Assembly (NCBI RefSeq): GCF_030817535.1
Contig: NZ_JAUSZL010000002.1
Coordinates: 558,001-622,000, forward strand
From: Streptomyces sp. V3I8
GTDB taxonomy: Bacteria > Actinomycetota > Actinomycetes > Streptomycetales > Streptomycetaceae
Direction of reading: 5' to 3'
DNA length: 64,000 nucleotides
Both the position numbers and the translations under genes were made by a program. The notes under the pieces were generated by a model. That model was not told where the DNA came from. It made no database searches and saw nothing but the letters and a program-made list of their open reading frames with translations. How positions within the stretch are numbered: position 1 is the stretch's first letter; each line of letters opens with the position of its first letter. Positions 1 through 64,000 of the stretch are shown in pieces.

Positions 1-2805
1 GGCGTCTCCTCCTGGAGCGAGCCGTCGTGGTGGGAGACCGGGCTCATGGACGCCGCGCAGTGGTCCGCGGACTGGGTCTGCGCTCCCCCCGTCCTCACCG
101 ACGCGCCCTCCCTCGAAGGCAGCGCCTGGATCTGGTTCGCCGCGGGCGATCCGGCCAACAGCGTGCCGGCGGGCACCCGTTGGTTCCGCCGCACCTTCGA
201 GTCCGCGGACGCGGTCACGGCGGCGACCCTGGCCCTCAGCGCGGACAACGTGTACGCCGTCTCCCTGAACGGCGCCGAGGTGGCCCGCACCGATCTCGAG
301 ACGGACCACGACGGCTGGCGCCGCCCCGCCGTCGTCGAGGTCCTCGCCCAGCTGCGTACGGGCCGCAACGTCCTCGCGGTCGCGGCCACCAACGCGTCCG
401 AAGGGCCCGCGGGTCTGGTCGCCGCCCTCACCCTGCGGACGGCGGCCGGCGAACGGCGGATCGTCACCGACGGCTCCTGGAGATCGACGGACCAGGAGCC
501 CGCCGCCGGCTGGCGGGGGCTCGACTTCGACGACACCGGCTGGCCGACGGCGAAGGTGGCGGCCGCGTGGGGCGGCGGGCCGTGGGGCAGGGTCGTCCCC
601 GCCTCCTACGCGGCCAACCAGCTGCGGCACGAGTTCCGGCTGCCGCCCAAGAAGGTGGCACGGGCCCGGCTGTACGCCACGGCCCTCGGCGTGTACGAGG
701 CGCACCTCAACGGCCGCCGTGTGGGCCGCGACCAGCTCGCCCCCGGCTGGACCGACTACCGCGAACGCGTCCAGTACCAGACCTACGACGTCACCACGCT
801 GGTGCGCTCCGGCGCCAATGCCTTCGGCGCCTGTGTGGCGCCGGGCTGGTACGCGGGCGATGTCGGCATGTTCGGACCGCATCAGTACGGTGAACGCCCG
901 GCGCTGCGCGCCCAGTTGGAGGTCGAGTACGCCGACGGGACGCGTGAGCAGATCACTTCGGGGACCGGCTGGCGGGCCACCGCGGGACCGATCGTCTCCG
1001 CCGACCTGTTGGGCGGCGAGACGTACGACGCGCGCAAGGAGACCGCCGGCTGGACCTCGCCCGGCTTCGACGACTCGGCCTGGCTCGACGTGGTGCGTGC
1101 CGCGGACGACGCCGCTCCCCCGCTGATCGTCGCCCAGGTGGACGGCCCGGTCCGGGTCGCCAAGGAACTGCCGGTCAAGAAGGTGACCCAGCCCGGACCG
1201 GGTGTCTTCGTCTTCGACCTGGGCCAGAACATGGTCGGTTCGGTCCGACTGCGCGTCTCGGGGGCGGCCGGTACGACCGTCCGGCTCCGGCACGCCGAGG
1301 TGCTCAACCCGGACGGCACCCTCTACACGGCGAACCTGCGGACCGCCGCGGCGACCGACACGTACACCCTCAAGGGCGGTGGCGAGGAGACCTACGAGCC
1401 GCGGTTCACCTTCCACGGCTTCCGCTACGTCGAGGTGACCGGCTTCCCCGGTACCCCGCCGGCGGGCGCCCTGACCGGCCGCGTCATGCACACGTCCGCC
1501 CCCTTCACCCTCGACTTCGAGACCGACGTACCGATGCTCAACACGCTGCACAGCAACATCACCTGGGGGCAGCGCGGCAACTTCCTCTCCGTTCCGACGG
1601 ACACGCCCGCGCGCGACGAACGGCTCGGCTGGACGGGTGACATCAACGTCTTCGCGCCGACCGCCGCGTACACGATGGAGTCCGCCCGCTTCCTCACCAA
1701 GTGGCTCGTGGACCTGCGCGACGGGCAGACCGCGGAGGGCGCCTTCACCGATGTGGCACCCATGGTCGGCACGGTCGGCAACGGGGTGGCCGGCTGGGGC
1801 GACGCGGGTGTCACGGTTCCCTGGTCCCTGTACCGGGCCTACGGCGACCGGCAGGTCCTGGAGGACGCCTGGCAGTCCGTCCAGGACTGGCTGAAGTACC
1901 TGGAGAGGAACAGCGACGGGCTGCTGCGGCCGGCGAGCGGGTACGGCGACTGGCTGAACATCGCCGACGAGACGCCCAAGGACGTCGTCGCCACCGCGTA
2001 CTTCGCCCACAGCGCCGACCTCGCCGCCCGCATCGCCGGTGAACTCGGCAAGGACCCCGCCCCGTACGCGGACCTGTTCGCGCGCATACGCACCGCGTTC
2101 CAGGAGGCCTACGTCGGCGCCGGCGGCAGGGTGAAGGGCGACACGCAGACCGCCTACGTCCTCGCCCTGTCGATGGACCTGCTGCCGGACGGCCTGCGCG
2201 AGGCGGCCGCCGACCGGCTGGTGGCACTGATCGAGGCCAAGGACTGGCACCTGTCGACGGGCTTCCTCGGTACGCCGCGCCTGCTGCCCGTCCTGACCGA
2301 CACGGGGCACACCGACGTCGCCTACCGGCTGCTCGTGCAGCGCTCGTTCCCCAGCTGGGGCTACCAGATCGACAAGGGCGCCACCACGATGTGGGAGCGC
2401 TGGGACTCCATCCGGCCCGACGGCAGCTTCCAGGACGCCGGCATGAACTCCTTCAACCACTACGCCTACGGCTCGGTGGGCGAGTGGATGTACGCCAACA
2501 TCGCCGGTATCGCGGCGGGCGGGCCCGGCTACCGGGAGATCGTGGTCCGGCCGCGGCCGGGCGGAGGTGTGACCTCGGCCCGCGCGACGTTCGCCTCGGT
2601 CCACGGTCCCGTCTCCACGCAGTGGCGGCAGCGGTCCGACGGGTTCACCCTGACCTGCTCCGTGCCTCCCAACACGACCGCCGAGGTGTGGATCCCGGCG
2701 GACGCCCCCGCCGCGGTCACCCACACCACCGCGGCGTTCCTGCGCAGCGAGGACGGCTGCGCGGTGTACCGGGTCGGTTCGGGCACCCACCGCTTCACCA
2801 CGTAG
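1..2805 (+). CDS. alpha-L-rhamnosidase, GH78 (5' end outside window)
   Basis: Glycosidase expected to release terminal L-rhamnose from plant or microbial glycosides. The frame is open from base 1 and reads a typical family N-terminus (W-S-E-P-S-W-W-E-T-G-L) before the first ATG at 46, so the gene starts upstream of the window and the ATG is internal. Order seen: beta-sandwich Bac_rhamnosid_N-type domain with the Y-x-R-x-Q-Y-Q-T-Y-D segment, a concanavalin-like domain (F-D-L-G-Q-N-M-V-G), the (alpha/alpha)6 catalytic barrel with D-E-R-L-G-W-T-G-D near base 1615, and a C-terminal beta domain after the N-H-Y-A-Y-G-S-V-G-E-W segment near 2455. The acidic residues in these two motifs are the expected catalytic pair. 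No signal peptide can be judged because the N-terminus is missing. Confidence 0.93.
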   Translation, partial: GVSSWSEPSWWETGLMDAAQWSADWVCAPPVLTDAPSLEGSAWIWFAAGDPANSVPAGTRWFRRTFESADAVTAATLALSADNVYAVSLNGAEVARTDLETDHDGWRRPAVVEVLAQLRTGRNVLAVAATNASEGPAGLVAALTLRTAAGERRIVTDGSWRSTDQEPAAGWRGLDFDDTGWPTAKVAAAWGGGPWGRVVPASYAANQLRHEFRLPPKKVARARLYATALGVYEAHLNGRRVGRDQLAPGWTDYRERVQYQTYDVTTLVRSGANAFGACVAPGWYAGDVGMFGPHQYGERPALRAQLEVEYADGTREQITSGTGWRATAGPIVSADLLGGETYDARKETAGWTSPGFDDSAWLDVVRAADDAAPPLIVAQVDGPVRVAKELPVKKVTQPGPGVFVFDLGQNMVGSVRLRVSGAAGTTVRLRHAEVLNPDGTLYTANLRTAAATDTYTLKGGGEETYEPRFTFHGFRYVEVTGFPGTPPAGALTGRVMHTSAPFTLDFETDVPMLNTLHSNITWGQRGNFLSVPTDTPARDERLGWTGDINVFAPTAAYTMESARFLTKWLVDLRDGQTAEGAFTDVAPMVGTVGNGVAGWGDAGVTVPWSLYRAYGDRQVLEDAWQSVQDWLKYLERNSDGLLRPASGYGDWLNIADETPKDVVATAYFAHSADLAARIAGELGKDPAPYADLFARIRTAFQEAYVGAGGRVKGDTQTAYVLALSMDLLPDGLREAAADRLVALIEAKDWHLSTGFLGTPRLLPVLTDTGHTDVAYRLLVQRSFPSWGYQIDKGATTMWERWDSIRPDGSFQDAGMNSFNHYAYGSVGEWMYANIAGIAAGGPGYREIVVRPRPGGGVTSARATFASVHGPVSTQWRQRSDGFTLTCSVPPNTTAEVWIPADAPAAVTHTTAAFLRSEDGCAVYRVGSGTHRFTT

Positions 2806-2920
2806 CCTCACCACGTGGTACGCGGCGCGGTACGCCTTCCCCGCCGTCGCGCGGCGGTGTCCGGCACACCCGGGCGCCGCCGCGGCGGCGGGGGTTCGCG
2901 GAGGGGCTCCAGGATGCCCA

Positions 2921-2926
2921 TAGGGT
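2921..2926 (+). promoter_or_regulatory. -10 box of leaderless AI-2E permease promoter
   Basis: TAGGGT lies six bases before the ATG at 2933. This fits the actinobacterial leaderless arrangement, and there is no Shine-Dalgarno motif directly before the ATG. Confidence 0.55.
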
Positions 2927-2932
2927 GATCGC

Positions 2933-4048
2933 ATGTCTGCCTCGTTGAGTTCCGCCAGATCGCGCGCCGCGCTGCGCGTATCGGCGCGCGTTTCTGTCGA
3001 GTTGCTGCTGGTGCTGGTACTGACCGCGGTGACCCTCTGGCTCCTCGGCCGGATGTGGTCCGTGGTCTGGCCGCTCATAGTGGGGCTGCTCCTGACGACG
3101 CTGACCTGGCCCCCGGCCCGGTTCCTGCGGCGTCGCGGGTGGCATCCGGCCCTGGCGGCTTCCGTCGTGACCGTGGTGTTCCTGCTGGTCGCCGCAGCCG
3201 TCGTGGCGCTGATCGCGGTCCCGGTGTCCTCCCAGTCGGGCGAGTTGAGCGACGGCGTGGTGGCCGGCATCAACAAGGTGCGTGACTGGGCCGCCGGTCC
3301 CCCGCTGAACATCGGCGAGGACCAGATCGCGAACGCCCTGGACAGCGCGGTCGAACGCATCCAGAAGAGCGCCGGGAGCATCACCACCACGGTCGTCGCG
3401 GGTGTGAGCACCGTGGTCGACGGTGTGGTGACGGCCGTCCTCGCGCTCTTCCTGATGTTCTTCTTCCTCAAGGACGGCCCGCGGTTCCTGCCGTGGCTCG
3501 CCCGTCAGCTGCCCGGCCGGCTAGCCGTCCACGTGCCGGCCGTGGCCGCGCGCACCTGGGACACCCTGGGGTCGTTCGTGCGCTCGCAGGCACTGGTCGG
3601 TCTGCTCGACGCCGTCTTCATCGGCATCGGTCTGTGGGTCGTGGACGTGCCCCTGGTGCTTCCGCTGGCGGTGCTGACCTTCGTCTCCGCGTTCGTGCCG
3701 ATCGTGGGCGCGCTGTTCGCCGGTTTCGTCGCGGTGCTCATCGCCCTGGTGTCCAACGGGCTGACGGACGCGCTGATCGTGCTGGCGATCATCGTCGCCG
3801 TGCAGCAGCTGGAGGGCAACGTCTTCCAGCCCATGATCCAGAGCCGGGGGCTCGGGCTGCACGCGGCGGTGATCCTGCTCGCGGTGACGCTCGGCGGCAG
3901 CCTGGCGGGCGTCGTCGGCAGCCTCCTCGCCGTCCCGGTCGCGGCGATGATCGCGGTGTTCTGGAACTACCTGCGCGAGCAGCTCGCCGAGCCGCCCGAG
4001 GAGCCCGGCGCCGACGAGCCGCAGACGGGTGCCGCGGTCCCCTCCTAG
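2933..4048 (+). CDS. AI-2E family transporter (PF01594) membrane protein
   Basis: Integral membrane protein of 371 aa in the AI-2E/YdiK/PerM superfamily, whose members export small molecules or act as Na+/H+ antiporters. The substrate cannot be read from the sequence. Two N-terminal helices (about residues 20-60) and one near 70-95 are followed by a soluble stretch, then a helix near 155-180 and a run of helices from about 215 to 340. The conserved late-loop segment Q-Q-L-E-G-N-V-F-Q-P-M-I-Q-S near 290 is diagnostic. The C-terminus is an acidic, proline-rich tail. The ATG at 2933 is chosen because of the TAGGGT box six bases upstream. It converges on the LRR gene, with the two stop codons only one base apart. 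Confidence 0.88.
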   Translation: MSASLSSARSRAALRVSARVSVELLLVLVLTAVTLWLLGRMWSVVWPLIVGLLLTTLTWPPARFLRRRGWHPALAASVVTVVFLLVAAAVVALIAVPVSSQSGELSDGVVAGINKVRDWAAGPPLNIGEDQIANALDSAVERIQKSAGSITTTVVAGVSTVVDGVVTAVLALFLMFFFLKDGPRFLPWLARQLPGRLAVHVPAVAARTWDTLGSFVRSQALVGLLDAVFIGIGLWVVDVPLVLPLAVLTFVSAFVPIVGALFAGFVAVLIALVSNGLTDALIVLAIIVAVQQLEGNVFQPMIQSRGLGLHAAVILLAVTLGGSLAGVVGSLLAVPVAAMIAVFWNYLREQLAEPPEEPGADEPQTGAAVPS

Positions 4049-4049
4049 T

Positions 4050-5024
4050 TCACTCCCCCGCCGCCACGTACCGGTTCTCGTCCTGCCCGGTCTGCTCCCG
4101 TTCGTCGAGGTCGACCTTGACGCCGTACGGTTCCAGGGCCTCGCGCAGGCGCCGCATCATCGGTTCGGAGAGGAAGTGGTGACGCAGGTCCAGCTCCTCC
4201 AGGTGGGTGAGGGGCTGGCCGGCGAGGAGGGCCGCGGCGCCAGTGTCGCTCAGGGTGCCCAGGCCCAGGTGCAGGGAGGCGAGCCGGGCCACCACGGGGG
4301 CACCGGCCAGGGCGGCGGCGATCTCGTCCTGCATCTCGCTGTTGCGCAGCCCGAGGTGGCGCAGCGCGGGCAGGCGGTCGCCGTCGAGGACGGGGGCCAG
4401 GTCGGCCAGGGTGGTGGTGCAGCCGTAGTACTCCGCGCCCAGCCACAGGTCCAGCCGGCGCAGGGCCGGCAGGTCGCTGGCGGCCACGGCGCGGGCCACC
4501 TCGCCGGGCAGACCGCCGTTCTCCAGGCGCAGGACGCGCAGGTGCTCGTGGCGCAGGGGCGTCAGCCGCAACCCCTGACCACCGCCGAAGCCGCTGCCCG
4601 AGCCGCGTACGCCGAACTCCCGGAGCCGGGGATAGGCGGTCAGGACCGGGGTCACGTCGCCCTGCACGATCCAGGACAGCTCGGCCTCCTCGAAGTTGAG
4701 GTCGGCGAGGTAGAGGGCTTCGAGCCCGGTGAGGCGGTCGGCGGCGGCCACGAGCCGGTCGGCCGTCTCGGCGGGATCGTCCCCGTCGTCCTCGGAGCCG
4801 TAGGCGCCCGCTCCCAGGATCAGGGCCCGCACCCGCGCGGGGTCCACGGTGTCGAGGAAACGGTCCCATGCGGTCGCGAAGGGCTCGACGTCGTTCGCCA
4901 GTTGGTCGCGGGCCAGTCGCCAGGCGACCTCGCCGACCGCGGGCGGCGGACCGCTCTCCTCGCCCGGGGCCGGGAAGTCGTGGACGGGCAGCCCGTGCAG
5001 TGTCGTCAGATGATCGATGGTCAC
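4050..5024 (-). CDS. STM4015-type leucine-rich-repeat protein
   Basis: A 324-aa protein built of degenerate leucine-rich repeats from about residue 80 onward (repeated L-x-x-L-x-L and L-R-x-L-x-L segments such as L-R-R-L-D-L-W and L-E-E-L-D-L-R). It resembles the STM4015-family LRR proteins common in Streptomyces, which have no assigned function. GTG at 5024 is preferred: it is preceded by GGAAGG at good spacing and gives the family-like N-terminus M-T-I-D-H-L-T-T-L-H-G-L-P. An upstream ATG at 5063 would add 13 residues without a visible ribosome site. No signal peptide or membrane segment is present, so the protein is presumably cytoplasmic. No STM4011-4014-type neighbours are nearby, so it is an orphan copy. 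Confidence 0.75.
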   Translation of the reverse strand: MTIDHLTTLHGLPVHDFPAPGEESGPPPAVGEVAWRLARDQLANDVEPFATAWDRFLDTVDPARVRALILGAGAYGSEDDGDDPAETADRLVAAADRLTGLEALYLADLNFEEAELSWIVQGDVTPVLTAYPRLREFGVRGSGSGFGGGQGLRLTPLRHEHLRVLRLENGGLPGEVARAVAASDLPALRRLDLWLGAEYYGCTTTLADLAPVLDGDRLPALRHLGLRNSEMQDEIAAALAGAPVVARLASLHLGLGTLSDTGAAALLAGQPLTHLEELDLRHHFLSEPMMRRLREALEPYGVKVDLDEREQTGQDENRYVAAGE

Positions 5025-5165
5025 GGCGGAAGCCTTCCACACCCGAACGGCCTTTGTGCGCAACCCACTTGGGTGCGGCGATCGGCACCGGTCCGTCCCG
5101 GCCGGTCACCGCCCCGCCCCGTGCGGGGAGTCCGCGGCGCAGGGCCGCCGTCGCCGCGCCGGACC

Positions 5166-6197
5166 CTACGGATTCAGTACGACCTTGCCCGCGACCGTGC
5201 CGGATTCGGCCAGGCGCATGGCTTCGGCGGCCTGGGCGAGCGGGAGCCGGGCGGCGATCTGGGCCGTGACCTCTCCGCGCCGGAACGCCGCGAAGACCTG
5301 GGTGAGGTCGGTGCGCAGACGGGCCCGGAACCTGTTCCTGGACAGGGCCCGGCCGGCCCAGACGTTGAAGAAGTAGGCGCGGCGGCCGTTGGGCAGCGCG
5401 TTCCACAGCCACACCCTGCCGAGCAGTTTGAAAACGGGCCACTGCTTGGAGCCCGTGTCGTCCCGGGTGGAGGCGCTGCCGTAGGAGACCAGCGTGCCGC
5501 CGGGCGCGAGGAGCTTCCAGGAGTCGACGACGCTGCGGCCGCCGACGTGGTCGAAGACGGCGTCCACTCCGCCGGGAGCGAGTTCGCGGACCCGCGCGGC
5601 CATGTCCCGGTCGCGGTAGTCGACGGGTGTGACGCCCTTCTCGCGCAGCGCCTCGTGGTGGCGCGCGGACGCCGTGCCGATCACCTGCGCGCCGGCGGCC
5701 CGGGCGAGCTGGACGAGAACCGAGCCGACACCGCCGTTGGCGCCGTGCACCAGGACGGTCTCCCCCGGCCGGACACGCGCCTTGCGGTACAGCATCTGCC
5801 AGGCGGTGATGCCGTTGAGCACCAGGGTCTCCGCCTCCGCCGCGCCGATCCCGGCCGGCACCTCCACCACGTCCGCCGCGTCGACGAGCACGTGGCTGGC
5901 CCAGCCGCCGACCTTGAGCAGGGCGGCCACCCGGGTGCCGGCCAGGCCCGGTTCGACGCCCGCCCCGGTCGCCAGCACCGTCCCGACCACGTCGTAACCG
6001 GGGACGAAGGGGAAGGGCGGCTGGTCGTAGTAGCGCTCCCGGCGCATCTGCTGCTCGGCGAAGGAGACCCCGGTCGCCTCCATCCGGATCAGGACCTGGC
6101 CGGGCCCCGCCACGGGGACCTCACCACGACGGACCTGGAGACCTTCGGGCTCCACCTTGCCCGGCAGTACGACCTCGACGAGTTCTGCGGCGTTCAT
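5166..6197 (-). CDS. zinc-independent quinone oxidoreductase-like MDR dehydrogenase
   Basis: Medium-chain dehydrogenase/reductase of 343 aa, likely an NADPH-dependent quinone or enone reductase. It has an N-terminal GroES-like fold (residues 10-120) and a Rossmann domain with H-G-A-N-G-G-V-G-S-V-L-V-Q near 150-162, the nucleotide-binding A/G-x-x-G-x-x-G pattern of the QOR subgroup. The zinc-ligand cysteines of alcohol dehydrogenases are absent. The ATG is preceded by GGAGA at six bases. It diverges from the TetR gene at 6363 across a 165-base AT-richer region, the usual arrangement of a TetR repressor with its target reductase, so redox or electrophile induction is inferred. Confidence 0.85.
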   Translation of the reverse strand: MNAAELVEVVLPGKVEPEGLQVRRGEVPVAGPGQVLIRMEATGVSFAEQQMRRERYYDQPPFPFVPGYDVVGTVLATGAGVEPGLAGTRVAALLKVGGWASHVLVDAADVVEVPAGIGAAEAETLVLNGITAWQMLYRKARVRPGETVLVHGANGGVGSVLVQLARAAGAQVIGTASARHHEALREKGVTPVDYRDRDMAARVRELAPGGVDAVFDHVGGRSVVDSWKLLAPGGTLVSYGSASTRDDTGSKQWPVFKLLGRVWLWNALPNGRRAYFFNVWAGRALSRNRFRARLRTDLTQVFAAFRRGEVTAQIAARLPLAQAAEAMRLAESGTVAGKVVLNP

Positions 6198-6362
6198 GAC
6201 GGTCTCCGTTGCCTTCGGTTGCTTGGGGTTGCCTGCGTTGCGCCTTACGGCTGCTCACGCTTGTTAGAAGTTGTAACTCATCGCGAAGGGAGGAGTCAAT
6301 AGCGACCGTGATAGCCTCTAACTAAATCGTGACACCGCAGAAGCACGGAGAGGCGACGGTTC
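6198..6362. promoter_or_regulatory. divergent MDR/TetR promoter region with candidate operator
   Basis: A region of low GC for this genome. It contains GTTA-N7-TAAC at 6263-6277 and a related CTCTAAC/TAAATC patch at 6316-6328. These are candidate TetR half-sites. Neither is a perfect palindrome, so the assignment is tentative. Confidence 0.35.
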
Positions 6363-7019
6363 ATGGGGGACACGGGCACCGGGACACCGCGCGAGCGCTA
6401 CCGCACCCAGGTGCGTACGGAGATCAAGGAGCACGCCTGGGAGCAGCTCGCCACGGCAGGGGCCTCCGCGCTCTCCCTCAACGCGATCGCCAGGCGGATG
6501 GGCCTGAGCGGACCCGCGCTGTACCGGTACTTCGCCGGCCGCGACGAACTGATCACCGAGCTCATCCGGGACGCGTACCGCAGCCTCGCCGACACCCTGC
6601 GCGCGGCCGGCGCCCCGGGCCCCGACCTGCCCGCGCTGGCGCACGCCCTGCGCGACTGGGCCCTGCGCGACCCGCAGCGCTACTTCCTCGTCTACGGCAC
6701 GCCCGTCCCCGGCTACCACGCGCCCGACGACATCACCGCGATCGCCCGCGAGATCATGACGACCCTGCTCGACGCCTGTGCCGCCCTGCCCCCGACAGGC
6801 CCCGCAAGGCCGTTTCACTCCCACCTCGCGGAGCACAGGGAGTGGGCGGACGGCCATCCCGCCGAGCCCGCCGCCCTGCACCGCGCCCTGACGGTCTGGA
6901 CCCGGCTGCACGGTGTCCTCTCGCTCGAACTGGCGGGCCAGTTCGCCGGGATGGGCTTCGACACCGCCCTGCTCTTCGCGGCCGAACTGGACGACCTGAC
7001 CGACACCCCGCGGGCCTGA
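6363..7019 (+). CDS. TetR/AcrR family regulator with WHG-type C-terminal domain
   Basis: A 218-aa repressor. The N-terminal TetR helix-turn-helix covers about residues 20-65 (A-L-S-L-N-A-I-A-R-R-M-G-L-S-G-P-A-L-Y-R-Y-F). The ligand domain carries the Y-R-S-L-A and W-A-L-R-D-P-x-R-Y segments and the L-H-G-V-L-S-L-E-L motif typical of the TetR_C_33/WHG group. It is transcribed away from the MDR reductase gene and very probably represses it and itself. GGAGAGG lies about 16 bases before the ATG, which is longer than ideal; no better start is visible. Confidence 0.88.
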   Translation: MGDTGTGTPRERYRTQVRTEIKEHAWEQLATAGASALSLNAIARRMGLSGPALYRYFAGRDELITELIRDAYRSLADTLRAAGAPGPDLPALAHALRDWALRDPQRYFLVYGTPVPGYHAPDDITAIAREIMTTLLDACAALPPTGPARPFHSHLAEHREWADGHPAEPAALHRALTVWTRLHGVLSLELAGQFAGMGFDTALLFAAELDDLTDTPRA

Positions 7020-7115
7020 CCCGCTCCCCCACGGTCCGACCGGCGGACGCCGGCTCTGCCCGTTCGGGCACGCCACCGTGCCTCCGCGCCCGGTGTCACG
7101 CGGCCGGCATCCCGC

Positions 7116-7121
7116 TAGCGT
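7116..7121 (+). promoter_or_regulatory. -10 box upstream of M23 peptidase / short leader ORF
   Basis: TAGCGT lies seven bases before GTG 7129, the leaderless spacing seen elsewhere in the window. Transcription would then begin at the 14-codon leader ORF rather than at the peptidase start. Confidence 0.45.
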
Positions 7122-7128
7122 CGTGCGC

Positions 7129-7173
7129 GTGAGCACCATGACCCGCGCCGGCGTCCGGGAAGTCCGCCGGTGA
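7129..7173 (+). CDS. possible 14-codon leader ORF translationally coupled to M23 gene
   Basis: A short frame starting GTG at 7129, encoding 14 residues (M-S-T-M-T-R-A-G-V-R-E-V-R-R) and ending in TGA at 7171-7173. The stop overlaps the GTG start of the peptidase (GTGA at 7170). A -10-like TAGCGT sits seven bases upstream, so this could be a leaderless ORF that delivers ribosomes to the peptidase gene, which has no ribosome-binding site of its own. Coding status rests only on this geometry. Confidence 0.35.
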   Translation: MSTMTRAGVREVRR

Positions 7174-8369
7174 TCGACGACCGGCCGCCCGAGCCCGGGA
7201 CGATCGATCTCCGTACGGGCGATCCCCGTACCGGCGGGGGCGGGACGCAGACGGCCGGCCCGCAGACCCGTACACCTGGAGAACCAACGGAACCGGAATC
7301 GGAACCGAAACCGGAGACGAGCCCGAAGCGCGCCCGCCGCCGTCCCGGCCCGTTCACCCTGCTCGTCCTGCCGGGACTGCTCGCCCTGATGGGAGTGGCC
7401 GGTTTCCTGGCGATGACGGGCGGCCTGTCCGACGCCTGGTCCCAGGGCTCCGGCACTCCCGAGGCCCGCGGGGCGCGCGTCGACGCCTCGTACGTCCCCT
7501 GGCTCCGCAAGGCGGTCGCGGACTGCACGGTCGTCAAGCCGTCGGTGCTGGCCGCCCAGATCGACCGGCTCTCCGGCTGGAACAACGACGCCGGAGCGCT
7601 GTCCGGCGAGAAGGGCATCGCCGCGTTCACGGACGCCCAGTGGCGCACCTGGGGCAAGGACGACGACGGCAACGGGCGCTCGTCACCGCGCGATCCGGCC
7701 GACGCCATGATGGCGCTCGGCCGGCGGGACTGCTCCCTCGCCCGGGAGGTGACCGACCTCAGGACCGAGGGCATCGTCAACGGGGACCTGGTGAACCTGA
7801 CCCTCGCCGCGTACGCGTCGGGCACGGACGCGGTCAAGAGGGCAGGACGCGTCCCCGCCGAGGCCGAGACCTACATCACCGAGGTCAAGTCGCTGTCCTC
7901 GCGCTACCGTTCGGTCGACCGGGAGAGTTCCGGCGGCGCCGTGAACCAGGTGCCCGGCGCCGTACTGGCGGCGCCCGTGGCCGACCTCACCGTCACCTCG
8001 CCCTTCGGATCGCGTGAGCACCCCCTGACCGGGGTCACCAAGCTGCACACCGGGATCGACTTCGCCTCGCCGCAGGGGTCGCAGGTGTCCGCCGCGTCCA
8101 AGGGCCAGGTCGTGTTCGCGGCGATGACCAGCGCGTACGGAAACCGCGTGGTGATCGACCACGGCACCGTCGACGGCAAGCGCCTGGAGACGACGTACAG
8201 CCATCTCCTGTCCCTGCAGGTCTCCGTCGGCCAGGCGGTGGACGCCGGGGCACCGGTCGGGCTGGTCGGCTCCACCGGCCTGTCCACCGGCCCCCACCTG
8301 CACTTCGAGGTGATCCTCGACGGCCGCTACACCGATCCGCTGCCCTGGCTGAATCCCGGCGGCGGCTGA
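7170..8369 (+). CDS. membrane-anchored M23 peptidase with degenerate transglycosylase-like domain
   Basis: A 399-aa predicted cell-wall protein. A charged, proline-rich cytoplasmic N-terminus is followed by one membrane segment at about residues 52-75. The region at about 105-195 resembles a lytic transglycosylase fold (S-V-L-A-A-Q-I-D-R-L-S-G-W, G-I-A-A-F, W-G-K-D-D-D-G-N-G, D-P-A-D-A). The position normally holding the catalytic glutamate before S-G is leucine, so lytic activity is unlikely. The C-terminal LytM/M23 domain has the zinc motifs H-T-G-I-D-F and H-L-H-F-E-V and the S-P-F-G-S-R-E-H-P signature, so it is probably an active or scaffold endopeptidase acting on peptidoglycan cross-links. 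Confidence 0.88.
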   Translation: MIDDRPPEPGTIDLRTGDPRTGGGGTQTAGPQTRTPGEPTEPESEPKPETSPKRARRRPGPFTLLVLPGLLALMGVAGFLAMTGGLSDAWSQGSGTPEARGARVDASYVPWLRKAVADCTVVKPSVLAAQIDRLSGWNNDAGALSGEKGIAAFTDAQWRTWGKDDDGNGRSSPRDPADAMMALGRRDCSLAREVTDLRTEGIVNGDLVNLTLAAYASGTDAVKRAGRVPAEAETYITEVKSLSSRYRSVDRESSGGAVNQVPGAVLAAPVADLTVTSPFGSREHPLTGVTKLHTGIDFASPQGSQVSAASKGQVVFAAMTSAYGNRVVIDHGTVDGKRLETTYSHLLSLQVSVGQAVDAGAPVGLVGSTGLSTGPHLHFEVILDGRYTDPLPWLNPGGG

Positions 8370-8438
8370 GCCGGAACCGGACGCGGCACACGGCCCACCG
8401 GCCGCGTACCGCCCGCTCCGCGGGTGTCCTGGGGCGTC

Positions 8439-8819
8439 TCAGGTGTCGAAGCGGTGGCGGGAGGCCTCGATGTGGCCGAGGTGGCGGTGCGTCCAGTCGC
8501 ACATGCCGTCGACGGTCCTCTTCAGTGCCTGCCCCGGCCCGGTGAGGGTGTACTCGACCCGCGGCGGCACGGTGGGGTGCACGTCCCGCTCGACCAGGCC
8601 GTTGCGCTCCAGCATGCGCAGGTTCTGGGTGAGCATCTTGTGGCTGATGCCCTCGATCTCGTTGCGCAGCTCGGTGAAGCGCAGGGTGCGTTCGCCGAGG
8701 ATCTCGATGATCAGCAGCGCCCACTTGTTGGCGATGTCCGAGAACAGCTCACGGGCGAGCGAGTCCGCCCGGGTGAGGTCCGCGTCCTCGGGCGAGCCGC
8801 TGTACTGCTTGGTCACCAT
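8439..8819 (-). CDS. HxlR-family winged-helix transcriptional regulator
   Basis: A compact 126-aa MarR/HxlR-type regulator. The core reads I-A-N-K-W-A-L-L-I-I-E-I-L-G, R-F-T-E-L-R-N-E-I-E-G-I-S-H-K-M-L-T-Q-N-L and V-E-Y-T-L-T-G-P-G, the standard HxlR winged-helix landmarks. Such proteins usually sense redox or reactive electrophiles and control a divergent gene, here the RidA-like gene at 8942. Two near-identical 14-bp direct repeats, one just before its start codon and one 54 bp away, are the likely binding sites. No cysteine for direct redox sensing is seen. Confidence 0.9.
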   Translation of the reverse strand: MVTKQYSGSPEDADLTRADSLARELFSDIANKWALLIIEILGERTLRFTELRNEIEGISHKMLTQNLRMLERNGLVERDVHPTVPPRVEYTLTGPGQALKRTVDGMCDWTHRHLGHIEASRHRFDT

Positions 8820-8821
8820 GA

Positions 8822-8889
8822 GGTTCCCCAGTCACTGAAAAGTGCGTTCTTCCATGTCAGCACTCACTCTCCTACGGTTCTCCAGTAAC
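8822..8889. promoter_or_regulatory. paired 14-bp direct repeats, candidate HxlR operators
   Basis: GGTTCCCCAGTCAC at 8822-8835 and GGTTCTCCAGTAAC at 8876-8889 are direct repeats with two mismatches, 54 bp start to start (about five helical turns). The first nearly touches the HxlR start codon and the second lies toward the RidA-like gene, so dimers could co-repress both promoters. Confidence 0.5.
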
Positions 8890-8941
8890 CACAAGAGAGC
8901 GGGTCCCGAGCCGGGACCCGCACGAGAAGGAGGCGGACGGC

Positions 8942-9349
8942 ATGGCCATCACCCTGCTGAACCCCGAGGGACTGCCGAAGATCGACGTCTACCGGCAGGT
9001 GTCCGTCGCGACCGGATCACGGCTCGTGTTCGTCGCCGGGCAGGTCGCCTGGGATGCCGAGGGGGTCACGGTCGGCGAAGGCGACCTCGCCGCACAGGTC
9101 GAGCGGGCCTACCTGAACGTGGGCACGGCCCTGGCGGCGGCCGGCGGGTCCTTCGAGGACGTGGCCAAACTGACCGCGTACGTCGTCGACTGGACCCCCG
9201 ACAAGATGCCGCTGGTCCTGGAGGGCATCGCGCGGGCGGCGGCGGAACTCGGGGTCACACCGATGGCACCGGCCTCGCTGATCGGCGTGGCGGCACTGGA
9301 CGTGCCCGAGCACCTGGTCGAGGTCGAGGCCATCGCGGTCCTGGACTGA
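8942..9349 (+). CDS. RidA/YjgF/YER057c/UK114 superfamily protein, atypical
   Basis: A 135-aa Rid-superfamily protein with strong family landmarks (V-F-V-A-G-Q-V-A-W-D-A-E-G, V-x-K-L-T-A-Y-V-V-D, V-E-V-E-A-I-A-V-L-D). The arginine used by archetypal RidA for imine hydrolysis, expected just before the G-V-A-A-L strand, is missing: the sequence reads P-A-S-L-I-G-V-A-A-L. It is therefore probably one of the non-deaminase Rid subgroups with a different ligand. GGAGG at good distance supports the ATG. It is divergent from the HxlR regulator, which likely controls it. Confidence 0.87.
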   Translation: MAITLLNPEGLPKIDVYRQVSVATGSRLVFVAGQVAWDAEGVTVGEGDLAAQVERAYLNVGTALAAAGGSFEDVAKLTAYVVDWTPDKMPLVLEGIARAAAELGVTPMAPASLIGVAALDVPEHLVEVEAIAVLD

Positions 9350-9445
9350 CCACCGGCCTCCGCCCCACGGCCGGCGGGGCGACGGCGCCACACGGGGCGG
9401 ACCGGCGTCCGCCCCGGGGTCGCGGGACAGCACCGTAACCCCTCT

Positions 9446-10935
<1,490 letters not shown>

Positions 10936-10960
10936 GCGGCCCTGCCGGGCGGTGACGGAC

Positions 10961-11011
10961 GGGCAAAGGGGCGGGCCCGGCGCGGACGGCGCCGGGCCCG
11001 CCCCTTTGCCC
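10961..11011. terminator. 23-bp perfect hairpin, bidirectional terminator
   Basis: Arms at 10961-10983 and 10989-11011 are perfectly complementary, with a five-base loop. It lies between the convergent argG and AlkZ-like genes. There is no marked T-tract, as usual for Streptomyces terminators. Confidence 0.75.
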
Positions 11012-11035
11012 GTCGTGGGAGACCGGCCGCCCCGC

Positions 11036-12133
11036 TCAGAGCGGCGCGGCGATCCGGATGCGGTCGCTGTCCTGGTCGGAGAGGAACAGGGCCACCTCCC
11101 GCCCCTCCTCGGCCACGGCGGTGCGGTCGGTCCGGGAGAGGTCCCGCAGCGGGGTGACCGTCACCGTGCCGTCCCTGGCGGTCCAGGTCGCGGCGACCCG
11201 GCCGTCGACGAGGACGGCCCGTTCGCCGGCCACCGACAGCCCGCGGTGCGCGTCGTCGACGATCCGGCTCCGGTCCTGGTAGCCGAGGATCGCGTTGTCG
11301 AACGCGGGCAGGAACCGCACCGGGGCCGGTGTGCCGGGATCCGGGCGCGGCGCGCCGGGCAGGTCGAGCAGTTCCCGGCCCCGCTCGTCCCGGAAGGAGA
11401 CGAGCTCCTCCCGTACGGCGGCGACCGCGGCGGGCAGGCCGGCCAGACCGCACCAGGCGCGCAGGTCGGCCGAGGCGGCGGGCCCGAACGCGGCCAGGTA
11501 GCGCCGGACCAGCGCCCGGCCGACGGGATCGGAGCCGTCCGGGGCCGGCGGGTCGATCCCGCGGCCCAGCCACGAGGAGAGCACGGCATTGCGCACTCCC
11601 CCCTTCGTACGCCAGAGCCCGCGCGGCGGCAGCTGTGCCATCGGGACGAGCGCGGCGACCAGCATCTCGCCGAGCGGCCGCGGTCCCGGGTCCGGCCAGC
11701 GCCCGGCGACCGCCCTCGCCAGCTCGCCCGTCGAGCGGGGCTCGCCGTCCGCCATGACCGCCCGGCCCGCCGCCGCGAGCTCCGCCAGGTCGACCCCGGC
11801 GAGTTCACGGCGGTAGGTCCCGAGGACCCGCTGCCGCAGCATGGGTTCGTGGCGGGCCCGCCAGGTCAGCGCGTCCTCGGCGGTGACGAGGTGGACGGTG
11901 CGGCGCATGAGGTGGGTCCGCACCACCCGCCGCCCGGTGAGCAGGTCCGACAGCTCCCACGGGTCGAACGCGCGCAGCCGGGACCAGAGGCCGACGAACG
12001 GTTCCTGCGGTTCCTGCGCCTGCAGACCGCCGAGGTGCGCGACGGCGTCGGCCGCCGGCAGGTCGGCGCGGTCGAGCAGCGACTGCCGGGCCAGCGTCGC
12101 GCGGTTGAGGGCCCGCGTGCCGAGAACGGTCAT
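11036..12133 (-). CDS. winged-helix (HTH_42/PF06224) protein, AlkZ-like DNA glycosylase candidate
   Basis: A 365-aa protein of the PF06224 superfamily, which includes AlkZ, the azinomycin self-resistance glycosylase, and YcaQ, which unhooks alkylated or cross-linked DNA. Near the N-terminus H-L-G-G-L-Q-A-Q-E-P-Q carries a Q-A-Q (residues 38-40) that matches the catalytic Q-hydrophobic-Q motif of that superfamily. Further landmarks are R-T-H-L-M-R-R-T-V-H-L-V and, late, W-T-A-R-D-G-T-V. It starts five bases after the DinB-family gene stop, so the two are probably co-transcribed. A role in alkylation repair is inferred. Confidence 0.8.
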   Translation of the reverse strand: MTVLGTRALNRATLARQSLLDRADLPAADAVAHLGGLQAQEPQEPFVGLWSRLRAFDPWELSDLLTGRRVVRTHLMRRTVHLVTAEDALTWRARHEPMLRQRVLGTYRRELAGVDLAELAAAGRAVMADGEPRSTGELARAVAGRWPDPGPRPLGEMLVAALVPMAQLPPRGLWRTKGGVRNAVLSSWLGRGIDPPAPDGSDPVGRALVRRYLAAFGPAASADLRAWCGLAGLPAAVAAVREELVSFRDERGRELLDLPGAPRPDPGTPAPVRFLPAFDNAILGYQDRSRIVDDAHRGLSVAGERAVLVDGRVAATWTARDGTVTVTPLRDLSRTDRTAVAEEGREVALFLSDQDSDRIRIAAPL

Positions 12134-12138
12134 GGTGC

Positions 12139-12720
12139 TCAGGTCGCCCTGTGGCCGTCGAGCGTCTCACGCAGGATGTCCGCGTGCCCGGCGTGCTGGG
12201 CGGTCTCGGCGATGACGTGCATGAGCACCCGGCGCGCGCTGCGCCGCGCCCCCGGTTCGTGCCAGGGTGCCCGCGGCAGCGGGTGCGTGACCGACAGGTC
12301 GGGGAGGACGGCGGTGATCTCCTCGGTCCGGGCGGCGACCTGCTCGTACCGCTCCAGGACGCCGGCCAGTGTCTCGCCGGGCAGCATGCGGAAGTTGTCC
12401 TGGTGGTCGGTCACCCACTGCGGGACCTCACGGGCGGTACCGGCTTCGAGGTCGGCCCAGGTGACGCCCTCGGGCAGGTCGTAGGACATCGCCGACGGGC
12501 CGTCGACCACGAAGCGCAGCCAGCCCTCCTCGATGGCCGCGACGTGCTTGACCAGCCCGCCCAGGCTCAGCGCGCTGACCGTCGGGGCCGTGCCGGCCTG
12601 CTCGTCGCCGAGCCCGCGGGTCGTGGCGGTGAGGGTGGAACGGGCGGTCGCGAGCGCGGCGAGGAGGTCGGCACGCTCGGCGTCCAGGGCAGGTCGGGAC
12701 GGCGTGGTCGTGGCGGTCAT
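12139..12720 (-). CDS. DinB family protein (DUF664-like)
   Basis: A 193-aa four-helix DinB/YfiT-fold protein. Metal-site histidines are seen in L-V-K-H-V-A-A-I-E-E near residue 55 and in H-V-I-A-E-T-A-Q-H-A-G-H-A-D-I-L-R-E near the C-terminus, the H-x3-E/H-x3-H pattern of thiol-dependent metalloenzymes. ATG 12720 is chosen because GGAAGGA lies about nine bases upstream. A GTG at 12882 would add a serine/lysine/asparagine repeat tail encoded by a minisatellite and has no ribosome site. It is the first gene of a two-gene unit with the AlkZ-like gene. Confidence 0.85.
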   Translation of the reverse strand: MTATTTPSRPALDAERADLLAALATARSTLTATTRGLGDEQAGTAPTVSALSLGGLVKHVAAIEEGWLRFVVDGPSAMSYDLPEGVTWADLEAGTAREVPQWVTDHQDNFRMLPGETLAGVLERYEQVAARTEEITAVLPDLSVTHPLPRAPWHEPGARRSARRVLMHVIAETAQHAGHADILRETLDGHRAT

Positions 12721-12750
12721 GGTGATCGGGTCCTTCCGGTCGTTGCGGCT

Positions 12751-12873
12751 GTTGTTGCTGTCGCTGTTGTTGCTGTCGCTGTTGTTGCTCTTGCTGTTCT
12801 TGCTCTTGCTGTTCTTGCTGTTCTTGCTGTTCTTGCTGTTCTTGCTGTTCTTGCTGTTCTTGCTGTTCTTGCT
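12751..12873. repeat. minisatellite: 15-bp units grading into seven perfect 9-bp units
   Basis: On the plus strand, GTTGTTGCTGTCGCT occurs twice (12751-12780), followed by two variants of the same 15-bp plan (12781-12810), then GTTCTTGCT seven times without error (12811-12873). It fills much of the divergent region between the DinB gene (starts 12720) and the WYL regulator (starts 12944). It is unusually T-rich on one strand for this genome. Copy number is likely to vary by slippage. Confidence 0.9.
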
Positions 12874-12931
12874 GTCGGGCACGGGACGACGGTCTCAGGG
12901 GATGCGGTCAGTTCGTGTCCTCTTCTCGGTG

Positions 12932-12937
12932 CAGGAT
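12932..12937 (+). promoter_or_regulatory. -10-like box of WYL regulator, leaderless
   Basis: CAGGAT six bases before ATG 12944; no ribosome site in between. Confidence 0.4.
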
Positions 12938-12943
12938 GAGGTC

Positions 12944-13972
12944 ATGCAGAAGACATCCGCACGACTGCTGTCGCTGCTCTCGCTGCTCCAGGCGCGCCGG
13001 GACTGGCCCGGGGCGCTGCTGGCCGAGCGGCTGGACATCAGTGCGCGCACCGTGCGCCGCGACATCGACCGCCTGCGCGAACTCGGTTATCCCGTCGTGG
13101 CGTTCAAGGGACCCGACGGCGGGTACCGCCTCGACGCCGGTACGGAGCTGCCGCCGCTGCTGTTCGACGACGAACAGGCCGTCGCCCTCGCCGTCGCACT
13201 GCAGATCGCCACCACCGCCGGGGCCGGCATCGGGGAGGCGGCGGTGCGCGCGCTGACCACCGTGCGGCAGGTCATGCCCGCCCGGCTGCGCCACCGCACG
13301 GAGGCCTTGGAGGTGACCGTCGTCGAACGGCCGGCGCCGCGGTCGAAGCCGCAGGCCGACAGCGGCGTCCTCATGGCGCTCGGCGCCGCCGTCCACGCCC
13401 GGGAGGTGCTGCGCTTCGACTACGCCCCGGCCTTCCCGCCGGGCACGGGCGACGACGCCCCCGCCCCGCCGCCACCGCGGCGGGTCCAGCCCCACCACCT
13501 GGTCACCTGGGGCGGGCGCTGGTACCTCGTCGCCTGGGACCTGGACCGGGAGGACTGGCGGACCTTCCGCGCCGACCGGATGACCCCGCGCGTCCCCACC
13601 GGACCCCGCTTCGCACCGCGCGAACTGCCCGGCGGCGACGTGGCTGCGTTCGTGGCCGCCAGGTTCCGTGGCGCGGACGGTTCCGGCGCCCTCGGCAGCG
13701 CCGCCGGCTGGCCCTGCCGCGGTGAGGTGGTCCTCGGCCTGCCGGCCTCTGCCGTGGCCCCCCACACGCCGGACGGCGTCGTCGAGGAACTCGGCCCGGA
13801 CCGCTGCCGGCTGACCATGGGCTCGTGGTCGTGGGCGGGCCTCGCCGCCGCCGTCGGGAGGTACGACGCCGACATCGAGGTGGTCGGACCGGGCGAACTC
13901 AGGGACGCCTTCGCCACGCTGGCCCGCCGTTACGCGCACGCGGCGGCCGGGGCACCTCTTACGGACCGGTGA
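12944..13972 (+). CDS. HTH-WYL (DeoR-like) transcriptional regulator
   Basis: A 342-aa regulator. The N-terminal winged helix covers residues 1-60 (L-L-S-L-L-Q-A-R-R-D-W, S-A-R-T-V-R-R-D-I-D-R-L-R-E-L-G-Y-P-V). A central WYL domain reads H-H-L-V-T-W-G-G-R-W-Y-L-V-A-W-D-L-D-R-x-D-W-R-T-F-R-A-D-R near 190-220, and a WCX-type C-terminus follows. WYL proteins often bind nucleotides or single-stranded nucleic acid and respond to DNA damage or metabolites. The gene is divergent from the DinB/AlkZ-like unit, so it may control those putative repair genes. ATG 12944 follows a CAGGAT box by six bases. Confidence 0.88.
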   Translation: MQKTSARLLSLLSLLQARRDWPGALLAERLDISARTVRRDIDRLRELGYPVVAFKGPDGGYRLDAGTELPPLLFDDEQAVALAVALQIATTAGAGIGEAAVRALTTVRQVMPARLRHRTEALEVTVVERPAPRSKPQADSGVLMALGAAVHAREVLRFDYAPAFPPGTGDDAPAPPPPRRVQPHHLVTWGGRWYLVAWDLDREDWRTFRADRMTPRVPTGPRFAPRELPGGDVAAFVAARFRGADGSGALGSAAGWPCRGEVVLGLPASAVAPHTPDGVVEELGPDRCRLTMGSWSWAGLAAAVGRYDADIEVVGPGELRDAFATLARRYAHAAAGAPLTDR

Positions 13973-14012
13973 CGTGAGGCGCGCGCCCCACGCCGGAGCA
14001 CGGCACCGCGCC

Positions 14013-14018
14013 TAGGGT
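14013..14018 (+). promoter_or_regulatory. -10 box of leaderless SDR epimerase promoter
   Basis: TAGGGT seven bases before ATG 14026, with no ribosome-binding site. Confidence 0.5.
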
Positions 14019-14025
14019 CTTGCCC

Positions 14026-15027
14026 ATGCGTGTACTGGTCACCGGCGGTGCCGGGTTCATCGGGTCCCATGTCGTCGAGGCGCTGCGGGCGGGCGGACAC
14101 GAACCCGTGGTGTTCGACGTACGAGCGGGGGCGGGCGGTGACGTCCGGGACCGTGACGCGGTCTCGTCGGCCCTGGCCGGGGTCGACGCGGTCTGCCACC
14201 AGGCGGCGATGGTCGGCCTGGGCAAGGGCGTCGCGGACGCGGCGGAGTACGTCTCCCACAACGACCTCGGGACCGCCGTCCTGCTGGCGGCGATGGCCGG
14301 GGCCGGGGTGCGCCGGCTCGTGCTGGCCGGCTCGATGGTGGTGTACGGGGAGGGGCGGTACGCGTGCGCCCGGCACGGTGCGGTGCGGCCCGGGCCGCGG
14401 TCGGCCGCCGATCTGACGGCGGGGCGTTTCGAGCCCCGGTGCCCGTCCTGCGCCGCGGAGCTGGTTCCCGGCCTGGTAGGCGAGGACGCCCCGGCCGACC
14501 CGCGCAACGTGTACGCGACGACCAAGCTCGCGCAGGAACACCTGGCCGCCGCGTGGGCACGGTCGACGGACGGCACCGCGGTGTCGTTGCGGTACCACAA
14601 CGTGTACGGGCCCGGGATGCCGCGTGACACCCCGTACGCCGGGGTGGCGTCCTTCTTCCGCTCCGCGCTCGCCCGCGGGGAGGCGCCGCGGGTCTTCGAG
14701 GACGGCGGTCAGCGGCGGGACTTCGTGCACGTACGGGACGTGGCCGCGGCCAACGTGGCGGCCCTGGAGGCGGACCCGGCCGGCGCCACGCTGACCGCGT
14801 ACAACACCGGGAGCGGGGAGCCGCACACGGTCGGCGAGATGGCGGCGGCGCTGGCCGGCGCGCACGGCGGGCCGGACCCCGTGGTGACCGGTGAGTACCG
14901 GCTGGGGGACGTGCGGCACATCACCGCGGACTCCTCCCGGCTGCGCACCGACCTGGGCTGGCGGCCGCGGGTCGGGTTCGAGGAGGGCATGAAGGAGTTC
15001 GCGACGGCGCGCCTGCGCGGTGGGTGA
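14026..15027 (+). CDS. NAD-dependent epimerase/dehydratase with cysteine-rich insert
   Basis: A 333-aa extended SDR, probably a nucleotide-sugar epimerase or dehydratase. The NAD site M-R-V-L-V-T-G-G-A-G-F-I-G-S-H is at the N-terminus. The catalytic serine region (G-S-M-V-V-Y-G) is near 110, and Y-x3-K is in the segment N-V-Y-A-T-T-K near 165. Between them is an insert with C-A-R-H and, 30 residues on, C-P-S-C, which could hold a structural zinc. It ends convergent with the histidine kinase gene. It may belong functionally to the glycosyltransferase cluster that begins at 17064. The start is fixed by the TAGGGT box. Confidence 0.88.
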   Translation: MRVLVTGGAGFIGSHVVEALRAGGHEPVVFDVRAGAGGDVRDRDAVSSALAGVDAVCHQAAMVGLGKGVADAAEYVSHNDLGTAVLLAAMAGAGVRRLVLAGSMVVYGEGRYACARHGAVRPGPRSAADLTAGRFEPRCPSCAAELVPGLVGEDAPADPRNVYATTKLAQEHLAAAWARSTDGTAVSLRYHNVYGPGMPRDTPYAGVASFFRSALARGEAPRVFEDGGQRRDFVHVRDVAAANVAALEADPAGATLTAYNTGSGEPHTVGEMAAALAGAHGGPDPVVTGEYRLGDVRHITADSSRLRTDLGWRPRVGFEEGMKEFATARLRGG

Positions 15028-15036
15028 GGGCGCGTG

Positions 15037-16149
15037 TCAGGTGGCGGCCGCGGGCAGTGTCACCTCGAAGCGGCAGCCGCCGGCGATGTTGTGCACGGTG
15101 GCGCGTCCCCGGTGGGCCTCGACGATGCCCTGGACGATGGCCAGCCCCAGGCCCGCGCCCGCCGGGGGCGTGCGCGCGTCGGAGCCGCGCCAGCCCGTGT
15201 CGAAGACGCGGGGCAGGTCCTGCTCGGGGATGCCGCCGCAGCCGTCGGTGACGGACAGGACGACACCGTCGGCCGAGCGTTCGGCGGCCACCGCGACCGT
15301 GCCGTCGGCCGGGGTCCGCCGGATCGCGTTGACCAGGAGATTGCCCAGGACCCGGCTCATCTCCTTGCCGTCCACCTCGACCGGTACCGGCTCGACACGG
15401 TCGCCGACCAGCCGTACGCCGTGCTGACGGGCGAGCGGGTCCGCTCCGGCGAGGGCGTCGCCGACCAGGTCGTACAGCGACATGCGGGACGGGGACAGGA
15501 CGAGCGTGCCGGCATGGATGCGGGAGAGCTCGAAGAGGTCGCCCACCATGTCGTTGAGGTGCTCGACCTCGGTGCGGATCTGGCGGAGGTAGCGCTGCGG
15601 GTCGGTGGCCACGCCGTCCTCCAGCGCCTCCGACATCGCCCGCAGCCCGGCGAGCGGGGTGCGCAGGTCGTGCGAGATCCAGGCGACGAGCTCGCGGCGG
15701 GAGGACTCCAGGGCACGCTCACGCAGCCGGGACTCGGCGAGCCTGGCGCTGGTGGCCGCCAACTCGCGGCTCACTGCGGCGAGTTCGGCGGTCGCCGGGG
15801 TCCGGGGCACGGTGAAGTCGCCGCCGTCACCGAAGGAGCGGGCGGCCACGGCCAGTTCATGGCTGCGGGCGACGACCCACCGGCCGAGCAGCAGCGCGGT
15901 GACCATGGAGACCACGGCCGCCATGGCGACGACCGTGGTGACGACGCTCAGGTCGTGTGCGGACAGGAACATCGCCTGTGCCACGGCCAGCGTCCCCGCC
16001 AGCATCGCGGTCACCGCCACCGCGGCCACCACGGCGAGCGAGGCGGTGAGCGAGCGGCGCCGGATCAGGCGCAGCGCACCCGCTCCGGCCAGACCGGCGG
16101 CCGCGGCGCCGGCACCGGCGTACAGGGCGATCAGGACGGTGTCATTCAC
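15037..16149 (-). CDS. sensor histidine kinase
   Basis: A 370-aa membrane kinase. N-terminal helices span about residues 5-25 and 35-60 and a third spans about 70-95, with a HAMP-like linker (L-L-L-G-R-W-V-V-A-R-S-H-E-L). The HisKA motif W-I-S-H-D-L-R-T-P-L-A-G holds the phospho-accepting histidine. The ATPase domain has N-L-L-V-N-A-I-R-R-T, D-G-C-G-G-I-P and G-A-G-L-G-L-A-I-V. The extracytoplasmic loop is very short, so it probably senses within the membrane or envelope. The GTG at 16149 overlaps the response-regulator stop by eight bases, so the two are translationally coupled. Confidence 0.92.
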   Translation of the reverse strand: MNDTVLIALYAGAGAAAAGLAGAGALRLIRRRSLTASLAVVAAVAVTAMLAGTLAVAQAMFLSAHDLSVVTTVVAMAAVVSMVTALLLGRWVVARSHELAVAARSFGDGGDFTVPRTPATAELAAVSRELAATSARLAESRLRERALESSRRELVAWISHDLRTPLAGLRAMSEALEDGVATDPQRYLRQIRTEVEHLNDMVGDLFELSRIHAGTLVLSPSRMSLYDLVGDALAGADPLARQHGVRLVGDRVEPVPVEVDGKEMSRVLGNLLVNAIRRTPADGTVAVAAERSADGVVLSVTDGCGGIPEQDLPRVFDTGWRGSDARTPPAGAGLGLAIVQGIVEAHRGRATVHNIAGGCRFEVTLPAAAT

Positions 16150-16951
16150 GGCCGGCCCCTTCCCCGTCGGCCCGGTCACCGGTCGGGCCGGGGAGGTGGC
16201 CGTCGCCGGTGGGATCGTCGCCGGTGGGGGCGAAGCGGTAGCCGACGCCCCACACGGTCTGGATGAGACGGGGCCGCGCCGGATCGTCCTCGACCTTGCC
16301 GCGCAGCCGCCGCACATGGACCGTCACGGTCGACAGGTCCCCGAAGTCCCACCCCCACACCTCACGCATCAGATCCTCCCGGCCGAACGCGCGGCCGGGG
16401 TGCCGCAGGAAGAAGGCGAGCAGGTCGAACTCCCGGAGGGTGAGGGCGAGTTCCGTGCCGTGTTTCGTGGCGCGGCGGCCGGCGGGGTCGACTGCCAGGC
16501 CGGCCGCGGCGAGCGGCCGGGCCGTGCCGGCGGGGCGGGTGCGGCGCAGGACCGACTCCACCCGCAGCACCAGTTCGCGCGGGCTGAACGGCTTGGTGAC
16601 GTAGTCGTCCGCGCCCACCTCGAGCCCCGTGATGCGGTCGTCCTCGTCGCCGCGGGCGGTGAGCATGACGACCGGCACCGGCCCGCGGTCGCGCAGCCGG
16701 CGGCACACCTCCAGGCCGTCCATGCCCGGCAGCATCAGGTCGAGGACCACGAGGTCGGGCCGGTGGGCGGCGGCGAGGGCGAGGGCCTCGGGGCCGTCGC
16801 CCGCCCGGTCGACGCGGTAGCCGGCGCGGTCGAGGTATCCGGAGACGACCTCGGCGACGGTGGGGTCGTCGTCGACCACCAGGACCCGGGGCCCTCCGGC
16901 GGAGCGGGAGGGGTCGGGGGGAGCGGGCGCGGGTTCGTACGGCTGGTGCAT
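16142..16951 (-). CDS. OmpR/PhoB-family response regulator
   Basis: A 269-aa DNA-binding response regulator. The receiver domain (residues 22-135) has the acidic D-D-D pair, the phospho-acceptor aspartate in L-V-V-L-D-L-M-L-P-G, and the lysine in V-T-K-P-F-S-P. The winged-helix effector domain reads L-T-L-R-E-F-D-L-L, S-T-V-T-V-H-V-R-R-L-R-x-K and G-V-G-Y-R-F. A proline-rich N-terminal tail and a glycine/aspartate-rich C-terminal tail are extra. GAGG eight bases before the ATG supports the start. It diverges from the GT2 gene 112 bp away, which is a candidate target. Confidence 0.93.
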   Translation of the reverse strand: MHQPYEPAPAPPDPSRSAGGPRVLVVDDDPTVAEVVSGYLDRAGYRVDRAGDGPEALALAAAHRPDLVVLDLMLPGMDGLEVCRRLRDRGPVPVVMLTARGDEDDRITGLEVGADDYVTKPFSPRELVLRVESVLRRTRPAGTARPLAAAGLAVDPAGRRATKHGTELALTLREFDLLAFFLRHPGRAFGREDLMREVWGWDFGDLSTVTVHVRRLRGKVEDDPARPRLIQTVWGVGYRFAPTGDDPTGDGHLPGPTGDRADGEGAGRE

Positions 16952-17050
16952 GCGCCAAGCCTCGCACCGCGCCGCCGCCCGCACGGTCCCCGGACCTCGA
17001 CGTCCTTGTTTCGTAAGGATGCGATGTCCTTTATGTGCAGTTCGTCTTCG

Positions 17051-17056
17051 TAGGGT
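17051..17056 (+). promoter_or_regulatory. -10 box of leaderless GT2 operon promoter
   Basis: TAGGGT seven bases before GTG 17064, in the divergent region shared with the response regulator. Confidence 0.5.
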
Positions 17057-17063
17057 GAACGGC

Positions 17064-17771
17064 GTGACAACCCCTCCTTCTCCCCCTGATGTCGATGTGG
17101 TCCTCCCCTGTCTGGACGAGGCCGGGGCCCTGCCCTGGGTCCTCGCCCGGATTCCGCCGGGCTGGCGCGCGATCGTCGTGGACAACGGCTCCACCGACGG
17201 CTCGGCCGACGTCGCCCGCGCGCTCGGCGCGAGCGTCGTCCACGAGCCGCGCCGTGGTTTCGGGGCCGCCTGCCAGGCGGGGCTCGCCGCCGCCACCGCC
17301 GACATCGTCTGCTTCTGCGACTGCGACGCCTCCCTGGATCCGTCGCTCCTCGTCCCCTTCGTACGCCAGGTGCGCGGCGGCGGGGCCGACCTGGTGCTGG
17401 GCAGGCGCCGTCCGCAGGGCCGGTCCGCCTGGCCCGCCCACGCCCGGGCCGGCAACCTCGCGCTCGCCCGGCTGCTGCGCCGCCGCACGGGGCTGCGGCT
17501 GCACGATCTCGGCCCGCTGCGGGCGGCCCGCCGCGAGCGGCTGCTCGCGCTCGGGCTCACCGACCGGCGCAGCGGCTATCCGCTGCAGATGGTCGTCCGC
17601 GCCGCCGACGCGGGCTGGCGGATCGCCGAACACGACGTGCCCTACCTGCCCCGTACGGGCGCCTCCAAGGTGACCGGCACCTGGCGCGGCACCTGGCAGG
17701 CCGTACGGGACATGAGCCGCGTACTCGCCGAACCCGATCCCCACGCCCTCCGAGGAGGCACCGCCCGATGA
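17064..17771 (+). CDS. glycosyltransferase family 2
   Basis: A 235-aa GT-A fold enzyme that transfers sugar from a nucleotide- or lipid-linked donor. It has V-V-L-P-C-L-D-E-A at the N-terminus, V-V-D-N-G-S-T-D-G-S and the metal-binding region C-D-C-D-A-S-L-D. It resembles dolichyl-phosphate-glucose/mannose-type synthases but lacks membrane anchors. It is first in a three-gene operon: its stop overlaps the DUF2064 start (ATGA). Association with DUF2064, a methyltransferase and the nearby SDR epimerase suggests glycoconjugate or glycolipid assembly. The acceptor is unknown. Confidence 0.88.
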   Translation: MTTPPSPPDVDVVLPCLDEAGALPWVLARIPPGWRAIVVDNGSTDGSADVARALGASVVHEPRRGFGAACQAGLAAATADIVCFCDCDASLDPSLLVPFVRQVRGGGADLVLGRRRPQGRSAWPAHARAGNLALARLLRRRTGLRLHDLGPLRAARRERLLALGLTDRRSGYPLQMVVRAADAGWRIAEHDVPYLPRTGASKVTGTWRGTWQAVRDMSRVLAEPDPHALRGGTAR

Positions 17772-18394
17772 CCACCCTGCTCGTCATCGCCAAGGAACCG
17801 CGGCCGGGGCGGGTGAAGACCCGCCTCACGCCGCCTTTCACCCCGGTGGAGGCGGCCGCCCTCGCCGAGGCGGCCCTGTCCGACACCCTGCACGTCGTGG
17901 CCCGGACACCGGCCACCCGGCGGGTCCTGGTCCTGGAGGGAGCGCCGGGCCCCTGGCTGCCGCCCGGTTTCGACGTCGTGCCCCAGTGCGGCGGCGGCCT
18001 GGACGAGAGGCTGGCCGCGGCCTTCGCCGGCTGCGACGGACCGGCCCTGCTCATCGGGATGGACACGCCCCAGGTCACCCCGGCCCTGCTCACCGCGGAC
18101 TTCGCCGGCTACGACGCCTGCTTCGGGGCCGCCGAGGACGGCGGCTTCTGGGCCCTGGGACTGGCCGAGCCCGACCCGCGGCTGCTGCTCGGGGTCCCGA
18201 TGTCGGTGCCCGGCACCGGTGCCGTGCAGCGCGAGCGGCTCGTCGGCGCCGGACTGCGCGTGCGCGACCTGCCGCGCCTGAGGGACGTCGACACGGCCGC
18301 CGATGCCGTGGCGGTGGCGGCGAGCGCGCCGCACAGCCGCTTCGCCGCCCGGCTCGCCCGGCTCGCCCCGCTCCCGGCGGTCGCCGACCGATGA
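17768..18394 (+). CDS. DUF2064/TIGR04282-type glycosyltransferase
   Basis: A 208-aa protein of the family annotated as arsenosugar-biosynthesis glycosyltransferase, related to nucleotidyltransferases. Landmarks are V-I-A-K-E-P-R-P-G-R-V-K-T-R-L at the N-terminus, G-M-D-T-P-Q-V-T near 98 and E-D-G-G-F-W-A-L-G-L near 120. The arsenic connection is only by family name; no arsenic gene (arsC, arsM, acr3) is nearby. It overlaps both neighbours by ATGA, so it acts with the GT2 and the methyltransferase. Confidence 0.87.
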   Translation: MTTLLVIAKEPRPGRVKTRLTPPFTPVEAAALAEAALSDTLHVVARTPATRRVLVLEGAPGPWLPPGFDVVPQCGGGLDERLAAAFAGCDGPALLIGMDTPQVTPALLTADFAGYDACFGAAEDGGFWALGLAEPDPRLLLGVPMSVPGTGAVQRERLVGAGLRVRDLPRLRDVDTAADAVAVAASAPHSRFAARLARLAPLPAVADR

Positions 18395-19194
18395 ACCGGC
18401 CCGCGAGCGAACTCGCCCTCGACGACCCCGCCCCGCCGGCCGCGCACCCGGCGTGGTCCAGCGCCGACCCGTACACCCGCGCACTGCGCACCGGCCGCGG
18501 GCCGCTCTTCCTGCGCCGGGCGGACGGCTGGCTGTTGCCGCTGGAGGTGGAACGCTGGTGCGCCCGCGCGGACGCGGTGGACCTGGACATCCTGGGCCGG
18601 TGCGAGGGTTCCGTGCTCGACGTCGGCTGCGGTCCGGGACGGCTCGTCGCGGAGCTGGCCGGGCAGGGCCGGCGCGTCCTCGGCATCGACGTCAGCGCGG
18701 CGGCCGTGACCCGGACCACGCGCCTGGGCGGACCCGCCCTGCACCGCTCCGTCTTCGAACCGCTCCCCGCGGAGGGCCGCTGGAACACCGTGCTGCTCGT
18801 CGACGGCAACGTCGGCATCGGCGGCGATCCCCGCGCGCTCCTCGCGCGCACGGGGCAGCTGCTGGCGCCCGGAGGTCTGCTGATCGCCGAGGCCGTGTCC
18901 TCGGACGTCGACGAGCGCGTCCGCGTGCACATCACGGACGCGCACGGCTCCCCCGGTACGCCGTTCCCCTGGGCGCGGGTCGGGACCCGCGCCCTCCTGC
19001 GGTACGCGGCGCGCGCGGACTGGACCGTCGTCGATCAGTGGACGTCCGGCGGCCGGTCCTTCGTCTCCTTGCGCACCCGCAGCAGCAGGAGGAGCGCCGA
19101 GCCGGCGAAGAGGACGGCGGTGATCAGCAGCCAGCGGCCCAGGAAGCCGTCCGCCGGCATCCCGGTCGCCATCCGGTACCGCCGGTCCACCTGA
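18391..19194 (+). CDS. class I SAM-dependent methyltransferase
   Basis: A 267-aa methyltransferase with motif I S-V-L-D-V-G-C-G-P-G-R-L near residue 75 and the acidic G-I-D-V-S at the end of strand 2. The start overlaps the DUF2064 stop (ATGA). The family fold seems complete by about the R-S-F-V-S-L strand near 225. The last 40-odd codons are basic, serine-rich and lie entirely antisense to the C-terminal coding region of the membrane protein at 19035, a convergent overlap of 160 bases. The tail may be neutral read-through rather than functional. Confidence 0.88.
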   Translation: MNRPASELALDDPAPPAAHPAWSSADPYTRALRTGRGPLFLRRADGWLLPLEVERWCARADAVDLDILGRCEGSVLDVGCGPGRLVAELAGQGRRVLGIDVSAAAVTRTTRLGGPALHRSVFEPLPAEGRWNTVLLVDGNVGIGGDPRALLARTGQLLAPGGLLIAEAVSSDVDERVRVHITDAHGSPGTPFPWARVGTRALLRYAARADWTVVDQWTSGGRSFVSLRTRSSRRSAEPAKRTAVISSQRPRKPSAGIPVAIRYRRST

Positions 19195-19553
19195 CCGGTG
19201 ATCAGCGGGAACCACACGAGCAGCAGCAGCGCGGACAGCGCCGCCGGGACACGCACGTACATCGTCCGCTCCCGGCGGCCCGCCGCGCCGAACGCGCGGA
19301 CGACCCCGCGGTCCACCGCCGCGTACAGGGGCAGCAGCACCAGATCGTGCAGCAGGGCCGCCCCCACGAACCACAGGACCACAGCGGACCGGTCGTCGGC
19401 GAGCAGCCGCACACCCGCGTGCCCGGCGAGCGCGAAGCTGCAGACCAGGAGCAGGAGTTGAAGCGGGCTGCCCACCACGGCCGAACGCACCGACCGCACC
19501 GACCGCACCGACCGCACCGACGACGGCCTTCCCCTTCCGCGTACCGCCCTCAT
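19035..19553 (-). CDS. hypothetical membrane protein coupled to Mo-oxidoreductase
   Basis: A 172-aa protein with about four membrane helices (near residues 25-45, 52-75, 95-120 and 140-160) and a basic N-terminus. The N-terminus contains V-R-S repeated four times, encoded by 9-bp tandem repeats at 19489-19515. The ATG overlaps the stop of the upstream molybdopterin oxidoreductase gene (ATGA), so it is probably co-translated and may be its membrane partner. No known domain is recognised. Its 3' end overlaps the methyltransferase gene in the opposite direction. Confidence 0.75.
   Translation of the reverse strand: MRAVRGRGRPSSVRSVRSVRSVRSAVVGSPLQLLLLVCSFALAGHAGVRLLADDRSAVVLWFVGAALLHDLVLLPLYAAVDRGVVRAFGAAGRRERTMYVRVPAALSALLLLVWFPLITGQVDRRYRMATGMPADGFLGRWLLITAVLFAGSALLLLLRVRKETKDRPPDVH
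19489..19521. repeat. 9-bp tandem repeat coding V-R-S units
   Basis: ACCGACCGC occurs three times in a row plus a partial copy. It lies in frame in the N-terminus of the membrane protein, so copy changes would not shift the frame. Confidence 0.8.
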
Positions 19554-20842
19554 CGCAGGTCTCCGAACGTCATCCGGGCGACCCACTTCGTGTTGAGCAC
19601 TCCTGGCGCGGCGGGCACGATCACCCGTGCCGGGTAGCCGTGGTCCGGGCTCAGGTCCTCGCCGTTGACCTGCAGGGCCAGCAGGGAGTCCGGGTCCGCC
19701 ACCTGGTTGGCGCGCAGGGCCGCGCGCCGGAAGGAGCCGTGCCGCTGGACGGACTCGACGAGGAGGTCCGGCGGATCGCCGTCGTGGCCGACGAGTTCCG
19801 CGAGGTCACGCAGTCGCACACCGCGCCACCACTGGTCGGAGGTCGACCAGCCCTCGACACAGGCGATGGGCAGCGCCGCGCTGTGCAGCGGCAGTTGCCG
19901 GAGCTCGCGTCCGCTCAGCCGGACCGTTCCCGTCCGTCCCACGACCACGAGCCGCCACGCGTCCTCGTCCGTGTCCTTCGCGTCGACACCCGCGTAGGCG
20001 GCTGTCTTGTTGATCTGGAAGCCGTTCGGGCCGCTACCGGGGTCGGCACCGCCGTGCGGCGCGAGGAGGGCCGTGCGCCGCAGCGGTCCGCCGAGGCTCT
20101 GTCCCGCCGTCGTCCCGAACAGCAGCAGGGACCCGCCGCCGACGAACCACAGCGCTCCGCGCCGGGAGACGGTCGCGGGATCCGGACGCGAGGAGACCAG
20201 TTCCTGACCCGCCTCTCCCTCCTCCCGTCGCTCCCCCAACTCCTCCAGCTCCTCCAGCTTCCCTCGCTCCCGCATGCGGCGTACGTTCCGCACGGCGGCC
20301 GGTGTCTTCAGCGCCGCGTGGGCGAGGAACGCGGCGAAGAACACCCAGGCCCCGTAGAAGTGCAGCGGGTAGAAGGAGCCCGGGAAGACGTAGTCGAGCT
20401 GGACGTTGAGCACGCCGGTGACGAACTCGAACAGCGCGCCCCCGACCAGCAGCAGCAACGAGAGCCTCTCCAGCGCGTGGGCGAGCGAGCGGACCGGTGG
20501 CAGGGTGAACAACTTCGGCACCACCGACCACAGTTTGGCCAGCAGGACGGGGACCAGGGTGACTCCGAGCGTGACGTGGACGCCCTGTGTGAGGCGGTAC
20601 AGCCAGTGCGGACGCGTGGGCCAGGCGAAGAGGTAGAAGCCGAGAAGTCCCTTGTCCGGGGTCTTGTCGTTCAGCGGTGACAGACCGGGGTTGTAGGCGG
20701 CGTAGGAGAGCAGACCCGTCACGAACAGCACCGTGATGCCGACGAGGAGGACGAGGCCGAGTACCGAGGTGAGCCAGGGTCCGCGCAGCGGACTGCGCCA
20801 GAAACCGGGTGAGGTGGGAAGCCGTGGGGTGTGGTCGCGCAT
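19550..20842 (-). CDS. membrane molybdopterin-dependent oxidoreductase (sulfite-oxidase fold, fused cytochrome-b-like region)
   Basis: A 430-aa protein. The N-terminal half holds about four to five helices (residues 25-190) with histidines in the membrane, like a cytochrome-b561 unit. A charged E-E-L-E-E-L-G-E linker follows, then a second hydrophobic R-R-G-A-L-W-F-V-G-G-G anchor, and then a sulfite-oxidase-type Mo-cofactor domain (about 290-430). I-A-C-V-E-G-W-S carries the cysteine that ligates molybdenum, and H-G-Y-P-A-R-V-I-V-P is a family motif. The substrate is unknown; electron transfer to membrane quinone is inferred. ATG 20842 follows a TACGGT box by six bases, so the mRNA is probably leaderless. 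Confidence 0.9.
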   Translation of the reverse strand: MRDHTPRLPTSPGFWRSPLRGPWLTSVLGLVLLVGITVLFVTGLLSYAAYNPGLSPLNDKTPDKGLLGFYLFAWPTRPHWLYRLTQGVHVTLGVTLVPVLLAKLWSVVPKLFTLPPVRSLAHALERLSLLLLVGGALFEFVTGVLNVQLDYVFPGSFYPLHFYGAWVFFAAFLAHAALKTPAAVRNVRRMRERGKLEELEELGERREEGEAGQELVSSRPDPATVSRRGALWFVGGGSLLLFGTTAGQSLGGPLRRTALLAPHGGADPGSGPNGFQINKTAAYAGVDAKDTDEDAWRLVVVGRTGTVRLSGRELRQLPLHSAALPIACVEGWSTSDQWWRGVRLRDLAELVGHDGDPPDLLVESVQRHGSFRRAALRANQVADPDSLLALQVNGEDLSPDHGYPARVIVPAAPGVLNTKWVARMTFGDLR

Positions 20843-20848
20843 GGCCCG

Positions 20849-20854
20849 ACCGTA
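20849..20854 (-). promoter_or_regulatory. -10 box of leaderless Mo-oxidoreductase promoter
   Basis: Read on the minus strand, TACGGT precedes ATG 20842 by six bases. Confidence 0.5.
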
Positions 20855-20943
20855 GGCAGGAAGGGGCCTCGTAAGGGGTGTGGAACCCATGACGAAACGC
20901 TGACGTCCGTGCGGCCGGCGGCCGCGGACGGCCTCTTCCGCCC

Positions 20944-20949
20944 TAGCGT
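20944..20949 (+). promoter_or_regulatory. -10 box of leaderless membrane-protein promoter
   Basis: TAGCGT six bases before GTG 20956, back to back with the Mo-oxidoreductase promoter. Confidence 0.5.
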
Positions 20950-20955
20950 TCCCCT

Positions 20956-22389
20956 GTGATCCGCTCCCCTCTCCGCGACCTGGCCGCAGCGTCGGCCGCC
21001 GCGCTGCTCGTCCTCGCCGCCGTACTCATCGGCCGCCGCATCGAGCGCACCGACCACACCCTGTTCGCCGACTGGCCGCCGCTGTGGGCGAGTTGGGGCC
21101 CGCACGTCGGTCCGGGCACCCCGGCCGCGGTGACGGTCGCGCTCCTCGTCGTCGGGTACGGCCCTGTTCTCGCCGTGCGACTGCCGTGGCGCGCGCTGCT
21201 CGGGGCCGCCTGGGCCACCGCCATGGCCTGGACCTGGTCGCTGGCCCTGATCGACGGATGGCACCGGGGCGTCGCCGTGCGGCTCACCACCCGCTACGAG
21301 TACCTCCAGGTCATCGACCGCTTCCACGACATCCCGGCCGCCCTGGGGGACTTCACCCACCACATCCTGCTCGGCTCACCGGACCACTGGCCCCCTCATG
21401 TGGCCGGGCACCCGCCCGCCGCCACCCTCACCTTCGTCCTCCTCGACCGGATCGGGCTGCGCGGCGGCGGCTGGGCGGGGGCCTGGTGCATCACGGCCGG
21501 CGCGACCGCATGCGTCGCCGTCCTGGTGACCGTGCGCAGGCTCGCCGACGAGGACCTGGCGCGGCGCGCGGCCCCGTTCCTGGCCCTCGCACCGGCCGCC
21601 GTGTGGATGGGCACGTCGGCCGACGGGTACTTCGCCGCCGTCGCCGCCTGGACCGTGGCGGTGTTCGCGCTCGCCGTCACCGCGTCGACACGGCGCCGTG
21701 CCGGGTTCGCCGCCTTCGGCTCCGGCCTGCTGTTCGGCCTCACCTGCTATCTGTCGTACGGGCTCACGCTCCTCGCGGTGATCGGCGCGGCCGTGCTGTT
21801 CCTCGGGCGAAGCCGTGTCCGGACGCTGCCCTTCCTCGCCGCCGGTGCCGCCGTCGTCCCCGTGGTGTTCACCCTTGCCGGCTTCAACTGGTGGGAGGCG
21901 TACCACCTCCTGGTGGAGCGCTACCACCAGGGCGCGGGCGGCGTCCGGCCCTACGGCTACTGGGTGTGGGCGAACCTCGCGTGCACGGTCCTCATCACGG
22001 GCCTCGCCACGGCGGCGGGGCTCGGGCGGGCCGCAAGCATGCCGGCCGGTGGACGGCACGCGTTCTCCGCGCTGCGGCGGCACGGGGTACGAGGGCGGAC
22101 CGCCGACTCGCACAGGCCCGGCGCCGGGCCCCGAGGACCGGCAGGAGCGACCCGAGCGACCGGAGCGACCGCCGACACCCGGCTCGCCCTGCTGGTCCTC
22201 GGGGGTCTGCTCGCCCTGCTCGTGGCCGATCTGTCCGGGATGAGCAAGGCCGAGACCGAGCGCATCTGGCTGCCCTTCGCGATGTGGCTGCTCCCGGCCT
22301 GCGCGCTCCTCCCCCGCCCCAGGGCCTGGCTCGCCGCCCAGGCCGTCCTCGCCCTGCTCCTCAACCACCTGCTGCTGACCGGGTGGTGA
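20956..22389 (+). CDS. polytopic membrane protein, possible GT-C-like glycosyltransferase
   Basis: A 477-aa protein with about ten or more hydrophobic helices and a first extracytoplasmic loop with acidic and aromatic residues (F-H-D-I-P-A-A-L-G-D-F, W-P-P-H-V-A-G-H-P-P-A-A-T). The overall plan (short N-terminus, conserved loop, multiple helices, late M-S-K-A-E-T-E-R-I-W-L-P-F) is like GT-C polyprenol-linked transferases, but no catalytic D-D motif is certain. The G-H-P-P and E-R-I-W-L-P-F segments are landmarks. Its place beside GT2, DUF2064 and methyltransferase genes supports a glycolipid or envelope role. A disordered serine/threonine/arginine-rich insert lies near residues 365-400. Confidence 0.7.
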   Translation: MIRSPLRDLAAASAAALLVLAAVLIGRRIERTDHTLFADWPPLWASWGPHVGPGTPAAVTVALLVVGYGPVLAVRLPWRALLGAAWATAMAWTWSLALIDGWHRGVAVRLTTRYEYLQVIDRFHDIPAALGDFTHHILLGSPDHWPPHVAGHPPAATLTFVLLDRIGLRGGGWAGAWCITAGATACVAVLVTVRRLADEDLARRAAPFLALAPAAVWMGTSADGYFAAVAAWTVAVFALAVTASTRRRAGFAAFGSGLLFGLTCYLSYGLTLLAVIGAAVLFLGRSRVRTLPFLAAGAAVVPVVFTLAGFNWWEAYHLLVERYHQGAGGVRPYGYWVWANLACTVLITGLATAAGLGRAASMPAGGRHAFSALRRHGVRGRTADSHRPGAGPRGPAGATRATGATADTRLALLVLGGLLALLVADLSGMSKAETERIWLPFAMWLLPACALLPRPRAWLAAQAVLALLLNHLLLTGW

Positions 22390-22408
22390 CCGGCGGACGC
22401 CTCGCCGG

Positions 22409-23089
22409 TCAGCTCCCGGTCCAGCCCGGAACGGTCGGCAGCACCTGCTCGGCGACACGGAACAACGCCGCGTCGTCGGGGGTCACGCCGTCCTGGCGCC
22501 AGATGACCAGTTCGTAGGATGCGCCGCCGTCCTTCTCGTCCCCGGCGACCATCAGGCAGCGGGCCACACCGCCCTGACCGGCTTCGGACCGGTCACCGCC
22601 GAAGGACAGGGCGATGGTCCGGTCCGAGTAGAGGGCCGCCGGGTGTCCCAGGACCGACTTCGGCTCCGCCCCGTCCCCCATCAGCCGGACGGACCGGGCG
22701 ACCGAGAGGCCGTTGTCCAGTGCCGAGAGCTGCACGGAGTAGGTCTCGAGCCCGACGGTCGCCTCGGGTGTGGCCGTCTTCGTGCCGCCGGCGAAGGTGA
22801 CCGTGCTGTCACCGCCCACGGCGGTGTACGCCCGCTCCTTCGGTGTCCCCAGCAGGGTCGGCAGATCGGGCCGGTTCAGCGCCTCGCACAGCTCCGGCCC
22901 CGACACGTACTTCGACGGCGCCCCGGTGCGCGAGTCGGAACAGGTGGCCGGTGCCGCCTCGTAGGCACCGCCCTGGAACGTGTTCTGGGCCCACAGCACT
23001 CCCCCGATGCCTCCGACCACCAGCACCGCCGCGAGGGCCTGTGCCCCCACGTTCACCCTCTTCCCGAAATCGCCGGAATCCTCGGCCAT
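22409..23089 (-). CDS. DUF6215-like single-pass membrane protein
   Basis: A 226-aa protein with one N-terminal membrane segment (about residues 14-34, V-L-V-V-G-G-I-G-G-V-L-W-A) and a predicted extracytoplasmic domain with three cysteines (C-S-D-S, L-C-E-A-L and A-R-C-L). It resembles Streptomyces proteins labelled DUF6215; the function is unknown. AGGTGGGGG just before ATG 23089 supports this start. It is convergent with the polytopic membrane protein gene, with stop codons 19 bases apart. No partner gene is evident. Confidence 0.7.
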   Translation of the reverse strand: MAEDSGDFGKRVNVGAQALAAVLVVGGIGGVLWAQNTFQGGAYEAAPATCSDSRTGAPSKYVSGPELCEALNRPDLPTLLGTPKERAYTAVGGDSTVTFAGGTKTATPEATVGLETYSVQLSALDNGLSVARSVRLMGDGAEPKSVLGHPAALYSDRTIALSFGGDRSEAGQGGVARCLMVAGDEKDGGASYELVIWRQDGVTPDDAALFRVAEQVLPTVPGWTGS

Positions 23090-23282
23090 GTCCCCCACCT
23101 GCCCCGTTGGCGCCCGATGCGCGCCGGGGAATCCTAGCCGCCGATCGTGCCGCCGGTACCGGGTGGTGTCCGGCGGTCCGGACGGGTCCTCCCGCGCCCG
23201 CGTCCGGACACCGCCGGCATTCTTTTCTCGCCGACCGGGTGAAGAACGACGTTTTTCTCGCGCGGGTGTGGCAAGTTGTACC

Positions 23283-23783
23283 TCAGCCGGGCCCGTCGCT
23301 TCCCCCCGTAGTGGCGGGCCCGGCGTTTTCGTCCTTCCCGCCCTTCGCGTCACTCCCGCCGCTGCGGTCCTTTTCCTCTTTCCCGTCGTTCTCCAGGCTC
23401 GGCGGCCAGCGGGGGCGTTCGGCCGCGGGCAGGTCGAACAGGGCCAGGCCGACCGTGCGCCGGACGGGCAGCATCTCCGTACTGCCCGTCTGTACGAGCA
23501 GTTCCGAGAGCCTGCGTCCCGCCCCGGCCAGCAGGAGCTTGCCGTCCATACGCCTGAGCAGCCAGCGGATGGCGAGCAGGCAGTTGAGTCCGCGTGAGTC
23601 GCAGAAGACGAGAGCCGTCACATCGAGGACCAGGTGCCGGCGCCCGGCGTCGACGATGGCCGCGAGGGTACCGAGGAAGTACTCCTCGCAGCTCTGGTCG
23701 AGTTCGCCGCTGATCCGCAGCACCGCGCAGTGGTCGCTGTCGGTTACCTCGGTAATGATCAGGCGGTGGGTCCGCGTGGACAT
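23283..23783 (-). CDS. STAS-domain anti-sigma factor antagonist
   Basis: A 166-aa protein. The STAS fold covers about residues 8-110 (C-A-V-L-R-I-S-G-E-L-D, L-V-L-D-V-T-A-L-V-F-C-D-S-R-G-L-N). The serine in D-S-R-G is the expected phosphorylation site used in partner switching with an anti-sigma kinase. The C-terminal 50 residues are lysine/glycine/acidic and look disordered. ATG 23783 is preferred over the adjacent GTG 23786 because GGAGG sits four bases before it. No kinase or sigma gene is adjacent; the ATPases at 47655 and 62678 are the nearest possible partners. Confidence 0.85.
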   Translation of the reverse strand: MSTRTHRLIITEVTDSDHCAVLRISGELDQSCEEYFLGTLAAIVDAGRRHLVLDVTALVFCDSRGLNCLLAIRWLLRRMDGKLLLAGAGRRLSELLVQTGSTEMLPVRRTVGLALFDLPAAERPRWPPSLENDGKEEKDRSGGSDAKGGKDENAGPATTGGSDGPG

Positions 23784-24118
23784 CACACCTCCATCCGCTC
23801 ATCGCGCGAAGGCCCGTTCCCGGCGACTCCCGCACGTCGGCACACCTCCGGGTCGGAGACCGCCGGGGAGCGGCCCCGCCAGGCCCGTCGTGCGCCGCCC
23901 GGCTCCGGTGCGGGCGCACACGGTCCGGAGCGGCACCCGTATGCGAGCGTGTGCCCCGCATTCGGGCGGGCAAGGGGGCGGGACGGAATTCGGGCCGCCG
24001 TGCGGCGTCGGCCCGCCCGGCGGGCCGCCCTCGCGACGACGGGCTTCGCGGCGTCCGGGTCCTCGTGGTGGCGCGGGCGGCACGGGGGGTGCGGGGGGGT
24101 GCGGATGGCAGCGGGTGT
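23784..24118. other. non-coding stretch, nothing convincing seen
   Basis: About 335 bases between the STAS gene and the DUF5990 gene, both on the minus strand. It is GC-rich, with a G-tract patch around 24085-24105. Open frames crossing it lack a start site or family resemblance. It probably holds the STAS promoter next to 23783. Confidence 0.5.
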
Positions 24119-24592
24119 TCAGGTGCCGCGTTCGGCGGTCCAGGTGACGTGCGGGGGCACGACCCGTGCGCACAGGGGTCCGCCCTGCGGGTCGGTCAGC
24201 CCGAGCCGGGCCACCAGGAGGCCCTGCCGGGCCGCCGTGGCGAGCACGTCGGCGGGGACCATGTCCAGCATCAGCTTGGCGCGGCGGAACATCGAGAAGA
24301 CGCCCGCCTCGTCGACCGTGCCCCAGGACAGGTAGATGAACCGCCGCCCCAGGCGGTCCTGCACGTAGGGGCCGCGCACGTCGGTGCCGCCGGTGGGCGT
24401 CGGCGCCGCGGTGCACTCCAGGGTCCAGGTCGCCGACCCGGCGTCCGCGGGGTGGGGTTCGAGCAGTTCGCCCGGGCGGTCGCGGCGCTGTACGGCGACA
24501 TGGACGTTGCGGTGCTCCTGCGGCCCGTTGCTTCCGGGCCGGGCCGGGGCGGTGGGGCCGGGCAGGTCACTTGCGTCGATACGGATGCGCAT
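24119..24592 (-). CDS. DUF5990-like protein
   Basis: A 157-aa soluble protein of the type labelled DUF5990 in Streptomyces, function unknown. It begins M-R-I-R-I-D-A-S-D-L-P-G, carries a H-V-A-V-Q-R-R segment near 40, and ends with a beta-rich G-R-R-F-I-Y-L-S-W-G and M-V-P-A-D-V-L-A-T-A region. ATG 24592 matches the family-like N-terminus; in-frame ATGs at 24601 and 24604 are alternatives and none has a strong ribosome site. It lies downstream of a strong terminator hairpin, so it is probably transcribed on its own. Confidence 0.65.
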   Translation of the reverse strand: MRIRIDASDLPGPTAPARPGSNGPQEHRNVHVAVQRRDRPGELLEPHPADAGSATWTLECTAAPTPTGGTDVRGPYVQDRLGRRFIYLSWGTVDEAGVFSMFRRAKLMLDMVPADVLATAARQGLLVARLGLTDPQGGPLCARVVPPHVTWTAERGT

Positions 24593-24610
24593 GACGGCCA
24601 TCATGCCGCC

Positions 24611-24654
24611 GGGGGTGGCGGCCCGTGGTCCCGGGGCCACGGGCCGCCGCCCCC
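24611..24654 (-). terminator. 18-bp hairpin terminator
   Basis: Arms 24611-24628 and 24637-24654 pair over 18 bp with one wobble, and the loop is eight bases. It follows the SMP-30 remnant on the minus strand and would end the oxidoreductase transcript before the DUF5990 gene. Confidence 0.7.
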
Positions 24655-24668
24655 GCGCTCCCCGGGGA

Positions 24669-25202
24669 CTACAGGCGGCCGCCGATCCTGGCGCGCAGCA
24701 GGGTGGGGTCCGTGACCGTGGTGCAGGCGGCGCCCAGTACGTACACCTCCTTGCCGCGCAGTGCCACGGCGGAGGGGTTCTGGAGGCCGTCGGAGGCGTC
24801 CAGGACCGTGGTGCGGGTGCCGTCGGGGCGGATGTGCACCACCGTGCCGGGGCCGTTGAGCGCCGCGAGGACGCTCTCGCCCCGGCCGGTGAAGGCGAAG
24901 TCGTCGATGCCGGTCAGGCCCGACGCCTCGGCCTTCGGGGTGCCCGCGCGGTTGCCGGGGCGGATCGGGATGCGCGGGAGGGTGCCCCGGTCGAGGTTGG
25001 TCACCCGGAGCGCGCCGTCGTGCGCCTTCGCCCCGTCGACGCCGAGGAAGCCCGCCGGGGCGAGTTCGGGGCGGTGGACCACGCGGTGGGTGTGCCACCG
25101 GTGACGGGGACGGTCCACACCGTGCCGAGCACCGAGTCGGTGATGTGGAGCCGCCCGGCGCGTTCGTCGAGTGCGGCCGGGGTCCGGCCCGTCCCGCGCC
25201 CG
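24669..25202 (-). pseudogene. truncated and frameshifted SMP-30/gluconolactonase-like remnant
   Basis: The last ~150 codons read like the C-terminal half of an SMP-30/NHL beta-propeller protein (G-F-L-G-V-D-G, V-T-N-L-D-R-G-T-L, G-I-D-D-F-A-F-T-G-R-G, D-G-L-Q-N-P-S-A-V-A-L-R-G). Upstream, a different frame reads R-L-H-I-T-D-S-V-L-G-T-V-W-T-V-P-V-T-G-G, clearly the preceding part. The frame change falls around 25065-25085. Homology stops where the Mo-subunit gene ends (25203), so the N-terminal half is missing. The gene therefore appears cut by a rearrangement that placed the oxidoreductase operon next to it. Confidence 0.7.
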
Positions 25203-27323
25203 CTAGCGCGGTGCGTCCGCGAGTCCCGCCAGCACCCGGTCCGGGGTCAGGGGCAGTTCGCGGAAGCGGACGCCGGTGGCGTGGTGGACGGCGTTGCCGA
25301 TGGCGGCCGCCGTGCCGACGATGCCGATCTCGCCGATGCCCTTGCTGCCCATCGGGTTGAGGTGCGCGTCGTCCTCCTCGATCCAGTGCGCCTCGATGTC
25401 CGGGACGTCGGCGTGCACCGGGACGTGGTAGGAGGCCAGGTCGGACTCCATGAAGTCGCCGGACGCGGCGTCCGTCGTGCTGCCCTCGGTCAGCGCCATG
25501 CCCAGGCCCATGGTCATGCCGCCGATGAACTGGGAGCGGGCGGTGCGGGCGTTGAGGATGCGGCCGGCGGCGTACACGCCGAGCAGGCGGCGTACCCGGA
25601 CCTCGCCGGTCACCGTGTCGACCGTGGTCTCGGCGAAGTGGGCCCCGAAGGCGTGCCGGGCGTAGTCGCTGTCGGCGTCGGCGCTGCCCGCCGTGTCGGC
25701 GTCCGCCCGGAGCCCGGCGTCCGGCAGCGGTCCGGTGTGCTCGGCCAGCCGCGCCGCGAGCCGCGTGCACGCCTCGTGGACGGCCCAGCCCCAGGACGCC
25801 GTGCCCGAGGAGCCGCCCGCCAGCGGGGCCGACGGCAGGTCGCTGTTGCCCACGTCGGCGCGTACCCGCTCCAGGGGCGCACCGAGGGCGTCGGCGGCGA
25901 CCTGGGCGAGGACGGTGCGGGCGCCGGTGCCGATGTCCGTGGCGTTGATCCGGACGACGAAGCGGCCGTCGGGCAGGGCGAGGGCCGTGGCCTTCGCGGG
26001 GCTGACCATCACCGGATAGGTGGCGGCGGCCACACCCGTGCCGACGAGGAGGGGGCCCTCGGCGCGGGACCGGGGGCGGGGGTCGCGCCGCGCCCAGTCG
26101 AAGCGCCGGGCGCCCTCGCGCAGGCATTCGACCAGGTGGCGGCTGCTGAACGGTTTGCCGCTGTCGGGTTCGGTGTCGGGCTCGTTGACGATGCGCAGTT
26201 CCACGGGGTCCAGGCCCGTCTCCACGGCGAGTTCGTCCATGGCCGACTCCAGGGCGTACATGCCCGGTGCCTCGCCGGGCGCACGCATCCAGGAGGGACT
26301 GGGCACGTCCAGCGGCACCACCCGGTGGGCACTGAGCCGGTGCGGCGCGGCGTACATGACCCGGCTGGGCACGGCGGCCTGCTCGACGAACTCCTTGATG
26401 CGGGAGGTGTGGGTGGTGACCTCGTGGACGGACGAGGTCAGGGTCCCGTCCGCGGCGGCGCCGAGCCGGAACCGGTGCAGGGTGGGCGCCCGGTGGCCGA
26501 CGACGGAGGGCAGCAGACGCCGGGGCAGGTTCACGGTGACGGGCCGGCCGGTCTCCCGTGCCGCCATCACGGCGAGCACCACGTGCGGGCGCGGGGTGCC
26601 CTTGGACCCGAACCCGCCGCCGACGTGTTCGCTGACGACGGTGATGTCGTCCTCGGGGAGCCGGAACAGCGAGGCCAGGGTGGCGCGTACGGTCGTGGCG
26701 CCCTGGCTGGAGTCGTGCACGACGAGTTTCCCGTCGGACCAGCGGGCGGTGGCCGCGTGCGGCTCCATGGGGTGGTTGTGCAGCGGCGGGACGCGGTAGT
26801 GGGTGTCGACGCGCACCTGCGCGGCCGCGAACGCCTGCTCCGGTTCGCCCTGTTCGCGGCGTGCGGGGTGGCCGCCGTTGGCCTTTTCGGGCGCGTAGGC
26901 CCCGGGGTGGTCCTCGGTCAGGGTCACGTCGTGGTCCTCGACGTCGTACGCGACGCGGACCGCGGCGGCGCCCGCGCGGGCCGTCTCCAGGGTCTCGGCG
27001 ACGACCAGGGCGACGAACCAGCCGTGGTGCGGCACCCGCGGGTCCTGCAGGACGGCGAGCGTGGGATCGTCCGCGAGGGCCAGCCGGGGCGCGTTTTCGT
27101 GGGTGAGCACGGCGAGGACCCCGGGCAGCGCCAGCGCGGCGGCGGTGTCGACGGTACGGATCGTCCCGCGGGCGATCCCGGCGGCCACCGGCCAGGCGTG
27201 GACCCGGCCGGCGTCGGTCTGTTCGGCGGCGTAACGGGCACTGCCGGTGACCTTGTCCCGGCCCTCCCGGCGCTCGGCGGGCGCGCCCAGCGTGCGGCCG
27301 GTGCTGGTGCCGGTGTCGGCCAT
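25203..27323 (-). CDS. aldehyde/xanthine oxidoreductase, molybdopterin-binding subunit
   Basis: A 706-aa large subunit of the xanthine-oxidase family, where the substrate (probably an aldehyde or N-heterocycle) is hydroxylated at the Mo centre. The N-terminal domain has G-A-P-A-E-R-R-E-G-R-D-K-V-T-G-S-A-R-Y-A. Cofactor loops include G-G-G-F-G-S-K-G, and the catalytic glutamate is in G-S-K-G-I-G-E-I-G-I near residue 665. No twin-arginine signal is seen, so it is probably cytoplasmic. It is last in the order [2Fe-2S], FAD, Mo, as in E. coli paoABC. A 48-base gap with repeats of the GTGCGCGTTCAG type separates it from the FAD gene. Confidence 0.92.
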   Translation of the reverse strand: MADTGTSTGRTLGAPAERREGRDKVTGSARYAAEQTDAGRVHAWPVAAGIARGTIRTVDTAAALALPGVLAVLTHENAPRLALADDPTLAVLQDPRVPHHGWFVALVVAETLETARAGAAAVRVAYDVEDHDVTLTEDHPGAYAPEKANGGHPARREQGEPEQAFAAAQVRVDTHYRVPPLHNHPMEPHAATARWSDGKLVVHDSSQGATTVRATLASLFRLPEDDITVVSEHVGGGFGSKGTPRPHVVLAVMAARETGRPVTVNLPRRLLPSVVGHRAPTLHRFRLGAAADGTLTSSVHEVTTHTSRIKEFVEQAAVPSRVMYAAPHRLSAHRVVPLDVPSPSWMRAPGEAPGMYALESAMDELAVETGLDPVELRIVNEPDTEPDSGKPFSSRHLVECLREGARRFDWARRDPRPRSRAEGPLLVGTGVAAATYPVMVSPAKATALALPDGRFVVRINATDIGTGARTVLAQVAADALGAPLERVRADVGNSDLPSAPLAGGSSGTASWGWAVHEACTRLAARLAEHTGPLPDAGLRADADTAGSADADSDYARHAFGAHFAETTVDTVTGEVRVRRLLGVYAAGRILNARTARSQFIGGMTMGLGMALTEGSTTDAASGDFMESDLASYHVPVHADVPDIEAHWIEEDDAHLNPMGSKGIGEIGIVGTAAAIGNAVHHATGVRFRELPLTPDRVLAGLADAPR

Positions 27324-27371
27324 CCTGCTCCTCCTGATGATGTGCGTTCAGGTGCGCGTTCAGGTGCGCGT

Positions 27372-28364
27372 TCAGGTCCTGGCGGCCCGCGCGAGCCGTT
27401 CCAGGGCGTCGACCGCGAGGTTGCGGGCCAGCCCGACCTTGTACGCGTTGTCCCGCAGCGGCTGCGCGGCAGCCAGTTCGAGGTCCGCGGCCCGCTCGAA
27501 CGCCGCCGTCGTGGGGGCGGCGCCCAGCAGGGCCTCCTCCGCCCGCCGGGCCCGCCACGGGCGGTGGGCCAGCCCGCCGAAGGCGAGCCCGACATGCCGC
27601 ACGACGCCGTCCTCGACGCCGAGCACCGCCGCGACGGAAGCGAGGGCGAAGGCGTACGAGGCACGGTCGCGGGCCTTGCGGTAGAGCGAGGGCAGACCGG
27701 CCGCGGCCGCCGGCAGCAGCACCCCGGTGACCAGTTCGCCGGGACGGAGCACCGTGTCCTGTTCCGGGTGGTCGCCGGGCAGCCGGTGGAACTCGGCGAC
27801 GGGCACGGTCCGGGGCCCGTCGGCCCCGTACAGCTCGACGTCCGCGTCCAGGGCCGCCAGCGCCACGGCCATGTCCGACGGATGGGTGGCGACGCACTGC
27901 GGGGAGTGCCCGAGCACCGCGTGGTCGCGGTGCACGCCGTCCCGGGCGCCGCAACCCGAACCGGGGGTCCGCTTGTTGCAGGGTTTGCCGGTGTCCTGGA
28001 AGTACGGGCAGCGGGTGCGCTGGAGAAGGTTTCCGCCGGTGGTGGCCGCGTTGCGGAGCTGTCCGGAGGCGCCGGCCAGGAGTGCCCGGGAGAGGACCGG
28101 GTAGCGGTCGCGCACCAGGGGGTGGGCGGCGAGGTCGCTGTTGCGGACCGTGGCGCCGGCCCGCAGCGAACCGTCCGGCAGCTCGTCCACCGTGTCGAGG
28201 GGCAGCCGGCTGACGTCGACGAGGGCGGCCGGTTCCTCCACGCCCAGCTTCATCAGGTCGATCAGGTTGGTGCCGCCGCCGAGGTAGCGGGCGCCGGGGT
28301 GCGCCGCGTACAGCTCGGCGGCCTCCTCGACGCTGCCGGCCCGCGCGTATGCGTAGGGTTTCAC
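27372..28364 (-). CDS. oxidoreductase FAD-binding subunit with extra cysteine cluster (PaoB-like)
   Basis: A 330-aa subunit with an FAD-binding PCMH fold: the G-G-G-T-N-L-I-D segment near residue 30, A-T-T-G-G-N-L-L-Q near 110, and the CO-dehydrogenase flavoprotein C-terminal domain. An insertion after T-R-C-P-Y-F contains C-N-K, G-C-G and Q-C-V, the cysteine layout that holds a [4Fe-4S] cluster in PaoB/YagS-type subunits. The GTG at 28364 overlaps the [2Fe-2S] gene stop (GTGA). Electrons would pass from Mo through [2Fe-2S] to FAD. Confidence 0.92.
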   Translation of the reverse strand: MKPYAYARAGSVEEAAELYAAHPGARYLGGGTNLIDLMKLGVEEPAALVDVSRLPLDTVDELPDGSLRAGATVRNSDLAAHPLVRDRYPVLSRALLAGASGQLRNAATTGGNLLQRTRCPYFQDTGKPCNKRTPGSGCGARDGVHRDHAVLGHSPQCVATHPSDMAVALAALDADVELYGADGPRTVPVAEFHRLPGDHPEQDTVLRPGELVTGVLLPAAAAGLPSLYRKARDRASYAFALASVAAVLGVEDGVVRHVGLAFGGLAHRPWRARRAEEALLGAAPTTAAFERAADLELAAAQPLRDNAYKVGLARNLAVDALERLARAART

Positions 28365-28930
28365 CGGATCACGTCCTCGACGGCCCGCACGATGTTCGGA
28401 TAGGCGCCGCAGCGGCAGAGGTTGCCGCTGAGCCGTTCGCGGATCTCGTCCGGGCCGAGCGGGACGGGGCGCCCGGACGGGGCCTCGGGATCGGTCACGT
28501 GCGAGGGGTGGCCGGCCTCCGCCTCGGCCACCGCGCCGATCGCGCTGCAGATCTGCCCCGGCGTGCAGTAGCCGCACTGGAAGGCGTCACGTTCCAGGAA
28601 GGCCCGCTGCAGCGGGTGCAGGCCGTCGCCGTCGGCGAGTCCCTCCACCGTCGTGATGTCCCGGCCGTCCTGGGCCACCGCCGGGAGCAGACAGCTGTTG
28701 ACGCGGCGGCCGTCCACGAGGACCGTGCAGGCGCCGCACTGGCCGTGGTCGCAGCCCTTCTTGGCGCCGGTGAGGTCGAGCTGTTCGCGCAGCACGTCCA
28801 GCAGGACGGAGCGGTTGTCGACGGTGAGCGTGTGCGGTGCGCCGTTCACCCGGAACGCGACCTCGGAGTGGTGGCGACCGGACCCGTCGTCCGCGCCCGC
28901 GCTGTCTTTTCGGCTGCCCATGCTGTTCAT
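28361..28930 (-). CDS. oxidoreductase [2Fe-2S] subunit
   Basis: A 189-aa electron-transfer subunit. The plant-type [2Fe-2S] motif C-D-H-G-Q-C-G-A-C-T with a later cysteine (N-S-C-L-L-P) is in the first half. The second cluster (F-Q-C-G-Y-C-T-P-G and N-L-C-R-C-G-A-Y) is in the alpha-helical half. It is first in the three-gene operon. Both ATG 28930 and ATG 28921 are possible; GGAAGG is too close to the first and about 11 bases from the second. No Mo-cofactor chaperone (XdhC/PaoD type) is found next to the operon. Confidence 0.93.
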   Translation of the reverse strand: MNSMGSRKDSAGADDGSGRHHSEVAFRVNGAPHTLTVDNRSVLLDVLREQLDLTGAKKGCDHGQCGACTVLVDGRRVNSCLLPAVAQDGRDITTVEGLADGDGLHPLQRAFLERDAFQCGYCTPGQICSAIGAVAEAEAGHPSHVTDPEAPSGRPVPLGPDEIRERLSGNLCRCGAYPNIVRAVEDVIR

Positions 28931-29054
28931 GACCTTCCGACGGCATTCGGAACCACGCAGCTCACGTATCCAGGCTGCGGCCCGTCACACATTCCCGCAC
29001 GCCGACGCACGCGTACCGGGGGGTGCCGGGCACCGGCGGGCCGGGCGGGGAGCG

Positions 29055-29480
29055 TCAGACGCCCGCCGCGGCCGTCACCGTCGCCGGGTCCTCCCCCGTC
29101 AGTTCCGCGACGCGGTGGGGCGGTACGCCCGCGGCCAGTGCCCGGCCGATCAGGCCGTCCCGGCCGTCGGCGCAGTCGCGGTAGTACAGCAGTTCCTTCT
29201 CGATCCGGGCGAGCGCCTCCGGCCCGGACCGCTGCCGCAGGCGGCTCAGCTCCTCGTCGCTCAGCGGCACCGGCAGCCGCTCCGCGCCCTCGGGGACGGC
29301 TCCGGTCTCCTCCGGGGGCAGCAGCCGCAGTTCGGGGGCGGTCGGTGCGGTCCCCTGCGCGTCCAGCCACGCCCGTACCGCGGGAGTCTCCATACAGGCG
29401 AGGTCACCGACGGCGGCCGGGGGCACACCGAGCCGCACGGCGGCGTCGTCGAGCAGGAACAGGTAGGCGTCGTCGGTCAT
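29055..29480 (-). CDS. hypothetical protein with HTH-like C-terminus
   Basis: A 141-aa acidic protein with no family I recognise. The C-terminal segment (I-G-R-A-L-A-A-G-V-P-P-H-R-V-A-E-L-T-G-E-D) resembles the recognition region of small actinobacterial helix-turn-helix proteins, but the last helix lacks the usual basic residues. ATG 29480 is used because it gives a plausible M-T-D-D start and GGAG lies about 13 bases before it. It is divergent from the peptide operon beginning at 29703 and could be its regulator; this is only positional inference. Confidence 0.55.
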   Translation of the reverse strand: MTDDAYLFLLDDAAVRLGVPPAAVGDLACMETPAVRAWLDAQGTAPTAPELRLLPPEETGAVPEGAERLPVPLSDEELSRLRQRSGPEALARIEKELLYYRDCADGRDGLIGRALAAGVPPHRVAELTGEDPATVTAAAGV

Positions 29481-29702
29481 CGTCGGCTCATCTCCACGGG
29501 GGCTGGTCGACACCCCATTACCCCGCCGCACCCGGAATACCGTCGCACGGTCGAGTGAACGCGCGGCACGAGGGCTGGCGCCCCCCGCTTCACGGTCCCG
29601 GAATCGACCGAAGCAGACATATCTGGATTTTCATGAATAGATCATCTCGAAGGGGACACTCGTGGTGGAGAACATCACGTCTCTCGTAAAGGGGATGGTG
29701 GT
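29481..29702. promoter_or_regulatory. divergent region with AT-rich promoter patch of the peptide operon
   Basis: Bases 29615-29650 are strikingly AT-rich for this genome (for example ATATCTGGATTTTCATGAAT), marking the likely operon promoter. A GGGGATGGTGG stretch just before ATG 29703 serves as ribosome site. Confidence 0.4.
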
Positions 29703-29885
29703 ATGTCCACCGAATTCATGTCCGCCGAACTCACCGAGGTCACCGTGGACGTCGAGGCGGCTCTCGACCCGACCGAGGCCGACGGCTCCTACCGTGACAG
29801 CCGCGAGTGCGCGGCGCTGGCACTGCAGGCCGGAACGAACCAGCTGCTGCTGTCCCCGCCCACCCCCCGGCCGAAGAAGGGTTGA
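29703..29885 (+). CDS. 60-residue acidic peptide, candidate precursor peptide
   Basis: A small protein with ten acidic residues in the first 35 positions, a single cysteine at 36, an A-L-A-L-Q-A-G-T-N-Q-L-L-L hydrophobic run, and the C-terminal S-P-P-T-P-R-P-K-K-G. An acidic leader-like half followed by a short distinct C-terminal part is the usual look of a ribosomally made, modified peptide (RiPP) precursor. Codon use is strongly GC-biased, supporting real coding. It ends 13 bases before the ATG of the 240-aa gene. It matches no RiPP class that I can name. Alternatives are a small regulatory or carrier peptide. Confidence 0.65.
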   Translation: MSTEFMSAELTEVTVDVEAALDPTEADGSYRDSRECAALALQAGTNQLLLSPPTPRPKKG

Positions 29886-29898
29886 CGGGAGAAGCCAC

Positions 29899-30621
29899 AT
29901 GGAGCAGTCAGGCACTTCGACCCGTCTGACGGGCGCGGTGCAGGACCTCACCTCGGAACTGGTCTCCGCTCTTCGGAGCGGGGGCCCGTTCCGGTTGACC
30001 GGCAGCGTCCCCGGGGCCGACGGCCCCGGGGCGGCCGACGGAATCACCCTCGCCGCCGTACGCGTGGTGGGGGCCGACGCCGTTCTGCCGAGCGTCCTGC
30101 GCCACACCCCTGCCGAACCCGACGACCTCGCCGTGTTCGGCAGGGCCGTGCACGCCTACCCGCCCCCCGCGAACGCCTCCCCCGCCTCGGTGTGGAGCCA
30201 CTGGGCCATGGAACGCACCCTGCTGGCACTGGAGGGGTCCGTCGACGGGGCCTCGAACGGCATGCCGGGCAACGGCTCGCAACCCCGGGCCGGGTGGCTC
30301 GAGGGTGCCTCCTGGCAGTCGCTGACCCATCAGCTCGCCGTGCTGGCCCCGCTGGCGGTGCCCGCCGCGGACTGCGCAGTGACACGGGTGGCCCGTAGCC
30401 GCCCGGTCGACGTGGCCCGGGGATTCGTCCGCGCGGTCCGTCGGCGCGACTGGCTGCAGGCGGCGGGCGCGGGGCGCTGGCTGGTGCTCCTGGACGGGGT
30501 CCCGGAGACGCTCGGCCTGGCGGCCGGGCTCGAGTTCGTGGCGCAGATGGGCCGCGACGATCCACGCGTGGCACTGCAGGTCGAGGCGGCGCGGCTGATG
30601 CGGGCCGGAGTGCGGGTGTGA
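29899..30621 (+). CDS. hypothetical protein of peptide operon
   Basis: A 240-aa soluble protein I do not recognise. It has an N-terminal helical segment (A-V-Q-D-L-T-S-E-L-V-S-A-L-R-S), a W-S-H-W-A-M-E-R-T-L-L-A-L-E segment near 100, and a helix-rich C-terminal half (R-G-F-V-R-A-V-R-R-R-D-W-L-Q-A-A-G, F-V-A-Q-M-G-R-D-D-P-R). No metal motif, membrane helix or signal peptide is visible. GGGAGAAG precedes ATG 29899. Its stop overlaps the next start (GTGTGA), so it is made together with the two DUF6895-like proteins and could be a peptide-binding or scaffold partner. Confidence 0.7.
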   Translation: MEQSGTSTRLTGAVQDLTSELVSALRSGGPFRLTGSVPGADGPGAADGITLAAVRVVGADAVLPSVLRHTPAEPDDLAVFGRAVHAYPPPANASPASVWSHWAMERTLLALEGSVDGASNGMPGNGSQPRAGWLEGASWQSLTHQLAVLAPLAVPAADCAVTRVARSRPVDVARGFVRAVRRRDWLQAAGAGRWLVLLDGVPETLGLAAGLEFVAQMGRDDPRVALQVEAARLMRAGVRV

Positions 30622-31613
30622 GGGCGCGCGACGTCCACGGGCTCGGCGAGGCCGCCCTGGCCTGGGTGTCCGCCCACCGGGACGAGTTCGCGCTCGGTGA
30701 CGACGCACTCGCCGAACACGCGAACGTGAACCTCACCTGGAAGCCCCTGGGCGAACTGGCGCAGGTCTGCGTCAGCATCCGCCGGCACACCGAACCGGCC
30801 GACCCACTGCACCGGGCCGCCTCCGATCTGCTGGCCTTCGCCTGGCGGCAGACCGGCCACGGCGGCCTGTTCCTCGAACTGCAGCGCCTCGAACCCTTCG
30901 CGACGTACCCCCTGGAGATCTACGCGGCGTTCGCGTCCGACGGGCTGCGCCACCCCGAGTACGAGCGGGCGACCGCGACGGTGGCCCGCACCCGCGGCTG
31001 GCGGCTGACGGAGCAGCAGCCCAACCGGCGCCTGAGCGTCCTCAACTCCGAGCAGCGCAGCGGCATCCCGCAGCACGACGCCATGCCGCGGGCGCTGCTC
31101 CGCACCTGGCTGGGCGGTCTGCCGGAACCGTGGACGTTCGAGCTCGCCGCCGGTTACACCCTCACCCACGTGGTCTTCCACCTCACCGACTGGGGCCTGA
31201 CCCCGCGGGGCGTCCCCCCGCAGGTCGCCGACTACCTCGGGCAGTGGCTCCCGCCCTGGCTCGACACCTGCCTGGAGGACGAGCAGTGGGACCTGGGCTG
31301 CGAGCTGCTGGCCGTGGCGGGCAGCCTGCCCGGCCCGCCGGACCGCGCGGTGCTCGAAGAGTCCTGGACGAGGCTCGCGCGGGCCCAGGACGCCTCCGGG
31401 GCCGTTCCGGAGGTCGGCGCCGGACGGGACGGGCACCCGGTCGCCCACGACTTCGTCGGCTGCTACCACTCGACCCTGATGACGGCCTTCGCCGCCGTAC
31501 TGACCACCTACCGCCTGCGCGCGTACGTCGACGACGGCGCGGCGGCGGGAAAGACACTCGTCCTCGAGCACGCGGCGCGGCCGGGGCAGGGCGGCCGAGG
31601 AGGGCCGAGATGA
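30618..31613 (+). CDS. DUF6895-like protein, paralogue A
   Basis: A 331-aa helical protein. Shared with the next gene: A-L-x-W-x-x-A-H-R-D-E-F (13-24), K-P-L-G-E-L-A (42-48), R-T-W-L-G (162-166), E-P-W-T (170-173), the signature T-H-V-V-F-H-L-T-D-W-G (H184, H188, D191) and Y-H-S-T-L (283-287). A-R-A-Q-D-A-S-G-A near 254-262 looks like a QW-type repeat of alpha/alpha-toroid proteins. The conserved H-x3-H-x2-D plus the later histidine could bind a metal or form an active site. No function is known. The start GTG overlaps the preceding stop, and the stop overlaps paralogue B (ATGA). Confidence 0.75.
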   Translation: MRARDVHGLGEAALAWVSAHRDEFALGDDALAEHANVNLTWKPLGELAQVCVSIRRHTEPADPLHRAASDLLAFAWRQTGHGGLFLELQRLEPFATYPLEIYAAFASDGLRHPEYERATATVARTRGWRLTEQQPNRRLSVLNSEQRSGIPQHDAMPRALLRTWLGGLPEPWTFELAAGYTLTHVVFHLTDWGLTPRGVPPQVADYLGQWLPPWLDTCLEDEQWDLGCELLAVAGSLPGPPDRAVLEESWTRLARAQDASGAVPEVGAGRDGHPVAHDFVGCYHSTLMTAFAAVLTTYRLRAYVDDGAAAGKTLVLEHAARPGQGGRGGPR

Positions 31614-32530
31614 CCAGTACCCGTCTCATCCACACCGTCGGCACCGGCGCCCTGGAGTGGCTGCACGCCCACCGCGACGAGTTCCGCCTGGAGCAGGACG
31701 TCGACCCGGAAGTGGGCTTCCTGGAGCGCTTCAAGCCGGTCGGTGAACTGGCCGTCATCTGCAAGGTGCTGTTCCGCGAAGGCGTGTCGGGCTCCCGGCA
31801 GACCGAGCTGGCACGGCAGTTGCTGGACCACGCCTGGCGGGACACGCTGGACGGCGGCCGGATGCTGGTGCGCGGCCAGCGCATCGAGCCCCTCTCCCCC
31901 ATTCCCTTCGAGGTCTACCTGCCGTTCAAGGAACTCGGCTACAGCAACCCCGAGGCCGAGCAGGCCTTCCGGCTCAACCAGCGGCTGGAGAGCTTCGCCG
32001 CCCACGAGCTGCCGCCGGTGCGACGCCTGGGCCTGTCGGCCTTCCAACGCCGTTTCGGACTGCAGCCGCGGCCGCCCGAGGCCGAGATCGTCGGCAGGAC
32101 CTGGCTCGGACGCACCCCCGAGCCGTGGACGGTGGAGGGCCACACCGCCTACGACATCACGCACACCGTCTTCCACCTCACCGACTGGGGGGAGAACCCC
32201 GACGGCCTGCCGGCCCCCCTCGCCGACTACCTCGCCACCTGGCTGCCGGCCTGGCTGGACGACTGGCTCGACCTGCAGCGCTGGGACCTGCTCGGCGAAC
32301 TGCTCGTCGTCGACGCCTGTCTGCCGCGTCCCACCCTGGACGAGCGGGCCTGGGAGGGGTTCGCCGCCGCCCAGCAGCCCGACGGGGCGATGCCCGCCGT
32401 ACGCACGATGCCCCGGGGCGAGCGCGACGAGCTGTTCGACCTCGTCTACCACCCGACCCTGGTCGCCGCCTTCGCCTCGGTACTGGCCACGTCCCGCGCC
32501 CTGACGCAGCTGGCGCACGCACCCGCATGA
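31610..32530 (+). CDS. DUF6895-like protein, paralogue B
   Basis: A 306-aa paralogue of the preceding protein with the same order of landmarks: A-L-E-W-L-H-A-H-R-D-E-F (14-25), K-P-V-G-E-L-A (42-48), R-T-W-L-G (163-167), T-H-T-V-F-H-L-T-D-W-G (H185, H189, D192), and Y-H-P-T-L (280-284). A-A-A-Q-Q-P-D-G-A-M-P near 252-262 is a better QW-like motif. The two proteins differ mainly in the middle third, so a heterodimer or two successive steps on one substrate are both possible. ATGA overlaps join it to both neighbours. Confidence 0.75.
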   Translation: MTSTRLIHTVGTGALEWLHAHRDEFRLEQDVDPEVGFLERFKPVGELAVICKVLFREGVSGSRQTELARQLLDHAWRDTLDGGRMLVRGQRIEPLSPIPFEVYLPFKELGYSNPEAEQAFRLNQRLESFAAHELPPVRRLGLSAFQRRFGLQPRPPEAEIVGRTWLGRTPEPWTVEGHTAYDITHTVFHLTDWGENPDGLPAPLADYLATWLPAWLDDWLDLQRWDLLGELLVVDACLPRPTLDERAWEGFAAAQQPDGAMPAVRTMPRGERDELFDLVYHPTLVAAFASVLATSRALTQLAHAPA

Positions 32531-33621
32531 CTCCCCGTACCCAGCCCTGGCCGGGCGATCCGTTCGGCGCCACCGGCCGGCTCCCGCTCCGGCGCCCGAC
32601 CACGGCGGCACGTGCGGACGGCGCGGCGGTGCAACAGCGGCTCGACGACGCCGTCGGCGGCCTGGACGCGCCCGACGTCGTCTTCGCCCTCTCCCGCGAC
32701 GGTCACCGCACCGTGCGCAGCGGCGGCACCGGCCCGCCCCCGCCCGTCCCCCGCGACCGGCTGCGCTACGAGATCGGCTCGGCCTCCAAGACGTTCACCG
32801 GGCTGCTCCTGGCCCAGCTGACGCAGTCGGGCGTGCTGTCCGCGGGCGAGCCCGCCGTGACCTGCCTGGACCCGTCCCGGCCGGCCGGCCGGGACCCCGT
32901 CACCCTCGCGCACCTGATCACCCACACGTCCGGGCTGCCCGCCCTGCCCGCCGACTTCTTCCCGCGCGCCCTGCCCACGTGGCACACCAACCCCTATGCC
33001 GGGTATCCGGACCAGCGGGTGGTCGACGCCTTCCTGCGCCGCCGGCAGCCCCGGCGGCCCGGCACCCGCTGGCGCTACTCCAACTTCGGTGTCGCCGTGC
33101 TCGGTCAGGCCCTCGCCGCCGCCACCGCGACGCGCTGGGACGACCTGCTCACCACGCAGGTGCTGCTGCCCCTGGAACTGCGCGGCACCGCCCTCGGACC
33201 CGCCGGACCGGACACCGACGCCGTCGGGCACCGCAGGGACGGTGCGACGCCCACGCCCCCGCTGACCGTCGGCGGGTTCCGGCCGGCCGGCGCCGTCCGG
33301 GCCACCCCGCACGACCTGCTGACCTTCCTCGAAGCCCACCTGGAACCGGCGGGCCGGCCCCTGGCCGGTGCGCTGCGGGCGGTACGCCGTCCCGTCCTGC
33401 GACGCGGTCACGGGCACCGGCACGTGCACACGGTGGGCTGGTTCCAGCACCCCACCGGGCACGGCCCCATGTACTTCCACTGCGGGGCCACCCTCGGCCA
33501 GCAGGCCTTCCTGGGGTTCAGGCCCGACACCGGAACGGCGCTGGCCGCCGTGTCCACCCGCCGCTTCCGCGTCCGCGACACCTTCGTGGCGACGGCGTAC
33601 GCGCTCCTCGCCGAGGCGTGA
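32527..33621 (+). CDS. serine hydrolase, beta-lactamase class C/DD-peptidase fold
   Basis: A 364-aa enzyme with the three motifs of the family: S-A-S-K at residues 85-88 (nucleophile serine and lysine), Y-S-N in W-R-Y-S-N-F-G, and H-C-G in F-H-C-G-A-T-L-G near the C-terminus. There is no signal peptide, so it acts in the cytoplasm, unlike true beta-lactamases or penicillin-binding proteins. Such intracellular members act as esterases, transacylases or peptidases. Being the last gene of the peptide operon (ATGA overlap), it could trim or acylate the peptide product. Confidence 0.9.
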   Translation: MTPRTQPWPGDPFGATGRLPLRRPTTAARADGAAVQQRLDDAVGGLDAPDVVFALSRDGHRTVRSGGTGPPPPVPRDRLRYEIGSASKTFTGLLLAQLTQSGVLSAGEPAVTCLDPSRPAGRDPVTLAHLITHTSGLPALPADFFPRALPTWHTNPYAGYPDQRVVDAFLRRRQPRRPGTRWRYSNFGVAVLGQALAAATATRWDDLLTTQVLLPLELRGTALGPAGPDTDAVGHRRDGATPTPPLTVGGFRPAGAVRATPHDLLTFLEAHLEPAGRPLAGALRAVRRPVLRRGHGHRHVHTVGWFQHPTGHGPMYFHCGATLGQQAFLGFRPDTGTALAAVSTRRFRVRDTFVATAYALLAEA

Positions 33622-33679
33622 GGCGCCGCCGTGCCACCGCGTGGGCGCCGGACCCCGCGCCGGGTCCCTGGGCCCTTCG

Positions 33680-35038
33680 TCAGACGCGCCGCCACAGGGC
33701 CGGCGTGAGGGCGGGCTGCCAGACACCCTGCGCCTGGTGCGTCTGCAGGCACTCGTAGGTGACGTCGTCGTAGGTCACCCGTACGCCGGTCCCGTAGACC
33801 CTGCCCGCGCTCCAGCTGCCCGAGTGGCCGTCCTGCGCGCCGGGGGTGCCGCCCGCGACGGTCTTCAGCGTGAGCCCGTACTCCGTGAGCAGCGGGTTGA
33901 CCGGCTGGTGGAAGGTGATGCCGCCTTTCGTGCAGTCGCCGCTGCCCCCGGAGGTGACGCCCTGGGCCTGGGTGCCGGAGATGTAGGAGCCGCCGGAGTC
34001 GCCGGGCTCCGCGCACACCGTCGTACGCGTCACCCCGGCGACGGCGCCCTCGGCGTACTCGACGGTGGTGCCGTGCTGCTCGATCGTTCCGCAGTGCCAG
34101 CCGGTGGTGGAGCCCGACCGGCAGATCGCCGCGCCCACCAGTGCCTCCACCGAACCGGCGACCTGCACGTTCGTCTCGCCCTCGCCCTTGACGGCGGGCG
34201 TGGCGGTCCACTCGCTGTTGACGCTCACCCAGGACATGTCCTTGCCCGGGAAGACCGACGCCTCGAAGGTGCCCTGGGCGACCTTGTTGAAGCCGGTCGT
34301 CTTCGCGCCCGCCTTCCCGCAGTGTCCGGCGCTGGCGAAACCCTGCTTGTCGTCCTTGGTCACGGAGAACCCCACCGAACAGCGGGCCTTCTCGTCGATG
34401 TAGTACGCGTCGCCGCCGCGGACGTCGTGCAGCGCGCGGGGCCGGTCCGCCGACACCCTGACCTCCACGAGCCGGCGGTCGATCCCGGCCGCGGTCACGA
34501 GCCTGTCGGCGGCCGCGTCGCTGGTCGCCTGCACCGTCACCCGGTTGGTCCGCACGTCGACGTACCGGACCGGTGTGTCGAGGGAGCCGCCCACCGCGGC
34601 GGCGTCCAGTTTCGCCTTGGCGGCGGTCAGGTCCTCCAGGGTGTTCCCGACGACCTTCGCCCGCGCCCCGCCGGCCTTGATGGCGGCGACCCCGGCGGCA
34701 TCCGTGGTGGCGATGGTCAGGTCGGCGGAGGTCGTGCCCTGGACCCAGGCACCCGCGAAGTGCTTGCCCAGCGTGTTCTGGATGCGGCCGGCGCGCGTGC
34801 CCGCCTCCGCCTCGTTCACCAGCCGCGCCCTGGCCTGCGGACCTGTCAGCCGCAGATCGCGCTGGAGCGCGCGCAGGAGGGCCGCCGACGGCCTGTCGGC
34901 ACCGAGCGTCTGCGCGGCGGAGGCGGGCGCCGGCGCGGGGGGTTCGACGGCCGCGGCCGCGGGCAGCCCGGTGAGCACGAGTGCGCCGAGCGCGGTCAGG
35001 GCGGTCCGGGCGGCTCCGTCGGCGTGTCTGTGGACCAT
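33680..35038 (-). CDS. secreted streptogrisin-type S1 serine protease with chitin-binding domain
   Basis: A 452-aa preproprotein. It has a signal peptide (T-A-L-T-A-L-G-A-L-V-L-T-G-L-P-A-A-A-A), an alpha-lytic-protease-type propeptide (about 45-190), then the S1 domain with H in A-S-A-G-H-C-G, D in G-K-D-M-S-W-V and S in E-P-G-D-S-G-G-S. A short linker and a carbohydrate-binding module (about 405-452, W-S-A-G-R-V-Y, Y-E-C-L-Q-T-H) of the CBM5/12 chitin-binding type complete it, as in streptogrisin C. AGGAG seven bases before ATG 35038 supports the start. It is likely to target proteins bound to chitin or fungal walls. Confidence 0.93.
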   Translation of the reverse strand: MVHRHADGAARTALTALGALVLTGLPAAAAVEPPAPAPASAAQTLGADRPSAALLRALQRDLRLTGPQARARLVNEAEAGTRAGRIQNTLGKHFAGAWVQGTTSADLTIATTDAAGVAAIKAGGARAKVVGNTLEDLTAAKAKLDAAAVGGSLDTPVRYVDVRTNRVTVQATSDAAADRLVTAAGIDRRLVEVRVSADRPRALHDVRGGDAYYIDEKARCSVGFSVTKDDKQGFASAGHCGKAGAKTTGFNKVAQGTFEASVFPGKDMSWVSVNSEWTATPAVKGEGETNVQVAGSVEALVGAAICRSGSTTGWHCGTIEQHGTTVEYAEGAVAGVTRTTVCAEPGDSGGSYISGTQAQGVTSGGSGDCTKGGITFHQPVNPLLTEYGLTLKTVAGGTPGAQDGHSGSWSAGRVYGTGVRVTYDDVTYECLQTHQAQGVWQPALTPALWRRV

Positions 35039-35238
35039 CGGGTGACTCCTCGTTCTCGGGAATTCGGTCGCGACAGGGGGTCGAGAACACAGTCCTTGCC
35101 GACATGCACTCAGAAAATGTCCGGCGGCCCGCGGTTCGGCCGCTTCGGGCGACACGAAGGACCCGCCCGGCGGAGTACCGGGTGCCGACGGACCGTCATA
35201 CCGGGTACGGAGACCGGGGACAGCTGTCGCCCGACCGC

Positions 35239-36903
35239 TCAGACCGGTTCGAGGCCCGGGTTGCCCGCCTCGGTGACGAAGGAGGCCGCGGTCGAGACCG
35301 GTGCGCCCGGCGTCGTCACGGCGGTGACCGTCCGGAAGTCGGCCCGGGCCTTCTCGCGGTCCAGGGAGACCCGCACGTAACCGCGCCGCCCGTTGTAGAA
35401 CTTCAGGTGCGGGTTGGCCTTCATGTACGTGTCCCAGTTGCCGGGCTTGTCCGCGCCGTCCTTGCCGCTCGCCACCGAGGTCGCGACGATCTCCGTGCCC
35501 AGCGTCTTCGACGCCGGATCGTCGAAGTCCTCCTTGATCTCGAAGGCGTACCCGACGTGCACGTCCCCCGTCATGACCAGCAGGTTGTCGACCCCGGCCG
35601 ACTTCGCGCCGTCGAGGACGCGCCGGCGCGAGGCCCGGTAGCCGTCCCAGGCGTCCATGGACGTCCTGGCCTCGGCGCCGACGTCGAACCTGCGCTGCGA
35701 GAAGCACACCTGCTGCGGCATGACGTTCCACAGGGCCTGCGAGGCACGCCAGCCGTCGATCAGCCAGTTCTCCTGCGTCGTGCCGGTGAGCGTGCGCGCC
35801 GGGTCGTCCGTCTCGGGTCCCGGGGCGTGCAGGGTGTCCCCGTACGCCTGGTCGGAGCGGTACTGGCGGGTGTCGAGGACGTCGAACTGCGCGAGCGTGC
35901 CCCACTGGAGACGGCGGTAGAGCTGCATGTCCGGGCCGCTGGGCCGCTGCGTGCCGCGCAGGGGCTGGTTCTCCCAGTACGCCCGGTAGGCCGCGGCGCG
36001 CCGCAGCAGGAACTCCTGCGGCGGGTCGTTGTTCTCGCTGACGGCACCCGCGTAGTTGTTCTCGGTCTCGTGGTCGTCCCAGGTGACGACGAAAGGGTGT
36101 TTCGCGTGTGCGGCCTGCAGGTCCGGGTCGCTCTTGTAGAGGGCGTACCGCAGCCGGTAGTCCTCCAGGGTCCTGGCCTCGCGGTTGTAGAGGCCGGGGA
36201 GCTTGCGGTCGGTGTAGTTGCGGGCGCCGCCCGCGGAGTTCACGGCGTACTCGTACAGGTAGTCACCGAGGTGGAAGACCACGTCGACGTCGTCCTGCGC
36301 CAGATGGCGGTGCACGGTGAAGTACCCGTCGTGGTAGGCCTGGCAGGCCACGGCCGCGTAGGTGAGCGTCGCGGCGGCGGCCGTCGTGGCCGGGGCCGTG
36401 CGGGTGCGTCCGGTCTCGCTGATCCAGGTGCCGGTCCGGAACCGGTAGTAGTACACGCGGCCGGGTTCCAGGCCCTCGACCTCGACGTGCAGGCTGTGGT
36501 TGTACTCCGGGTGGGCGATGACCAGGCCCCAGCGGACGACCGTGGCGAAGCGCTCGTCGCTCGCGACCTCCCACTCGACGCCCACGTACTGCGCGGGCAG
36601 GCCGCCGCCGGGCTCGTACGGAGCCGGGGCGAGCCGGGTCCACAGCACCACGGAGGTGGGCAGCGGATCCCCGGACGCGACGCCGAGTGTGAACGGATCG
36701 CTGGGGATCCTGGCCCCGTCCAGCTCCTTGCCGACCGCGACGCCGCGGGCGGGCAGGTTGGCGGAGAAGGCCAGGGCGGCTGCCGCGGCGGTGACCGTGA
36801 AGAAGCGGCGGCGCCCGAAATGCCGGGCGGCGGCGTGCAGTTCGGGATCGTGGCGTGACGAGGTGTCCTGCGTCAGCGGTCTGCGACGGCCTGCCGGGGC
36901 CAT
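35239..36903 (-). CDS. phoD: Tat-exported alkaline phosphatase/phosphodiesterase, PhoD family
   Basis: A 554-aa secreted phosphoesterase for scavenging phosphate. The Tat signal G-R-R-R-F-F-T-V-T-A-A-A-A-A is at about residues 31-45. The N-terminal beta domain (S-G-D-P-L-P-T-S-V-V-L-W-T-R-L) precedes the catalytic domain with the metal-binding cysteine in A-V-A-C-Q-A-Y, F-H-L-G-D-Y-L-Y-E-Y, W-D-D-H-E and M-T-G-D-V-H-V-G. These are the Fe/Ca site motifs of PhoD. AGGAG seven bases before ATG 36903. PhoP control is expected for the family, but I could not identify a convincing PHO box upstream. Confidence 0.93.
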   Translation of the reverse strand: MAPAGRRRPLTQDTSSRHDPELHAAARHFGRRRFFTVTAAAAALAFSANLPARGVAVGKELDGARIPSDPFTLGVASGDPLPTSVVLWTRLAPAPYEPGGGLPAQYVGVEWEVASDERFATVVRWGLVIAHPEYNHSLHVEVEGLEPGRVYYYRFRTGTWISETGRTRTAPATTAAAATLTYAAVACQAYHDGYFTVHRHLAQDDVDVVFHLGDYLYEYAVNSAGGARNYTDRKLPGLYNREARTLEDYRLRYALYKSDPDLQAAHAKHPFVVTWDDHETENNYAGAVSENNDPPQEFLLRRAAAYRAYWENQPLRGTQRPSGPDMQLYRRLQWGTLAQFDVLDTRQYRSDQAYGDTLHAPGPETDDPARTLTGTTQENWLIDGWRASQALWNVMPQQVCFSQRRFDVGAEARTSMDAWDGYRASRRRVLDGAKSAGVDNLLVMTGDVHVGYAFEIKEDFDDPASKTLGTEIVATSVASGKDGADKPGNWDTYMKANPHLKFYNGRRGYVRVSLDREKARADFRTVTAVTTPGAPVSTAASFVTEAGNPGLEPV

Positions 36904-37213
36904 AGGACGGCTCCTCTCGCGGTTGACGGCACAACGGACCCACGGGCTGTGCACGGCAGGGCCACAGGACGCGGATCACCGCATGCTAAACGGATAAAGC
37001 TCACAAATACGGCAGGCGCGGGCGGCGGCGCCGCCGCGCCGTGCACCACGGCGCACGGCGTCGCGCGACCGGCAACGGCACCGCACCACCCGGACCCTGA
37101 ACCTCCGCTTGCCGCTGACGTCTTGACGGGTTGCGGGGCAGGTCGCGGGGTACGCGGAAGCACCGTACGAGCACACCTGAACGTACGAGCACGAGCAGAG
37201 AAGGAGACCCGCC
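36904..37213. other. divergent intergenic region, phoD / small membrane protein
   Basis: 310 bases without a gene. It has an AT-rich patch at 36984-37010 and a small hairpin (arms 37037-37044 and 37053-37060). It must contain both promoters; no clear PHO-box direct repeat was found. The right end carries AGAAGGAG before GTG 37214. Confidence 0.45.
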
Positions 37214-37486
37214 GTGACGACGCGAGGCAGAGCGCAGGAGACGACCGAGGTGTCCGGGCTGGGCACCCTGGAGCACGGCACCGGGCAGCGCGGGCAGTTG
37301 CGTGTCCGCCTCATGGACATCGCCTGGACCGCGCTGTGCACGGTCCTGGCCCTGTGGGCCGTGTGGAGCATCTTCGACGTGGTGGACGGAGCGGCCCACT
37401 GGGCCTACAGCGCCGTGGCCTGGGTCCTCCTCGCCATCGCCCTCACCCTGCGCGTCGCCACCGTCCGCCGCCGCACGCGGATCTGA
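37214..37486 (+). CDS. small membrane protein
   Basis: A 90-aa protein with a hydrophilic N-terminus (about 30 residues), two predicted helices (35-55 and 62-80) and a basic tail R-R-R-T-R-I. No known domain. AGAAGGAG before the GTG supports it. It is followed 17 bases later by another membrane-protein gene, so the two form a probable operon. Confidence 0.7.
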   Translation: MTTRGRAQETTEVSGLGTLEHGTGQRGQLRVRLMDIAWTALCTVLALWAVWSIFDVVDGAAHWAYSAVAWVLLAIALTLRVATVRRRTRI

Positions 37487-37503
37487 CCCGGGGAGGAGAC
37501 GAA

Positions 37504-38049
37504 GTGACACGGACGGAACGCGTCAACACCTTCCTCGGCAAGCACCTGTGGCTGCAGTTCGTGCTGTCGGTCCTCTGCGCCAGTGCCCTGGTCCTGCTCC
37601 TGTTCCCAGGGCCCTCGGTGCTCTCCGTCGTGATCCGCACGAGTGTCATGTCCGTCGGCGGCATCGCCGTCGTGCTGGCCACCCGGCGCAAGGAGAAGCG
37701 CGCCGCGGGCAGCACGGACGGCCTCGTCGCACTGGACCGCAGGCTGCGCCGGGGCGACGTGCCCACCGACCCGGCCGAGCGCGAGGCCATGCGCGCACTG
37801 GTCGGCCGGCGCCTGCACCGTACGCGCCACCGGGTGCCGGCCCTGATCTTCCTCGGCGTCCTCTTCTGCTCCGTCACCGTCCTGACGGCCCTGTCCGGCG
37901 GTCTGCGCCAGACCGTCGGCATGGCCCTGCTCACCGTGCTCTTTCTCGGCTGGACGGCGACGGCCGGCGCGACGCACGACCGCCGCCTGCGCACGATGGA
38001 CAGGGCCCTGGAGTCGAACTCCCGCGTCCCGCAGCCCCAGCGACAGTAA
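37504..38049 (+). CDS. hypothetical membrane protein
   Basis: A 181-aa protein with two helical pairs (about 17-60 and 115-155) separated by a charged cytoplasmic-type linker (R-R-K-E-K-R, L-D-R-R-L-R-R-G-D-V-P-T-D-P-A-E-R-E-A-M). The linker resembles the charged part of small actinobacterial integral proteins but no family is certain. GGGGAGGAG precedes GTG 37504. It sits second in a two-gene unit with the 90-aa membrane protein and is convergent with the HEAT-repeat gene. Confidence 0.7.
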   Translation: MTRTERVNTFLGKHLWLQFVLSVLCASALVLLLFPGPSVLSVVIRTSVMSVGGIAVVLATRRKEKRAAGSTDGLVALDRRLRRGDVPTDPAEREAMRALVGRRLHRTRHRVPALIFLGVLFCSVTVLTALSGGLRQTVGMALLTVLFLGWTATAGATHDRRLRTMDRALESNSRVPQPQRQ

Positions 38050-38124
38050 CCGGCGCACGGCACCGGCGGGAACGGTCGACCACCTGCTGCCCCGCGGCCG
38101 GGGTCCACGGCTCGCCCGGCGTCG

Positions 38125-39624
38125 TCACTCCTCGCGGTTCGCGTCCGGTGCCATGAGGAGTTCGGCGGCCTCCCGGCGCAGGGACGGCGAGGAGGCCTCG
38201 TCGCCGGCGAGGGCGGTGAGACGGGCACGGACCGCCTTGCCGACCGGTGGCAGTGCGCCCTGCGCCGCCCAGCGGGCCAGACCCCTGACCGCCTCGAGGC
38301 GGACGTCCTCGTGCTCGTCGTCGAGGCCGCGCTCGAAACGCCGTACGTCCTGCCGGGCCGTCCTCCGGTCGGGTGCGTCCTCCGCGTCCAGCACCGACAG
38401 GGCGGCAGCGCGGACCTCGCCCGAGGCGGACGTGTCCGCCAGGCGCCGGACGGCGGGAAGTGCCTCCGCCAGCCCGTGGAGGGCGTCGGTCGTGCGCCGG
38501 GCCGCGTCCTTGCCGGACGCCAGGTGGCCGGTGAGCGCCCAGGCCACCGGACGGCGTTCCCAGAGGCGGAGGCCTTCGTGCACGAGCCTGCCCAGACCGC
38601 CGATCACCCCCGCCCGGACGGCCGCGTCGGGATCGTCGAGAAGCGGGAGCAGCACCCACACCGCGTCCCACCTGCCGGCTTCGCCGACCCCCTCCGCGGC
38701 GGCCGCCCGGGTGCCGGCCGGCAGCGTGCTGTCGTCGAGGACATCGCCGAGGAGGTCGACAGCGGCCCGGCCGCCCAGCCGGCCCAGCGTCCGCGCGGCC
38801 CCCCGGCCGGTCAGGGGATCACGGAGCCACCGCGCCGCGAGGCCGGTCACCCGGTGCTCCCCGCGCCACCCGAGTCCGCCCAGCAGCAGGTCCGCGACCC
38901 CCGGGTCCCGTTCCGTCCGCAGGGCGGCGACCAGCGCGTCCCGCACCGCGGGCCGTTCCAGGTCCAGCAGCCACGGCGCCACCGCTCGCCGCACCTCGGG
39001 AGACGGGTCGCGCAGGCCCGCGAGCAGCGAGTCGAGCAGCGTCCCGGTGCGGTCCCGCGACAGCATGTCCAGGGCCCTCGCACGGGCGGCGCTCTCGCCC
39101 TCCCGGGCCGTACGGAGCATTTCCGCTTCGACCGCCGGGTCGGCGCCGAACCGGTGCACCAGCATCCGGGCGTGGCCCCACACCTGCCCCCGCGGATCGC
39201 CGAGCAGCCGCACCAGCGCCACGGCGTCGCCGGGCACGTCCAGCGTGGCCAGACCGGCCAGGGCGTTGATCCGCACGTGGTGGTCGGGATCGCCGAGCAG
39301 GCTCGCGAAGGCCTCCGTGACCTCCCGGCCGGCCAGGCCGAGCCGGATCGCGGCGAGCGAGGCCCGGCGGCGTACGTCCGCGTCCGTGTCACGCATCAGC
39401 CGCGGCAGGACCGTGGCACCCGCCTGCGGGACCCCCAGTCGGCCCAGTCCGCGGGCCGCCCCCGCGCGCACCCCGGGCACGGGGTCACCGGTCGCTCCGA
39501 CGAGGACTCCGGCGTGCTCGGGTCCGCCGGTCCTGCCCAGTCCCTTCGCCGCCGCCGCGCGCCGCCCCGGGTCCGCGCCGGCCAGTTCCCGCAGGAAATA
39601 CGCGATCTGCTGTTCCGCTCCCAT
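38125..39624 (-). CDS. HEAT-repeat protein
   Basis: A 499-aa helical solenoid, with about a dozen HEAT/PBS-lyase-type repeats from residue 10 to the end (repeated D-P-x-x-x-V-R-x-x-A-x-x-G-L-G-x-L pattern). It has no signal peptide or membrane segment. Such proteins are scaffolds or, in the PBS-lyase branch, bind tetrapyrrole-like or protein partners; nothing in the sequence fixes the role. A weak GGGGG tract precedes ATG 39624. It is divergent from the PP2C phosphatase gene at 39813. Confidence 0.82.
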   Translation of the reverse strand: MGAEQQIAYFLRELAGADPGRRAAAAKGLGRTGGPEHAGVLVGATGDPVPGVRAGAARGLGRLGVPQAGATVLPRLMRDTDADVRRRASLAAIRLGLAGREVTEAFASLLGDPDHHVRINALAGLATLDVPGDAVALVRLLGDPRGQVWGHARMLVHRFGADPAVEAEMLRTAREGESAARARALDMLSRDRTGTLLDSLLAGLRDPSPEVRRAVAPWLLDLERPAVRDALVAALRTERDPGVADLLLGGLGWRGEHRVTGLAARWLRDPLTGRGAARTLGRLGGRAAVDLLGDVLDDSTLPAGTRAAAAEGVGEAGRWDAVWVLLPLLDDPDAAVRAGVIGGLGRLVHEGLRLWERRPVAWALTGHLASGKDAARRTTDALHGLAEALPAVRRLADTSASGEVRAAALSVLDAEDAPDRRTARQDVRRFERGLDDEHEDVRLEAVRGLARWAAQGALPPVGKAVRARLTALAGDEASSPSLRREAAELLMAPDANREE

Positions 39625-39812
39625 GGCACCCCCGGGAAGGAAGACACGCGAGGCGCCCGTAGGTTGCACGCCCACCACGTGCGGGTCGCCCGCCCAGCGC
39701 GCGGCGCCATTCCCGTACATGCGTGCGAAGACACCTCCCCGTGAGGAGACACACACCAAGTGAGGTCGAAGAAAGTCGGGGAAGGAGATTTTGAACCCGA
39801 TGGGAGGTTGTC

Positions 39813-41018
39813 GTGGACGGTGGAGATCTGGAACTCGGTGCGTTGCTGGCTGCGGCGGAAGCCGCGCCACCCGGGGAATCCGTTGACGTGGTCGCGCGCA
39901 ACCTGCAGAAGAGGTTCGGCGCGGAGCGTGTGTCCTTCCTGTTCGTCGACCTCATCGGTCAGCAGCTGGTGCGGCTGAACGCGGCCGGTGCCGGCGATGT
40001 CGTCGAGCGGACCGGTCCGATCGAGCTGCGGGAGAGCATCTACGACACGGTGCTGCAGAGCCAGCGCCAGCATGTCGAGCCGGACGGCCAGGGCGGCCGG
40101 CGCGTCATCACGCCCGTCAGCAACCGCGGCGACTGTCTCGGCGTACTCGAGGTGACCCTGCAGTACGCCGACGACACCGTGCTCAGACAGGTGCGGGAGG
40201 CCGCGCACGCACTGGCGTACATCATCGTCACGGACCGTCGTTTCACCGACCTGTACCACCTGCACCGGCGCACCACACGGGCCAGCCTGGCCGCGGAGAT
40301 CCAGCACCAGCTGCTCCCCACGGCGCCCAGTTGCGAGGCGTCGCAGTTCGCCCTCGCCGCGGGACTGATCCCGGCCGACGACATCGGTGGCGACACCTAC
40401 GACTACACGCTGGACCGCGACACCCTGCATCTGTCGATCACCGACGCCATGGGCCACGACACCGAGTCCGCCCTGCTGGCCACCCTGCTGCTCGGCGCGC
40501 TGCGCGGGGCCCGGCGCGGTGGCTGCGACCCGGTCGCCCAGGCCGAGCGGGCGCACCAGGCGCTGATGAAGCACAGCCGAGGTCTGGCCACCGGGCAACT
40601 GCTGTGCATCGAACTGGAGTCGGGCCTGTGCCGGCTGGTCAACGCCGGACATCCGTGGCCGCTGCGGCTGCGCGACGGCGCCGTCGAAGAGGTCAGGCTC
40701 GGCGTCAACCTGCCCTTCGGCGTGCCCGCGCCGATGCCGTACCGGGAACAGGAACTGCTGCTGCGGGCCGGTGACCGGCTGATACTGCTCACCGACGGCA
40801 TGCAGGACCGCGCGGCCGCGGCCGTCGACCTGGCCGGGCTCGTGCACGAGACACGCGACCTGCATCCCAGGGAGGCCGTCCGGATCCTGACGGCGAAGGT
40901 GTGGGAGACCTGTCAGGGGAACCTGACCGACGACGCCACCGTCATCATCCTGGACTGGCACGGCACCCCGGCGGCATCGGAGGCATCGGAGGCACCGGCG
41001 GTCCGGACCTGCGCATGA
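39813..41018 (+). CDS. PP2C/SpoIIE-type serine phosphatase with N-terminal GAF-like domain
   Basis: A 401-aa cytoplasmic phosphatase. A GAF-like sensor (about 20-150, E-R-V-S-F-L-F-V-D-L, V-I-T-P-V-S-N-R-G-D-C-L-G-V-L-E-V-T) precedes the SpoIIE domain (about 175-385). Metal-binding aspartates are present in G-G-D-T-Y-D, D-A-M-G-H-D, L-T-D-G-M-Q-D and T-D-D-A-T-V-I. The usual G-H-G is G-H-D here. It presumably dephosphorylates a STAS anti-sigma antagonist. GGGAGG precedes the GTG at 39813. Three 9-bp repeats near 40974-41000 encode an A-S-E-A-S-E-A tail. Confidence 0.9.
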   Translation: MDGGDLELGALLAAAEAAPPGESVDVVARNLQKRFGAERVSFLFVDLIGQQLVRLNAAGAGDVVERTGPIELRESIYDTVLQSQRQHVEPDGQGGRRVITPVSNRGDCLGVLEVTLQYADDTVLRQVREAAHALAYIIVTDRRFTDLYHLHRRTTRASLAAEIQHQLLPTAPSCEASQFALAAGLIPADDIGGDTYDYTLDRDTLHLSITDAMGHDTESALLATLLLGALRGARRGGCDPVAQAERAHQALMKHSRGLATGQLLCIELESGLCRLVNAGHPWPLRLRDGAVEEVRLGVNLPFGVPAPMPYREQELLLRAGDRLILLTDGMQDRAAAAVDLAGLVHETRDLHPREAVRILTAKVWETCQGNLTDDATVIILDWHGTPAASEASEAPAVRTCA

Positions 41019-41158
41019 CGGCCGGGCCCGACGCACGCACCACCACGGTCCGCGGTGATTGTCCGTGGCATCCGGGTACCTGGCATCCGAGCGTCCGGTA
41101 CGGGCGGCCATGACCGTTCCGGGGCACTCAGGCTGCCCGGACCATGAAGGGACCACCC

Positions 41159-42190
41159 GTGGTTGAACCCCGGAAGGCGTCGGCCTCCGACAGTGACGAA
41201 GCCTCCTCCCTCGAGACGGAGCTGCTCGCCGGACTGCTGGTGAACGAGGAACGCCCCGAGCAGCCCGTCCTGCTGGACGGCGAGGGAAAGCCCATCGACA
41301 CCTGGCGCGAGAACTACCCGTACGAGAGGAAGCTGCGCCGGCGGCCCTACGAGCAGCAGAAGCGAATACTGCAGATCGAACTCCTCAAACTGCAGAAGTG
41401 GGTGCGGGACACCGGGCAACGGATCGTCGTGGTGTGCGAGGGGCGCGACGCGGCCGGCAAGGGCGGCACCATCAAGCGGTTCACCGAGCGCATGAACCCG
41501 CGCGGCGCCCACGTGGTGGCACTGGACAAGCCCACCGAGAAGGAGACCGGGCAGTGGTACTTCCAGCGTTACGTACCGCACCTGCCGGGCGCCGGCGAGA
41601 TCGTCTTCTTCGACCGGTCCTGGTACAACCGGGCCGGCGTCGAACGCGTCATGGGCTTCTGCACCCCGGCCGAGTACAAGCTCTTCCACGCGCAGGCGCC
41701 CGTCTTCGAGAAGATGCTGACCGACGCCGGGATCGTGCTGGTCAAGTTCTGGTTCTCGGTGTCGCGCGCCGAGCAGCGCACCCGGTTCGCCATCCGGCAG
41801 ATCGACCCCGTCCGGCAGTGGAAACTGTCCCCCACCGATCTGGCCTCGCTCGACCTGTGGGACGCCTACACGGAGGCGAAGGTCGACATGTTCCGCGCGA
41901 CGGACACGCCGTACGCCCCGTGGACCGTGGTCAAGAGCAACGACAAGCGCCGGGCCCGCCTCGAGGCCATGCGTCATCTGCTCCTGCTGTGCGACTACGC
42001 GTCGAAGGACGAGGAGGCCGTCGGAGCGGCCGACCCGCGGATCATCGGCACCGCCAACACCCTGCTGGAGGCCGGCGAGGAACCGACGGACCTCTCCCCC
42101 ACACCGCTCTCGCCGCACAGCGACGGACCGGGCCGGCACCCCACGGAACCGCGAGGGCCGGCGGTCGGCGTCAAGCCTTCGGCTGGGTGA
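41159..42190 (+). CDS. ppk2: polyphosphate kinase 2 family protein
   Basis: A 343-aa kinase that transfers phosphate between polyphosphate and nucleoside phosphates. Walker A is G-R-D-A-A-G-K-G-G-T-I-K-R, Walker B is V-F-F-D-R-S-W-Y-N-R-A-G-V-E-R, and W-K-L-S-P-T-D-L and P-W-T-V-V-K-S-N-D-K-R-R-A-R are family markers. Direction (NDP/NTP synthesis or polyP synthesis) cannot be fixed from sequence. GTG 41159 is preferred because AAGGGA lies six bases before it; ATG 41144 has no ribosome site. The C-terminal tail is disordered and overlaps the VOC gene 3' end by 20 bases. Confidence 0.93.
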   Translation: MVEPRKASASDSDEASSLETELLAGLLVNEERPEQPVLLDGEGKPIDTWRENYPYERKLRRRPYEQQKRILQIELLKLQKWVRDTGQRIVVVCEGRDAAGKGGTIKRFTERMNPRGAHVVALDKPTEKETGQWYFQRYVPHLPGAGEIVFFDRSWYNRAGVERVMGFCTPAEYKLFHAQAPVFEKMLTDAGIVLVKFWFSVSRAEQRTRFAIRQIDPVRQWKLSPTDLASLDLWDAYTEAKVDMFRATDTPYAPWTVVKSNDKRRARLEAMRHLLLLCDYASKDEEAVGAADPRIIGTANTLLEAGEEPTDLSPTPLSPHSDGPGRHPTEPRGPAVGVKPSAG

Positions 42191-42581
42191 AGCGGATGCT
42201 GTTGCCGAAGGGGTCGCGGAGGCCGCAGTCGATGCCGTACGGACGCTCGGTGGGCTCCTCGGTGAACTCGACCCCCAGGCCCAGCAGTGCCTCGTACGTC
42301 TTGCGGCAGTCCTCCGTGCCGAAGATGAGGTGGCCGCCCACGGCGCCCTTGGTCAGCAGTTCGCGGACCTGCTGCGCCGTCTCCTCGGACATGGCCGGCG
42401 GGCCCGGCTTCTCCAGCAGGATCTGGCGCTCCGGCCGGCCGGGGACGTTGACGGTCAGCCAGCGCATGAAGCCGAGGTCGACATCGGCGTTGACTTCGAG
42501 GCCGAGCTTGCCGACGTAGAAGTCGAGGGCCTCGTCCTGGTCGAGTACGTAGATCTGTGAGTGCGTGATGGCGGTGAACAT
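42171..42581 (-). CDS. VOC (glyoxalase/bleomycin-resistance fold) family protein
   Basis: A 136-aa VOC-fold protein: Y-V-L-D-Q-D-E-A-L-D-F-Y-V-G-K-L-G-L-E-V in the first half and L-L-G-L-G-V-E-F-T-E-E-P, D-P-F-G-N-S-I-R-F-T in the second. Unlike metal-dependent glyoxalases it shows no full H/E set, so it may bind ligand without a metal. The start at 42581 follows a TAACGT box by seven bases, so it is likely leaderless. The AraC-type gene just upstream on the same strand is a common partner of this VOC type and probably controls it. Confidence 0.87.
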   Translation of the reverse strand: MFTAITHSQIYVLDQDEALDFYVGKLGLEVNADVDLGFMRWLTVNVPGRPERQILLEKPGPPAMSEETAQQVRELLTKGAVGGHLIFGTEDCRKTYEALLGLGVEFTEEPTERPYGIDCGLRDPFGNSIRFTQPKA

Positions 42582-42588
42582 GCGCACC

Positions 42589-42594
42589 ACGTTA
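42589..42594 (-). promoter_or_regulatory. -10 box of leaderless VOC promoter
   Basis: Minus-strand TAACGT, seven bases before ATG 42581. Confidence 0.45.
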
Positions 42595-42639
42595 GCGACG
42601 GGAGCGAACGAAAACTTATCCGAAACTGCTCTGTCGGCG

Positions 42640-42722
42640 GGCTTGCGGGGCGAGGGCGGGACAGGGGCGGGGCGGGGCAGAGGCGGGGGCGGGGCAGGGA
42701 CGAGGGCGCGGGCGGGGGCCGA
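42640..42722. repeat. G-tract low-complexity stretch (plus strand)
   Basis: Runs of GGG/GGGG separated by one to four bases (GGGGCGGGGC-type) over about 80 bases, between the AraC-type gene 3' end and the VOC promoter. The spacing allows G-quadruplex formation on the plus strand. Confidence 0.6.
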
Positions 42723-42733
42723 GCGCACGCCGG

Positions 42734-43153
42734 TCAGGTGTGCGGCCGCATCCACGCCATCGCGAAGCACGTCGGTACGCCCACGGCTGTCGCCGCTCCC
42801 CCGTCCGCCGCCCGTCCGGCTTCCTTGCGGTACGCCCGCGGGGAGCGGCCCACGATGTCGCGGAACGTCCGGCTGAAGGTTCCGGGGCTGCCGAAGCCGA
42901 CCTCGAAGCAGATGTCCGTCACGCTGCGGTCGGTCTCGCGCAGCAGGGACATCGCGCGTTCGACGCGGCGGCGCTGCAGGTAGCGGTGCGGTGTCTCGCC
43001 GAACGTGGCGCGGAAGGTGCGCGTGAAGTGCGCCGGGGACACATGGGCCACGCGGGCCAGGGCAGGGACGTCCAGCGGCTGCGCGTACGCACGGTCCATC
43101 GCGTCCCGGGCCCGGAGCATACGGCGGTTGCTCTCCTCTGCGGCACGGCTCAC
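42734..43153 (-). CDS. AraC-family regulator, DNA-binding domain only
   Basis: A 139-aa protein made essentially of the AraC double helix-turn-helix (M-D-R-A-Y-A-Q-P-L-D-V-P-A-L-A-R-V-A-H-V-S-P-A-H-F-T-R-T-F and D-I-C-F-E-V-G-F-G-S-P-G-T-F-S-R-T-F). There is no ligand domain, so it resembles stand-alone SoxS-like members. GTG 43153 gives a family-like N-terminus but no ribosome site is clear; ATG at M-L-R-A-R is an alternative. It is followed on the same strand by the VOC gene and likely regulates it. Confidence 0.82.
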   Translation of the reverse strand: MSRAAEESNRRMLRARDAMDRAYAQPLDVPALARVAHVSPAHFTRTFRATFGETPHRYLQRRRVERAMSLLRETDRSVTDICFEVGFGSPGTFSRTFRDIVGRSPRAYRKEAGRAADGGAATAVGVPTCFAMAWMRPHT

Positions 43154-43254
43154 AACGCCATCACACCACGGTTCCGCACCCGCCCGGACACACCGGCGCC
43201 CACCCCGCCGGCGCTCGCCGACGGCCTCGACGCCCTTGACTCCCTTGACCCCTT

Positions 43255-43872
43255 TCAGGAGGGCTGCGGTCGCTGGAGGCCCTGGAGGAGCAGCGCGACC
43301 AGCCGGCGGGGGTCGTAGCGGGGGTCGCCGTCCCGTCCGATGCAGAGGTTGCCGATGCCGCGCATCAGTTCGTAGGCCTGCGTACCGGGTCTGATCTCGC
43401 CGGCTTCGGCCGCCGCGTCGAGCAGGTGCGCGCAGACGGGCACCAGCCGGTCGAGGAAGTAGGTGTGCAGCGCCTGGAAGCCGCTGCTGTCCGACTGCAT
43501 CGCGTTGGCGAGCCCGTGCTTGGTGACCAGGAAGTCGACGAAGAGGTCGACCCACCGGCGCAGGGCCGTCAGCGGGGAGCCGGCATCGGCCAGCAGGACC
43601 GGCCCGGCCTCGGCGCAGGCTTCTACCTGGTGGCGGTAGACGGCGACGACCAGGTCCGCGCGCGTCGGGAAGTGACGGTAGATCGTCCCCATCCCCACGC
43701 CCGCCCTGGCCGCGATCTCACGGATCGGCGCATCGATCCCGGAGGTGACGAAGACGGCCGCGGCGGCGGTGAGCAGCGTCTGCTGGTTCCGCTGCGCGTC
43801 GACCCGCTTGCTCCTGGCCGGCGCTTTCCCGGACCCGCCCGGCTCGTCCGTACTGGGCACTGCACTGGGCAC
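43255..43872 (-). CDS. TetR/AcrR family regulator
   Basis: A 205-aa repressor with the N-terminal TetR domain (residues 25-70; I-R-E-I-A-A-R-A-G-V-G-M-G-T-I-Y-R-H-F-P-T-R) and a helical ligand domain. GTG 43872 is chosen: GGAAAGGAG lies six bases upstream. An upstream TTG at 43911 would run into the operators. It is divergent from the alpha/beta hydrolase gene at 44031; the two 15-bp near-palindromes between them are its probable binding sites, so it should repress both genes. After its stop, AAGGG-GTC-type 9-bp repeats lie on the minus strand (43225-43255). Confidence 0.88.
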   Translation of the reverse strand: MPSAVPSTDEPGGSGKAPARSKRVDAQRNQQTLLTAAAAVFVTSGIDAPIREIAARAGVGMGTIYRHFPTRADLVVAVYRHQVEACAEAGPVLLADAGSPLTALRRWVDLFVDFLVTKHGLANAMQSDSSGFQALHTYFLDRLVPVCAHLLDAAAEAGEIRPGTQAYELMRGIGNLCIGRDGDPRYDPRRLVALLLQGLQRPQPS

Positions 43873-43913
43873 CGCGCTCTCCTTTCCGATGGCCACGAGG
43901 GCCGTTGACAAAG

Positions 43914-43952
43914 CGGAACAGCGCTCCGTATATTAAACGGAACAACGCTCCG
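43914..43952. promoter_or_regulatory. duplicated TetR operator
   Basis: CGGAACAGCGCTCCG (43914-43928) and CGGAACAACGCTCCG (43938-43952) are near-identical copies with CGGA...TCCG arms, 24 bp start to start, flanking TATATTAA. They sit in the divergent promoter of the TetR and hydrolase genes. Confidence 0.65.
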
Positions 43953-44030
43953 CTTCAGCTTATCCGAAGCCGCCCGTCAGGCGCGCGCTCCGTGGAAGCC
44001 GAGCCCTCTTTGCGAACGGACCCACACATC

Positions 44031-45002
44031 ATGAGCGAACCCATGAGCGAATCCACCGGCACCACGACCACCTTCAGCGGGCCCTCGCCCGTCCTGTCGG
44101 TCGCTCCGGTGGTGCTGCCGGCTCCCGACCGGGCGGTGGACCTGCACCTACGGGTCTCCGCGCCGGTGACCGGGGACGATCTGCCGGTCATCCTCCTGTC
44201 GCACGGCCAGGGCCACTCGAACCACCTCTCCTCCCTGAACGGCTACGCGCCGCTCGTCAACCACTGGGCGGCGCACGGGTTCGTGGTGATCCAGCCCACC
44301 CACCTGAGCTCCAGCACCCTGACCCTGCCCGCCGACACCCCCGGGGCGCCGCTGTACTGGCGATCGCGGGCGGAGGACATGCGGTTCGTCCTCGACCGGC
44401 TCGACGCGGTCGAGGCCGCCGTCCCGCAGCTGCGCGGGCGCCTGGACCGGGACAAGGTCGCCGTCGCCGGGCACTCGATGGGCGGGCACACCGCCGGCCT
44501 GCTGCTGGGCGCGCGGCTGACCGATCCGGACGACGGGACGGTGGTGGACCTGGCCGATCCGCGCATCAAGGCGGGTGTGCTGCTCGCCGCGCCCGGCCGA
44601 GGGGGTGACGCCCTCACCGGGGCCGTCGCCGAGAACTGGCCCTTCTTCTCGACCCCGGACTTCTCCCGGATGACGACACCGACGCTGGTGGTCGCGGGCG
44701 ACAAGGACGCCTCCGCCCATCTGACGGTCATGGGCCCGGACTGGCACGCCGATCCGTACGTCCTCTCCCCCGGCCGCAAGACCCTGCTCACCCTGTTCGG
44801 CGCGGAGCACGGGCTCGGCGGCATCTCCGGCTACGACGTCGCCGAGACGACGGACGAGAACCCCGAGCGGGTCTCCGTCGTCCAGCGGCTCACGACGGCC
44901 TACCTCCGCAGCGAGCTCCACCCCGGCGACCCCGCCTGGCGGACGACATGCGAGGAACTGACGACGGGCCCGGACGCACTGGGAAGGGTCGACAGCAAGT
45001 AG
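44031..45002 (+). CDS. alpha/beta hydrolase, dienelactone-hydrolase/PAF-AH-like
   Basis: A 323-aa cytoplasmic hydrolase. L-P-V-I-L-L-S-H-G-Q-G-H-S-N-H is the oxyanion-hole region and the nucleophile elbow is A-G-H-S-M-G-G-H near residue 150. The catalytic acid is probably in V-A-G-D-K-D and the histidine in F-G-A-E-H-G-L-G-G. It resembles plant-chlorophyllase/dienelactone-type esterases. ATG 44031 is used; ATG 44043 is equally near the conserved region. Divergent from its likely TetR repressor, so induction by a xenobiotic ester or similar ligand is inferred. Confidence 0.85.
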   Translation: MSEPMSESTGTTTTFSGPSPVLSVAPVVLPAPDRAVDLHLRVSAPVTGDDLPVILLSHGQGHSNHLSSLNGYAPLVNHWAAHGFVVIQPTHLSSSTLTLPADTPGAPLYWRSRAEDMRFVLDRLDAVEAAVPQLRGRLDRDKVAVAGHSMGGHTAGLLLGARLTDPDDGTVVDLADPRIKAGVLLAAPGRGGDALTGAVAENWPFFSTPDFSRMTTPTLVVAGDKDASAHLTVMGPDWHADPYVLSPGRKTLLTLFGAEHGLGGISGYDVAETTDENPERVSVVQRLTTAYLRSELHPGDPAWRTTCEELTTGPDALGRVDSK

Positions 45003-45033
45003 GCGGAGCCACCGCCGCGGAGCATCGCCCTCC

Positions 45034-45071
45034 GGGTCCCACCGGGCCCTCACCGGCACCCGGTGGGGCCC
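45034..45071 (+). terminator. 13-bp hairpin terminator
   Basis: Arms 45034-45046 and 45059-45071 pair with one wobble; loop of 12 bases. It follows the hydrolase gene. Confidence 0.6.
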
Positions 45072-45191
45072 GGGGGGCCGCCGGAGGCGGAGCCCCCGCA
45101 CGGCCACCCGTTCGGCCCCTCGCGTCGCGCGCGCCGACCGATCGTTCCCTAGCGTCCGGGTATCGACCGTTCCAGCCCGAAAGAGGCGCTC

Positions 45192-45719
45192 ATGACACGT
45201 CGTACCGGCATCGCCGCAGGCATGGCCCTCGCAGTCGCGTCGATCGCACCGCTCGCCGGCACCGCCCACGCCCAGGACGTCAACTGCAGCGACTTCACCT
45301 ACCAGGAAGACGCGCAGTCCGTGTACAACCAGGACCCCACCGACCCGAACCGGCTCGACGAGGACCGGGGCGCGGACGACGGCATAGCCTGCGAGGCCCT
45401 GCCCCGACGCCCTGTCGCCACTCAGGGGGCCGCCACTCCGGCCGTCAGCGTTCCCCCTGCCAGTGCCCGCGCCACCGGTGCCCCCGCCACCGGTACTCCG
45501 GCCACCGGCACTCCCGCCACCGCCCGGCCCACGCTCGGGGTACGGGGCGGTGTCGGTGGCGCCTCCGCCTCCCGCCCCTCGGACCGGGACATCGCTCTCG
45601 GCACCGGCCTCGGCGCCGGCGCCCTGCTCACCGCGGCCGGCTGCCTCACCCTTCGCCTCCGCGCCCGGTCCACGCGCGTGCGCCGCACGCCGGTCAGGTC
45701 GGCGAACCGCGGAAGGTAG
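45192..45719 (+). CDS. excalibur calcium-binding domain surface protein
   Basis: A 175-aa exported protein with a signal peptide (G-M-A-L-A-V-A-S-I-A-P-L-A-G-T-A-H-A, residues 10-27). The excalibur domain follows (C-S-D-F-T-Y-Q-E-D-A-Q...D-P-N-R-L-D-E-D-R-G-A-D-D-G-I-A-C-E), with the D-x-D-x-D-G-x-x-C-like calcium loop and paired cysteines. A P-A-T-G-T repeat stretch (about 95-113) is a wall-spanning linker, and a hydrophobic segment near 138-158 followed by arginines is a membrane anchor. AAAGAGG precedes the ATG. Its last 26 bases overlap the pseudokinase gene on the other strand. Confidence 0.87.
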   Translation: MTRRTGIAAGMALAVASIAPLAGTAHAQDVNCSDFTYQEDAQSVYNQDPTDPNRLDEDRGADDGIACEALPRRPVATQGAATPAVSVPPASARATGAPATGTPATGTPATARPTLGVRGGVGGASASRPSDRDIALGTGLGAGALLTAAGCLTLRLRARSTRVRRTPVRSANRGR

Positions 45720-47343
45720 CCAGGAACGTCTTCAGCGCCTGCTGGTTGGCCTTCGTGTCCCAGTCCGCGTCCGGGGTGGTCCAGCGCAGGGAGAAGCCCT
45801 CGCCGCCGCCGATGAGGAACCCCCGGCCGAACGTACGCACGCGCGTGCCGTCGGACTCGTCGACCCACTCCATGTCCGCGGCCTCGCGCCCCTGGTAGGT
45901 CGTCGCGCGGATCGCGCCCACCCTGTCGTAGCCCGGCCCCTGCCGGAGCGCGGGTTCGACGGTGTCCCGCCACACCGCGACCGGGTCGGGGCCCACCTGA
46001 GTGCTGTAGGTGACGGCCAGGTTCCGCGGGTCGCCCTCGTCGCCGAAGACGACCCGGTAGGAACCGTCCTTCGCGCGCCCGGTGTCGAGCCGCTGCCAGC
46101 CCTCGGGCAGGGCGACGGCGAACCCCTCCGGCGCCGTACGGACATGGAAGCCGTCCGGGAGGGCCCCGCCGGTGCGGGAGGGCGACGGCGAGGGCCGGGG
46201 TGCCGAAGTGGGCGACGAGGAGGCGGACCGTCCGGGGGACGCCGAGGTCGGGCCGGGGCGCGGCGCGTCCGGTCCGGTCCCGTCGCCGGCGGCCGGGGGA
46301 ACGGCCGCGGGCCGGGAGGCCGTCGCGTCGGCGACCGCCGAGGAGCCGGTACCGGAGTCGTCGCCGGTCAGAACAAGGGCCGTGGCCGTCGCGGCGACGG
46401 CGGCGACGACCGCGGCCCCGGCGAGCGCCGCCCGGCCGAGATTGCGTCTTTCCCGCGCCGTGCCCACGAGGCCGTGCGCGGAGGACCCCGCCTGCGCCGC
46501 GGTCACCGGTACGGCCGCGATGTCCTCACCGAGGACGCGGCCGAGCGCCTCACGGACCTCCGGCCCGGTCAGCCGTTCGTACGGGTCCTTGCGGAGCAGT
46601 CCCTGCACGGCCTCGGCCAGTGGCCCGGCATGCCGGGGACTGCGCAGCGGCAGCCGCACGATCGCCCTGAGCGTCGCCTCCGGCCGGCCCCGGTCCCGGA
46701 AGGGCGGGCGCCCCTCGGTCATCGTGTGGAGCAGCGCGCCCAGCGCCCACAGGTCCGCCGGCGCGCCGTACGGTTCCCCCCGCGCCTGCTCCGGGGACGC
46801 GTAGGCCGGTGCGCCGATCCGTGCCACCGGACCGGCCCCCGCCAGGCCGTAGCCGGCCACGACCACCCCGCCGTGGTCGCGTACGAACACCTGGCCGGGG
46901 CTCAGTTCACCGTGGACGAGTCCCTGCTCGTGCGCGGACTCCAGGACGTCGAGGAGGTCGAGCCCGACACCGGCGGCCCGCACGGGGTCCAGTGCGCCGT
47001 ACTGTTCGAGGAACTCGCCCAGCGGAATGCCGTCGATCCACTCGACGACCGTCCACAGACTGCCGAACTCCTCGGCCACGTCGACGACGTCGACGACGTT
47101 CGCGACCCCGCCCGGACAGCGCACTCCCATGACCTCGGAGGCGTGCGTGATCCGCGCCAGGGTGTGTTCGGCCGGGCTCTGCGGTGTGCCGGGCGGGAGT
47201 TGCGTCTGTGTCAGCAGCCGCGGACGCGCCTGTTCGGTGTCCTCGGCGTACCAGCAGACGCTGTTGACCTCACGGTGGACGACCTCTTGCAGCCGGTACC
47301 TGCCGGCGACCAGCCCGTTCGCAGTAGGACCCGCGTTGCCCAT
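45694..47343 (-). CDS. membrane pseudokinase (Pkn/STPK fold with lost catalytic motifs)
   Basis: A 549-aa single-pass protein. The N-terminal 270 residues have a serine/threonine kinase fold but lack the key residues: no lysine in the VAIK position (A-R-P-R-L-L-T-Q-T-Q), the HRD-type loop reads V-H-G-E-L-S-P-G-Q-V, and DFG reads A-G-Y-G. The APE-like (Y-A-S-P-E-Q-A-R-G) and D-L-W-A-L-G segments remain. A membrane helix near 310-332, a proline/serine-rich linker and a C-terminal beta-type domain (about 400-549, A-P-E-G-F-A-V-A-L-P-E-G-W) follow. ATG 47343 has GAGGG six bases upstream. It may act as a receptor scaffold rather than an enzyme. Confidence 0.88.
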   Translation of the reverse strand: MGNAGPTANGLVAGRYRLQEVVHREVNSVCWYAEDTEQARPRLLTQTQLPPGTPQSPAEHTLARITHASEVMGVRCPGGVANVVDVVDVAEEFGSLWTVVEWIDGIPLGEFLEQYGALDPVRAAGVGLDLLDVLESAHEQGLVHGELSPGQVFVRDHGGVVVAGYGLAGAGPVARIGAPAYASPEQARGEPYGAPADLWALGALLHTMTEGRPPFRDRGRPEATLRAIVRLPLRSPRHAGPLAEAVQGLLRKDPYERLTGPEVREALGRVLGEDIAAVPVTAAQAGSSAHGLVGTARERRNLGRAALAGAAVVAAVAATATALVLTGDDSGTGSSAVADATASRPAAVPPAAGDGTGPDAPRPGPTSASPGRSASSSPTSAPRPSPSPSRTGGALPDGFHVRTAPEGFAVALPEGWQRLDTGRAKDGSYRVVFGDEGDPRNLAVTYSTQVGPDPVAVWRDTVEPALRQGPGYDRVGAIRATTYQGREAADMEWVDESDGTRVRTFGRGFLIGGGEGFSLRWTTPDADWDTKANQQALKTFLATFRGSPT

Positions 47344-47654
47344 GTCCATCCCTCGCTGAAGTCCTGCTCCCGGTCATCAGTCACCAGGAGTACGCGGTGG
47401 GTGGTGCCCCGTGTTCAACGGATCGTTCAACGGATCCGGAATCACTCGTGCGTCGGGGGCCGCAGGGTGCGGGAAAGCGGGATGTGCGACCTCCCCAGGC
47501 TCCACATCCCGCTTTCCCGCGACATGGGGCCGGTACCCCCGCTTCCCGGGCTTACTCCACCGTTCTTTCCGTCAACCCGAATTCTCGGACTCCAGGTGCG
47601 TACGGGACGGAGGAGGGGGTACATGCGGGCGAGCACACGGTGAAGGCGGACTGC
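47344..47654. promoter_or_regulatory. divergent region with 12-bp tandem repeat and 18-bp perfect hairpin
   Basis: 311 bases without a gene. GTTCAACGGATC is repeated perfectly back to back (47414-47437). An 18-bp perfect inverted repeat (47469-47486 and 47503-47520, loop 16 bases) follows. On the right, GAAGG lies eight bases before ATG 47655. The tandem repeat is a candidate operator and the hairpin a terminator or mRNA control element. Confidence 0.55.
47469..47520. terminator. 18-bp perfect inverted repeat, terminator or attenuator
   Basis: Arms 47469-47486 and 47503-47520, 16-base loop, no T-tract. It lies 135 bases before the ATPase gene and 126 bases before the pseudokinase gene, so it is not after any stop codon. 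A leader attenuator or imported element is possible. Confidence 0.5.
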
Positions 47655-48119
47655 ATGAAATCATTGATCGAGGGCGGAGGCCGGATGGCGCCGCAACGTG
47701 GCCGTATAGAGACCGCCGTCGCCCTGGAAGGCGATGCGTACTGCATCGCCGAGGCGCGTCACCTCTCGGCCGATTTCCTCGCGGAGGCCCAGTCGGAGCA
47801 CGGCCTGCCGGTGACGGCCCGTGCGATGGACCTGACCCAGCTGGTGGTGAGCGAGCTGGTCACCAACGCCATGAAGTACGCGCCGGGGCCGGTCCTGCTC
47901 GACCTGCGCATCGTCGGCGGAACGCTCGAGGTGTCCGTCTGGGACAGCGACCCGGTGCTGCCGGTGGCCAAGGCCACGGATCCCGGACGGGTGGGCCAGC
48001 ACGGCCTGGAGATCGTCATGGCCGTCTGCGAGGACTTCGAAGTGCGCAAGGAGCCGGTCGGCAAACACGTCACGGCCCGGATCGCCCTTCTCACCGACCC
48101 CGGCCCGGCCTCTCGCTGA
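47655..48119 (+). CDS. anti-sigma-type ATP-binding protein (HATPase_c_2)
   Basis: A 154-aa GHKL-fold protein of the RsbW/SpoIIAB-like group. The N-box is L-V-V-S-E-L-V-T-N-A-M-K-Y-A, the G1-like box is V-W-D-S-D-P-V-L-P, and G-Q-H-G-L-E-I-V is the G2-like box. Streptomyces carries many of these orphan kinases, which bind sigma factors or STAS proteins. GAAGG eight bases before ATG 47655 supports the start. It is divergent from the pseudokinase and convergent with the snapalysin gene. Confidence 0.87.
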   Translation: MKSLIEGGGRMAPQRGRIETAVALEGDAYCIAEARHLSADFLAEAQSEHGLPVTARAMDLTQLVVSELVTNAMKYAPGPVLLDLRIVGGTLEVSVWDSDPVLPVAKATDPGRVGQHGLEIVMAVCEDFEVRKEPVGKHVTARIALLTDPGPASR

Positions 48120-48124
48120 ACCGG

Positions 48125-48240
48125 TCCCGGCCCGGCGTCCCGCGTACGTCCGAATACGTCCGTGCGCCCACACACCCGCGCGTCCGTACGCCCGTGAGCC
48201 CGTACACCTATACGCCCGTACGCCCCGGAAGCGCGGCATC
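48125..48240. repeat. degenerate CGTACG/CGTCCG-rich intergenic stretch
   Basis: Imperfect repeats of the CGTCCGTACGCCCGT kind fill the gap between convergent ATPase and snapalysin genes. No gene is seen in it. Confidence 0.5.
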
Positions 48241-48296
48241 CGCTCCGGGGCGTACCACCGTTCTCCTGAGCCGTGCGGCGGCTCGGCGGGCGAGGG

Positions 48297-48860
48297 TCAG
48301 TCCACGATCACCGCACCCACCGGTACCGCCGCCCCGCCCGTCCGCGCGAGCGCACCACCGAAGTTGCCCTCGACCTCGGACTTCTCCGCCGCGTTCGGGT
48401 ACGGGTTGGTGCACGCGGTGCCTGCGCTGGAACCGGACATCAGGCTCGTGCAGGGGCCGGGCTTACGGTCCGGCAGACCCAGGATGTGCCCCAGCTCGTG
48501 GGACGAGATGCGGATCGTGTTGTAGCCCTGGCCGACCGCCTCCCGTCCGATGTAGACGGTTCCGTTGCCCAGTGAGGTGGTCAGCGCGCGGGGCCAGCCG
48601 TTGTCCGCGAGGACCCGGATGTTGGCGCGCTGCCCGGACGCGACGGGCCTCAGTTCGACTGCGTCGACGCTCTCGTTCCAGATCGCGGCGCCCCGGTCGA
48701 CCGCGGACCTGAACTCCGCGGAAGCGCTCGCGTCGTAGGTGACGACGCGGGCGGCGGCGCTGTGGGCCGGGGCCGGGGCGGCCACGGCCTGGCCACCGAG
48801 CAGGGAGAAGGTCACCGCCAGGACGGCGGCGAGTCCACCGGTCAGCTTTCGGACGTGCAT
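48297..48860 (-). CDS. snapalysin, secreted M7 zinc metalloprotease
   Basis: A 187-aa extracellular neutral protease. A signal peptide (residues 1-27, ending A-V-A-A-P-A) is followed by a mature domain with H-E-L-G-H-I-L-G-L-P-D, the H-E-x-x-H-x-x-G-x-x-D zinc motif of the M7 family, and the family tail P-C-T-S-L-M-S-G-S-S-A-G-T-A-C-T-N-P-Y-P. The mature form is among the smallest metalloproteases. AAGGAGGTC seven bases before ATG 48860 is a near-perfect ribosome site. The LysR-type activator usually next to snapalysin genes is not present. Confidence 0.95.
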   Translation of the reverse strand: MHVRKLTGGLAAVLAVTFSLLGGQAVAAPAPAHSAAARVVTYDASASAEFRSAVDRGAAIWNESVDAVELRPVASGQRANIRVLADNGWPRALTTSLGNGTVYIGREAVGQGYNTIRISSHELGHILGLPDRKPGPCTSLMSGSSAGTACTNPYPNAAEKSEVEGNFGGALARTGGAAVPVGAVIVD

Positions 48861-48970
48861 GGTCGACCTCCTTGTGGGGGGAAGGTAGTCGTGCACATGA
48901 CATAACACCCTGGCTCCTTGCCCAGCAAGGGCCGGGGCCAATCCGTCAATCGGGGCGCGGCCGAACGGAC

Positions 48971-49000
48971 GGGGCCCGGCCCCACCCGGGACCGGGCCCC
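48971..49000 (-). terminator. 9-bp hairpin after ribosomal protein cluster
   Basis: Arms 48971-48979 and 48992-49000, 12-base loop, just beyond the L36 stop on the minus strand. Confidence 0.45.
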
Positions 49001-49019
49001 ACAACCTACCCGCGCCGCG

Positions 49020-49142
49020 TCAGCCCTGGCGGGCCTTGAAGCGCGGATCCTTCTTGTTGATCACGAAGACCGTCCCCCGCCGGCGCACCACCTGCGCTCC
49101 CGGCCTGGCCTTCAGCGAGCGCAGCGACTTGCGCACCTTCAT
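49020..49142 (-). CDS. rpmJ: 50S ribosomal protein L36, type B (zinc-free)
   Basis: A 40-aa ribosomal protein starting [11 protein letters not shown] and ending [10 protein letters not shown]. The four zinc ligands of ordinary L36 are absent, so this is the C-minus paralogue used when zinc is scarce. It is last in the L33-L31-L36 cluster on the minus strand. Zur repression is expected for such clusters. A longer in-frame start is possible but adds no conserved sequence. Confidence 0.93.
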
Positions 49143-49179
49143 GGCTGTACCTCCTCCTGCTCCGGCGCCGGCCCGTCCG

Positions 49180-49440
49180 TCAGCGGGTCGCCGATGCCGT
49201 GCGGCCGTAGCGCCGCTCGAACCGCTCCACACGGCCCGCGTCGTCCATGACCCGCGCGTTCCCCGTGTAGAAGGGGTGACTGGCCGACGAGACCTCCACG
49301 TCGATCAGCGGATAGGTGGTGCCGTCCTCCCACTCGATCGTCGCCGCCGAACCCGCGGTCGAGCGGGTCAGGAACGTGACGTCCGAGGCGCGGTCGCGGA
49401 AGACGACCGGGCGGGACACGGGATGAATACCGAGCTTCAT
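49180..49440 (-). CDS. rpmE2: 50S ribosomal protein L31, type B (zinc-free)
   Basis: An 86-aa L31 with [12 protein letters not shown] and the conserved [10 protein letters not shown] near residue 52. The C-x-x-C zinc motif of type A L31 is missing. It replaces zinc-bound L31 under zinc limitation, freeing the metal. GGAAGG precedes ATG 49440. The downstream L36 gene begins 37 bases after its stop. Confidence 0.94.
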
Positions 49441-49486
49441 GGGGTTTCCTTCCTTGCGGCCGTACGCCGGAGGGCCACGGCCTGGT

Positions 49487-49651
49487 TCATCGCTCCTCGC
49501 GGAAGAGGACGTGCTCCCCCGCCACCTGGTCGTACTTGCGCAGGACCAGCCGGTCGGGGTCGTTCAGACGGTTCTTCCGCGTCACATAGGTCGCACCGGT
49601 TCCGGCCATGGACCTCAACGTCACCACCGGACGCGCACCTCTGGCAGCCAT
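49487..49651 (-). CDS. rpmG: 50S ribosomal protein L33, zinc-free type
   Basis: A 54-aa L33: [19 protein letters not shown] at the start and [19 protein letters not shown] after it, ending F-R-E-E-R. It lacks the cysteine pairs of the zinc form. AGGAG six bases before ATG 49651. It is first of the three-gene alternative ribosomal set. Confidence 0.93.
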
Positions 49652-49697
49652 GAACGTCTCCTCTCACACCCCGGACACCCATCTGGATTGATGGGGC

Positions 49698-49712
49698 CAT
49701 GTCATTCACATG
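49698..49712 (-). promoter_or_regulatory. candidate Zur-type operator upstream of rpmG
   Basis: CATGT-CATTC-ACATG is a 5-5-5 inverted repeat 47 bases before the L33 start. The minus strand reads GTGAATGAC, keeping the AATGA core of actinobacterial Zur boxes. The match to the full consensus is only partial. Confidence 0.35.
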
Positions 49713-49824
49713 CGGTACAACCAGGCCCACCGGGGTTGTATTCCCCCCTCCCCGGGACCCTCGGGAAGGTCCGAAACGGGCGGGGGAGTCCCGCGAAGCA
49801 CGGTTTCGACCGAGGTGGGAGCGA

Positions 49825-49830
49825 TAGGGT
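49825..49830 (+). promoter_or_regulatory. -10 box of leaderless SpoIIE phosphatase promoter
   Basis: TAGGGT seven bases before ATG 49838, with no ribosome site. Confidence 0.5.
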
Positions 49831-49837
49831 TCCCGGC

Positions 49838-52792
49838 ATGAACGCACGGCTGGATCTGCTCGGCACGGTGGCGCCCGGTGCCCCGGAGAGCGAGGTCTTC
49901 CGGCTGGCTCTGCAGCACGCGGTGGGAGAACTGGGCGCGCTGGGCGGAGCGGTCCACCTCCGCGGTCCCATGTCCGCGCTGCGCCTGGTGTCCGCGGTCG
50001 GTCTGCCGTCCGCCCTCGTCCGTTCGTGGGAGATCGTCGACCAGGACGGACCGTCCGCACCGGCGCTCGCCCTCCACCGGGGCAGCGGCGCATGGGTCGC
50101 GCCGGAGCACGGTGCACCGGTCGTGCCGAAGGACGGGGCGGGCACCGGCGGCCCCTCCTGGCCCGGCTCCGGTCTCGCCGCCCTGCCCGTGTCCAGCGGG
50201 AACCGGCGTATCGGCACGCTCACCGTCCTGACCGGCGACGGGGGCGAGCCCACCGCGCGGCAGTGGGACTTCCTGCGGGCGGTCGTCGCCTGGGCCGAGC
50301 AGCGCATCCTGCAGGCGCCGCGACCGTCCGCGCCCGTGCCCGCCGAGCCGGACGGTGAACGCCTGCGGCAGGCGCTGAAGGAGGTCAGCGTCGGGTCGTG
50401 GGACTGGGACATCCGTACCGGCGCCCTGATCTGGGACGAGGCGGCGCTGGAGCTGTACGGCACCCGGCCCGCGGAGTTCACCGGACGGATCGAGGACTGG
50501 ATGCGGGTCGTCCACCCCGACGACCTCGCCCCGACCCTGGCGGCGGCGCAGCGGGCCATCCAGGACCGGGGCGTGTACGAGGCCGAGTACCGGGTGCGGC
50601 GCCCGGACGGCTCGTACGGCTGGACCCGGGCCCGCGGCCGGGTCACGTACGACGACGGGGGTGAAGCCCTGCGGATGATCGGCGTCGGCTGGGAGAGCAA
50701 CGAGTCCCGCTCCGCCCGCGACGCCCTCGGCCGGGCCCTGCGCCACATGAGCGACGGCTTCCTGGCGGTGGACGACCACTGGCGGATCACCTTCGCCAAC
50801 CTGGAGGCGGAACGCGCGCTGGGCCTCTCCGAGGAGAAGCTGTTCGGGCGCCTCCTGTGGGACCTGCCCTCCGCGACGAAGGTCCCCGGTCTGGAGAAGC
50901 GCTGCCGGGCGGCCGCCGCGCAGGGGGAGCCCGTCGGCTTCGACGTCCGCGCGCCCGAGACCGGGCGCCTCTTCCACGTACGGCTGGTCCCGGGGCCCGA
51001 CGGCCGCACGCTCTACTTCACCGACGTGACCGACCAGCGGCGCCAGGCCGTGGAGCGGCGGACGGCCGAGCGGGCCACGACCGAGCGGGCGGCCCGGATC
51101 ACCGAGCTGACCGCGGACCTCGCCAAGGCCACGACCTCGCAGGACGTGGTGGCCGCCGTGGCTCGCCGGGTGCTGCCGCCGTTCGCCGCCACCGGGCTGC
51201 TGATGCAGGTCGTCGAGGGCGACCGGCTGCACCGGGTCGGTGCCGTCGGCTACTCGCAGGAATTCCTGAACCTGCGGGAAGAGCGCACCAGGAGCCTCGG
51301 CGACCCGGCCTGGGACCCGGTCGTCTCGGGCACCCCGCTGTTCCTGTCGTCCATGGAGGAGTTCGTCGCGCACTCGCCGGCGCTGGCCGACGTGCCCGCC
51401 CTGGCCGGCAAACAGGCGTGGGCGTTCCTGCCCCTGGCCGCGTCCGGCCAGACGTTCGGCGTGTGCGTCGTCTCCTTCGACCGGCCACGCCTGCTGACCG
51501 ACGAGGAACGCACCCTGCTGACGACCATCAGCGCCCTCGTCGCACAGGCCCTGGAACGGGCCCGGCTCTACGACGCCGAGCACGCCCGGTCCCGCGAGCT
51601 GCAACGCAGCCTGCTCCCCCAGAGCCTGCCCGACCTTGCCGCCTGCACGGCCGCCGCGCGCTACCTCCCCGCGGGCCAGGGCATGGACGTGGGCGGCGAC
51701 TGGTACGACATCATCCCGCTGTCCGGCGGCCAGGTCGCGCTGGTGGTGGGCGACATCATGGGCCACGGCATGTCCGAGGCGGCCACCATGGGCCGGCTGC
51801 GCACCGCGGTCCACACGCTGGCCGACCTCGAACTGCCCCCCGACGAGATCATGAGCCACCTGAACGACGTCGTCGGCAGCCTGAACGAGGAGTCGTACGC
51901 GACCTGTCTGTACGCGCTCTACGACTCCACCACCCGGACCTGCTCCATCGCCCGGGCCGGCCATCCCCCGCCGGCCCTGCTGCACCCCGACGGCTCCGTG
52001 CACTTCCCCGAGCCGGCCGCCGACCCGCCGCTCGGTGCGGCCAGGCCGCCGTTCGAGACACTGGAGATGGCGGTGCCCGAGGGAAGCCTGATCGTGCTCT
52101 ACACCGACGGCCTGGTCGAGTCGGCGAAGCGGGACATCGACACCGGCATGGCGGAGCTGGGCCGGCTCCTGCACCGTACCCACGAGGACGGCACCAGCGC
52201 GGACCTGGAGCGTCTCTGCGACGCGCTGACGGCCGGCCTGCTCCCCGCCGAGCAGCAGGCGGCCGACGACGCGGCGTTCCTCGTCGCCCGGCTGCACGCC
52301 CTGCCCGCGGACAGGATGGCCGCCTGGCCGCTGCCCAAGGACCCGAAGGCAGCCGGCCAGGCCCGCCGCCACGTCCGCGGGCAACTGGCCGACTGGGGTC
52401 TGGACGCTCTCGCACCCACCACGGAACTGCTGGTCAGCGAACTGGTGGGCAATGTCGTACGGCACGCCAAGGGTCCCGTGCGGCTGCGCCTCCTGTACGG
52501 CGCCGAGCTGATCTGCGAGGTGTTCGACGGCAGCCTGACCATGCCCCGCATCCGCCGCGCCGAGGAGAGCGACGAAGGGGGCCGGGGACTGCAGCTGGTC
52601 AGGGCGCTCTCGGAGCGCTGGGGGGTGCGCTACACACCGACGGGCAAGTGCATCTGGACCGAGCAGGTGCTCGGCGGCCCCGGTGACGGGCGGGACGGCG
52701 GCCCGCCCGACGCTCAGGACGCCGTGTTCCCCGGCGCGGACATGTTCGCCGCCGACCTGGACGCGCTCCTCTCCGGCGACAGCGACACCTAG
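49838..52792 (+). CDS. multidomain PAS/GAF/SpoIIE phosphatase with C-terminal ATPase
   Basis: A 984-aa signalling protein. Order: N-terminal GAF-like (about 10-155), PAS_3 (180-290; W-D-W-D-I-R-T-G, V-H-P-D-D), PAS_4-like (300-405), GAF (430-570), PP2C/SpoIIE (600-805) with G-G-D-W-Y-D, G-D-I-M-G-H-G, Y-T-D-G-L-V-E and D-D-A-A-F-L-V, and a GHKL kinase domain (830-960; L-V-S-E-L-V-G-N-V-V-R-H-A, G-R-G-L-Q-L-V). It combines phosphatase and anti-sigma kinase activities in one chain, typical of Streptomyces partner switching. The ATG 49838 start is set by the TAGGGT box; longer frames upstream are antisense to the ribosomal cluster. Confidence 0.92.
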   Translation: MNARLDLLGTVAPGAPESEVFRLALQHAVGELGALGGAVHLRGPMSALRLVSAVGLPSALVRSWEIVDQDGPSAPALALHRGSGAWVAPEHGAPVVPKDGAGTGGPSWPGSGLAALPVSSGNRRIGTLTVLTGDGGEPTARQWDFLRAVVAWAEQRILQAPRPSAPVPAEPDGERLRQALKEVSVGSWDWDIRTGALIWDEAALELYGTRPAEFTGRIEDWMRVVHPDDLAPTLAAAQRAIQDRGVYEAEYRVRRPDGSYGWTRARGRVTYDDGGEALRMIGVGWESNESRSARDALGRALRHMSDGFLAVDDHWRITFANLEAERALGLSEEKLFGRLLWDLPSATKVPGLEKRCRAAAAQGEPVGFDVRAPETGRLFHVRLVPGPDGRTLYFTDVTDQRRQAVERRTAERATTERAARITELTADLAKATTSQDVVAAVARRVLPPFAATGLLMQVVEGDRLHRVGAVGYSQEFLNLREERTRSLGDPAWDPVVSGTPLFLSSMEEFVAHSPALADVPALAGKQAWAFLPLAASGQTFGVCVVSFDRPRLLTDEERTLLTTISALVAQALERARLYDAEHARSRELQRSLLPQSLPDLAACTAAARYLPAGQGMDVGGDWYDIIPLSGGQVALVVGDIMGHGMSEAATMGRLRTAVHTLADLELPPDEIMSHLNDVVGSLNEESYATCLYALYDSTTRTCSIARAGHPPPALLHPDGSVHFPEPAADPPLGAARPPFETLEMAVPEGSLIVLYTDGLVESAKRDIDTGMAELGRLLHRTHEDGTSADLERLCDALTAGLLPAEQQAADDAAFLVARLHALPADRMAAWPLPKDPKAAGQARRHVRGQLADWGLDALAPTTELLVSELVGNVVRHAKGPVRLRLLYGAELICEVFDGSLTMPRIRRAEESDEGGRGLQLVRALSERWGVRYTPTGKCIWTEQVLGGPGDGRDGGPPDAQDAVFPGADMFAADLDALLSGDSDT

Positions 52793-52827
52793 TCGTACGC
52801 CTCCGGATTAGTCGTACGTCTCCGGAT
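52790..52827. repeat. 19-bp tandem duplication at convergent stop codons
   Basis: TAGTCGTACG-CTCCGGAT-type unit at 52790-52808 repeated at 52809-52827 with one mismatch. The first copy includes the phosphatase stop, and the second ends at the CHAD gene stop. Confidence 0.85.
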
Positions 52828-54380
52828 CACCGGCCGATCCGCCGACGTGGTGCGGGTTCCGAGGCCGACTCCCACACGGAGGGCAGTTCCTGCTCCGCGG
52901 CGTGCGCGCGGGCCTGTTCGGTGCCGTACAGCAGACCCCAGGTGAAGCCGGCCTCGCCCGCGGTCTGGGCCGCCACGGCCAGCTCCCTGAGGACGCCCCG
53001 GGCCACCACGCTGTCCTGGTGGCCGCCGAGGATCTTCTGCACGGACTTGATCCGCCTGCCCAGGTCCTTGGCGGGCCTGCCGAGCGCCGGGCGCGCCGCC
53101 TCCGTCGCGTACCTGACCCTCTTCGCCGCCTTGCGTGCCTCGTGCAGAGCCACGTCGCGCTCGGGTCCGGGCGACAGCTCCAGGGCCGTCGTCATGCGCC
53201 CGGCGAGTCGTCCGTACTCCTTGTGCACGGCCTTGGCCATGACCTTGCCGGCCTTCCTGCCGGCCTCGGCGCTCAGCGGCGGCCGTTCCAGCAGTGCGGC
53301 GAGGGAGTCGAGCAGGGCGAGGTAGCGGCGCGAGCCGAGGGCGTCGAGAGTGCGCCGGTGGGACTCCGCGCCGACGGCGACGTCCCAGACCCTCAGCCGC
53401 GCGGCGACGGGGCCGAGGAGCAGTTCGTCCGGCAGGGCGTCGATCTCCTCGCTGAGCCGCTCGTGCAGTACTTCCTGGTCGCGCTCGGCGCCCAGTTCCC
53501 CGGCCAGCCACTTCAGTTCGTCCCGGACCGGGTCGGTGACCGCGCGATCGAGGACGGACCGGTAGGAGCGCAGGCAGCTCCGCAGGCGACGGCAGGCGAC
53601 CCGCATGCCGTGGACCGCGTCGGGCCGGTCGCGCCGCACGGCCGGGTCGAGCGCGGTCAGCGTCCGGACCTGCTCGCGCAGGTACGCGTGGATCTGCGCG
53701 CCCGCCCGGTCCGGGGCGAGCCCGTCGGGCGCTCCGGCCAAAGCAGCGGTCGCAGTCGTGATCGCGGTCTCGGTCGCCGTCTCGTCGAGTGCGCGGGCCA
53801 GCTTGGACGGAGCCTGTGCCCGGGTGACCCCCTTCTTGCGGAGCCTCTTTTCCACGGCGTCCAGGAGAGCGGGGTCGGCGTCCCCGGCCAGCTCCACCTC
53901 CAGTTCGTTCCACGCGGCGCTCGTGCCCCCGTCGCGCAGGGAGTCCGCGCGCACCGTGTCGACGCACAGCTCGGCACGCACGGTGCCGTCGGCGTCGACC
54001 AGGTGCCGCACCTCGCGCGTCGAACGGATGCGGACCACCGGAGTCAGCTCGGCCCCGCGGGTGCGGGACACGGTCAGGTCGAGCAGGTCGTCCGGAACGG
54101 TGTCGGCCGGTGCCGACCTGATCTCCTCCCGGCTGTCGCCCGACAGCGGCAGTTTGAGATGCCACCCGGCGTCGCCGCCACCGGTCCTGCGGCGCAGTAC
54201 GGCCGAGGAGCCGGACAGCCGCAGGTCCGCGGTGTCGTAGTAGACGGCGTCCAGCTCCTGCAGATCACGGTCGACGACCGCCGCGACCCCGTCCACGCGC
54301 TCCAGTCCGGACCACCAGGAGTCGTCGGCGGACGGGGGAACCTCGTACTTTCGCTCTGTCTCTCGCATCGACTGGGCCAT
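52827..54380 (-). CDS. CYTH and CHAD domain protein
   Basis: A 517-aa protein. The N-terminal CYTH (triphosphate tunnel) domain starts R-E-T-E-R-K-Y-E-V, the E-x-E-x-K signature, and runs to about 200. The CHAD domain (about 225-500) has conserved histidine/arginine helices V-H-G-M-R-V-A-C-R-R-L-R-S and L-H-E-A-R-K-A-A-K-R-V-R-Y. CHAD binds polyphosphate and CYTH often cleaves inorganic triphosphate, so a polyphosphate role is likely, in keeping with the PPK2 gene 11 kb away. No clear ribosome site; ATG 54368 is an alternative. Confidence 0.92.
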   Translation of the reverse strand: MAQSMRETERKYEVPPSADDSWWSGLERVDGVAAVVDRDLQELDAVYYDTADLRLSGSSAVLRRRTGGGDAGWHLKLPLSGDSREEIRSAPADTVPDDLLDLTVSRTRGAELTPVVRIRSTREVRHLVDADGTVRAELCVDTVRADSLRDGGTSAAWNELEVELAGDADPALLDAVEKRLRKKGVTRAQAPSKLARALDETATETAITTATAALAGAPDGLAPDRAGAQIHAYLREQVRTLTALDPAVRRDRPDAVHGMRVACRRLRSCLRSYRSVLDRAVTDPVRDELKWLAGELGAERDQEVLHERLSEEIDALPDELLLGPVAARLRVWDVAVGAESHRRTLDALGSRRYLALLDSLAALLERPPLSAEAGRKAGKVMAKAVHKEYGRLAGRMTTALELSPGPERDVALHEARKAAKRVRYATEAARPALGRPAKDLGRRIKSVQKILGGHQDSVVARGVLRELAVAAQTAGEAGFTWGLLYGTEQARAHAAEQELPSVWESASEPAPRRRIGR

Positions 54381-54486
54381 TTGTTACCGGTTGACGCGAT
54401 CCGCCGAACGAAACGCGATACGGGACATCGCGTCCCACCGGGCTGGGATCAGGCCATTGGGACAGGTGGCGGTGCGGCGCCGGTCA

Positions 54487-54795
54487 TCAGCCCGCCAGCA
54501 GCCGGGCCAGCGCCGTCACGGCCGTTCCGGCGACGATCGCGAGCAGCAGCGGTGCGCGCAGCCACCTGGCCGCGACCACCGCCGCGAGTCCGAGCAGCAG
54601 GGTCGCGTCCAGTTCCGTCCAGCGCGGGCCCGCCACGTCGACGACCAGGAGTCCGGCGAGCAGCACGGGTGCCAGCAGGGCGATGACGCCGCGCGCCGCC
54701 GCGGGGAGCTCGCGGTCCCCCAGCACCGCGGGGCCCGCCGCCTTGAACGCGAAGCTGATCAGCGCGACGCAGCCGATGGCCCACCACAGGTTCAC
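54487..54795 (-). CDS. azlD: AzlD-type small membrane subunit of branched-chain amino acid exporter
   Basis: A 102-aa protein with three to four helices (W-W-A-I-G-C-V-A-L-I-S-F-A-F-K-A, V-I-A-L-L-A-P-V-L-L-A-G-L-L-V-V, L-L-L-G-L-A-A-V-V-A-A-R-W-L). The GTG overlaps the AzlC stop (GTGA), the usual AzlCD gene pair. The pair exports branched-chain amino acids or their analogues across the membrane; substrate is inferred from the family. Confidence 0.88.
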   Translation of the reverse strand: MNLWWAIGCVALISFAFKAAGPAVLGDRELPAAARGVIALLAPVLLAGLLVVDVAGPRWTELDATLLLGLAAVVAARWLRAPLLLAIVAGTAVTALARLLAG

Positions 54796-55544
54796 GATCC
54801 GTCCGCCTCCTTCGTGTCGCGCGGGACGAGTCCGTTGCGTATCCCGACGAGGGCCGCCGCGCTCGCCCCCAGCAGCGCGAGCCCGGCCGGCGCCCGGAAC
54901 ACCAGGACGGCGGCGACGCACGCGCCCAGTGCCGCCGCGGCCCGGGCCGCCCGGGAGCCGCGCAGCTCGTCCAGCAGGAGCAGCAGGAAGAAGGCCGGGA
55001 AGACGACATCGAGACCGAGTGTCCGCACCAGGCTCTCCGGCGGGGCCGCGACGACGCCGAGCACGGTTCCCGCCACCCATGCGGGCCACTGCACGGCGGT
55101 GGCGCCGAACAGCTTGTAGCGGTCGAATCGGCCGCCGCCCAGGTGCGCGGCCACCCACGAGCCGTCGACGACGGCCTGGCCCTCCAGTGCCCGGCGGATC
55201 CGGCCGCCGCGCAGGTCCTTCGCCACGGCCACGCCCATCGGGACGAAGCGGCCGTTGATGAGAGCGGCCGCCGCGACGGCCGTCGCCATTCCCCCGCCGC
55301 CCGCCAGCGCGGTGGCGAGGGCGAACTGGGCGGACCCGGAGAAGACGACGAGGGAGCAGACGATCGGCGCGAGGATCCCCCAGCCCTCCGAGCGGGCGAA
55401 CGCGCCGAAGGTGACGGCCAGGACGAAACCGGCCACGGCCAGACCCGCGCCCACCTTGACGCCCGCGAGGAAACCCTGCCGGCGTGCGTCGCGGGCCGGT
55501 GCCCGGGTCGTACGGCCCTCGGTCTGCGGAGGTGTCCGGTCCAT
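54792..55544 (-). CDS. azlC: AzlC-type branched-chain amino acid exporter subunit
   Basis: A 250-aa membrane protein with about five to six helices. Landmarks: F-L-A-G-V-K-V-G-A-G-L-A, V-V-F-S-G-S-A-Q-F-A-L-A-T-A-L-A-G-G-G, A-L-I-N-G-R-F-V-P-M-G-V-A-V and G-L-D-V-V-F-P-A-F-F-L-L-L-L. A TAGCCT box lies six bases before the ATG on the minus strand, so it is probably leaderless. It is divergent from the CGNR regulator gene with only 48 bp between start codons, suggesting that regulator controls it. Confidence 0.92.
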   Translation of the reverse strand: MDRTPPQTEGRTTRAPARDARRQGFLAGVKVGAGLAVAGFVLAVTFGAFARSEGWGILAPIVCSLVVFSGSAQFALATALAGGGGMATAVAAAALINGRFVPMGVAVAKDLRGGRIRRALEGQAVVDGSWVAAHLGGGRFDRYKLFGATAVQWPAWVAGTVLGVVAAPPESLVRTLGLDVVFPAFFLLLLLDELRGSRAARAAAALGACVAAVLVFRAPAGLALLGASAAALVGIRNGLVPRDTKEADGS

Positions 55545-55550
55545 ACGAAC

Positions 55551-55586
55551 AGGCTAACAGTCATAGTGCTCGACGGGTATTAGGAT
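55551..55586. promoter_or_regulatory. divergent leaderless -10 boxes for azlC and CGNR gene
   Basis: Minus-strand TAGCCT at 55551-55556 is six bases before the azlC ATG. Plus-strand TAGGAT at 55581-55586 is six bases before ATG 55593. The two promoters overlap in the 24 bp between them. Confidence 0.55.
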
Positions 55587-55592
55587 GACGGC

Positions 55593-56198
55593 ATGGAGGC
55601 GACGACGCCGGAGCTGATCGGCGGGCACGTGGTACTGGATTTCGCCAACACGATCGCGTGGCGGCTCGACGAGCGGCGCACGGTGGACCGCGTCTCCGGC
55701 CCGGCGGAGCTGCTCACCTGGGCCGGTGCGAGCGGTCTGCTGGACGCGGACCGGGCCCGGGCGCTCCTGCGCGTCGCGGAGGCGGACCCGGACGGGGCCG
55801 CGCACACCCTGCGGGCGGCGCGGCGGCTGCGGACGGCCCTGCTCCACCTGCTCGACGCCGCCGTGGACGGCCTGCCGCCCCGCCGTGAGGACCTGGCCGT
55901 GGTGCGCCGCTGTCTCCGCGACGCCTGGGACCGGGCGGAGTTCGCCGCGGCCCTGCCGCTGCGGCCGGAGCTGGACGTCACCGCGCCGGACGACGTCGTG
56001 CGGGCGCTGGCGCTGGAGGCGGCGGAACTGCTGTCCGGACCGCTGGCGAACCTCCGGCGCTGCCGGGGGCCGGGCTGCGGATGGTTCTTCCTCGACCGCA
56101 GCCGCAGCCACACCAGGCAGTGGTGCCGGACCGGCGACTGCGGCAACCGCGAGCGGGTGCGGCGGCACTACGCCCGCTCCCGCGACACACGTCACTGA
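55593..56198 (+). CDS. CGNR zinc-finger/ABATE domain putative regulator
   Basis: A 201-aa protein. N-terminal ABATE-type domain (residues 8-130; V-L-D-F-A-N-T-I-A-W-R, stress-linked and possibly ligand-binding) and C-terminal CGNR zinc finger (C-R-G-P-G-C-G-W-F-F-L-D-R-S-R, W-C-R-T-G-D-C-G-N-R) that probably binds DNA. The start follows a TAGGAT box by six bases. It is divergent from azlCD, the most likely target. Confidence 0.88.
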   Translation: MEATTPELIGGHVVLDFANTIAWRLDERRTVDRVSGPAELLTWAGASGLLDADRARALLRVAEADPDGAAHTLRAARRLRTALLHLLDAAVDGLPPRREDLAVVRRCLRDAWDRAEFAAALPLRPELDVTAPDDVVRALALEAAELLSGPLANLRRCRGPGCGWFFLDRSRSHTRQWCRTGDCGNRERVRRHYARSRDTRH

Positions 56199-56209
56199 CG
56201 CCCCGTCGT

Positions 56210-56237
56210 CTTCATGTCGCCCGCTTCATGTCGCCCG
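56210..56237. repeat. 14-bp perfect tandem duplication at 3' end of DUF952 gene
   Basis: CTTCATGTCGCCCG at 56210-56223 repeated at 56224-56237, between convergent CGNR and DUF952 genes; the second copy covers the DUF952 stop codon. Confidence 0.85.
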
Positions 56238-56618
56238 CTTCGTGCCGTTCGCCCTCGTGTCCGTCTCCTTCATGCCCGTCGCCCGTCCCCCGTCGTCCCA
56301 CTGGACCTCCAGGACGCGCTCGACGGCGTCCCGGTCGACGGGCCCGAACAGGTGGGGGAACAGGACGTCCTCGGCGACCCCGGGCGGCGGGGCGGGGGCC
56401 GCCGCCTCGTACTCCAGCCTGGCGGTGAGGCGTTCCTCGTCCAGGAGCAGCACGAGCAGCGGCCTGGGCGCGTCCCGGTAGAAGGTGTCGACCACGGCCA
56501 GTGTGGTCGCCTCGTCGGGAGAGCAGTGGACGAAGCCGTCCTCGGCGAGGGAGGCGGGCGCGTACGGAGCCTCGGGGCGGGCGGTCCAGTCACCGAGCGG
56601 CACAGCGTGATAGATCAT
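56226..56618 (-). CDS. DUF952 family protein
   Basis: A 130-aa protein of the DUF952 family (glutathione-S-transferase-like label in databases), function unknown. Landmarks: M-I-Y-H-A-V-P-L-G-D-W, A-E-D-G-F-V-H-C-S, L-L-L-L-D-E-E-R-L and F-P-H-L-F-G-P-V. ATG 56618 gives the family N-terminus; an ATG five codons upstream lacks support. Its last codons fall in a 14-bp tandem duplication. Confidence 0.85.
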   Translation of the reverse strand: MIYHAVPLGDWTARPEAPYAPASLAEDGFVHCSPDEATTLAVVDTFYRDAPRPLLVLLLDEERLTARLEYEAAAPAPPPGVAEDVLFPHLFGPVDRDAVERVLEVQWDDGGRATGMKETDTRANGTKRAT

Positions 56619-56770
56619 CGTCCGGTTGTACAACAGCGATCGCCGTCGAGAATATGCGGATCCGAATTACTTGATCCGTAGCCCCGGCACCCGCGGATTG
56701 GTCGGAAAAAGAATTCCGCCCGATCGAATGATCGACCAATCCGCCCTGCTTCCAGGACCGGATTCCCCAC

Positions 56771-58441
56771 GTGACGGACGACGAGAAGCAATCGCGGATC
56801 ACCCACAACGGGGTGCGGCCGGCGCTGGGTGCGCTCAGCGGCCTCCTGGCGGGTTTCGCCGCGCTCGCCGTCGCCGCACTGGCGGCGGCGCTGGTGCGCC
56901 CGCAGGCCGGTCCCGTCATCGTGGTCGGAGGCGCGGCGATCGACCGCACCCCCACGCCCGTGAAGGACTGGGCGGTCCGGAATTTCGGCACCGACGACAA
57001 ATTGGTCCTGCAGCTCGGGATTCTCGCCGTCCTGGTGCTGTTCGCGATCGGCCTGGGTGTTCTCGCCCTGCGGTACCGGCGCTCCGCAGCCGCGGGAGTT
57101 CTGCTCTTCGGTGTCGTCGGGGCCGCGGCGGCGATCAGCCGGCCGGACTCGGCCGGATTCACCGACGCGCTGCCCTCCGTGGTGGGCGCGGTCGTGGCGG
57201 CGGGGGTCCTGTTCCTCCTCGCCGCCACACTGCGGACCGCCGCTTCCGGGCCCTGCGCGCCTTCCGGAGCCGGTCGCGCCGGTTCCGCGACGGCCGGCAC
57301 GGCGGCGGAGGCCGGGACGGAGTCAGGGAGCGGCCCGTCCCCGGAACCCGGCTGGGACCGCCGGGGATTCGTGATCACCGCGACCGCCGTCGCGGCGGCG
57401 TCCGCCGGCGCCGGTCTGCTGGGCCGTGCGCTGAGCGGCTCGACGAGTCGTGACGCGGTCGCCTCACGGGCCGGCGTCACGCTGCCCGTCCCGGCCTCCC
57501 GGGCGGCCGCCATCCCCGCGGGCGCCCGGCTGCGCATCGCCGGCGTCAGTCCTTTCGTCACCCCGAACAAGGACTTCTACCGTGTGGACACCGCACTGGT
57601 GGTGCCCAAGGTGGACGCGGCGGCCTGGAGGCTGCGCATCCACGGCGACGGCGTCCAGCGGCCGCTCACGCTCACCTTCGACGACCTGCTGCGGCGCGAG
57701 CTGATCGAGCGCGACATCACGCTCACCTGCGTGTCGAACGAGGTCGGCGGCTCCTACGCGGGCACCGCGCGCTGGATCGGCGTACACCTCGCCGGCCTGC
57801 TGGCCGAGTGCGGGGTGAGGCCGCCCTCCCGGGGCGGCCGTGCCGACCAGCTGGTGGCCCGTTCCGTGGACGGCATGACGATCGGCAGTCCGGTCGAGGA
57901 CGTCATGGACGGCCGGGACGCCCTTCTGGCCGTGGGGATGAACGGCCGGCCGCTTCCGTTCGAGCACGGCTTCCCGGCCCGCATGGTGGTGCCCGGCCTG
58001 TACGGCTACGTCTCGGCCTGCAAGTGGATCGAGGACATCGAGCTGACCTCGTTCGACTCCTACGACGCCTACTGGGTCAAGCGGAAGTGGGCGCGTGAGG
58101 CACCGGTCAAGACGCAGTCCCGGATCGACACCCCCAAGCCGTTCGCCCGCCCCAAGGCCGGTCCTGTCATGGTCGCCGGGGTCGCCTGGGCCCAGCACCG
58201 CGGCATCGACAAGGTCGAGGTCCGTATCGACGACGGCCCCTGGCAGGAGGCCAGGCTCGCCGCCGAGGACTCGCGCGACACCTGGCGCCAGTGGTCCTAC
58301 GACTGGCGGGCCACCCGGGGCGGTCACACCCTCACCGTGCGCGCCACCGACCGCACCGGCGAGGTGCAGACCGCGAAACGGACCGGCACCGTCCCCGACG
58401 GCGCCAGCGGACGGCACTCCGTCGTGGTCAGCGTCGACTGA
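56771..58441 (+). CDS. membrane-anchored sulfite-oxidase-family molybdopterin oxidoreductase
   Basis: A 556-aa protein. Four N-terminal helices (about 15-40, 76-98, 103-120 and 130-158) are followed by a glycine/serine-rich linker and a further hydrophobic stretch (R-R-G-F-V-I-T-A-T-A-V-A-A-A) that may be a Tat-like anchor. The Mo-cofactor domain (about 250-430) has the molybdenum-ligating cysteine in L-T-C-V-S-N-E-V-G-G and H-G-F-P-A-R-M-V-V-P-G-L-Y-G. The C-terminal Mo-co dimerisation domain (about 460-556) follows. It is probably a periplasmic-facing enzyme of unknown substrate. It precedes the fasciclin lipoprotein gene by 72 bases, a pairing known for related actinobacterial loci. Confidence 0.9.
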   Translation: MTDDEKQSRITHNGVRPALGALSGLLAGFAALAVAALAAALVRPQAGPVIVVGGAAIDRTPTPVKDWAVRNFGTDDKLVLQLGILAVLVLFAIGLGVLALRYRRSAAAGVLLFGVVGAAAAISRPDSAGFTDALPSVVGAVVAAGVLFLLAATLRTAASGPCAPSGAGRAGSATAGTAAEAGTESGSGPSPEPGWDRRGFVITATAVAAASAGAGLLGRALSGSTSRDAVASRAGVTLPVPASRAAAIPAGARLRIAGVSPFVTPNKDFYRVDTALVVPKVDAAAWRLRIHGDGVQRPLTLTFDDLLRRELIERDITLTCVSNEVGGSYAGTARWIGVHLAGLLAECGVRPPSRGGRADQLVARSVDGMTIGSPVEDVMDGRDALLAVGMNGRPLPFEHGFPARMVVPGLYGYVSACKWIEDIELTSFDSYDAYWVKRKWAREAPVKTQSRIDTPKPFARPKAGPVMVAGVAWAQHRGIDKVEVRIDDGPWQEARLAAEDSRDTWRQWSYDWRATRGGHTLTVRATDRTGEVQTAKRTGTVPDGASGRHSVVVSVD

Positions 58442-58513
58442 CCCCTGAGAACCACTTTTCCGACCCCCCGAACGAACGCAGCCCCGGCTGTGTCGACCCC
58501 TAGGAGAAACATC

Positions 58514-59173
58514 ATGAACACCCGTATCCGCCGTATCGCCGTCACCGTGGCCGCGGCCGCCGTCCTGCCGCTGTCCCTGAGCGCCTGCTCCGACAGCGGG
58601 AGCGACTCCGCGAAGTCGGACTCCTCCAGCGAGGCGCCGGCTTCCGCCACGGCGTCCGACGACAGCATGGGCAGCTCCGGCGACACCGCCACGGCGGACG
58701 AGCCGTTCGGCCCGGCCTGTTCGTCGGTGCCCGCCAGTGGCTCCGGTTCGTTCGACGGCATGGCCCAGGACCCGGTCGCGACGGCCGCGTCCAACAATCC
58801 GGCGCTGTCCACCCTGGTGACCGCGGTGAAGAAGGCCGGCCTGGTCGACACCCTGAACAACGCCAAGGACATCACGGTGTTCGCTCCGACCAACGACGCC
58901 TTCGCCAAGATCCCGAAGGACACCCTGGACAAGGTCCTCGCCGACAAGGCCCAGCTGACGAAGATCCTCACGTACCACGTGGTGGGCCAGAAGCTCACCC
59001 CGAAGGACCTGGAGAACGGCTCCTTCGCCACGCTGGAGAAGACCGAGCTCACCACGTCGGGCTCGGGCGAGTCGTACAAGGTGAACGACTCGGCGAAGGT
59101 GGTCTGCGGCAACGTGAAGACCGCGAACGCCAACGTCTACATCATCGACACCGTCCTGATGCCGACCGGCTGA
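58514..59173 (+). CDS. fasciclin-domain lipoprotein (MPT83/MPT70-like)
   Basis: A 219-aa cell-surface protein. The lipobox L-S-A-C is at about residues 22-25 after a basic N-terminus and hydrophobic stretch. An acidic serine/alanine linker is followed by a fasciclin domain (about 85-219; T-V-F-A-P-T-N-D-A-F-A-K and L-T-Y-H-V-V-G-Q-K-L). Cysteines at C-S-S-V and V-V-C-G-N-V could form the disulfide seen in the mycobacterial homologues. AGGAG seven bases before ATG 58514. It is likely made with the oxidoreductase upstream. Confidence 0.92.
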   Translation: MNTRIRRIAVTVAAAAVLPLSLSACSDSGSDSAKSDSSSEAPASATASDDSMGSSGDTATADEPFGPACSSVPASGSGSFDGMAQDPVATAASNNPALSTLVTAVKKAGLVDTLNNAKDITVFAPTNDAFAKIPKDTLDKVLADKAQLTKILTYHVVGQKLTPKDLENGSFATLEKTELTTSGSGESYKVNDSAKVVCGNVKTANANVYIIDTVLMPTG

Positions 59174-59244
59174 CGGTACGCGGCACGCCGGCCGCCCGGA
59201 GGGAACGCGGTCCGGTGAACGGGCTCCCGTGACGGGGAGGAGAC

Positions 59245-59280
59245 GGAGGTGGCCGGGGCCCAGGGGCCCCGGCCACCTCC
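59245..59280 (+). terminator. 16-bp perfect hairpin terminator
   Basis: Arms 59245-59260 and 59265-59280 with a four-base loop, 72 bases after the fasciclin stop. Confidence 0.75.
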
Positions 59281-59316
59281 TGTGACGGTGCCTCCGGCGG
59301 GCCGGACGGGCGCGGG

Positions 59317-59322
59317 TACGCT
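59317..59322 (+). promoter_or_regulatory. -10 box of leaderless zinc-ribbon protein promoter
   Basis: TACGCT six bases before ATG 59329. Confidence 0.4.
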
Positions 59323-59328
59323 GCCTGT

Positions 59329-59562
59329 ATGACGCAGGAGGGGCCTGGAGAAACCGAGTCCGGTGAGGCCGCCGCGGCTCCGGCCGGTGCGGCTCCGGCC
59401 GGTGCGGAGATCACCACGACGGACTGCCGTCAGTGCGGCGCCCAGGTGAGCGGGCTCAACAACAGGTACGCGTGCTCGTACTGCGGCTGGGTCAACCACT
59501 GGGCGGAAGGCTCCAACGTCCTGCCGTCGGCCGAGGACGACCTGGACCACCCCGGCCACTGA
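59329..59562 (+). CDS. small zinc-ribbon protein
   Basis: A 77-aa protein. An acidic, alanine-rich N-terminus encoded partly by a 15-bp direct repeat (GCTCCGGCCGGTGCG type, 59382-59407) precedes a treble of C-R-Q-C-G and C-S-Y-C-G-W, a C-x2-C...C-x2-C zinc ribbon, then an acidic/histidine tail. The function is unknown; such ribbons usually mediate protein or nucleic-acid contacts. The start fits the TACGCT leaderless box. Confidence 0.7.
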   Translation: MTQEGPGETESGEAAAAPAGAAPAGAEITTTDCRQCGAQVSGLNNRYACSYCGWVNHWAEGSNVLPSAEDDLDHPGH

Positions 59563-59727
59563 CACGGGGCCGCGAGGCCGGAGCATGTGGACCGGGGCAC
59601 GTGGACCGGCGGGCCTACGGGCGGGCGGGAGAACGGCGAACTCCCCGTAGACCGGGCGCGGTTGATCCCGGTGGCGGGCGGGACGGCCGCTCGAGGGCGA
59701 CTCCCGGTGCGTTCGAGCGCCACGGTC

Positions 59728-59733
59728 TATCGT
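59728..59733 (+). promoter_or_regulatory. -10 box of leaderless hemC promoter
   Basis: TATCGT seven bases before ATG 59741. Confidence 0.45.
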
Positions 59734-59740
59734 GGGCCGC

Positions 59741-60676
59741 ATGCACGCTCCCGAGCTGATCCGTATCGTCTCCCGCGACTCGCCCATGGCCCTGGCCCAG
59801 GTGGCACGCGTCCGCGCCGGGCTGGCCGCGCTCCGTCCCGGCACGCGCACCGAGGTCGTCCCCGTGAAGACGACCGGCGACAAGTGGATGGGGGACCTCT
59901 CCCAGGTGGAGGGCAAGGGGGCGTTCACCAAGGAGGTCGACGCCGCGCTGCTGGCCGGCGAGGCCGACCTGGCAGTGCACTGCGTCAAGGACGTGCCCGC
60001 CGACCGGCCGCTCCCGGCCGGCACCATGTTCGCCGCGTTCCTCGAGCGGGACGACATCCGTGACGCGCTGATCCATCCCGGCGGGCTCCGTCTCGACGAA
60101 CTGCCGCCCGGCACCCGGATCGGGACGTCCTCCGTACGCCGTGTCGCGCAGCTCGCCGCCTCCCGGCCGCACCTGACGTGCGTGCCGTTCCGCGGCAACG
60201 CCAACCGGCGTCTGGAGAAGCTGGCGGCCGGCGAGGCGGACGCGCTGCTGCTCGCCGCCTCGGGCCTGGACCGCATCGGACGCACCGACGTGATCACCGA
60301 GATCCTCTCCCCCGAGACGATGATGCCGCCGATCGGCGCGGGCATCCTCGCCCTGCAGTGCCGCGAGGGCGACACCGCGGTCATCGACGCCGTCAGCGCG
60401 CTCGGCGACGCGGACACCCACCGGGAGGCCACCGCGGAGCGCATGTTCCTGCACGTCCTCCAGGGCCACTGCAACTCGCCGATCGCCGGTTACGCCACGG
60501 CCGGCCGGGACGGTGAACTGTCGTTGCGGGCCTGTGTGTTCACCCCCGACGGCAAGACCCGGCTGAACGCCCACGAGTGGGCCGGACGCCTGGACCCCGC
60601 CACGCTCGGCACCTCCGTGGCCGTCGCCCTGCTGCGCCAGGGAGCACGGGACCTGATCGACTCCATCGACCACTGA
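59741..60676 (+). CDS. hemC: hydroxymethylbilane synthase (porphobilinogen deaminase), stand-alone copy
   Basis: A 311-aa enzyme that joins four porphobilinogens into hydroxymethylbilane on a dipyrromethane cofactor. Key features: [10 protein letters not shown] at the N-terminus, the catalytic aspartate in [10 protein letters not shown] (usually H-S-x-K-D), R-I-G-T-S-S-V-R-R, and the cofactor-binding cysteine in L-Q-G-H-C-N-S-P-I. It is not beside hemA, hemD or hemB, so it is probably a second, divergent HemC besides the gene of the main heme operon. ATG 59741 follows a TATCGT box by seven bases. Confidence 0.9.
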
Positions 60677-60747
60677 CCGGGCGGTCCCGCACCCCTCCCC
60701 CCCCGGCTCCCGTCACCTCACGGCCCCTCCCTTCACCTCAGGGCCAT

Positions 60748-60777
60748 TTGCCTAAACACTTTAGGCAGATGCATAAT
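60748..60777 (+). promoter_or_regulatory. TetR promoter with perfect operator palindrome
   Basis: TGCCTAAA-CAC-TTTAGGCA (60749-60767) is a perfect 8-3-8 palindrome covering the -35-like TTGCCT and most of the spacer before CATAAT (60772-60777). It is a clear autoregulatory site for the TetR gene at 60804. Confidence 0.75.
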
Positions 60778-60803
60778 CGGTTCTGCCGAGAGGGAGGAAC
60801 CTT

Positions 60804-61373
60804 ATGGTCCGCGTGGGACTGACGACGGAACGACTGGTGCGGGCGGGCGCGGAGCTCGCCGACGAGGTCGGCTTCGACCAGGTGACCGTCTCGGCGCTGG
60901 CCAGGCAGTTCGACGTCAAGGTCGCGAGCCTGTACTCGCACCTGAAGAACTCCCAGGACCTCAAGACGCGGATCGCGCTGCTCGCCCTCGAGGAACTCGC
61001 CGACCGGGGCGCGGCCGCACTGGCCGGACGGGCCGGCAAGGACGCCCTGACCGCGCTGGCGAACGTCTACCGCGACTACGCCGCGGAGCACCCGGGCCGC
61101 TACGCCGCCGCCCAGTTCAGGCTCGGCCCCGAGGCGGCGGCCGCGAGCGCGGGCGGCAGACACTCCCGGATGACGCGGGCCGTCCTGCGCGGCTACGACC
61201 TGGCCGAACCCGACCAGACACACGCGGTCCGGCTGCTGGGCAGCGTCTTCCACGGCTACGTCAGCCTGGAACTGGCCGGCGGGTTCAGCCACAGCGCACC
61301 CGATTCGCAGGAGACCTGGATCCGCGTCCTCGACGCCCTCGACACCCTTCTGCGCAACTGGCCCGCCGAATAG
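60804..61373 (+). CDS. TetR/AcrR family regulator (WHG type)
   Basis: A 189-aa repressor. TetR helix-turn-helix at about residues 8-52 (V-T-V-S-A-L-A-R-Q-F-D-V-K-V-A-S-L-Y-S-H-L-K) and a C-terminal domain with H-P-G-R-Y-A-A and F-H-G-Y-V-S-L-E-L-A-G-G-F, the TetR_C_33/WHG markers. GAGGGAGGAA before ATG 60804 is a strong ribosome site. A perfect palindrome covers its promoter. The SGNH hydrolase gene follows 56 bases later and is likely in the same transcript. Confidence 0.9.
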   Translation: MVRVGLTTERLVRAGAELADEVGFDQVTVSALARQFDVKVASLYSHLKNSQDLKTRIALLALEELADRGAAALAGRAGKDALTALANVYRDYAAEHPGRYAAAQFRLGPEAAAASAGGRHSRMTRAVLRGYDLAEPDQTHAVRLLGSVFHGYVSLELAGGFSHSAPDSQETWIRVLDALDTLLRNWPAE

Positions 61374-61429
61374 CCGGGGCCGGGGCCGGAGCCCTTCATC
61401 CGACCGACCGAACCGACGAGGTCGACATC

Positions 61430-62617
61430 ATGCACACCCAGGACAACTGGATCACCACACCCATCACCGCGGACCTTCTGCGCGGCGCCCTCGATCTGGA
61501 GCGCACCGAGCACGGCGTCCTGCCGCACCGGCTGCCCGCCTGGGTCCGCGCCCAGTACGCCGACGGACAACTGGCCATGGCCGAGTCCCAGCCGTCGGGT
61601 GTACGGCTCGTGTTCCGCACCCGGGCCACCGTCGTCGAACTGGACGCACGGCCCACCAAGCGGGACTACACGGGCGCCCCGCCCCGCCCGGACGGTTTGT
61701 ACGAACTGCTCGTCGACGAGCGGTTCTTCGGCCGGGGCAGCGTCAAGGACGGCAACACGCTGACCATCGACATGACCACCGGCGGCACCGAGTTCCGGGC
61801 CGGTCCGGCGGGCACCGTCCGCTTCGACGGCCTGCCCGACGGCAGCAAGGACGTCGAGATCTGGCTGCCGCACAACGAGACGACCGAGCTCGTCGCCCTG
61901 CGTACCGACGCACCCGTCGAACCCGCGCCGGACCGGGGGCGCCCGGTGTGGCTGCACCACGGCAGCTCCATCAGCCACGGCTCCGACGCCGCCGGGCCCA
62001 CGGCCATCTGGCCCGCCGTCGCCGCCTCCCTCGGAGGTGTGGAGCTGGTCAACCTGGGGCTGGCCGGCAGCGCGCTGCTCGACCCGTTCACCGCGCGCAC
62101 CCTGCGGGACACCCCCGCCGACCTGATCAGCCTCAAGATCGGCATCAACGTGGTCAACGCCGACGCGATGCGCGTCCGCGCGTTCACCCCGGCCGTCCAC
62201 GGCTTCCTCGACACGATCCGCGACGGCCACCCGGACACACCGCTGCTGGTCGTCTCACCCATCCTGTGCCCCATCCACGAGGACACGCCCGGCCCGAGCG
62301 CCCCGGACCTCAGCCACCTCAAGGAGGGCCGGCTGCGGTTCGTGGCGATGGGCGACCCGGCGGAGAAGGCGGCCGGGAAACTGACGCTGCGCGTCGTCCG
62401 CGACGAACTGGCCCGCATCGTGGCGCAGCGGGCCGAGGAGGACCCCCGTCTGCACCATCTCGACGGACTGTGCCTGTACGGCGAGGCCGACCACGCCGAG
62501 CTGCCGCTGCCCGACCAGCTCCACCCGGACGCCGCCACCCACCGCCGCATCGGCGAACGCTTCGCCGAACAGGTCTTCGGTCCGGACGGCGCCTTCGGCC
62601 GGGCCGCCCGGGGGTGA
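61430..62617 (+). CDS. SGNH/GDSL-type hydrolase
   Basis: A 395-aa esterase. An N-terminal beta-sandwich (about 1-170; D-Y-T-G-A-P-P-R-P-D-G-L-Y-E-L) precedes the SGNH catalytic domain. The nucleophile block is H-H-G-S-S-I-S-H-G, the GxN block is K-I-G-I-N-V-V-N-A, and the D-x-x-H block is L-P-D-Q-L-H-P-D near the C-terminus. It has no signal peptide. Substrate unknown, possibly an acylated sugar, judging by the two-domain plan. It is probably regulated by the TetR protein encoded just upstream. Confidence 0.87.
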   Translation: MHTQDNWITTPITADLLRGALDLERTEHGVLPHRLPAWVRAQYADGQLAMAESQPSGVRLVFRTRATVVELDARPTKRDYTGAPPRPDGLYELLVDERFFGRGSVKDGNTLTIDMTTGGTEFRAGPAGTVRFDGLPDGSKDVEIWLPHNETTELVALRTDAPVEPAPDRGRPVWLHHGSSISHGSDAAGPTAIWPAVAASLGGVELVNLGLAGSALLDPFTARTLRDTPADLISLKIGINVVNADAMRVRAFTPAVHGFLDTIRDGHPDTPLLVVSPILCPIHEDTPGPSAPDLSHLKEGRLRFVAMGDPAEKAAGKLTLRVVRDELARIVAQRAEEDPRLHHLDGLCLYGEADHAELPLPDQLHPDAATHRRIGERFAEQVFGPDGAFGRAARG

Positions 62618-62677
62618 CCGACAGCCCTCGTGGGTGAACCGGCGGCTCGGGCGGCGGGACCCGGTCGTCGGTCCGGC

Positions 62678-63094
62678 TCAGTCGTCGGCCTGCTGATCGG
62701 CCGTCGCCGGGCGGAAGCAGGCCGTCACCACCTTGCCGTGACGCTGGCACCGCGTCTCCCACTCGTCGGCGAGCATCTGCACGATGCCCACCCCGCGGCC
62801 GGACGGTTCGCCGATCTCCGGTTCCCGCTGGCGCGGCAGCGTCGAGTCCTCGTCGTGGACGCTCACATGGAGGCAGTCGCCGTCCCAGGTGAGCACCAGG
62901 TGCGCGTCGCTGTTCGCGTGGACGTGGGCGTTGGTGATCAGCTCGGACACGGCCAGCACGATGGCGTCCACCGTGTCGGGCTCGGCCGCGGTCCACGGCA
63001 GGGACTCCAGATGCTCCCGCGTCCATTCCCGTCCGGCGCGCACCCCGCCCGACACGGGAAACGAATGCGCCCAGCCCATCGCCTTGACCCCCAC
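62678..63094 (-). CDS. anti-sigma-type ATP-binding protein (HATPase_c_2)
   Basis: A 138-aa GHKL protein: A-V-S-E-L-I-T-N-A-H-V-H-A is the N-box, V-H-D-E-D-S the G1-like box, and S-G-R-G-V-G-I-V-Q-M-L the G2-like box. Orphan RsbW/BldG-partner-type kinase in Streptomyces. GTG 63094 is used; ATG 63079 is possible. No antagonist or sigma gene is adjacent. Family genes of this type often act on STAS proteins encoded elsewhere, such as the one at 23283. Confidence 0.87.
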   Translation of the reverse strand: MGVKAMGWAHSFPVSGGVRAGREWTREHLESLPWTAAEPDTVDAIVLAVSELITNAHVHANSDAHLVLTWDGDCLHVSVHDEDSTLPRQREPEIGEPSGRGVGIVQMLADEWETRCQRHGKVVTACFRPATADQQADD

Positions 63095-63185
63095 CTGTCC
63101 ACTCCCGTTCCTGTCGTCCGTACCCCGCCGGTCACCGACCGGGTACCCGGCAGCCGCGCAGGCAGGCCTGCCTGCGCCCGTCCGG

Positions 63186-63839
63186 TCAGGAGTCGCTGCG
63201 GATGGCGGCGATGTCGAACTGCAGGCGGACCTTCTCGCTGACCATGGCGCCGCCCTCGGCCAGCCTGCTGTCGTAGGTCAGGCCCCACTCCGAGCGGTTG
63301 ATGGTCGTGGTGCCGTCGAAGCCGACGCGCTCGTAGCCGAACGGGTCGGTGACATGGCCTATGTAGGTCAGTTCGAGGACGACGGGACGCGTGACGTCCT
63401 TGATGGTGAGGTCGCCGGTCATCAGGTAGACGTCGGGGCCGGCCGTCTTCACGGCGGTGCTCAGGAACCGCATGTGCGGGTAGGACGCGGAGTCCAGGAA
63501 GTCCCGGCCGGTCAGATGGCTGTCCCGCTGGTCCACCCCCGTGTCGACGCTCGCCGTGGACAGCAGGATCTCGGCCCCCGAGCGGGACGGGTCACGGCCG
63601 TCGAAGAAGAGACGGCTCCGGTACTCGGTGAAGGCGCCCCGCACCGTGGTCACCATGGCGTGCCGGACGGAGAAGCCGATCCTGCTGTGCGCCGGGTCGA
63701 CGATCCAGTTCCCCGTCAGGTCCATCAGGTCGGTTCCCGGCCGGCCGCCCTGCGAGGAGGCCGGCCGGCCCGCCGCCCGTTTCGGTTCGACCAGCGTGTC
63801 CGCACGCCGGGGAGAAGCACCTCTGCTGAAAAGATTCAT
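63186..63839 (-). CDS. YceI family protein
   Basis: A 217-aa lipocalin-like protein thought to bind isoprenoid or other lipids. Landmarks: W-I-V-D-P-A-H-S-R-I-G-F-S-V-R-H-A-M-V-T-T-V-R-G-A-F, D-Q-R-D-S-H-L-T-G-R-D-F-L-D-S-A-S-Y-P-H-M-R-F and L-T-I-K-D-V-T-R-P-V-V-L. There is a basic 38-residue N-terminal extension before the domain and no clear signal peptide, so it may be cytoplasmic, unlike E. coli YceI. AGGTGAG is only two bases from ATG 63839, so the start is moderately certain; ATG at M-D-L-T-G-N is another candidate. Confidence 0.88.
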   Translation of the reverse strand: MNLFSRGASPRRADTLVEPKRAAGRPASSQGGRPGTDLMDLTGNWIVDPAHSRIGFSVRHAMVTTVRGAFTEYRSRLFFDGRDPSRSGAEILLSTASVDTGVDQRDSHLTGRDFLDSASYPHMRFLSTAVKTAGPDVYLMTGDLTIKDVTRPVVLELTYIGHVTDPFGYERVGFDGTTTINRSEWGLTYDSRLAEGGAMVSEKVRLQFDIAAIRSDS

Positions 63840-64000
63840 GACTCACCTAGCTGATGCGCGATTGATATTTCCGCAGGCCCAACCAAGATCCGTAAGTTTA
63901 CTGGACACCTGCCCGGTGACCAGCGGCTCATCCCCGCGGAACCAAGGGGTCACAGAATCCACACACCTGTTACCGGGCCCTCAAGAGGACACGGGGTGCC
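63840..64000. other. upstream region of YceI gene to window end
   Basis: 161 bases with an AT-richer patch (63855-63900) that probably holds the YceI promoter. No gene start is seen before the window ends. Confidence 0.4.

Follow-up and report, generated by a model that had tools for sequence, protein, structure and literature searches.

A conserved five-gene operon of Streptomyces encoding a small peptide and two DUF6895 proteins: a candidate RiPP cassette

Introduction

What is made by an operon that opens with a 60-residue peptide and continues with a protein matching no family, two DUF6895 paralogues and a cytosolic serine hydrolase, and do these five genes form a unit? We addressed this question for a locus in the 9.3-Mb genome of Streptomyces sp. 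V3I8, within a stretch of 64,000 nucleotides (contig NZ_JAUSZL010000002.1, positions 558,001 to 622,000) that is referred to here as the window. A first-pass annotation of the locus had offered two readings, a new peptide-modification class or a small-molecule system. The peptide branch stood up to the analysis described below, and nothing was found for the small-molecule branch. A literature search, which for decRiPPter covered passages of the main text, returned no description of the operon.

Results

Five co-directional genes, the last four joined by 4-nt overlaps, had been annotated, and their coordinates were confirmed (Table 1). A and B are separated by 13 nt, and a 4-nt overlap is present at each of the B/C, C/D and D/E junctions.

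Table 1. Genes of the operon, in window coordinates.
Gene	Position	Strand	Product (aa)	Start codon
A	29703-29885	+	60	
B	29899-30621	+	240	
C	30618-31613	+	331	GTG
D	31610-32530	+	306	
E	32527-33621	+	364	

The arrangement recurs in other genomes. Among 80 named Streptomyces loci, which are the best 80 of 397 and therefore biased toward near relatives of the window's layout (type I), the complete series A-B-C-D-E is present in 77, with the other three being cut by contig ends. Junctions of -4 nt were found in the named relatives for 48 of 52 B/C, 72 of 73 C/D and 64 of 72 D/E pairs, counting loci with both genes called. In an even set of 150 genomes of the genus, A was detected in 47 and was absent from 103 (about two thirds), B was detected in 66, and DUF6895 was detected in 73, with 72 of these above the cut-off. 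Comparison of the lists by eye placed every genome with A (47) and every genome with B (66) within the DUF6895-positive set, and comparison of coordinates by eye showed that the A match lies no more than approximately 60 bases upstream of the B match in 47 of 47 genomes. Across the wider family, 217 of 394 genomes, belonging to 11 of 17 genera, contain DUF6895; a sample of the phylum yielded it in 6 of 296 genomes, with the five above the cut-off all belonging to the window's genus.

We also compared 26 type-I loci (the window, L091–L099 and L115–L130). The A/B and DUF6895 clusters are present in all 26 and E in 25, the one miss being the short contig L099. The commonest flanking cluster occurs in 10 of the 26 loci, and no further gene occurs in more. 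The unit is thus one of five genes, a compact cassette in differing neighbourhoods, and its recurrence exceeds chance. We regard both this unit and the identity of A as a peptide as close to certain.

The absence of known RiPP tailoring enzymes, as first annotated, was reproduced in a Pfam scan of the five proteins, which returned no Asn-synthase-like cyclase or lasso leader peptidase, no LanB/LanC, LanM or similar synthetase, and no exporter or RRE family match. Known RiPP enzymes, of the lasso, lanthipeptide or other kinds, were therefore rejected as members of the operon.

Peptide A had been described as an acidic leader-like half joined to a distinct C-terminus. The acidic head was retained in our analysis and the distinct core was not, given that the layout is one of acidic head, short variable segment and invariant tail. 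Residues 1–35 are acidic (net -8) and are followed by C36, a variable hexapeptide at residues 42–47, and a basic, Pro-rich tail, LLLSPPTPRPKKG (residues 48–60). Searches of Pfam, NCBIfam and PHROGs returned no match to A at E ≤ 1; the sequence search for A gave 295 database matches at the same threshold. A codon model trained on B–E and other window genes, with A excluded, still calls A as a gene. In 223 close pairs, which share common ancestry and are not independent, pN/pS was 0.72 for residues 2–15, 0.10 for residues 16–41, 0.41 for residues 42–47 and 0.04 for residues 48–60. Conservation of the 60-mer, a check that the first-pass annotation had called for, is supported by these ratios and by the 47 of 150 genomes with A, and by such measures A is a translated peptide constrained as protein.

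The identical tail ends 68 of 80 A sequences, the hexapeptide occurs in 44 versions with many G, S and T residues, and C36 is present in 99% of 80 type-I precursors. Judged from these comparisons, the C-terminus is the most conserved part of A rather than a variable core, and residues 42–47 are the variable piece inside the conserved region. A first estimate made against the window alone gave dN > dS in residues 42–47 and in the N-terminal part but was saturated; given the value of 0.41 in close pairs, positive selection on the hexapeptide was rejected and the segment is better described as less constrained than its flanks. The reading of A as a ubiquitin-like tag with a -KKG ending was also rejected, given that PKTDVR, PKKESR and similar sequences close the peptide in some type-I relatives. 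Tandem A pairs are present in two loci (L115 and L205).

Annotated as an unknown, B indeed matched no Pfam, NCBIfam or PHROGs family at E ≤ 1. Its predicted structure is helical, and an Arg-rich segment (R174–R183, R193) is invariant in 100 type-I homologues. An RRE contains strands, and the lack of both a strand in the model and a family match argues against an RRE in B, with a divergent one being possible. The idea that B is a third DUF6895 protein was rejected (hhalign probability of 0.5%).

C and D, annotated as DUF6895-like paralogues, match PF21836 (DUF6895) with 293.2 and 287.4 bits, respectively (E of 2.7e-87 and 1.7e-85), against a curated cut-off of 23.8. They are 42% identical over the matched stretch and were the sole matches in a genome search with D at E up to 1. 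The predicted structure of D is an alpha/alpha toroid (pLDDT of 92.4), a fold that is also found in sugar 2-epimerases, among many others. Terpene cyclases and glycosidases match the D model at the same Z, which counts against an epimerase reading of the fold, and Foldseek returned no match for the model with an E below 0.001. The family is not simply an unknown one, as had been annotated, in that a member is named as a lasso-peptide epimerase in the title of a recent paper (Shi et al. 2026, ACS Catal.). The enzyme named in that title may differ from C and D. We propose that C and D are peptide epimerases.

E matches PF00144 (E of 6.4e-49; 167.3 bits against a cut-off of 27) and contains the motifs SxxK (S85/K88), YxN (Y184/N186) and HxG (H318/G320), none of which varies across an alignment of 21 E proteins drawn from types I and II. 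Together with the lack, by eye, of a signal-like N-terminus, these features agree with its annotation as a cytosolic SxxK hydrolase. In a single-sequence search of the PDB, the relatives of E include D-amino acid amidase, alkaline D-peptidase (PDB code 4y7p; weak similarity, E of 1.7e-9), ClbP and DD-peptidase. D-amino acid amidase, ClbP and DD-peptidase act at D-residues. A profile search of the PDB (profile A6) ranked class C beta-lactamases first, so that the D-specificity of E is unsettled by sequence. E falls far under the cut-off in each of the 25 NCBIfam matches listed of 43, the best being that to class C beta-lactamase NF033085 (58.1 of 415 bits, equivalog cut-off not reached).

To place the operon among its relatives, we read 61 loci (the window and L071–L130), which comprise 26 of type I, 19 of type II, 7 of a third type and others in different contexts. 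Type II consists of a different small precursor followed by B', a single DUF6895 gene and E, and the tail of its precursor resembles SPKEPKEPK in most cases. The small open reading frame (ORF) was found in 17 of the 19 type-II loci, the misses being L088, which is cut by a contig end, and L071, in which B', DUF6895 and E are kept and a precursor was not found. Upstream of 10437 (-) in L071, a start codon and a few codons just before B' resemble the start of a type-II precursor. Profile alignment of type-I and type-II precursors was weak (probability of 68%, E of 4.7e-5), and C36 has no counterpart in 12 aligned type-II precursors. Among aligned precursors chosen as representatives (14 of type I and 12 of type II), every one has a net acidic stretch ahead of its tail; 24 of the 26 tails are net basic, and the remaining two are neutral. 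E is the sole recognised hydrolase of the unit shared by types I and II and is therefore the natural candidate for product release.

Loci of the third type (L101–L107) combine a very acidic peptide ORF of 38–42 aa with two DUF6895 genes and represent another candidate RiPP family using DUF6895; the representative L105 (L105:6657-14986) also encodes a radical SAM protein, an MFS protein, a prolyl oligopeptidase and a weak glycosyltransferase-like match. L109 contains a lasso-type cluster in which DUF6895 accompanies a 39-aa ORF, a transglutaminase-like protein and an Asn synthase; peptidase-like proteins other than E are present in L109 and L105. A LanB/LanC/ABC lanthipeptide-type cluster includes a 416-aa DUF6895 protein (L113:8193-16306), and L114 is a similar locus by clustering. 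Three loci (L090, L100 and L111) have DUF6895-cluster ORFs of 544–593 aa, each adjoining a conserved ORF of 65–72 aa; the domain spans residues 3–287 in the L090 ORF, and L100 and L111 were assigned by clustering. These 65- to 72-aa ORFs are unlike the other precursors. In L108 (L108:7232-9563), an 84-aa ORF with two adjacent cysteines precedes a divergent DUF6895 gene and a PNPOx-family protein, a possible further peptide type. L110 and L112, read for weak matches, contain no DUF6895 ORF.

The first-pass annotation had asked whether the paralogues occur widely without a small ORF. Among the 59 loci with a DUF6895 ORF, a small ORF adjoins it in 55; the other four are L071, L088, and the lanthipeptide-type L113 and L114, the small ORF having been sought everywhere but in the last two. 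The presence of DUF6895 in lasso-type, LanB/LanC and radical-SAM clusters indicates that it travels with RiPP machinery of several classes, and suggests that it is a tailoring enzyme common to lasso-type, lanthipeptide-type, radical-SAM and type-I/II clusters. Odd loci were retained in their groups: A runs in frame into B in L094, D is in pieces in L123, B is in two pieces in L078, and E is short (225 aa) in L092, a locus of type I.

Discussion

We propose, with an even chance of being right in our estimation, that the five genes form a self-contained RiPP cassette in which DUF6895 epimerases install D-residues and E acts afterwards. A would be the precursor, with its acidic N-terminal part and fixed SPPTPRPKKG tail as recognition elements flanking a core that holds the variable hexapeptide. 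B would dock the acidic leader via its invariant Arg-rich segment, replacing the usual RRE; C and D, as alpha/alpha-toroid DUF6895 proteins, would epimerise at least one core residue to the D form; and E, a cytosolic S12-family serine hydrolase, would act at the D-residue, freeing the product from leader or tail, with its action possibly being ring closure. We infer the epimerisation, the docking by B, the action of E and the product, whereas the operon and its conservation, the translation of A and the constraint on it, the families of C, D and E, and the clusters in which DUF6895 occurs are read from the sequences themselves. A further step, possible but rather unlikely in our view, would be that a D-residue written by DUF6895 is read by the cytosolic S12 hydrolase as a cut or ring site, with chirality serving as a processing code and the operon defining a separate RiPP class. 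Such a class would be widespread in Streptomyces and would have at least two precursor families.

The foremost alternative, which we consider unlikely, keeps the RiPP-type assignment but gives DUF6895 other chemistry, such as terpene-cyclase-like cyclisation, and makes E an ordinary leader peptidase without D-selectivity. The toroid model of D fits terpene cyclases and glycosidases as well as it fits epimerases, and beta-lactamases are the nearest PDB entries to E by profile; the sole reported function that we found for DUF6895, however, is that of an epimerase, as given in the title of Shi et al. The near-universal C36 of type-I precursors would offer a candidate site for other chemistry, but the aligned type-II precursors lack this residue and are nevertheless accompanied by the same enzyme family.

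It is unusual for an antibiotic core to combine an almost fixed tail with a variable window of six residues, and this counts against the proposed cassette. So do the lack of exporter and RRE family matches in the operon, the type-II locus L071 in which a precursor was not found, the short E of L092 and the absence of A from 103 of the 150 sampled genomes. The near-invariance of the tail, which sets it apart from most RiPP cores, and the lack of an exporter in the Pfam scan of the operon would fit A being a small protein with a structural or regulatory role that functions intact while B–E act on something else, a possibility that we judge quite improbable. Type-I and type-II small ORFs differ almost wholly in sequence, with both nevertheless keeping an acidic head, a hydrophobic middle and an SPxxP-like tail; DUF6895 accompanies other small ORFs in lasso-type and radical-SAM clusters; and tandem copies of A occur. 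A small-molecule, resistance or defence system with E as a beta-lactamase is highly improbable: beta-lactamases are among the members of PF00144, and class C enzymes rank first in the profile search, but the five proteins have no PADLOC match at E up to 0.01, which also led us to reject an anti-phage system, E is far under the cut-off in the NCBIfam matches listed, its third motif is HxG, and no further gene is common to more than 10 of the 26 type-I loci.

Several known systems resemble parts of the proposed cassette. The lasso epimerase MslH of MS-271 is reported as a metal-dependent peptide C-alpha epimerase acting on a ribosomal precursor, the activity proposed here for C and D. MslH reportedly has a fold other than that of DUF6895. 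E belongs, presumably, to the superfamily of SurE. SurE is reported to be a PBP-type thioesterase that requires a C-terminal D-residue and closes rings (PMC11735501); its substrates are nonribosomal peptides, whereas those of E would be ribosomal, with cyclisation by E being putative. Alkaline D-peptidase is a class-C-type PBP that cleaves peptides with D-stereospecificity (PMC4570186); E differs in being cytosolic and tied to a peptide operon, and is only weakly similar in sequence. The lasso-peptide epimerase named in the title of Shi et al. (2026) shares its domain family with C and D, and among our loci L109 carries a lasso-type cluster with DUF6895. The operon differs from that lasso system in lacking the lasso cyclase and leader-peptidase families and in having DUF6895 in duplicate, a PF00144 hydrolase, and a different precursor whose tail is conserved. 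Candidate RiPP families from decRiPPter likewise pair a small ORF with new enzymes in Streptomyces (PMC7794033); in the main text of that paper, word-start matches to lactamase, hydrolase and epimerase number 0, and overlap of the operon with one of its 42 tabulated families is possible.

The operon thus represents a compact, five-gene, widely distributed candidate RiPP family. If the proposed link between a D-residue and an S12 hydrolase is true, it would connect ribosomal peptides with the chemistry by which rings are closed in nonribosomal ones, and would supply new enzymes for making peptides that are cyclic or contain D-residues. That the tail is so extremely conserved hints at a shared cellular role rather than a fast-evolving antibiotic.

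The genes next to the operon in the window were also inspected. Directly upstream and divergent is a DUF6003 gene (PF19466, E of 1.3e-69; window 29055-29489, - strand), whose cluster lies near the operon in 3 of the 26 type-I loci, counting the window. On the opposite strand after the operon, the gene at window 33680-35038 (-) appears by eye to encode a secreted S1-type protease. Of the 25 other type-I loci, 9 likewise have its cluster close to the operon, a recurrence that probably reflects shared descent.
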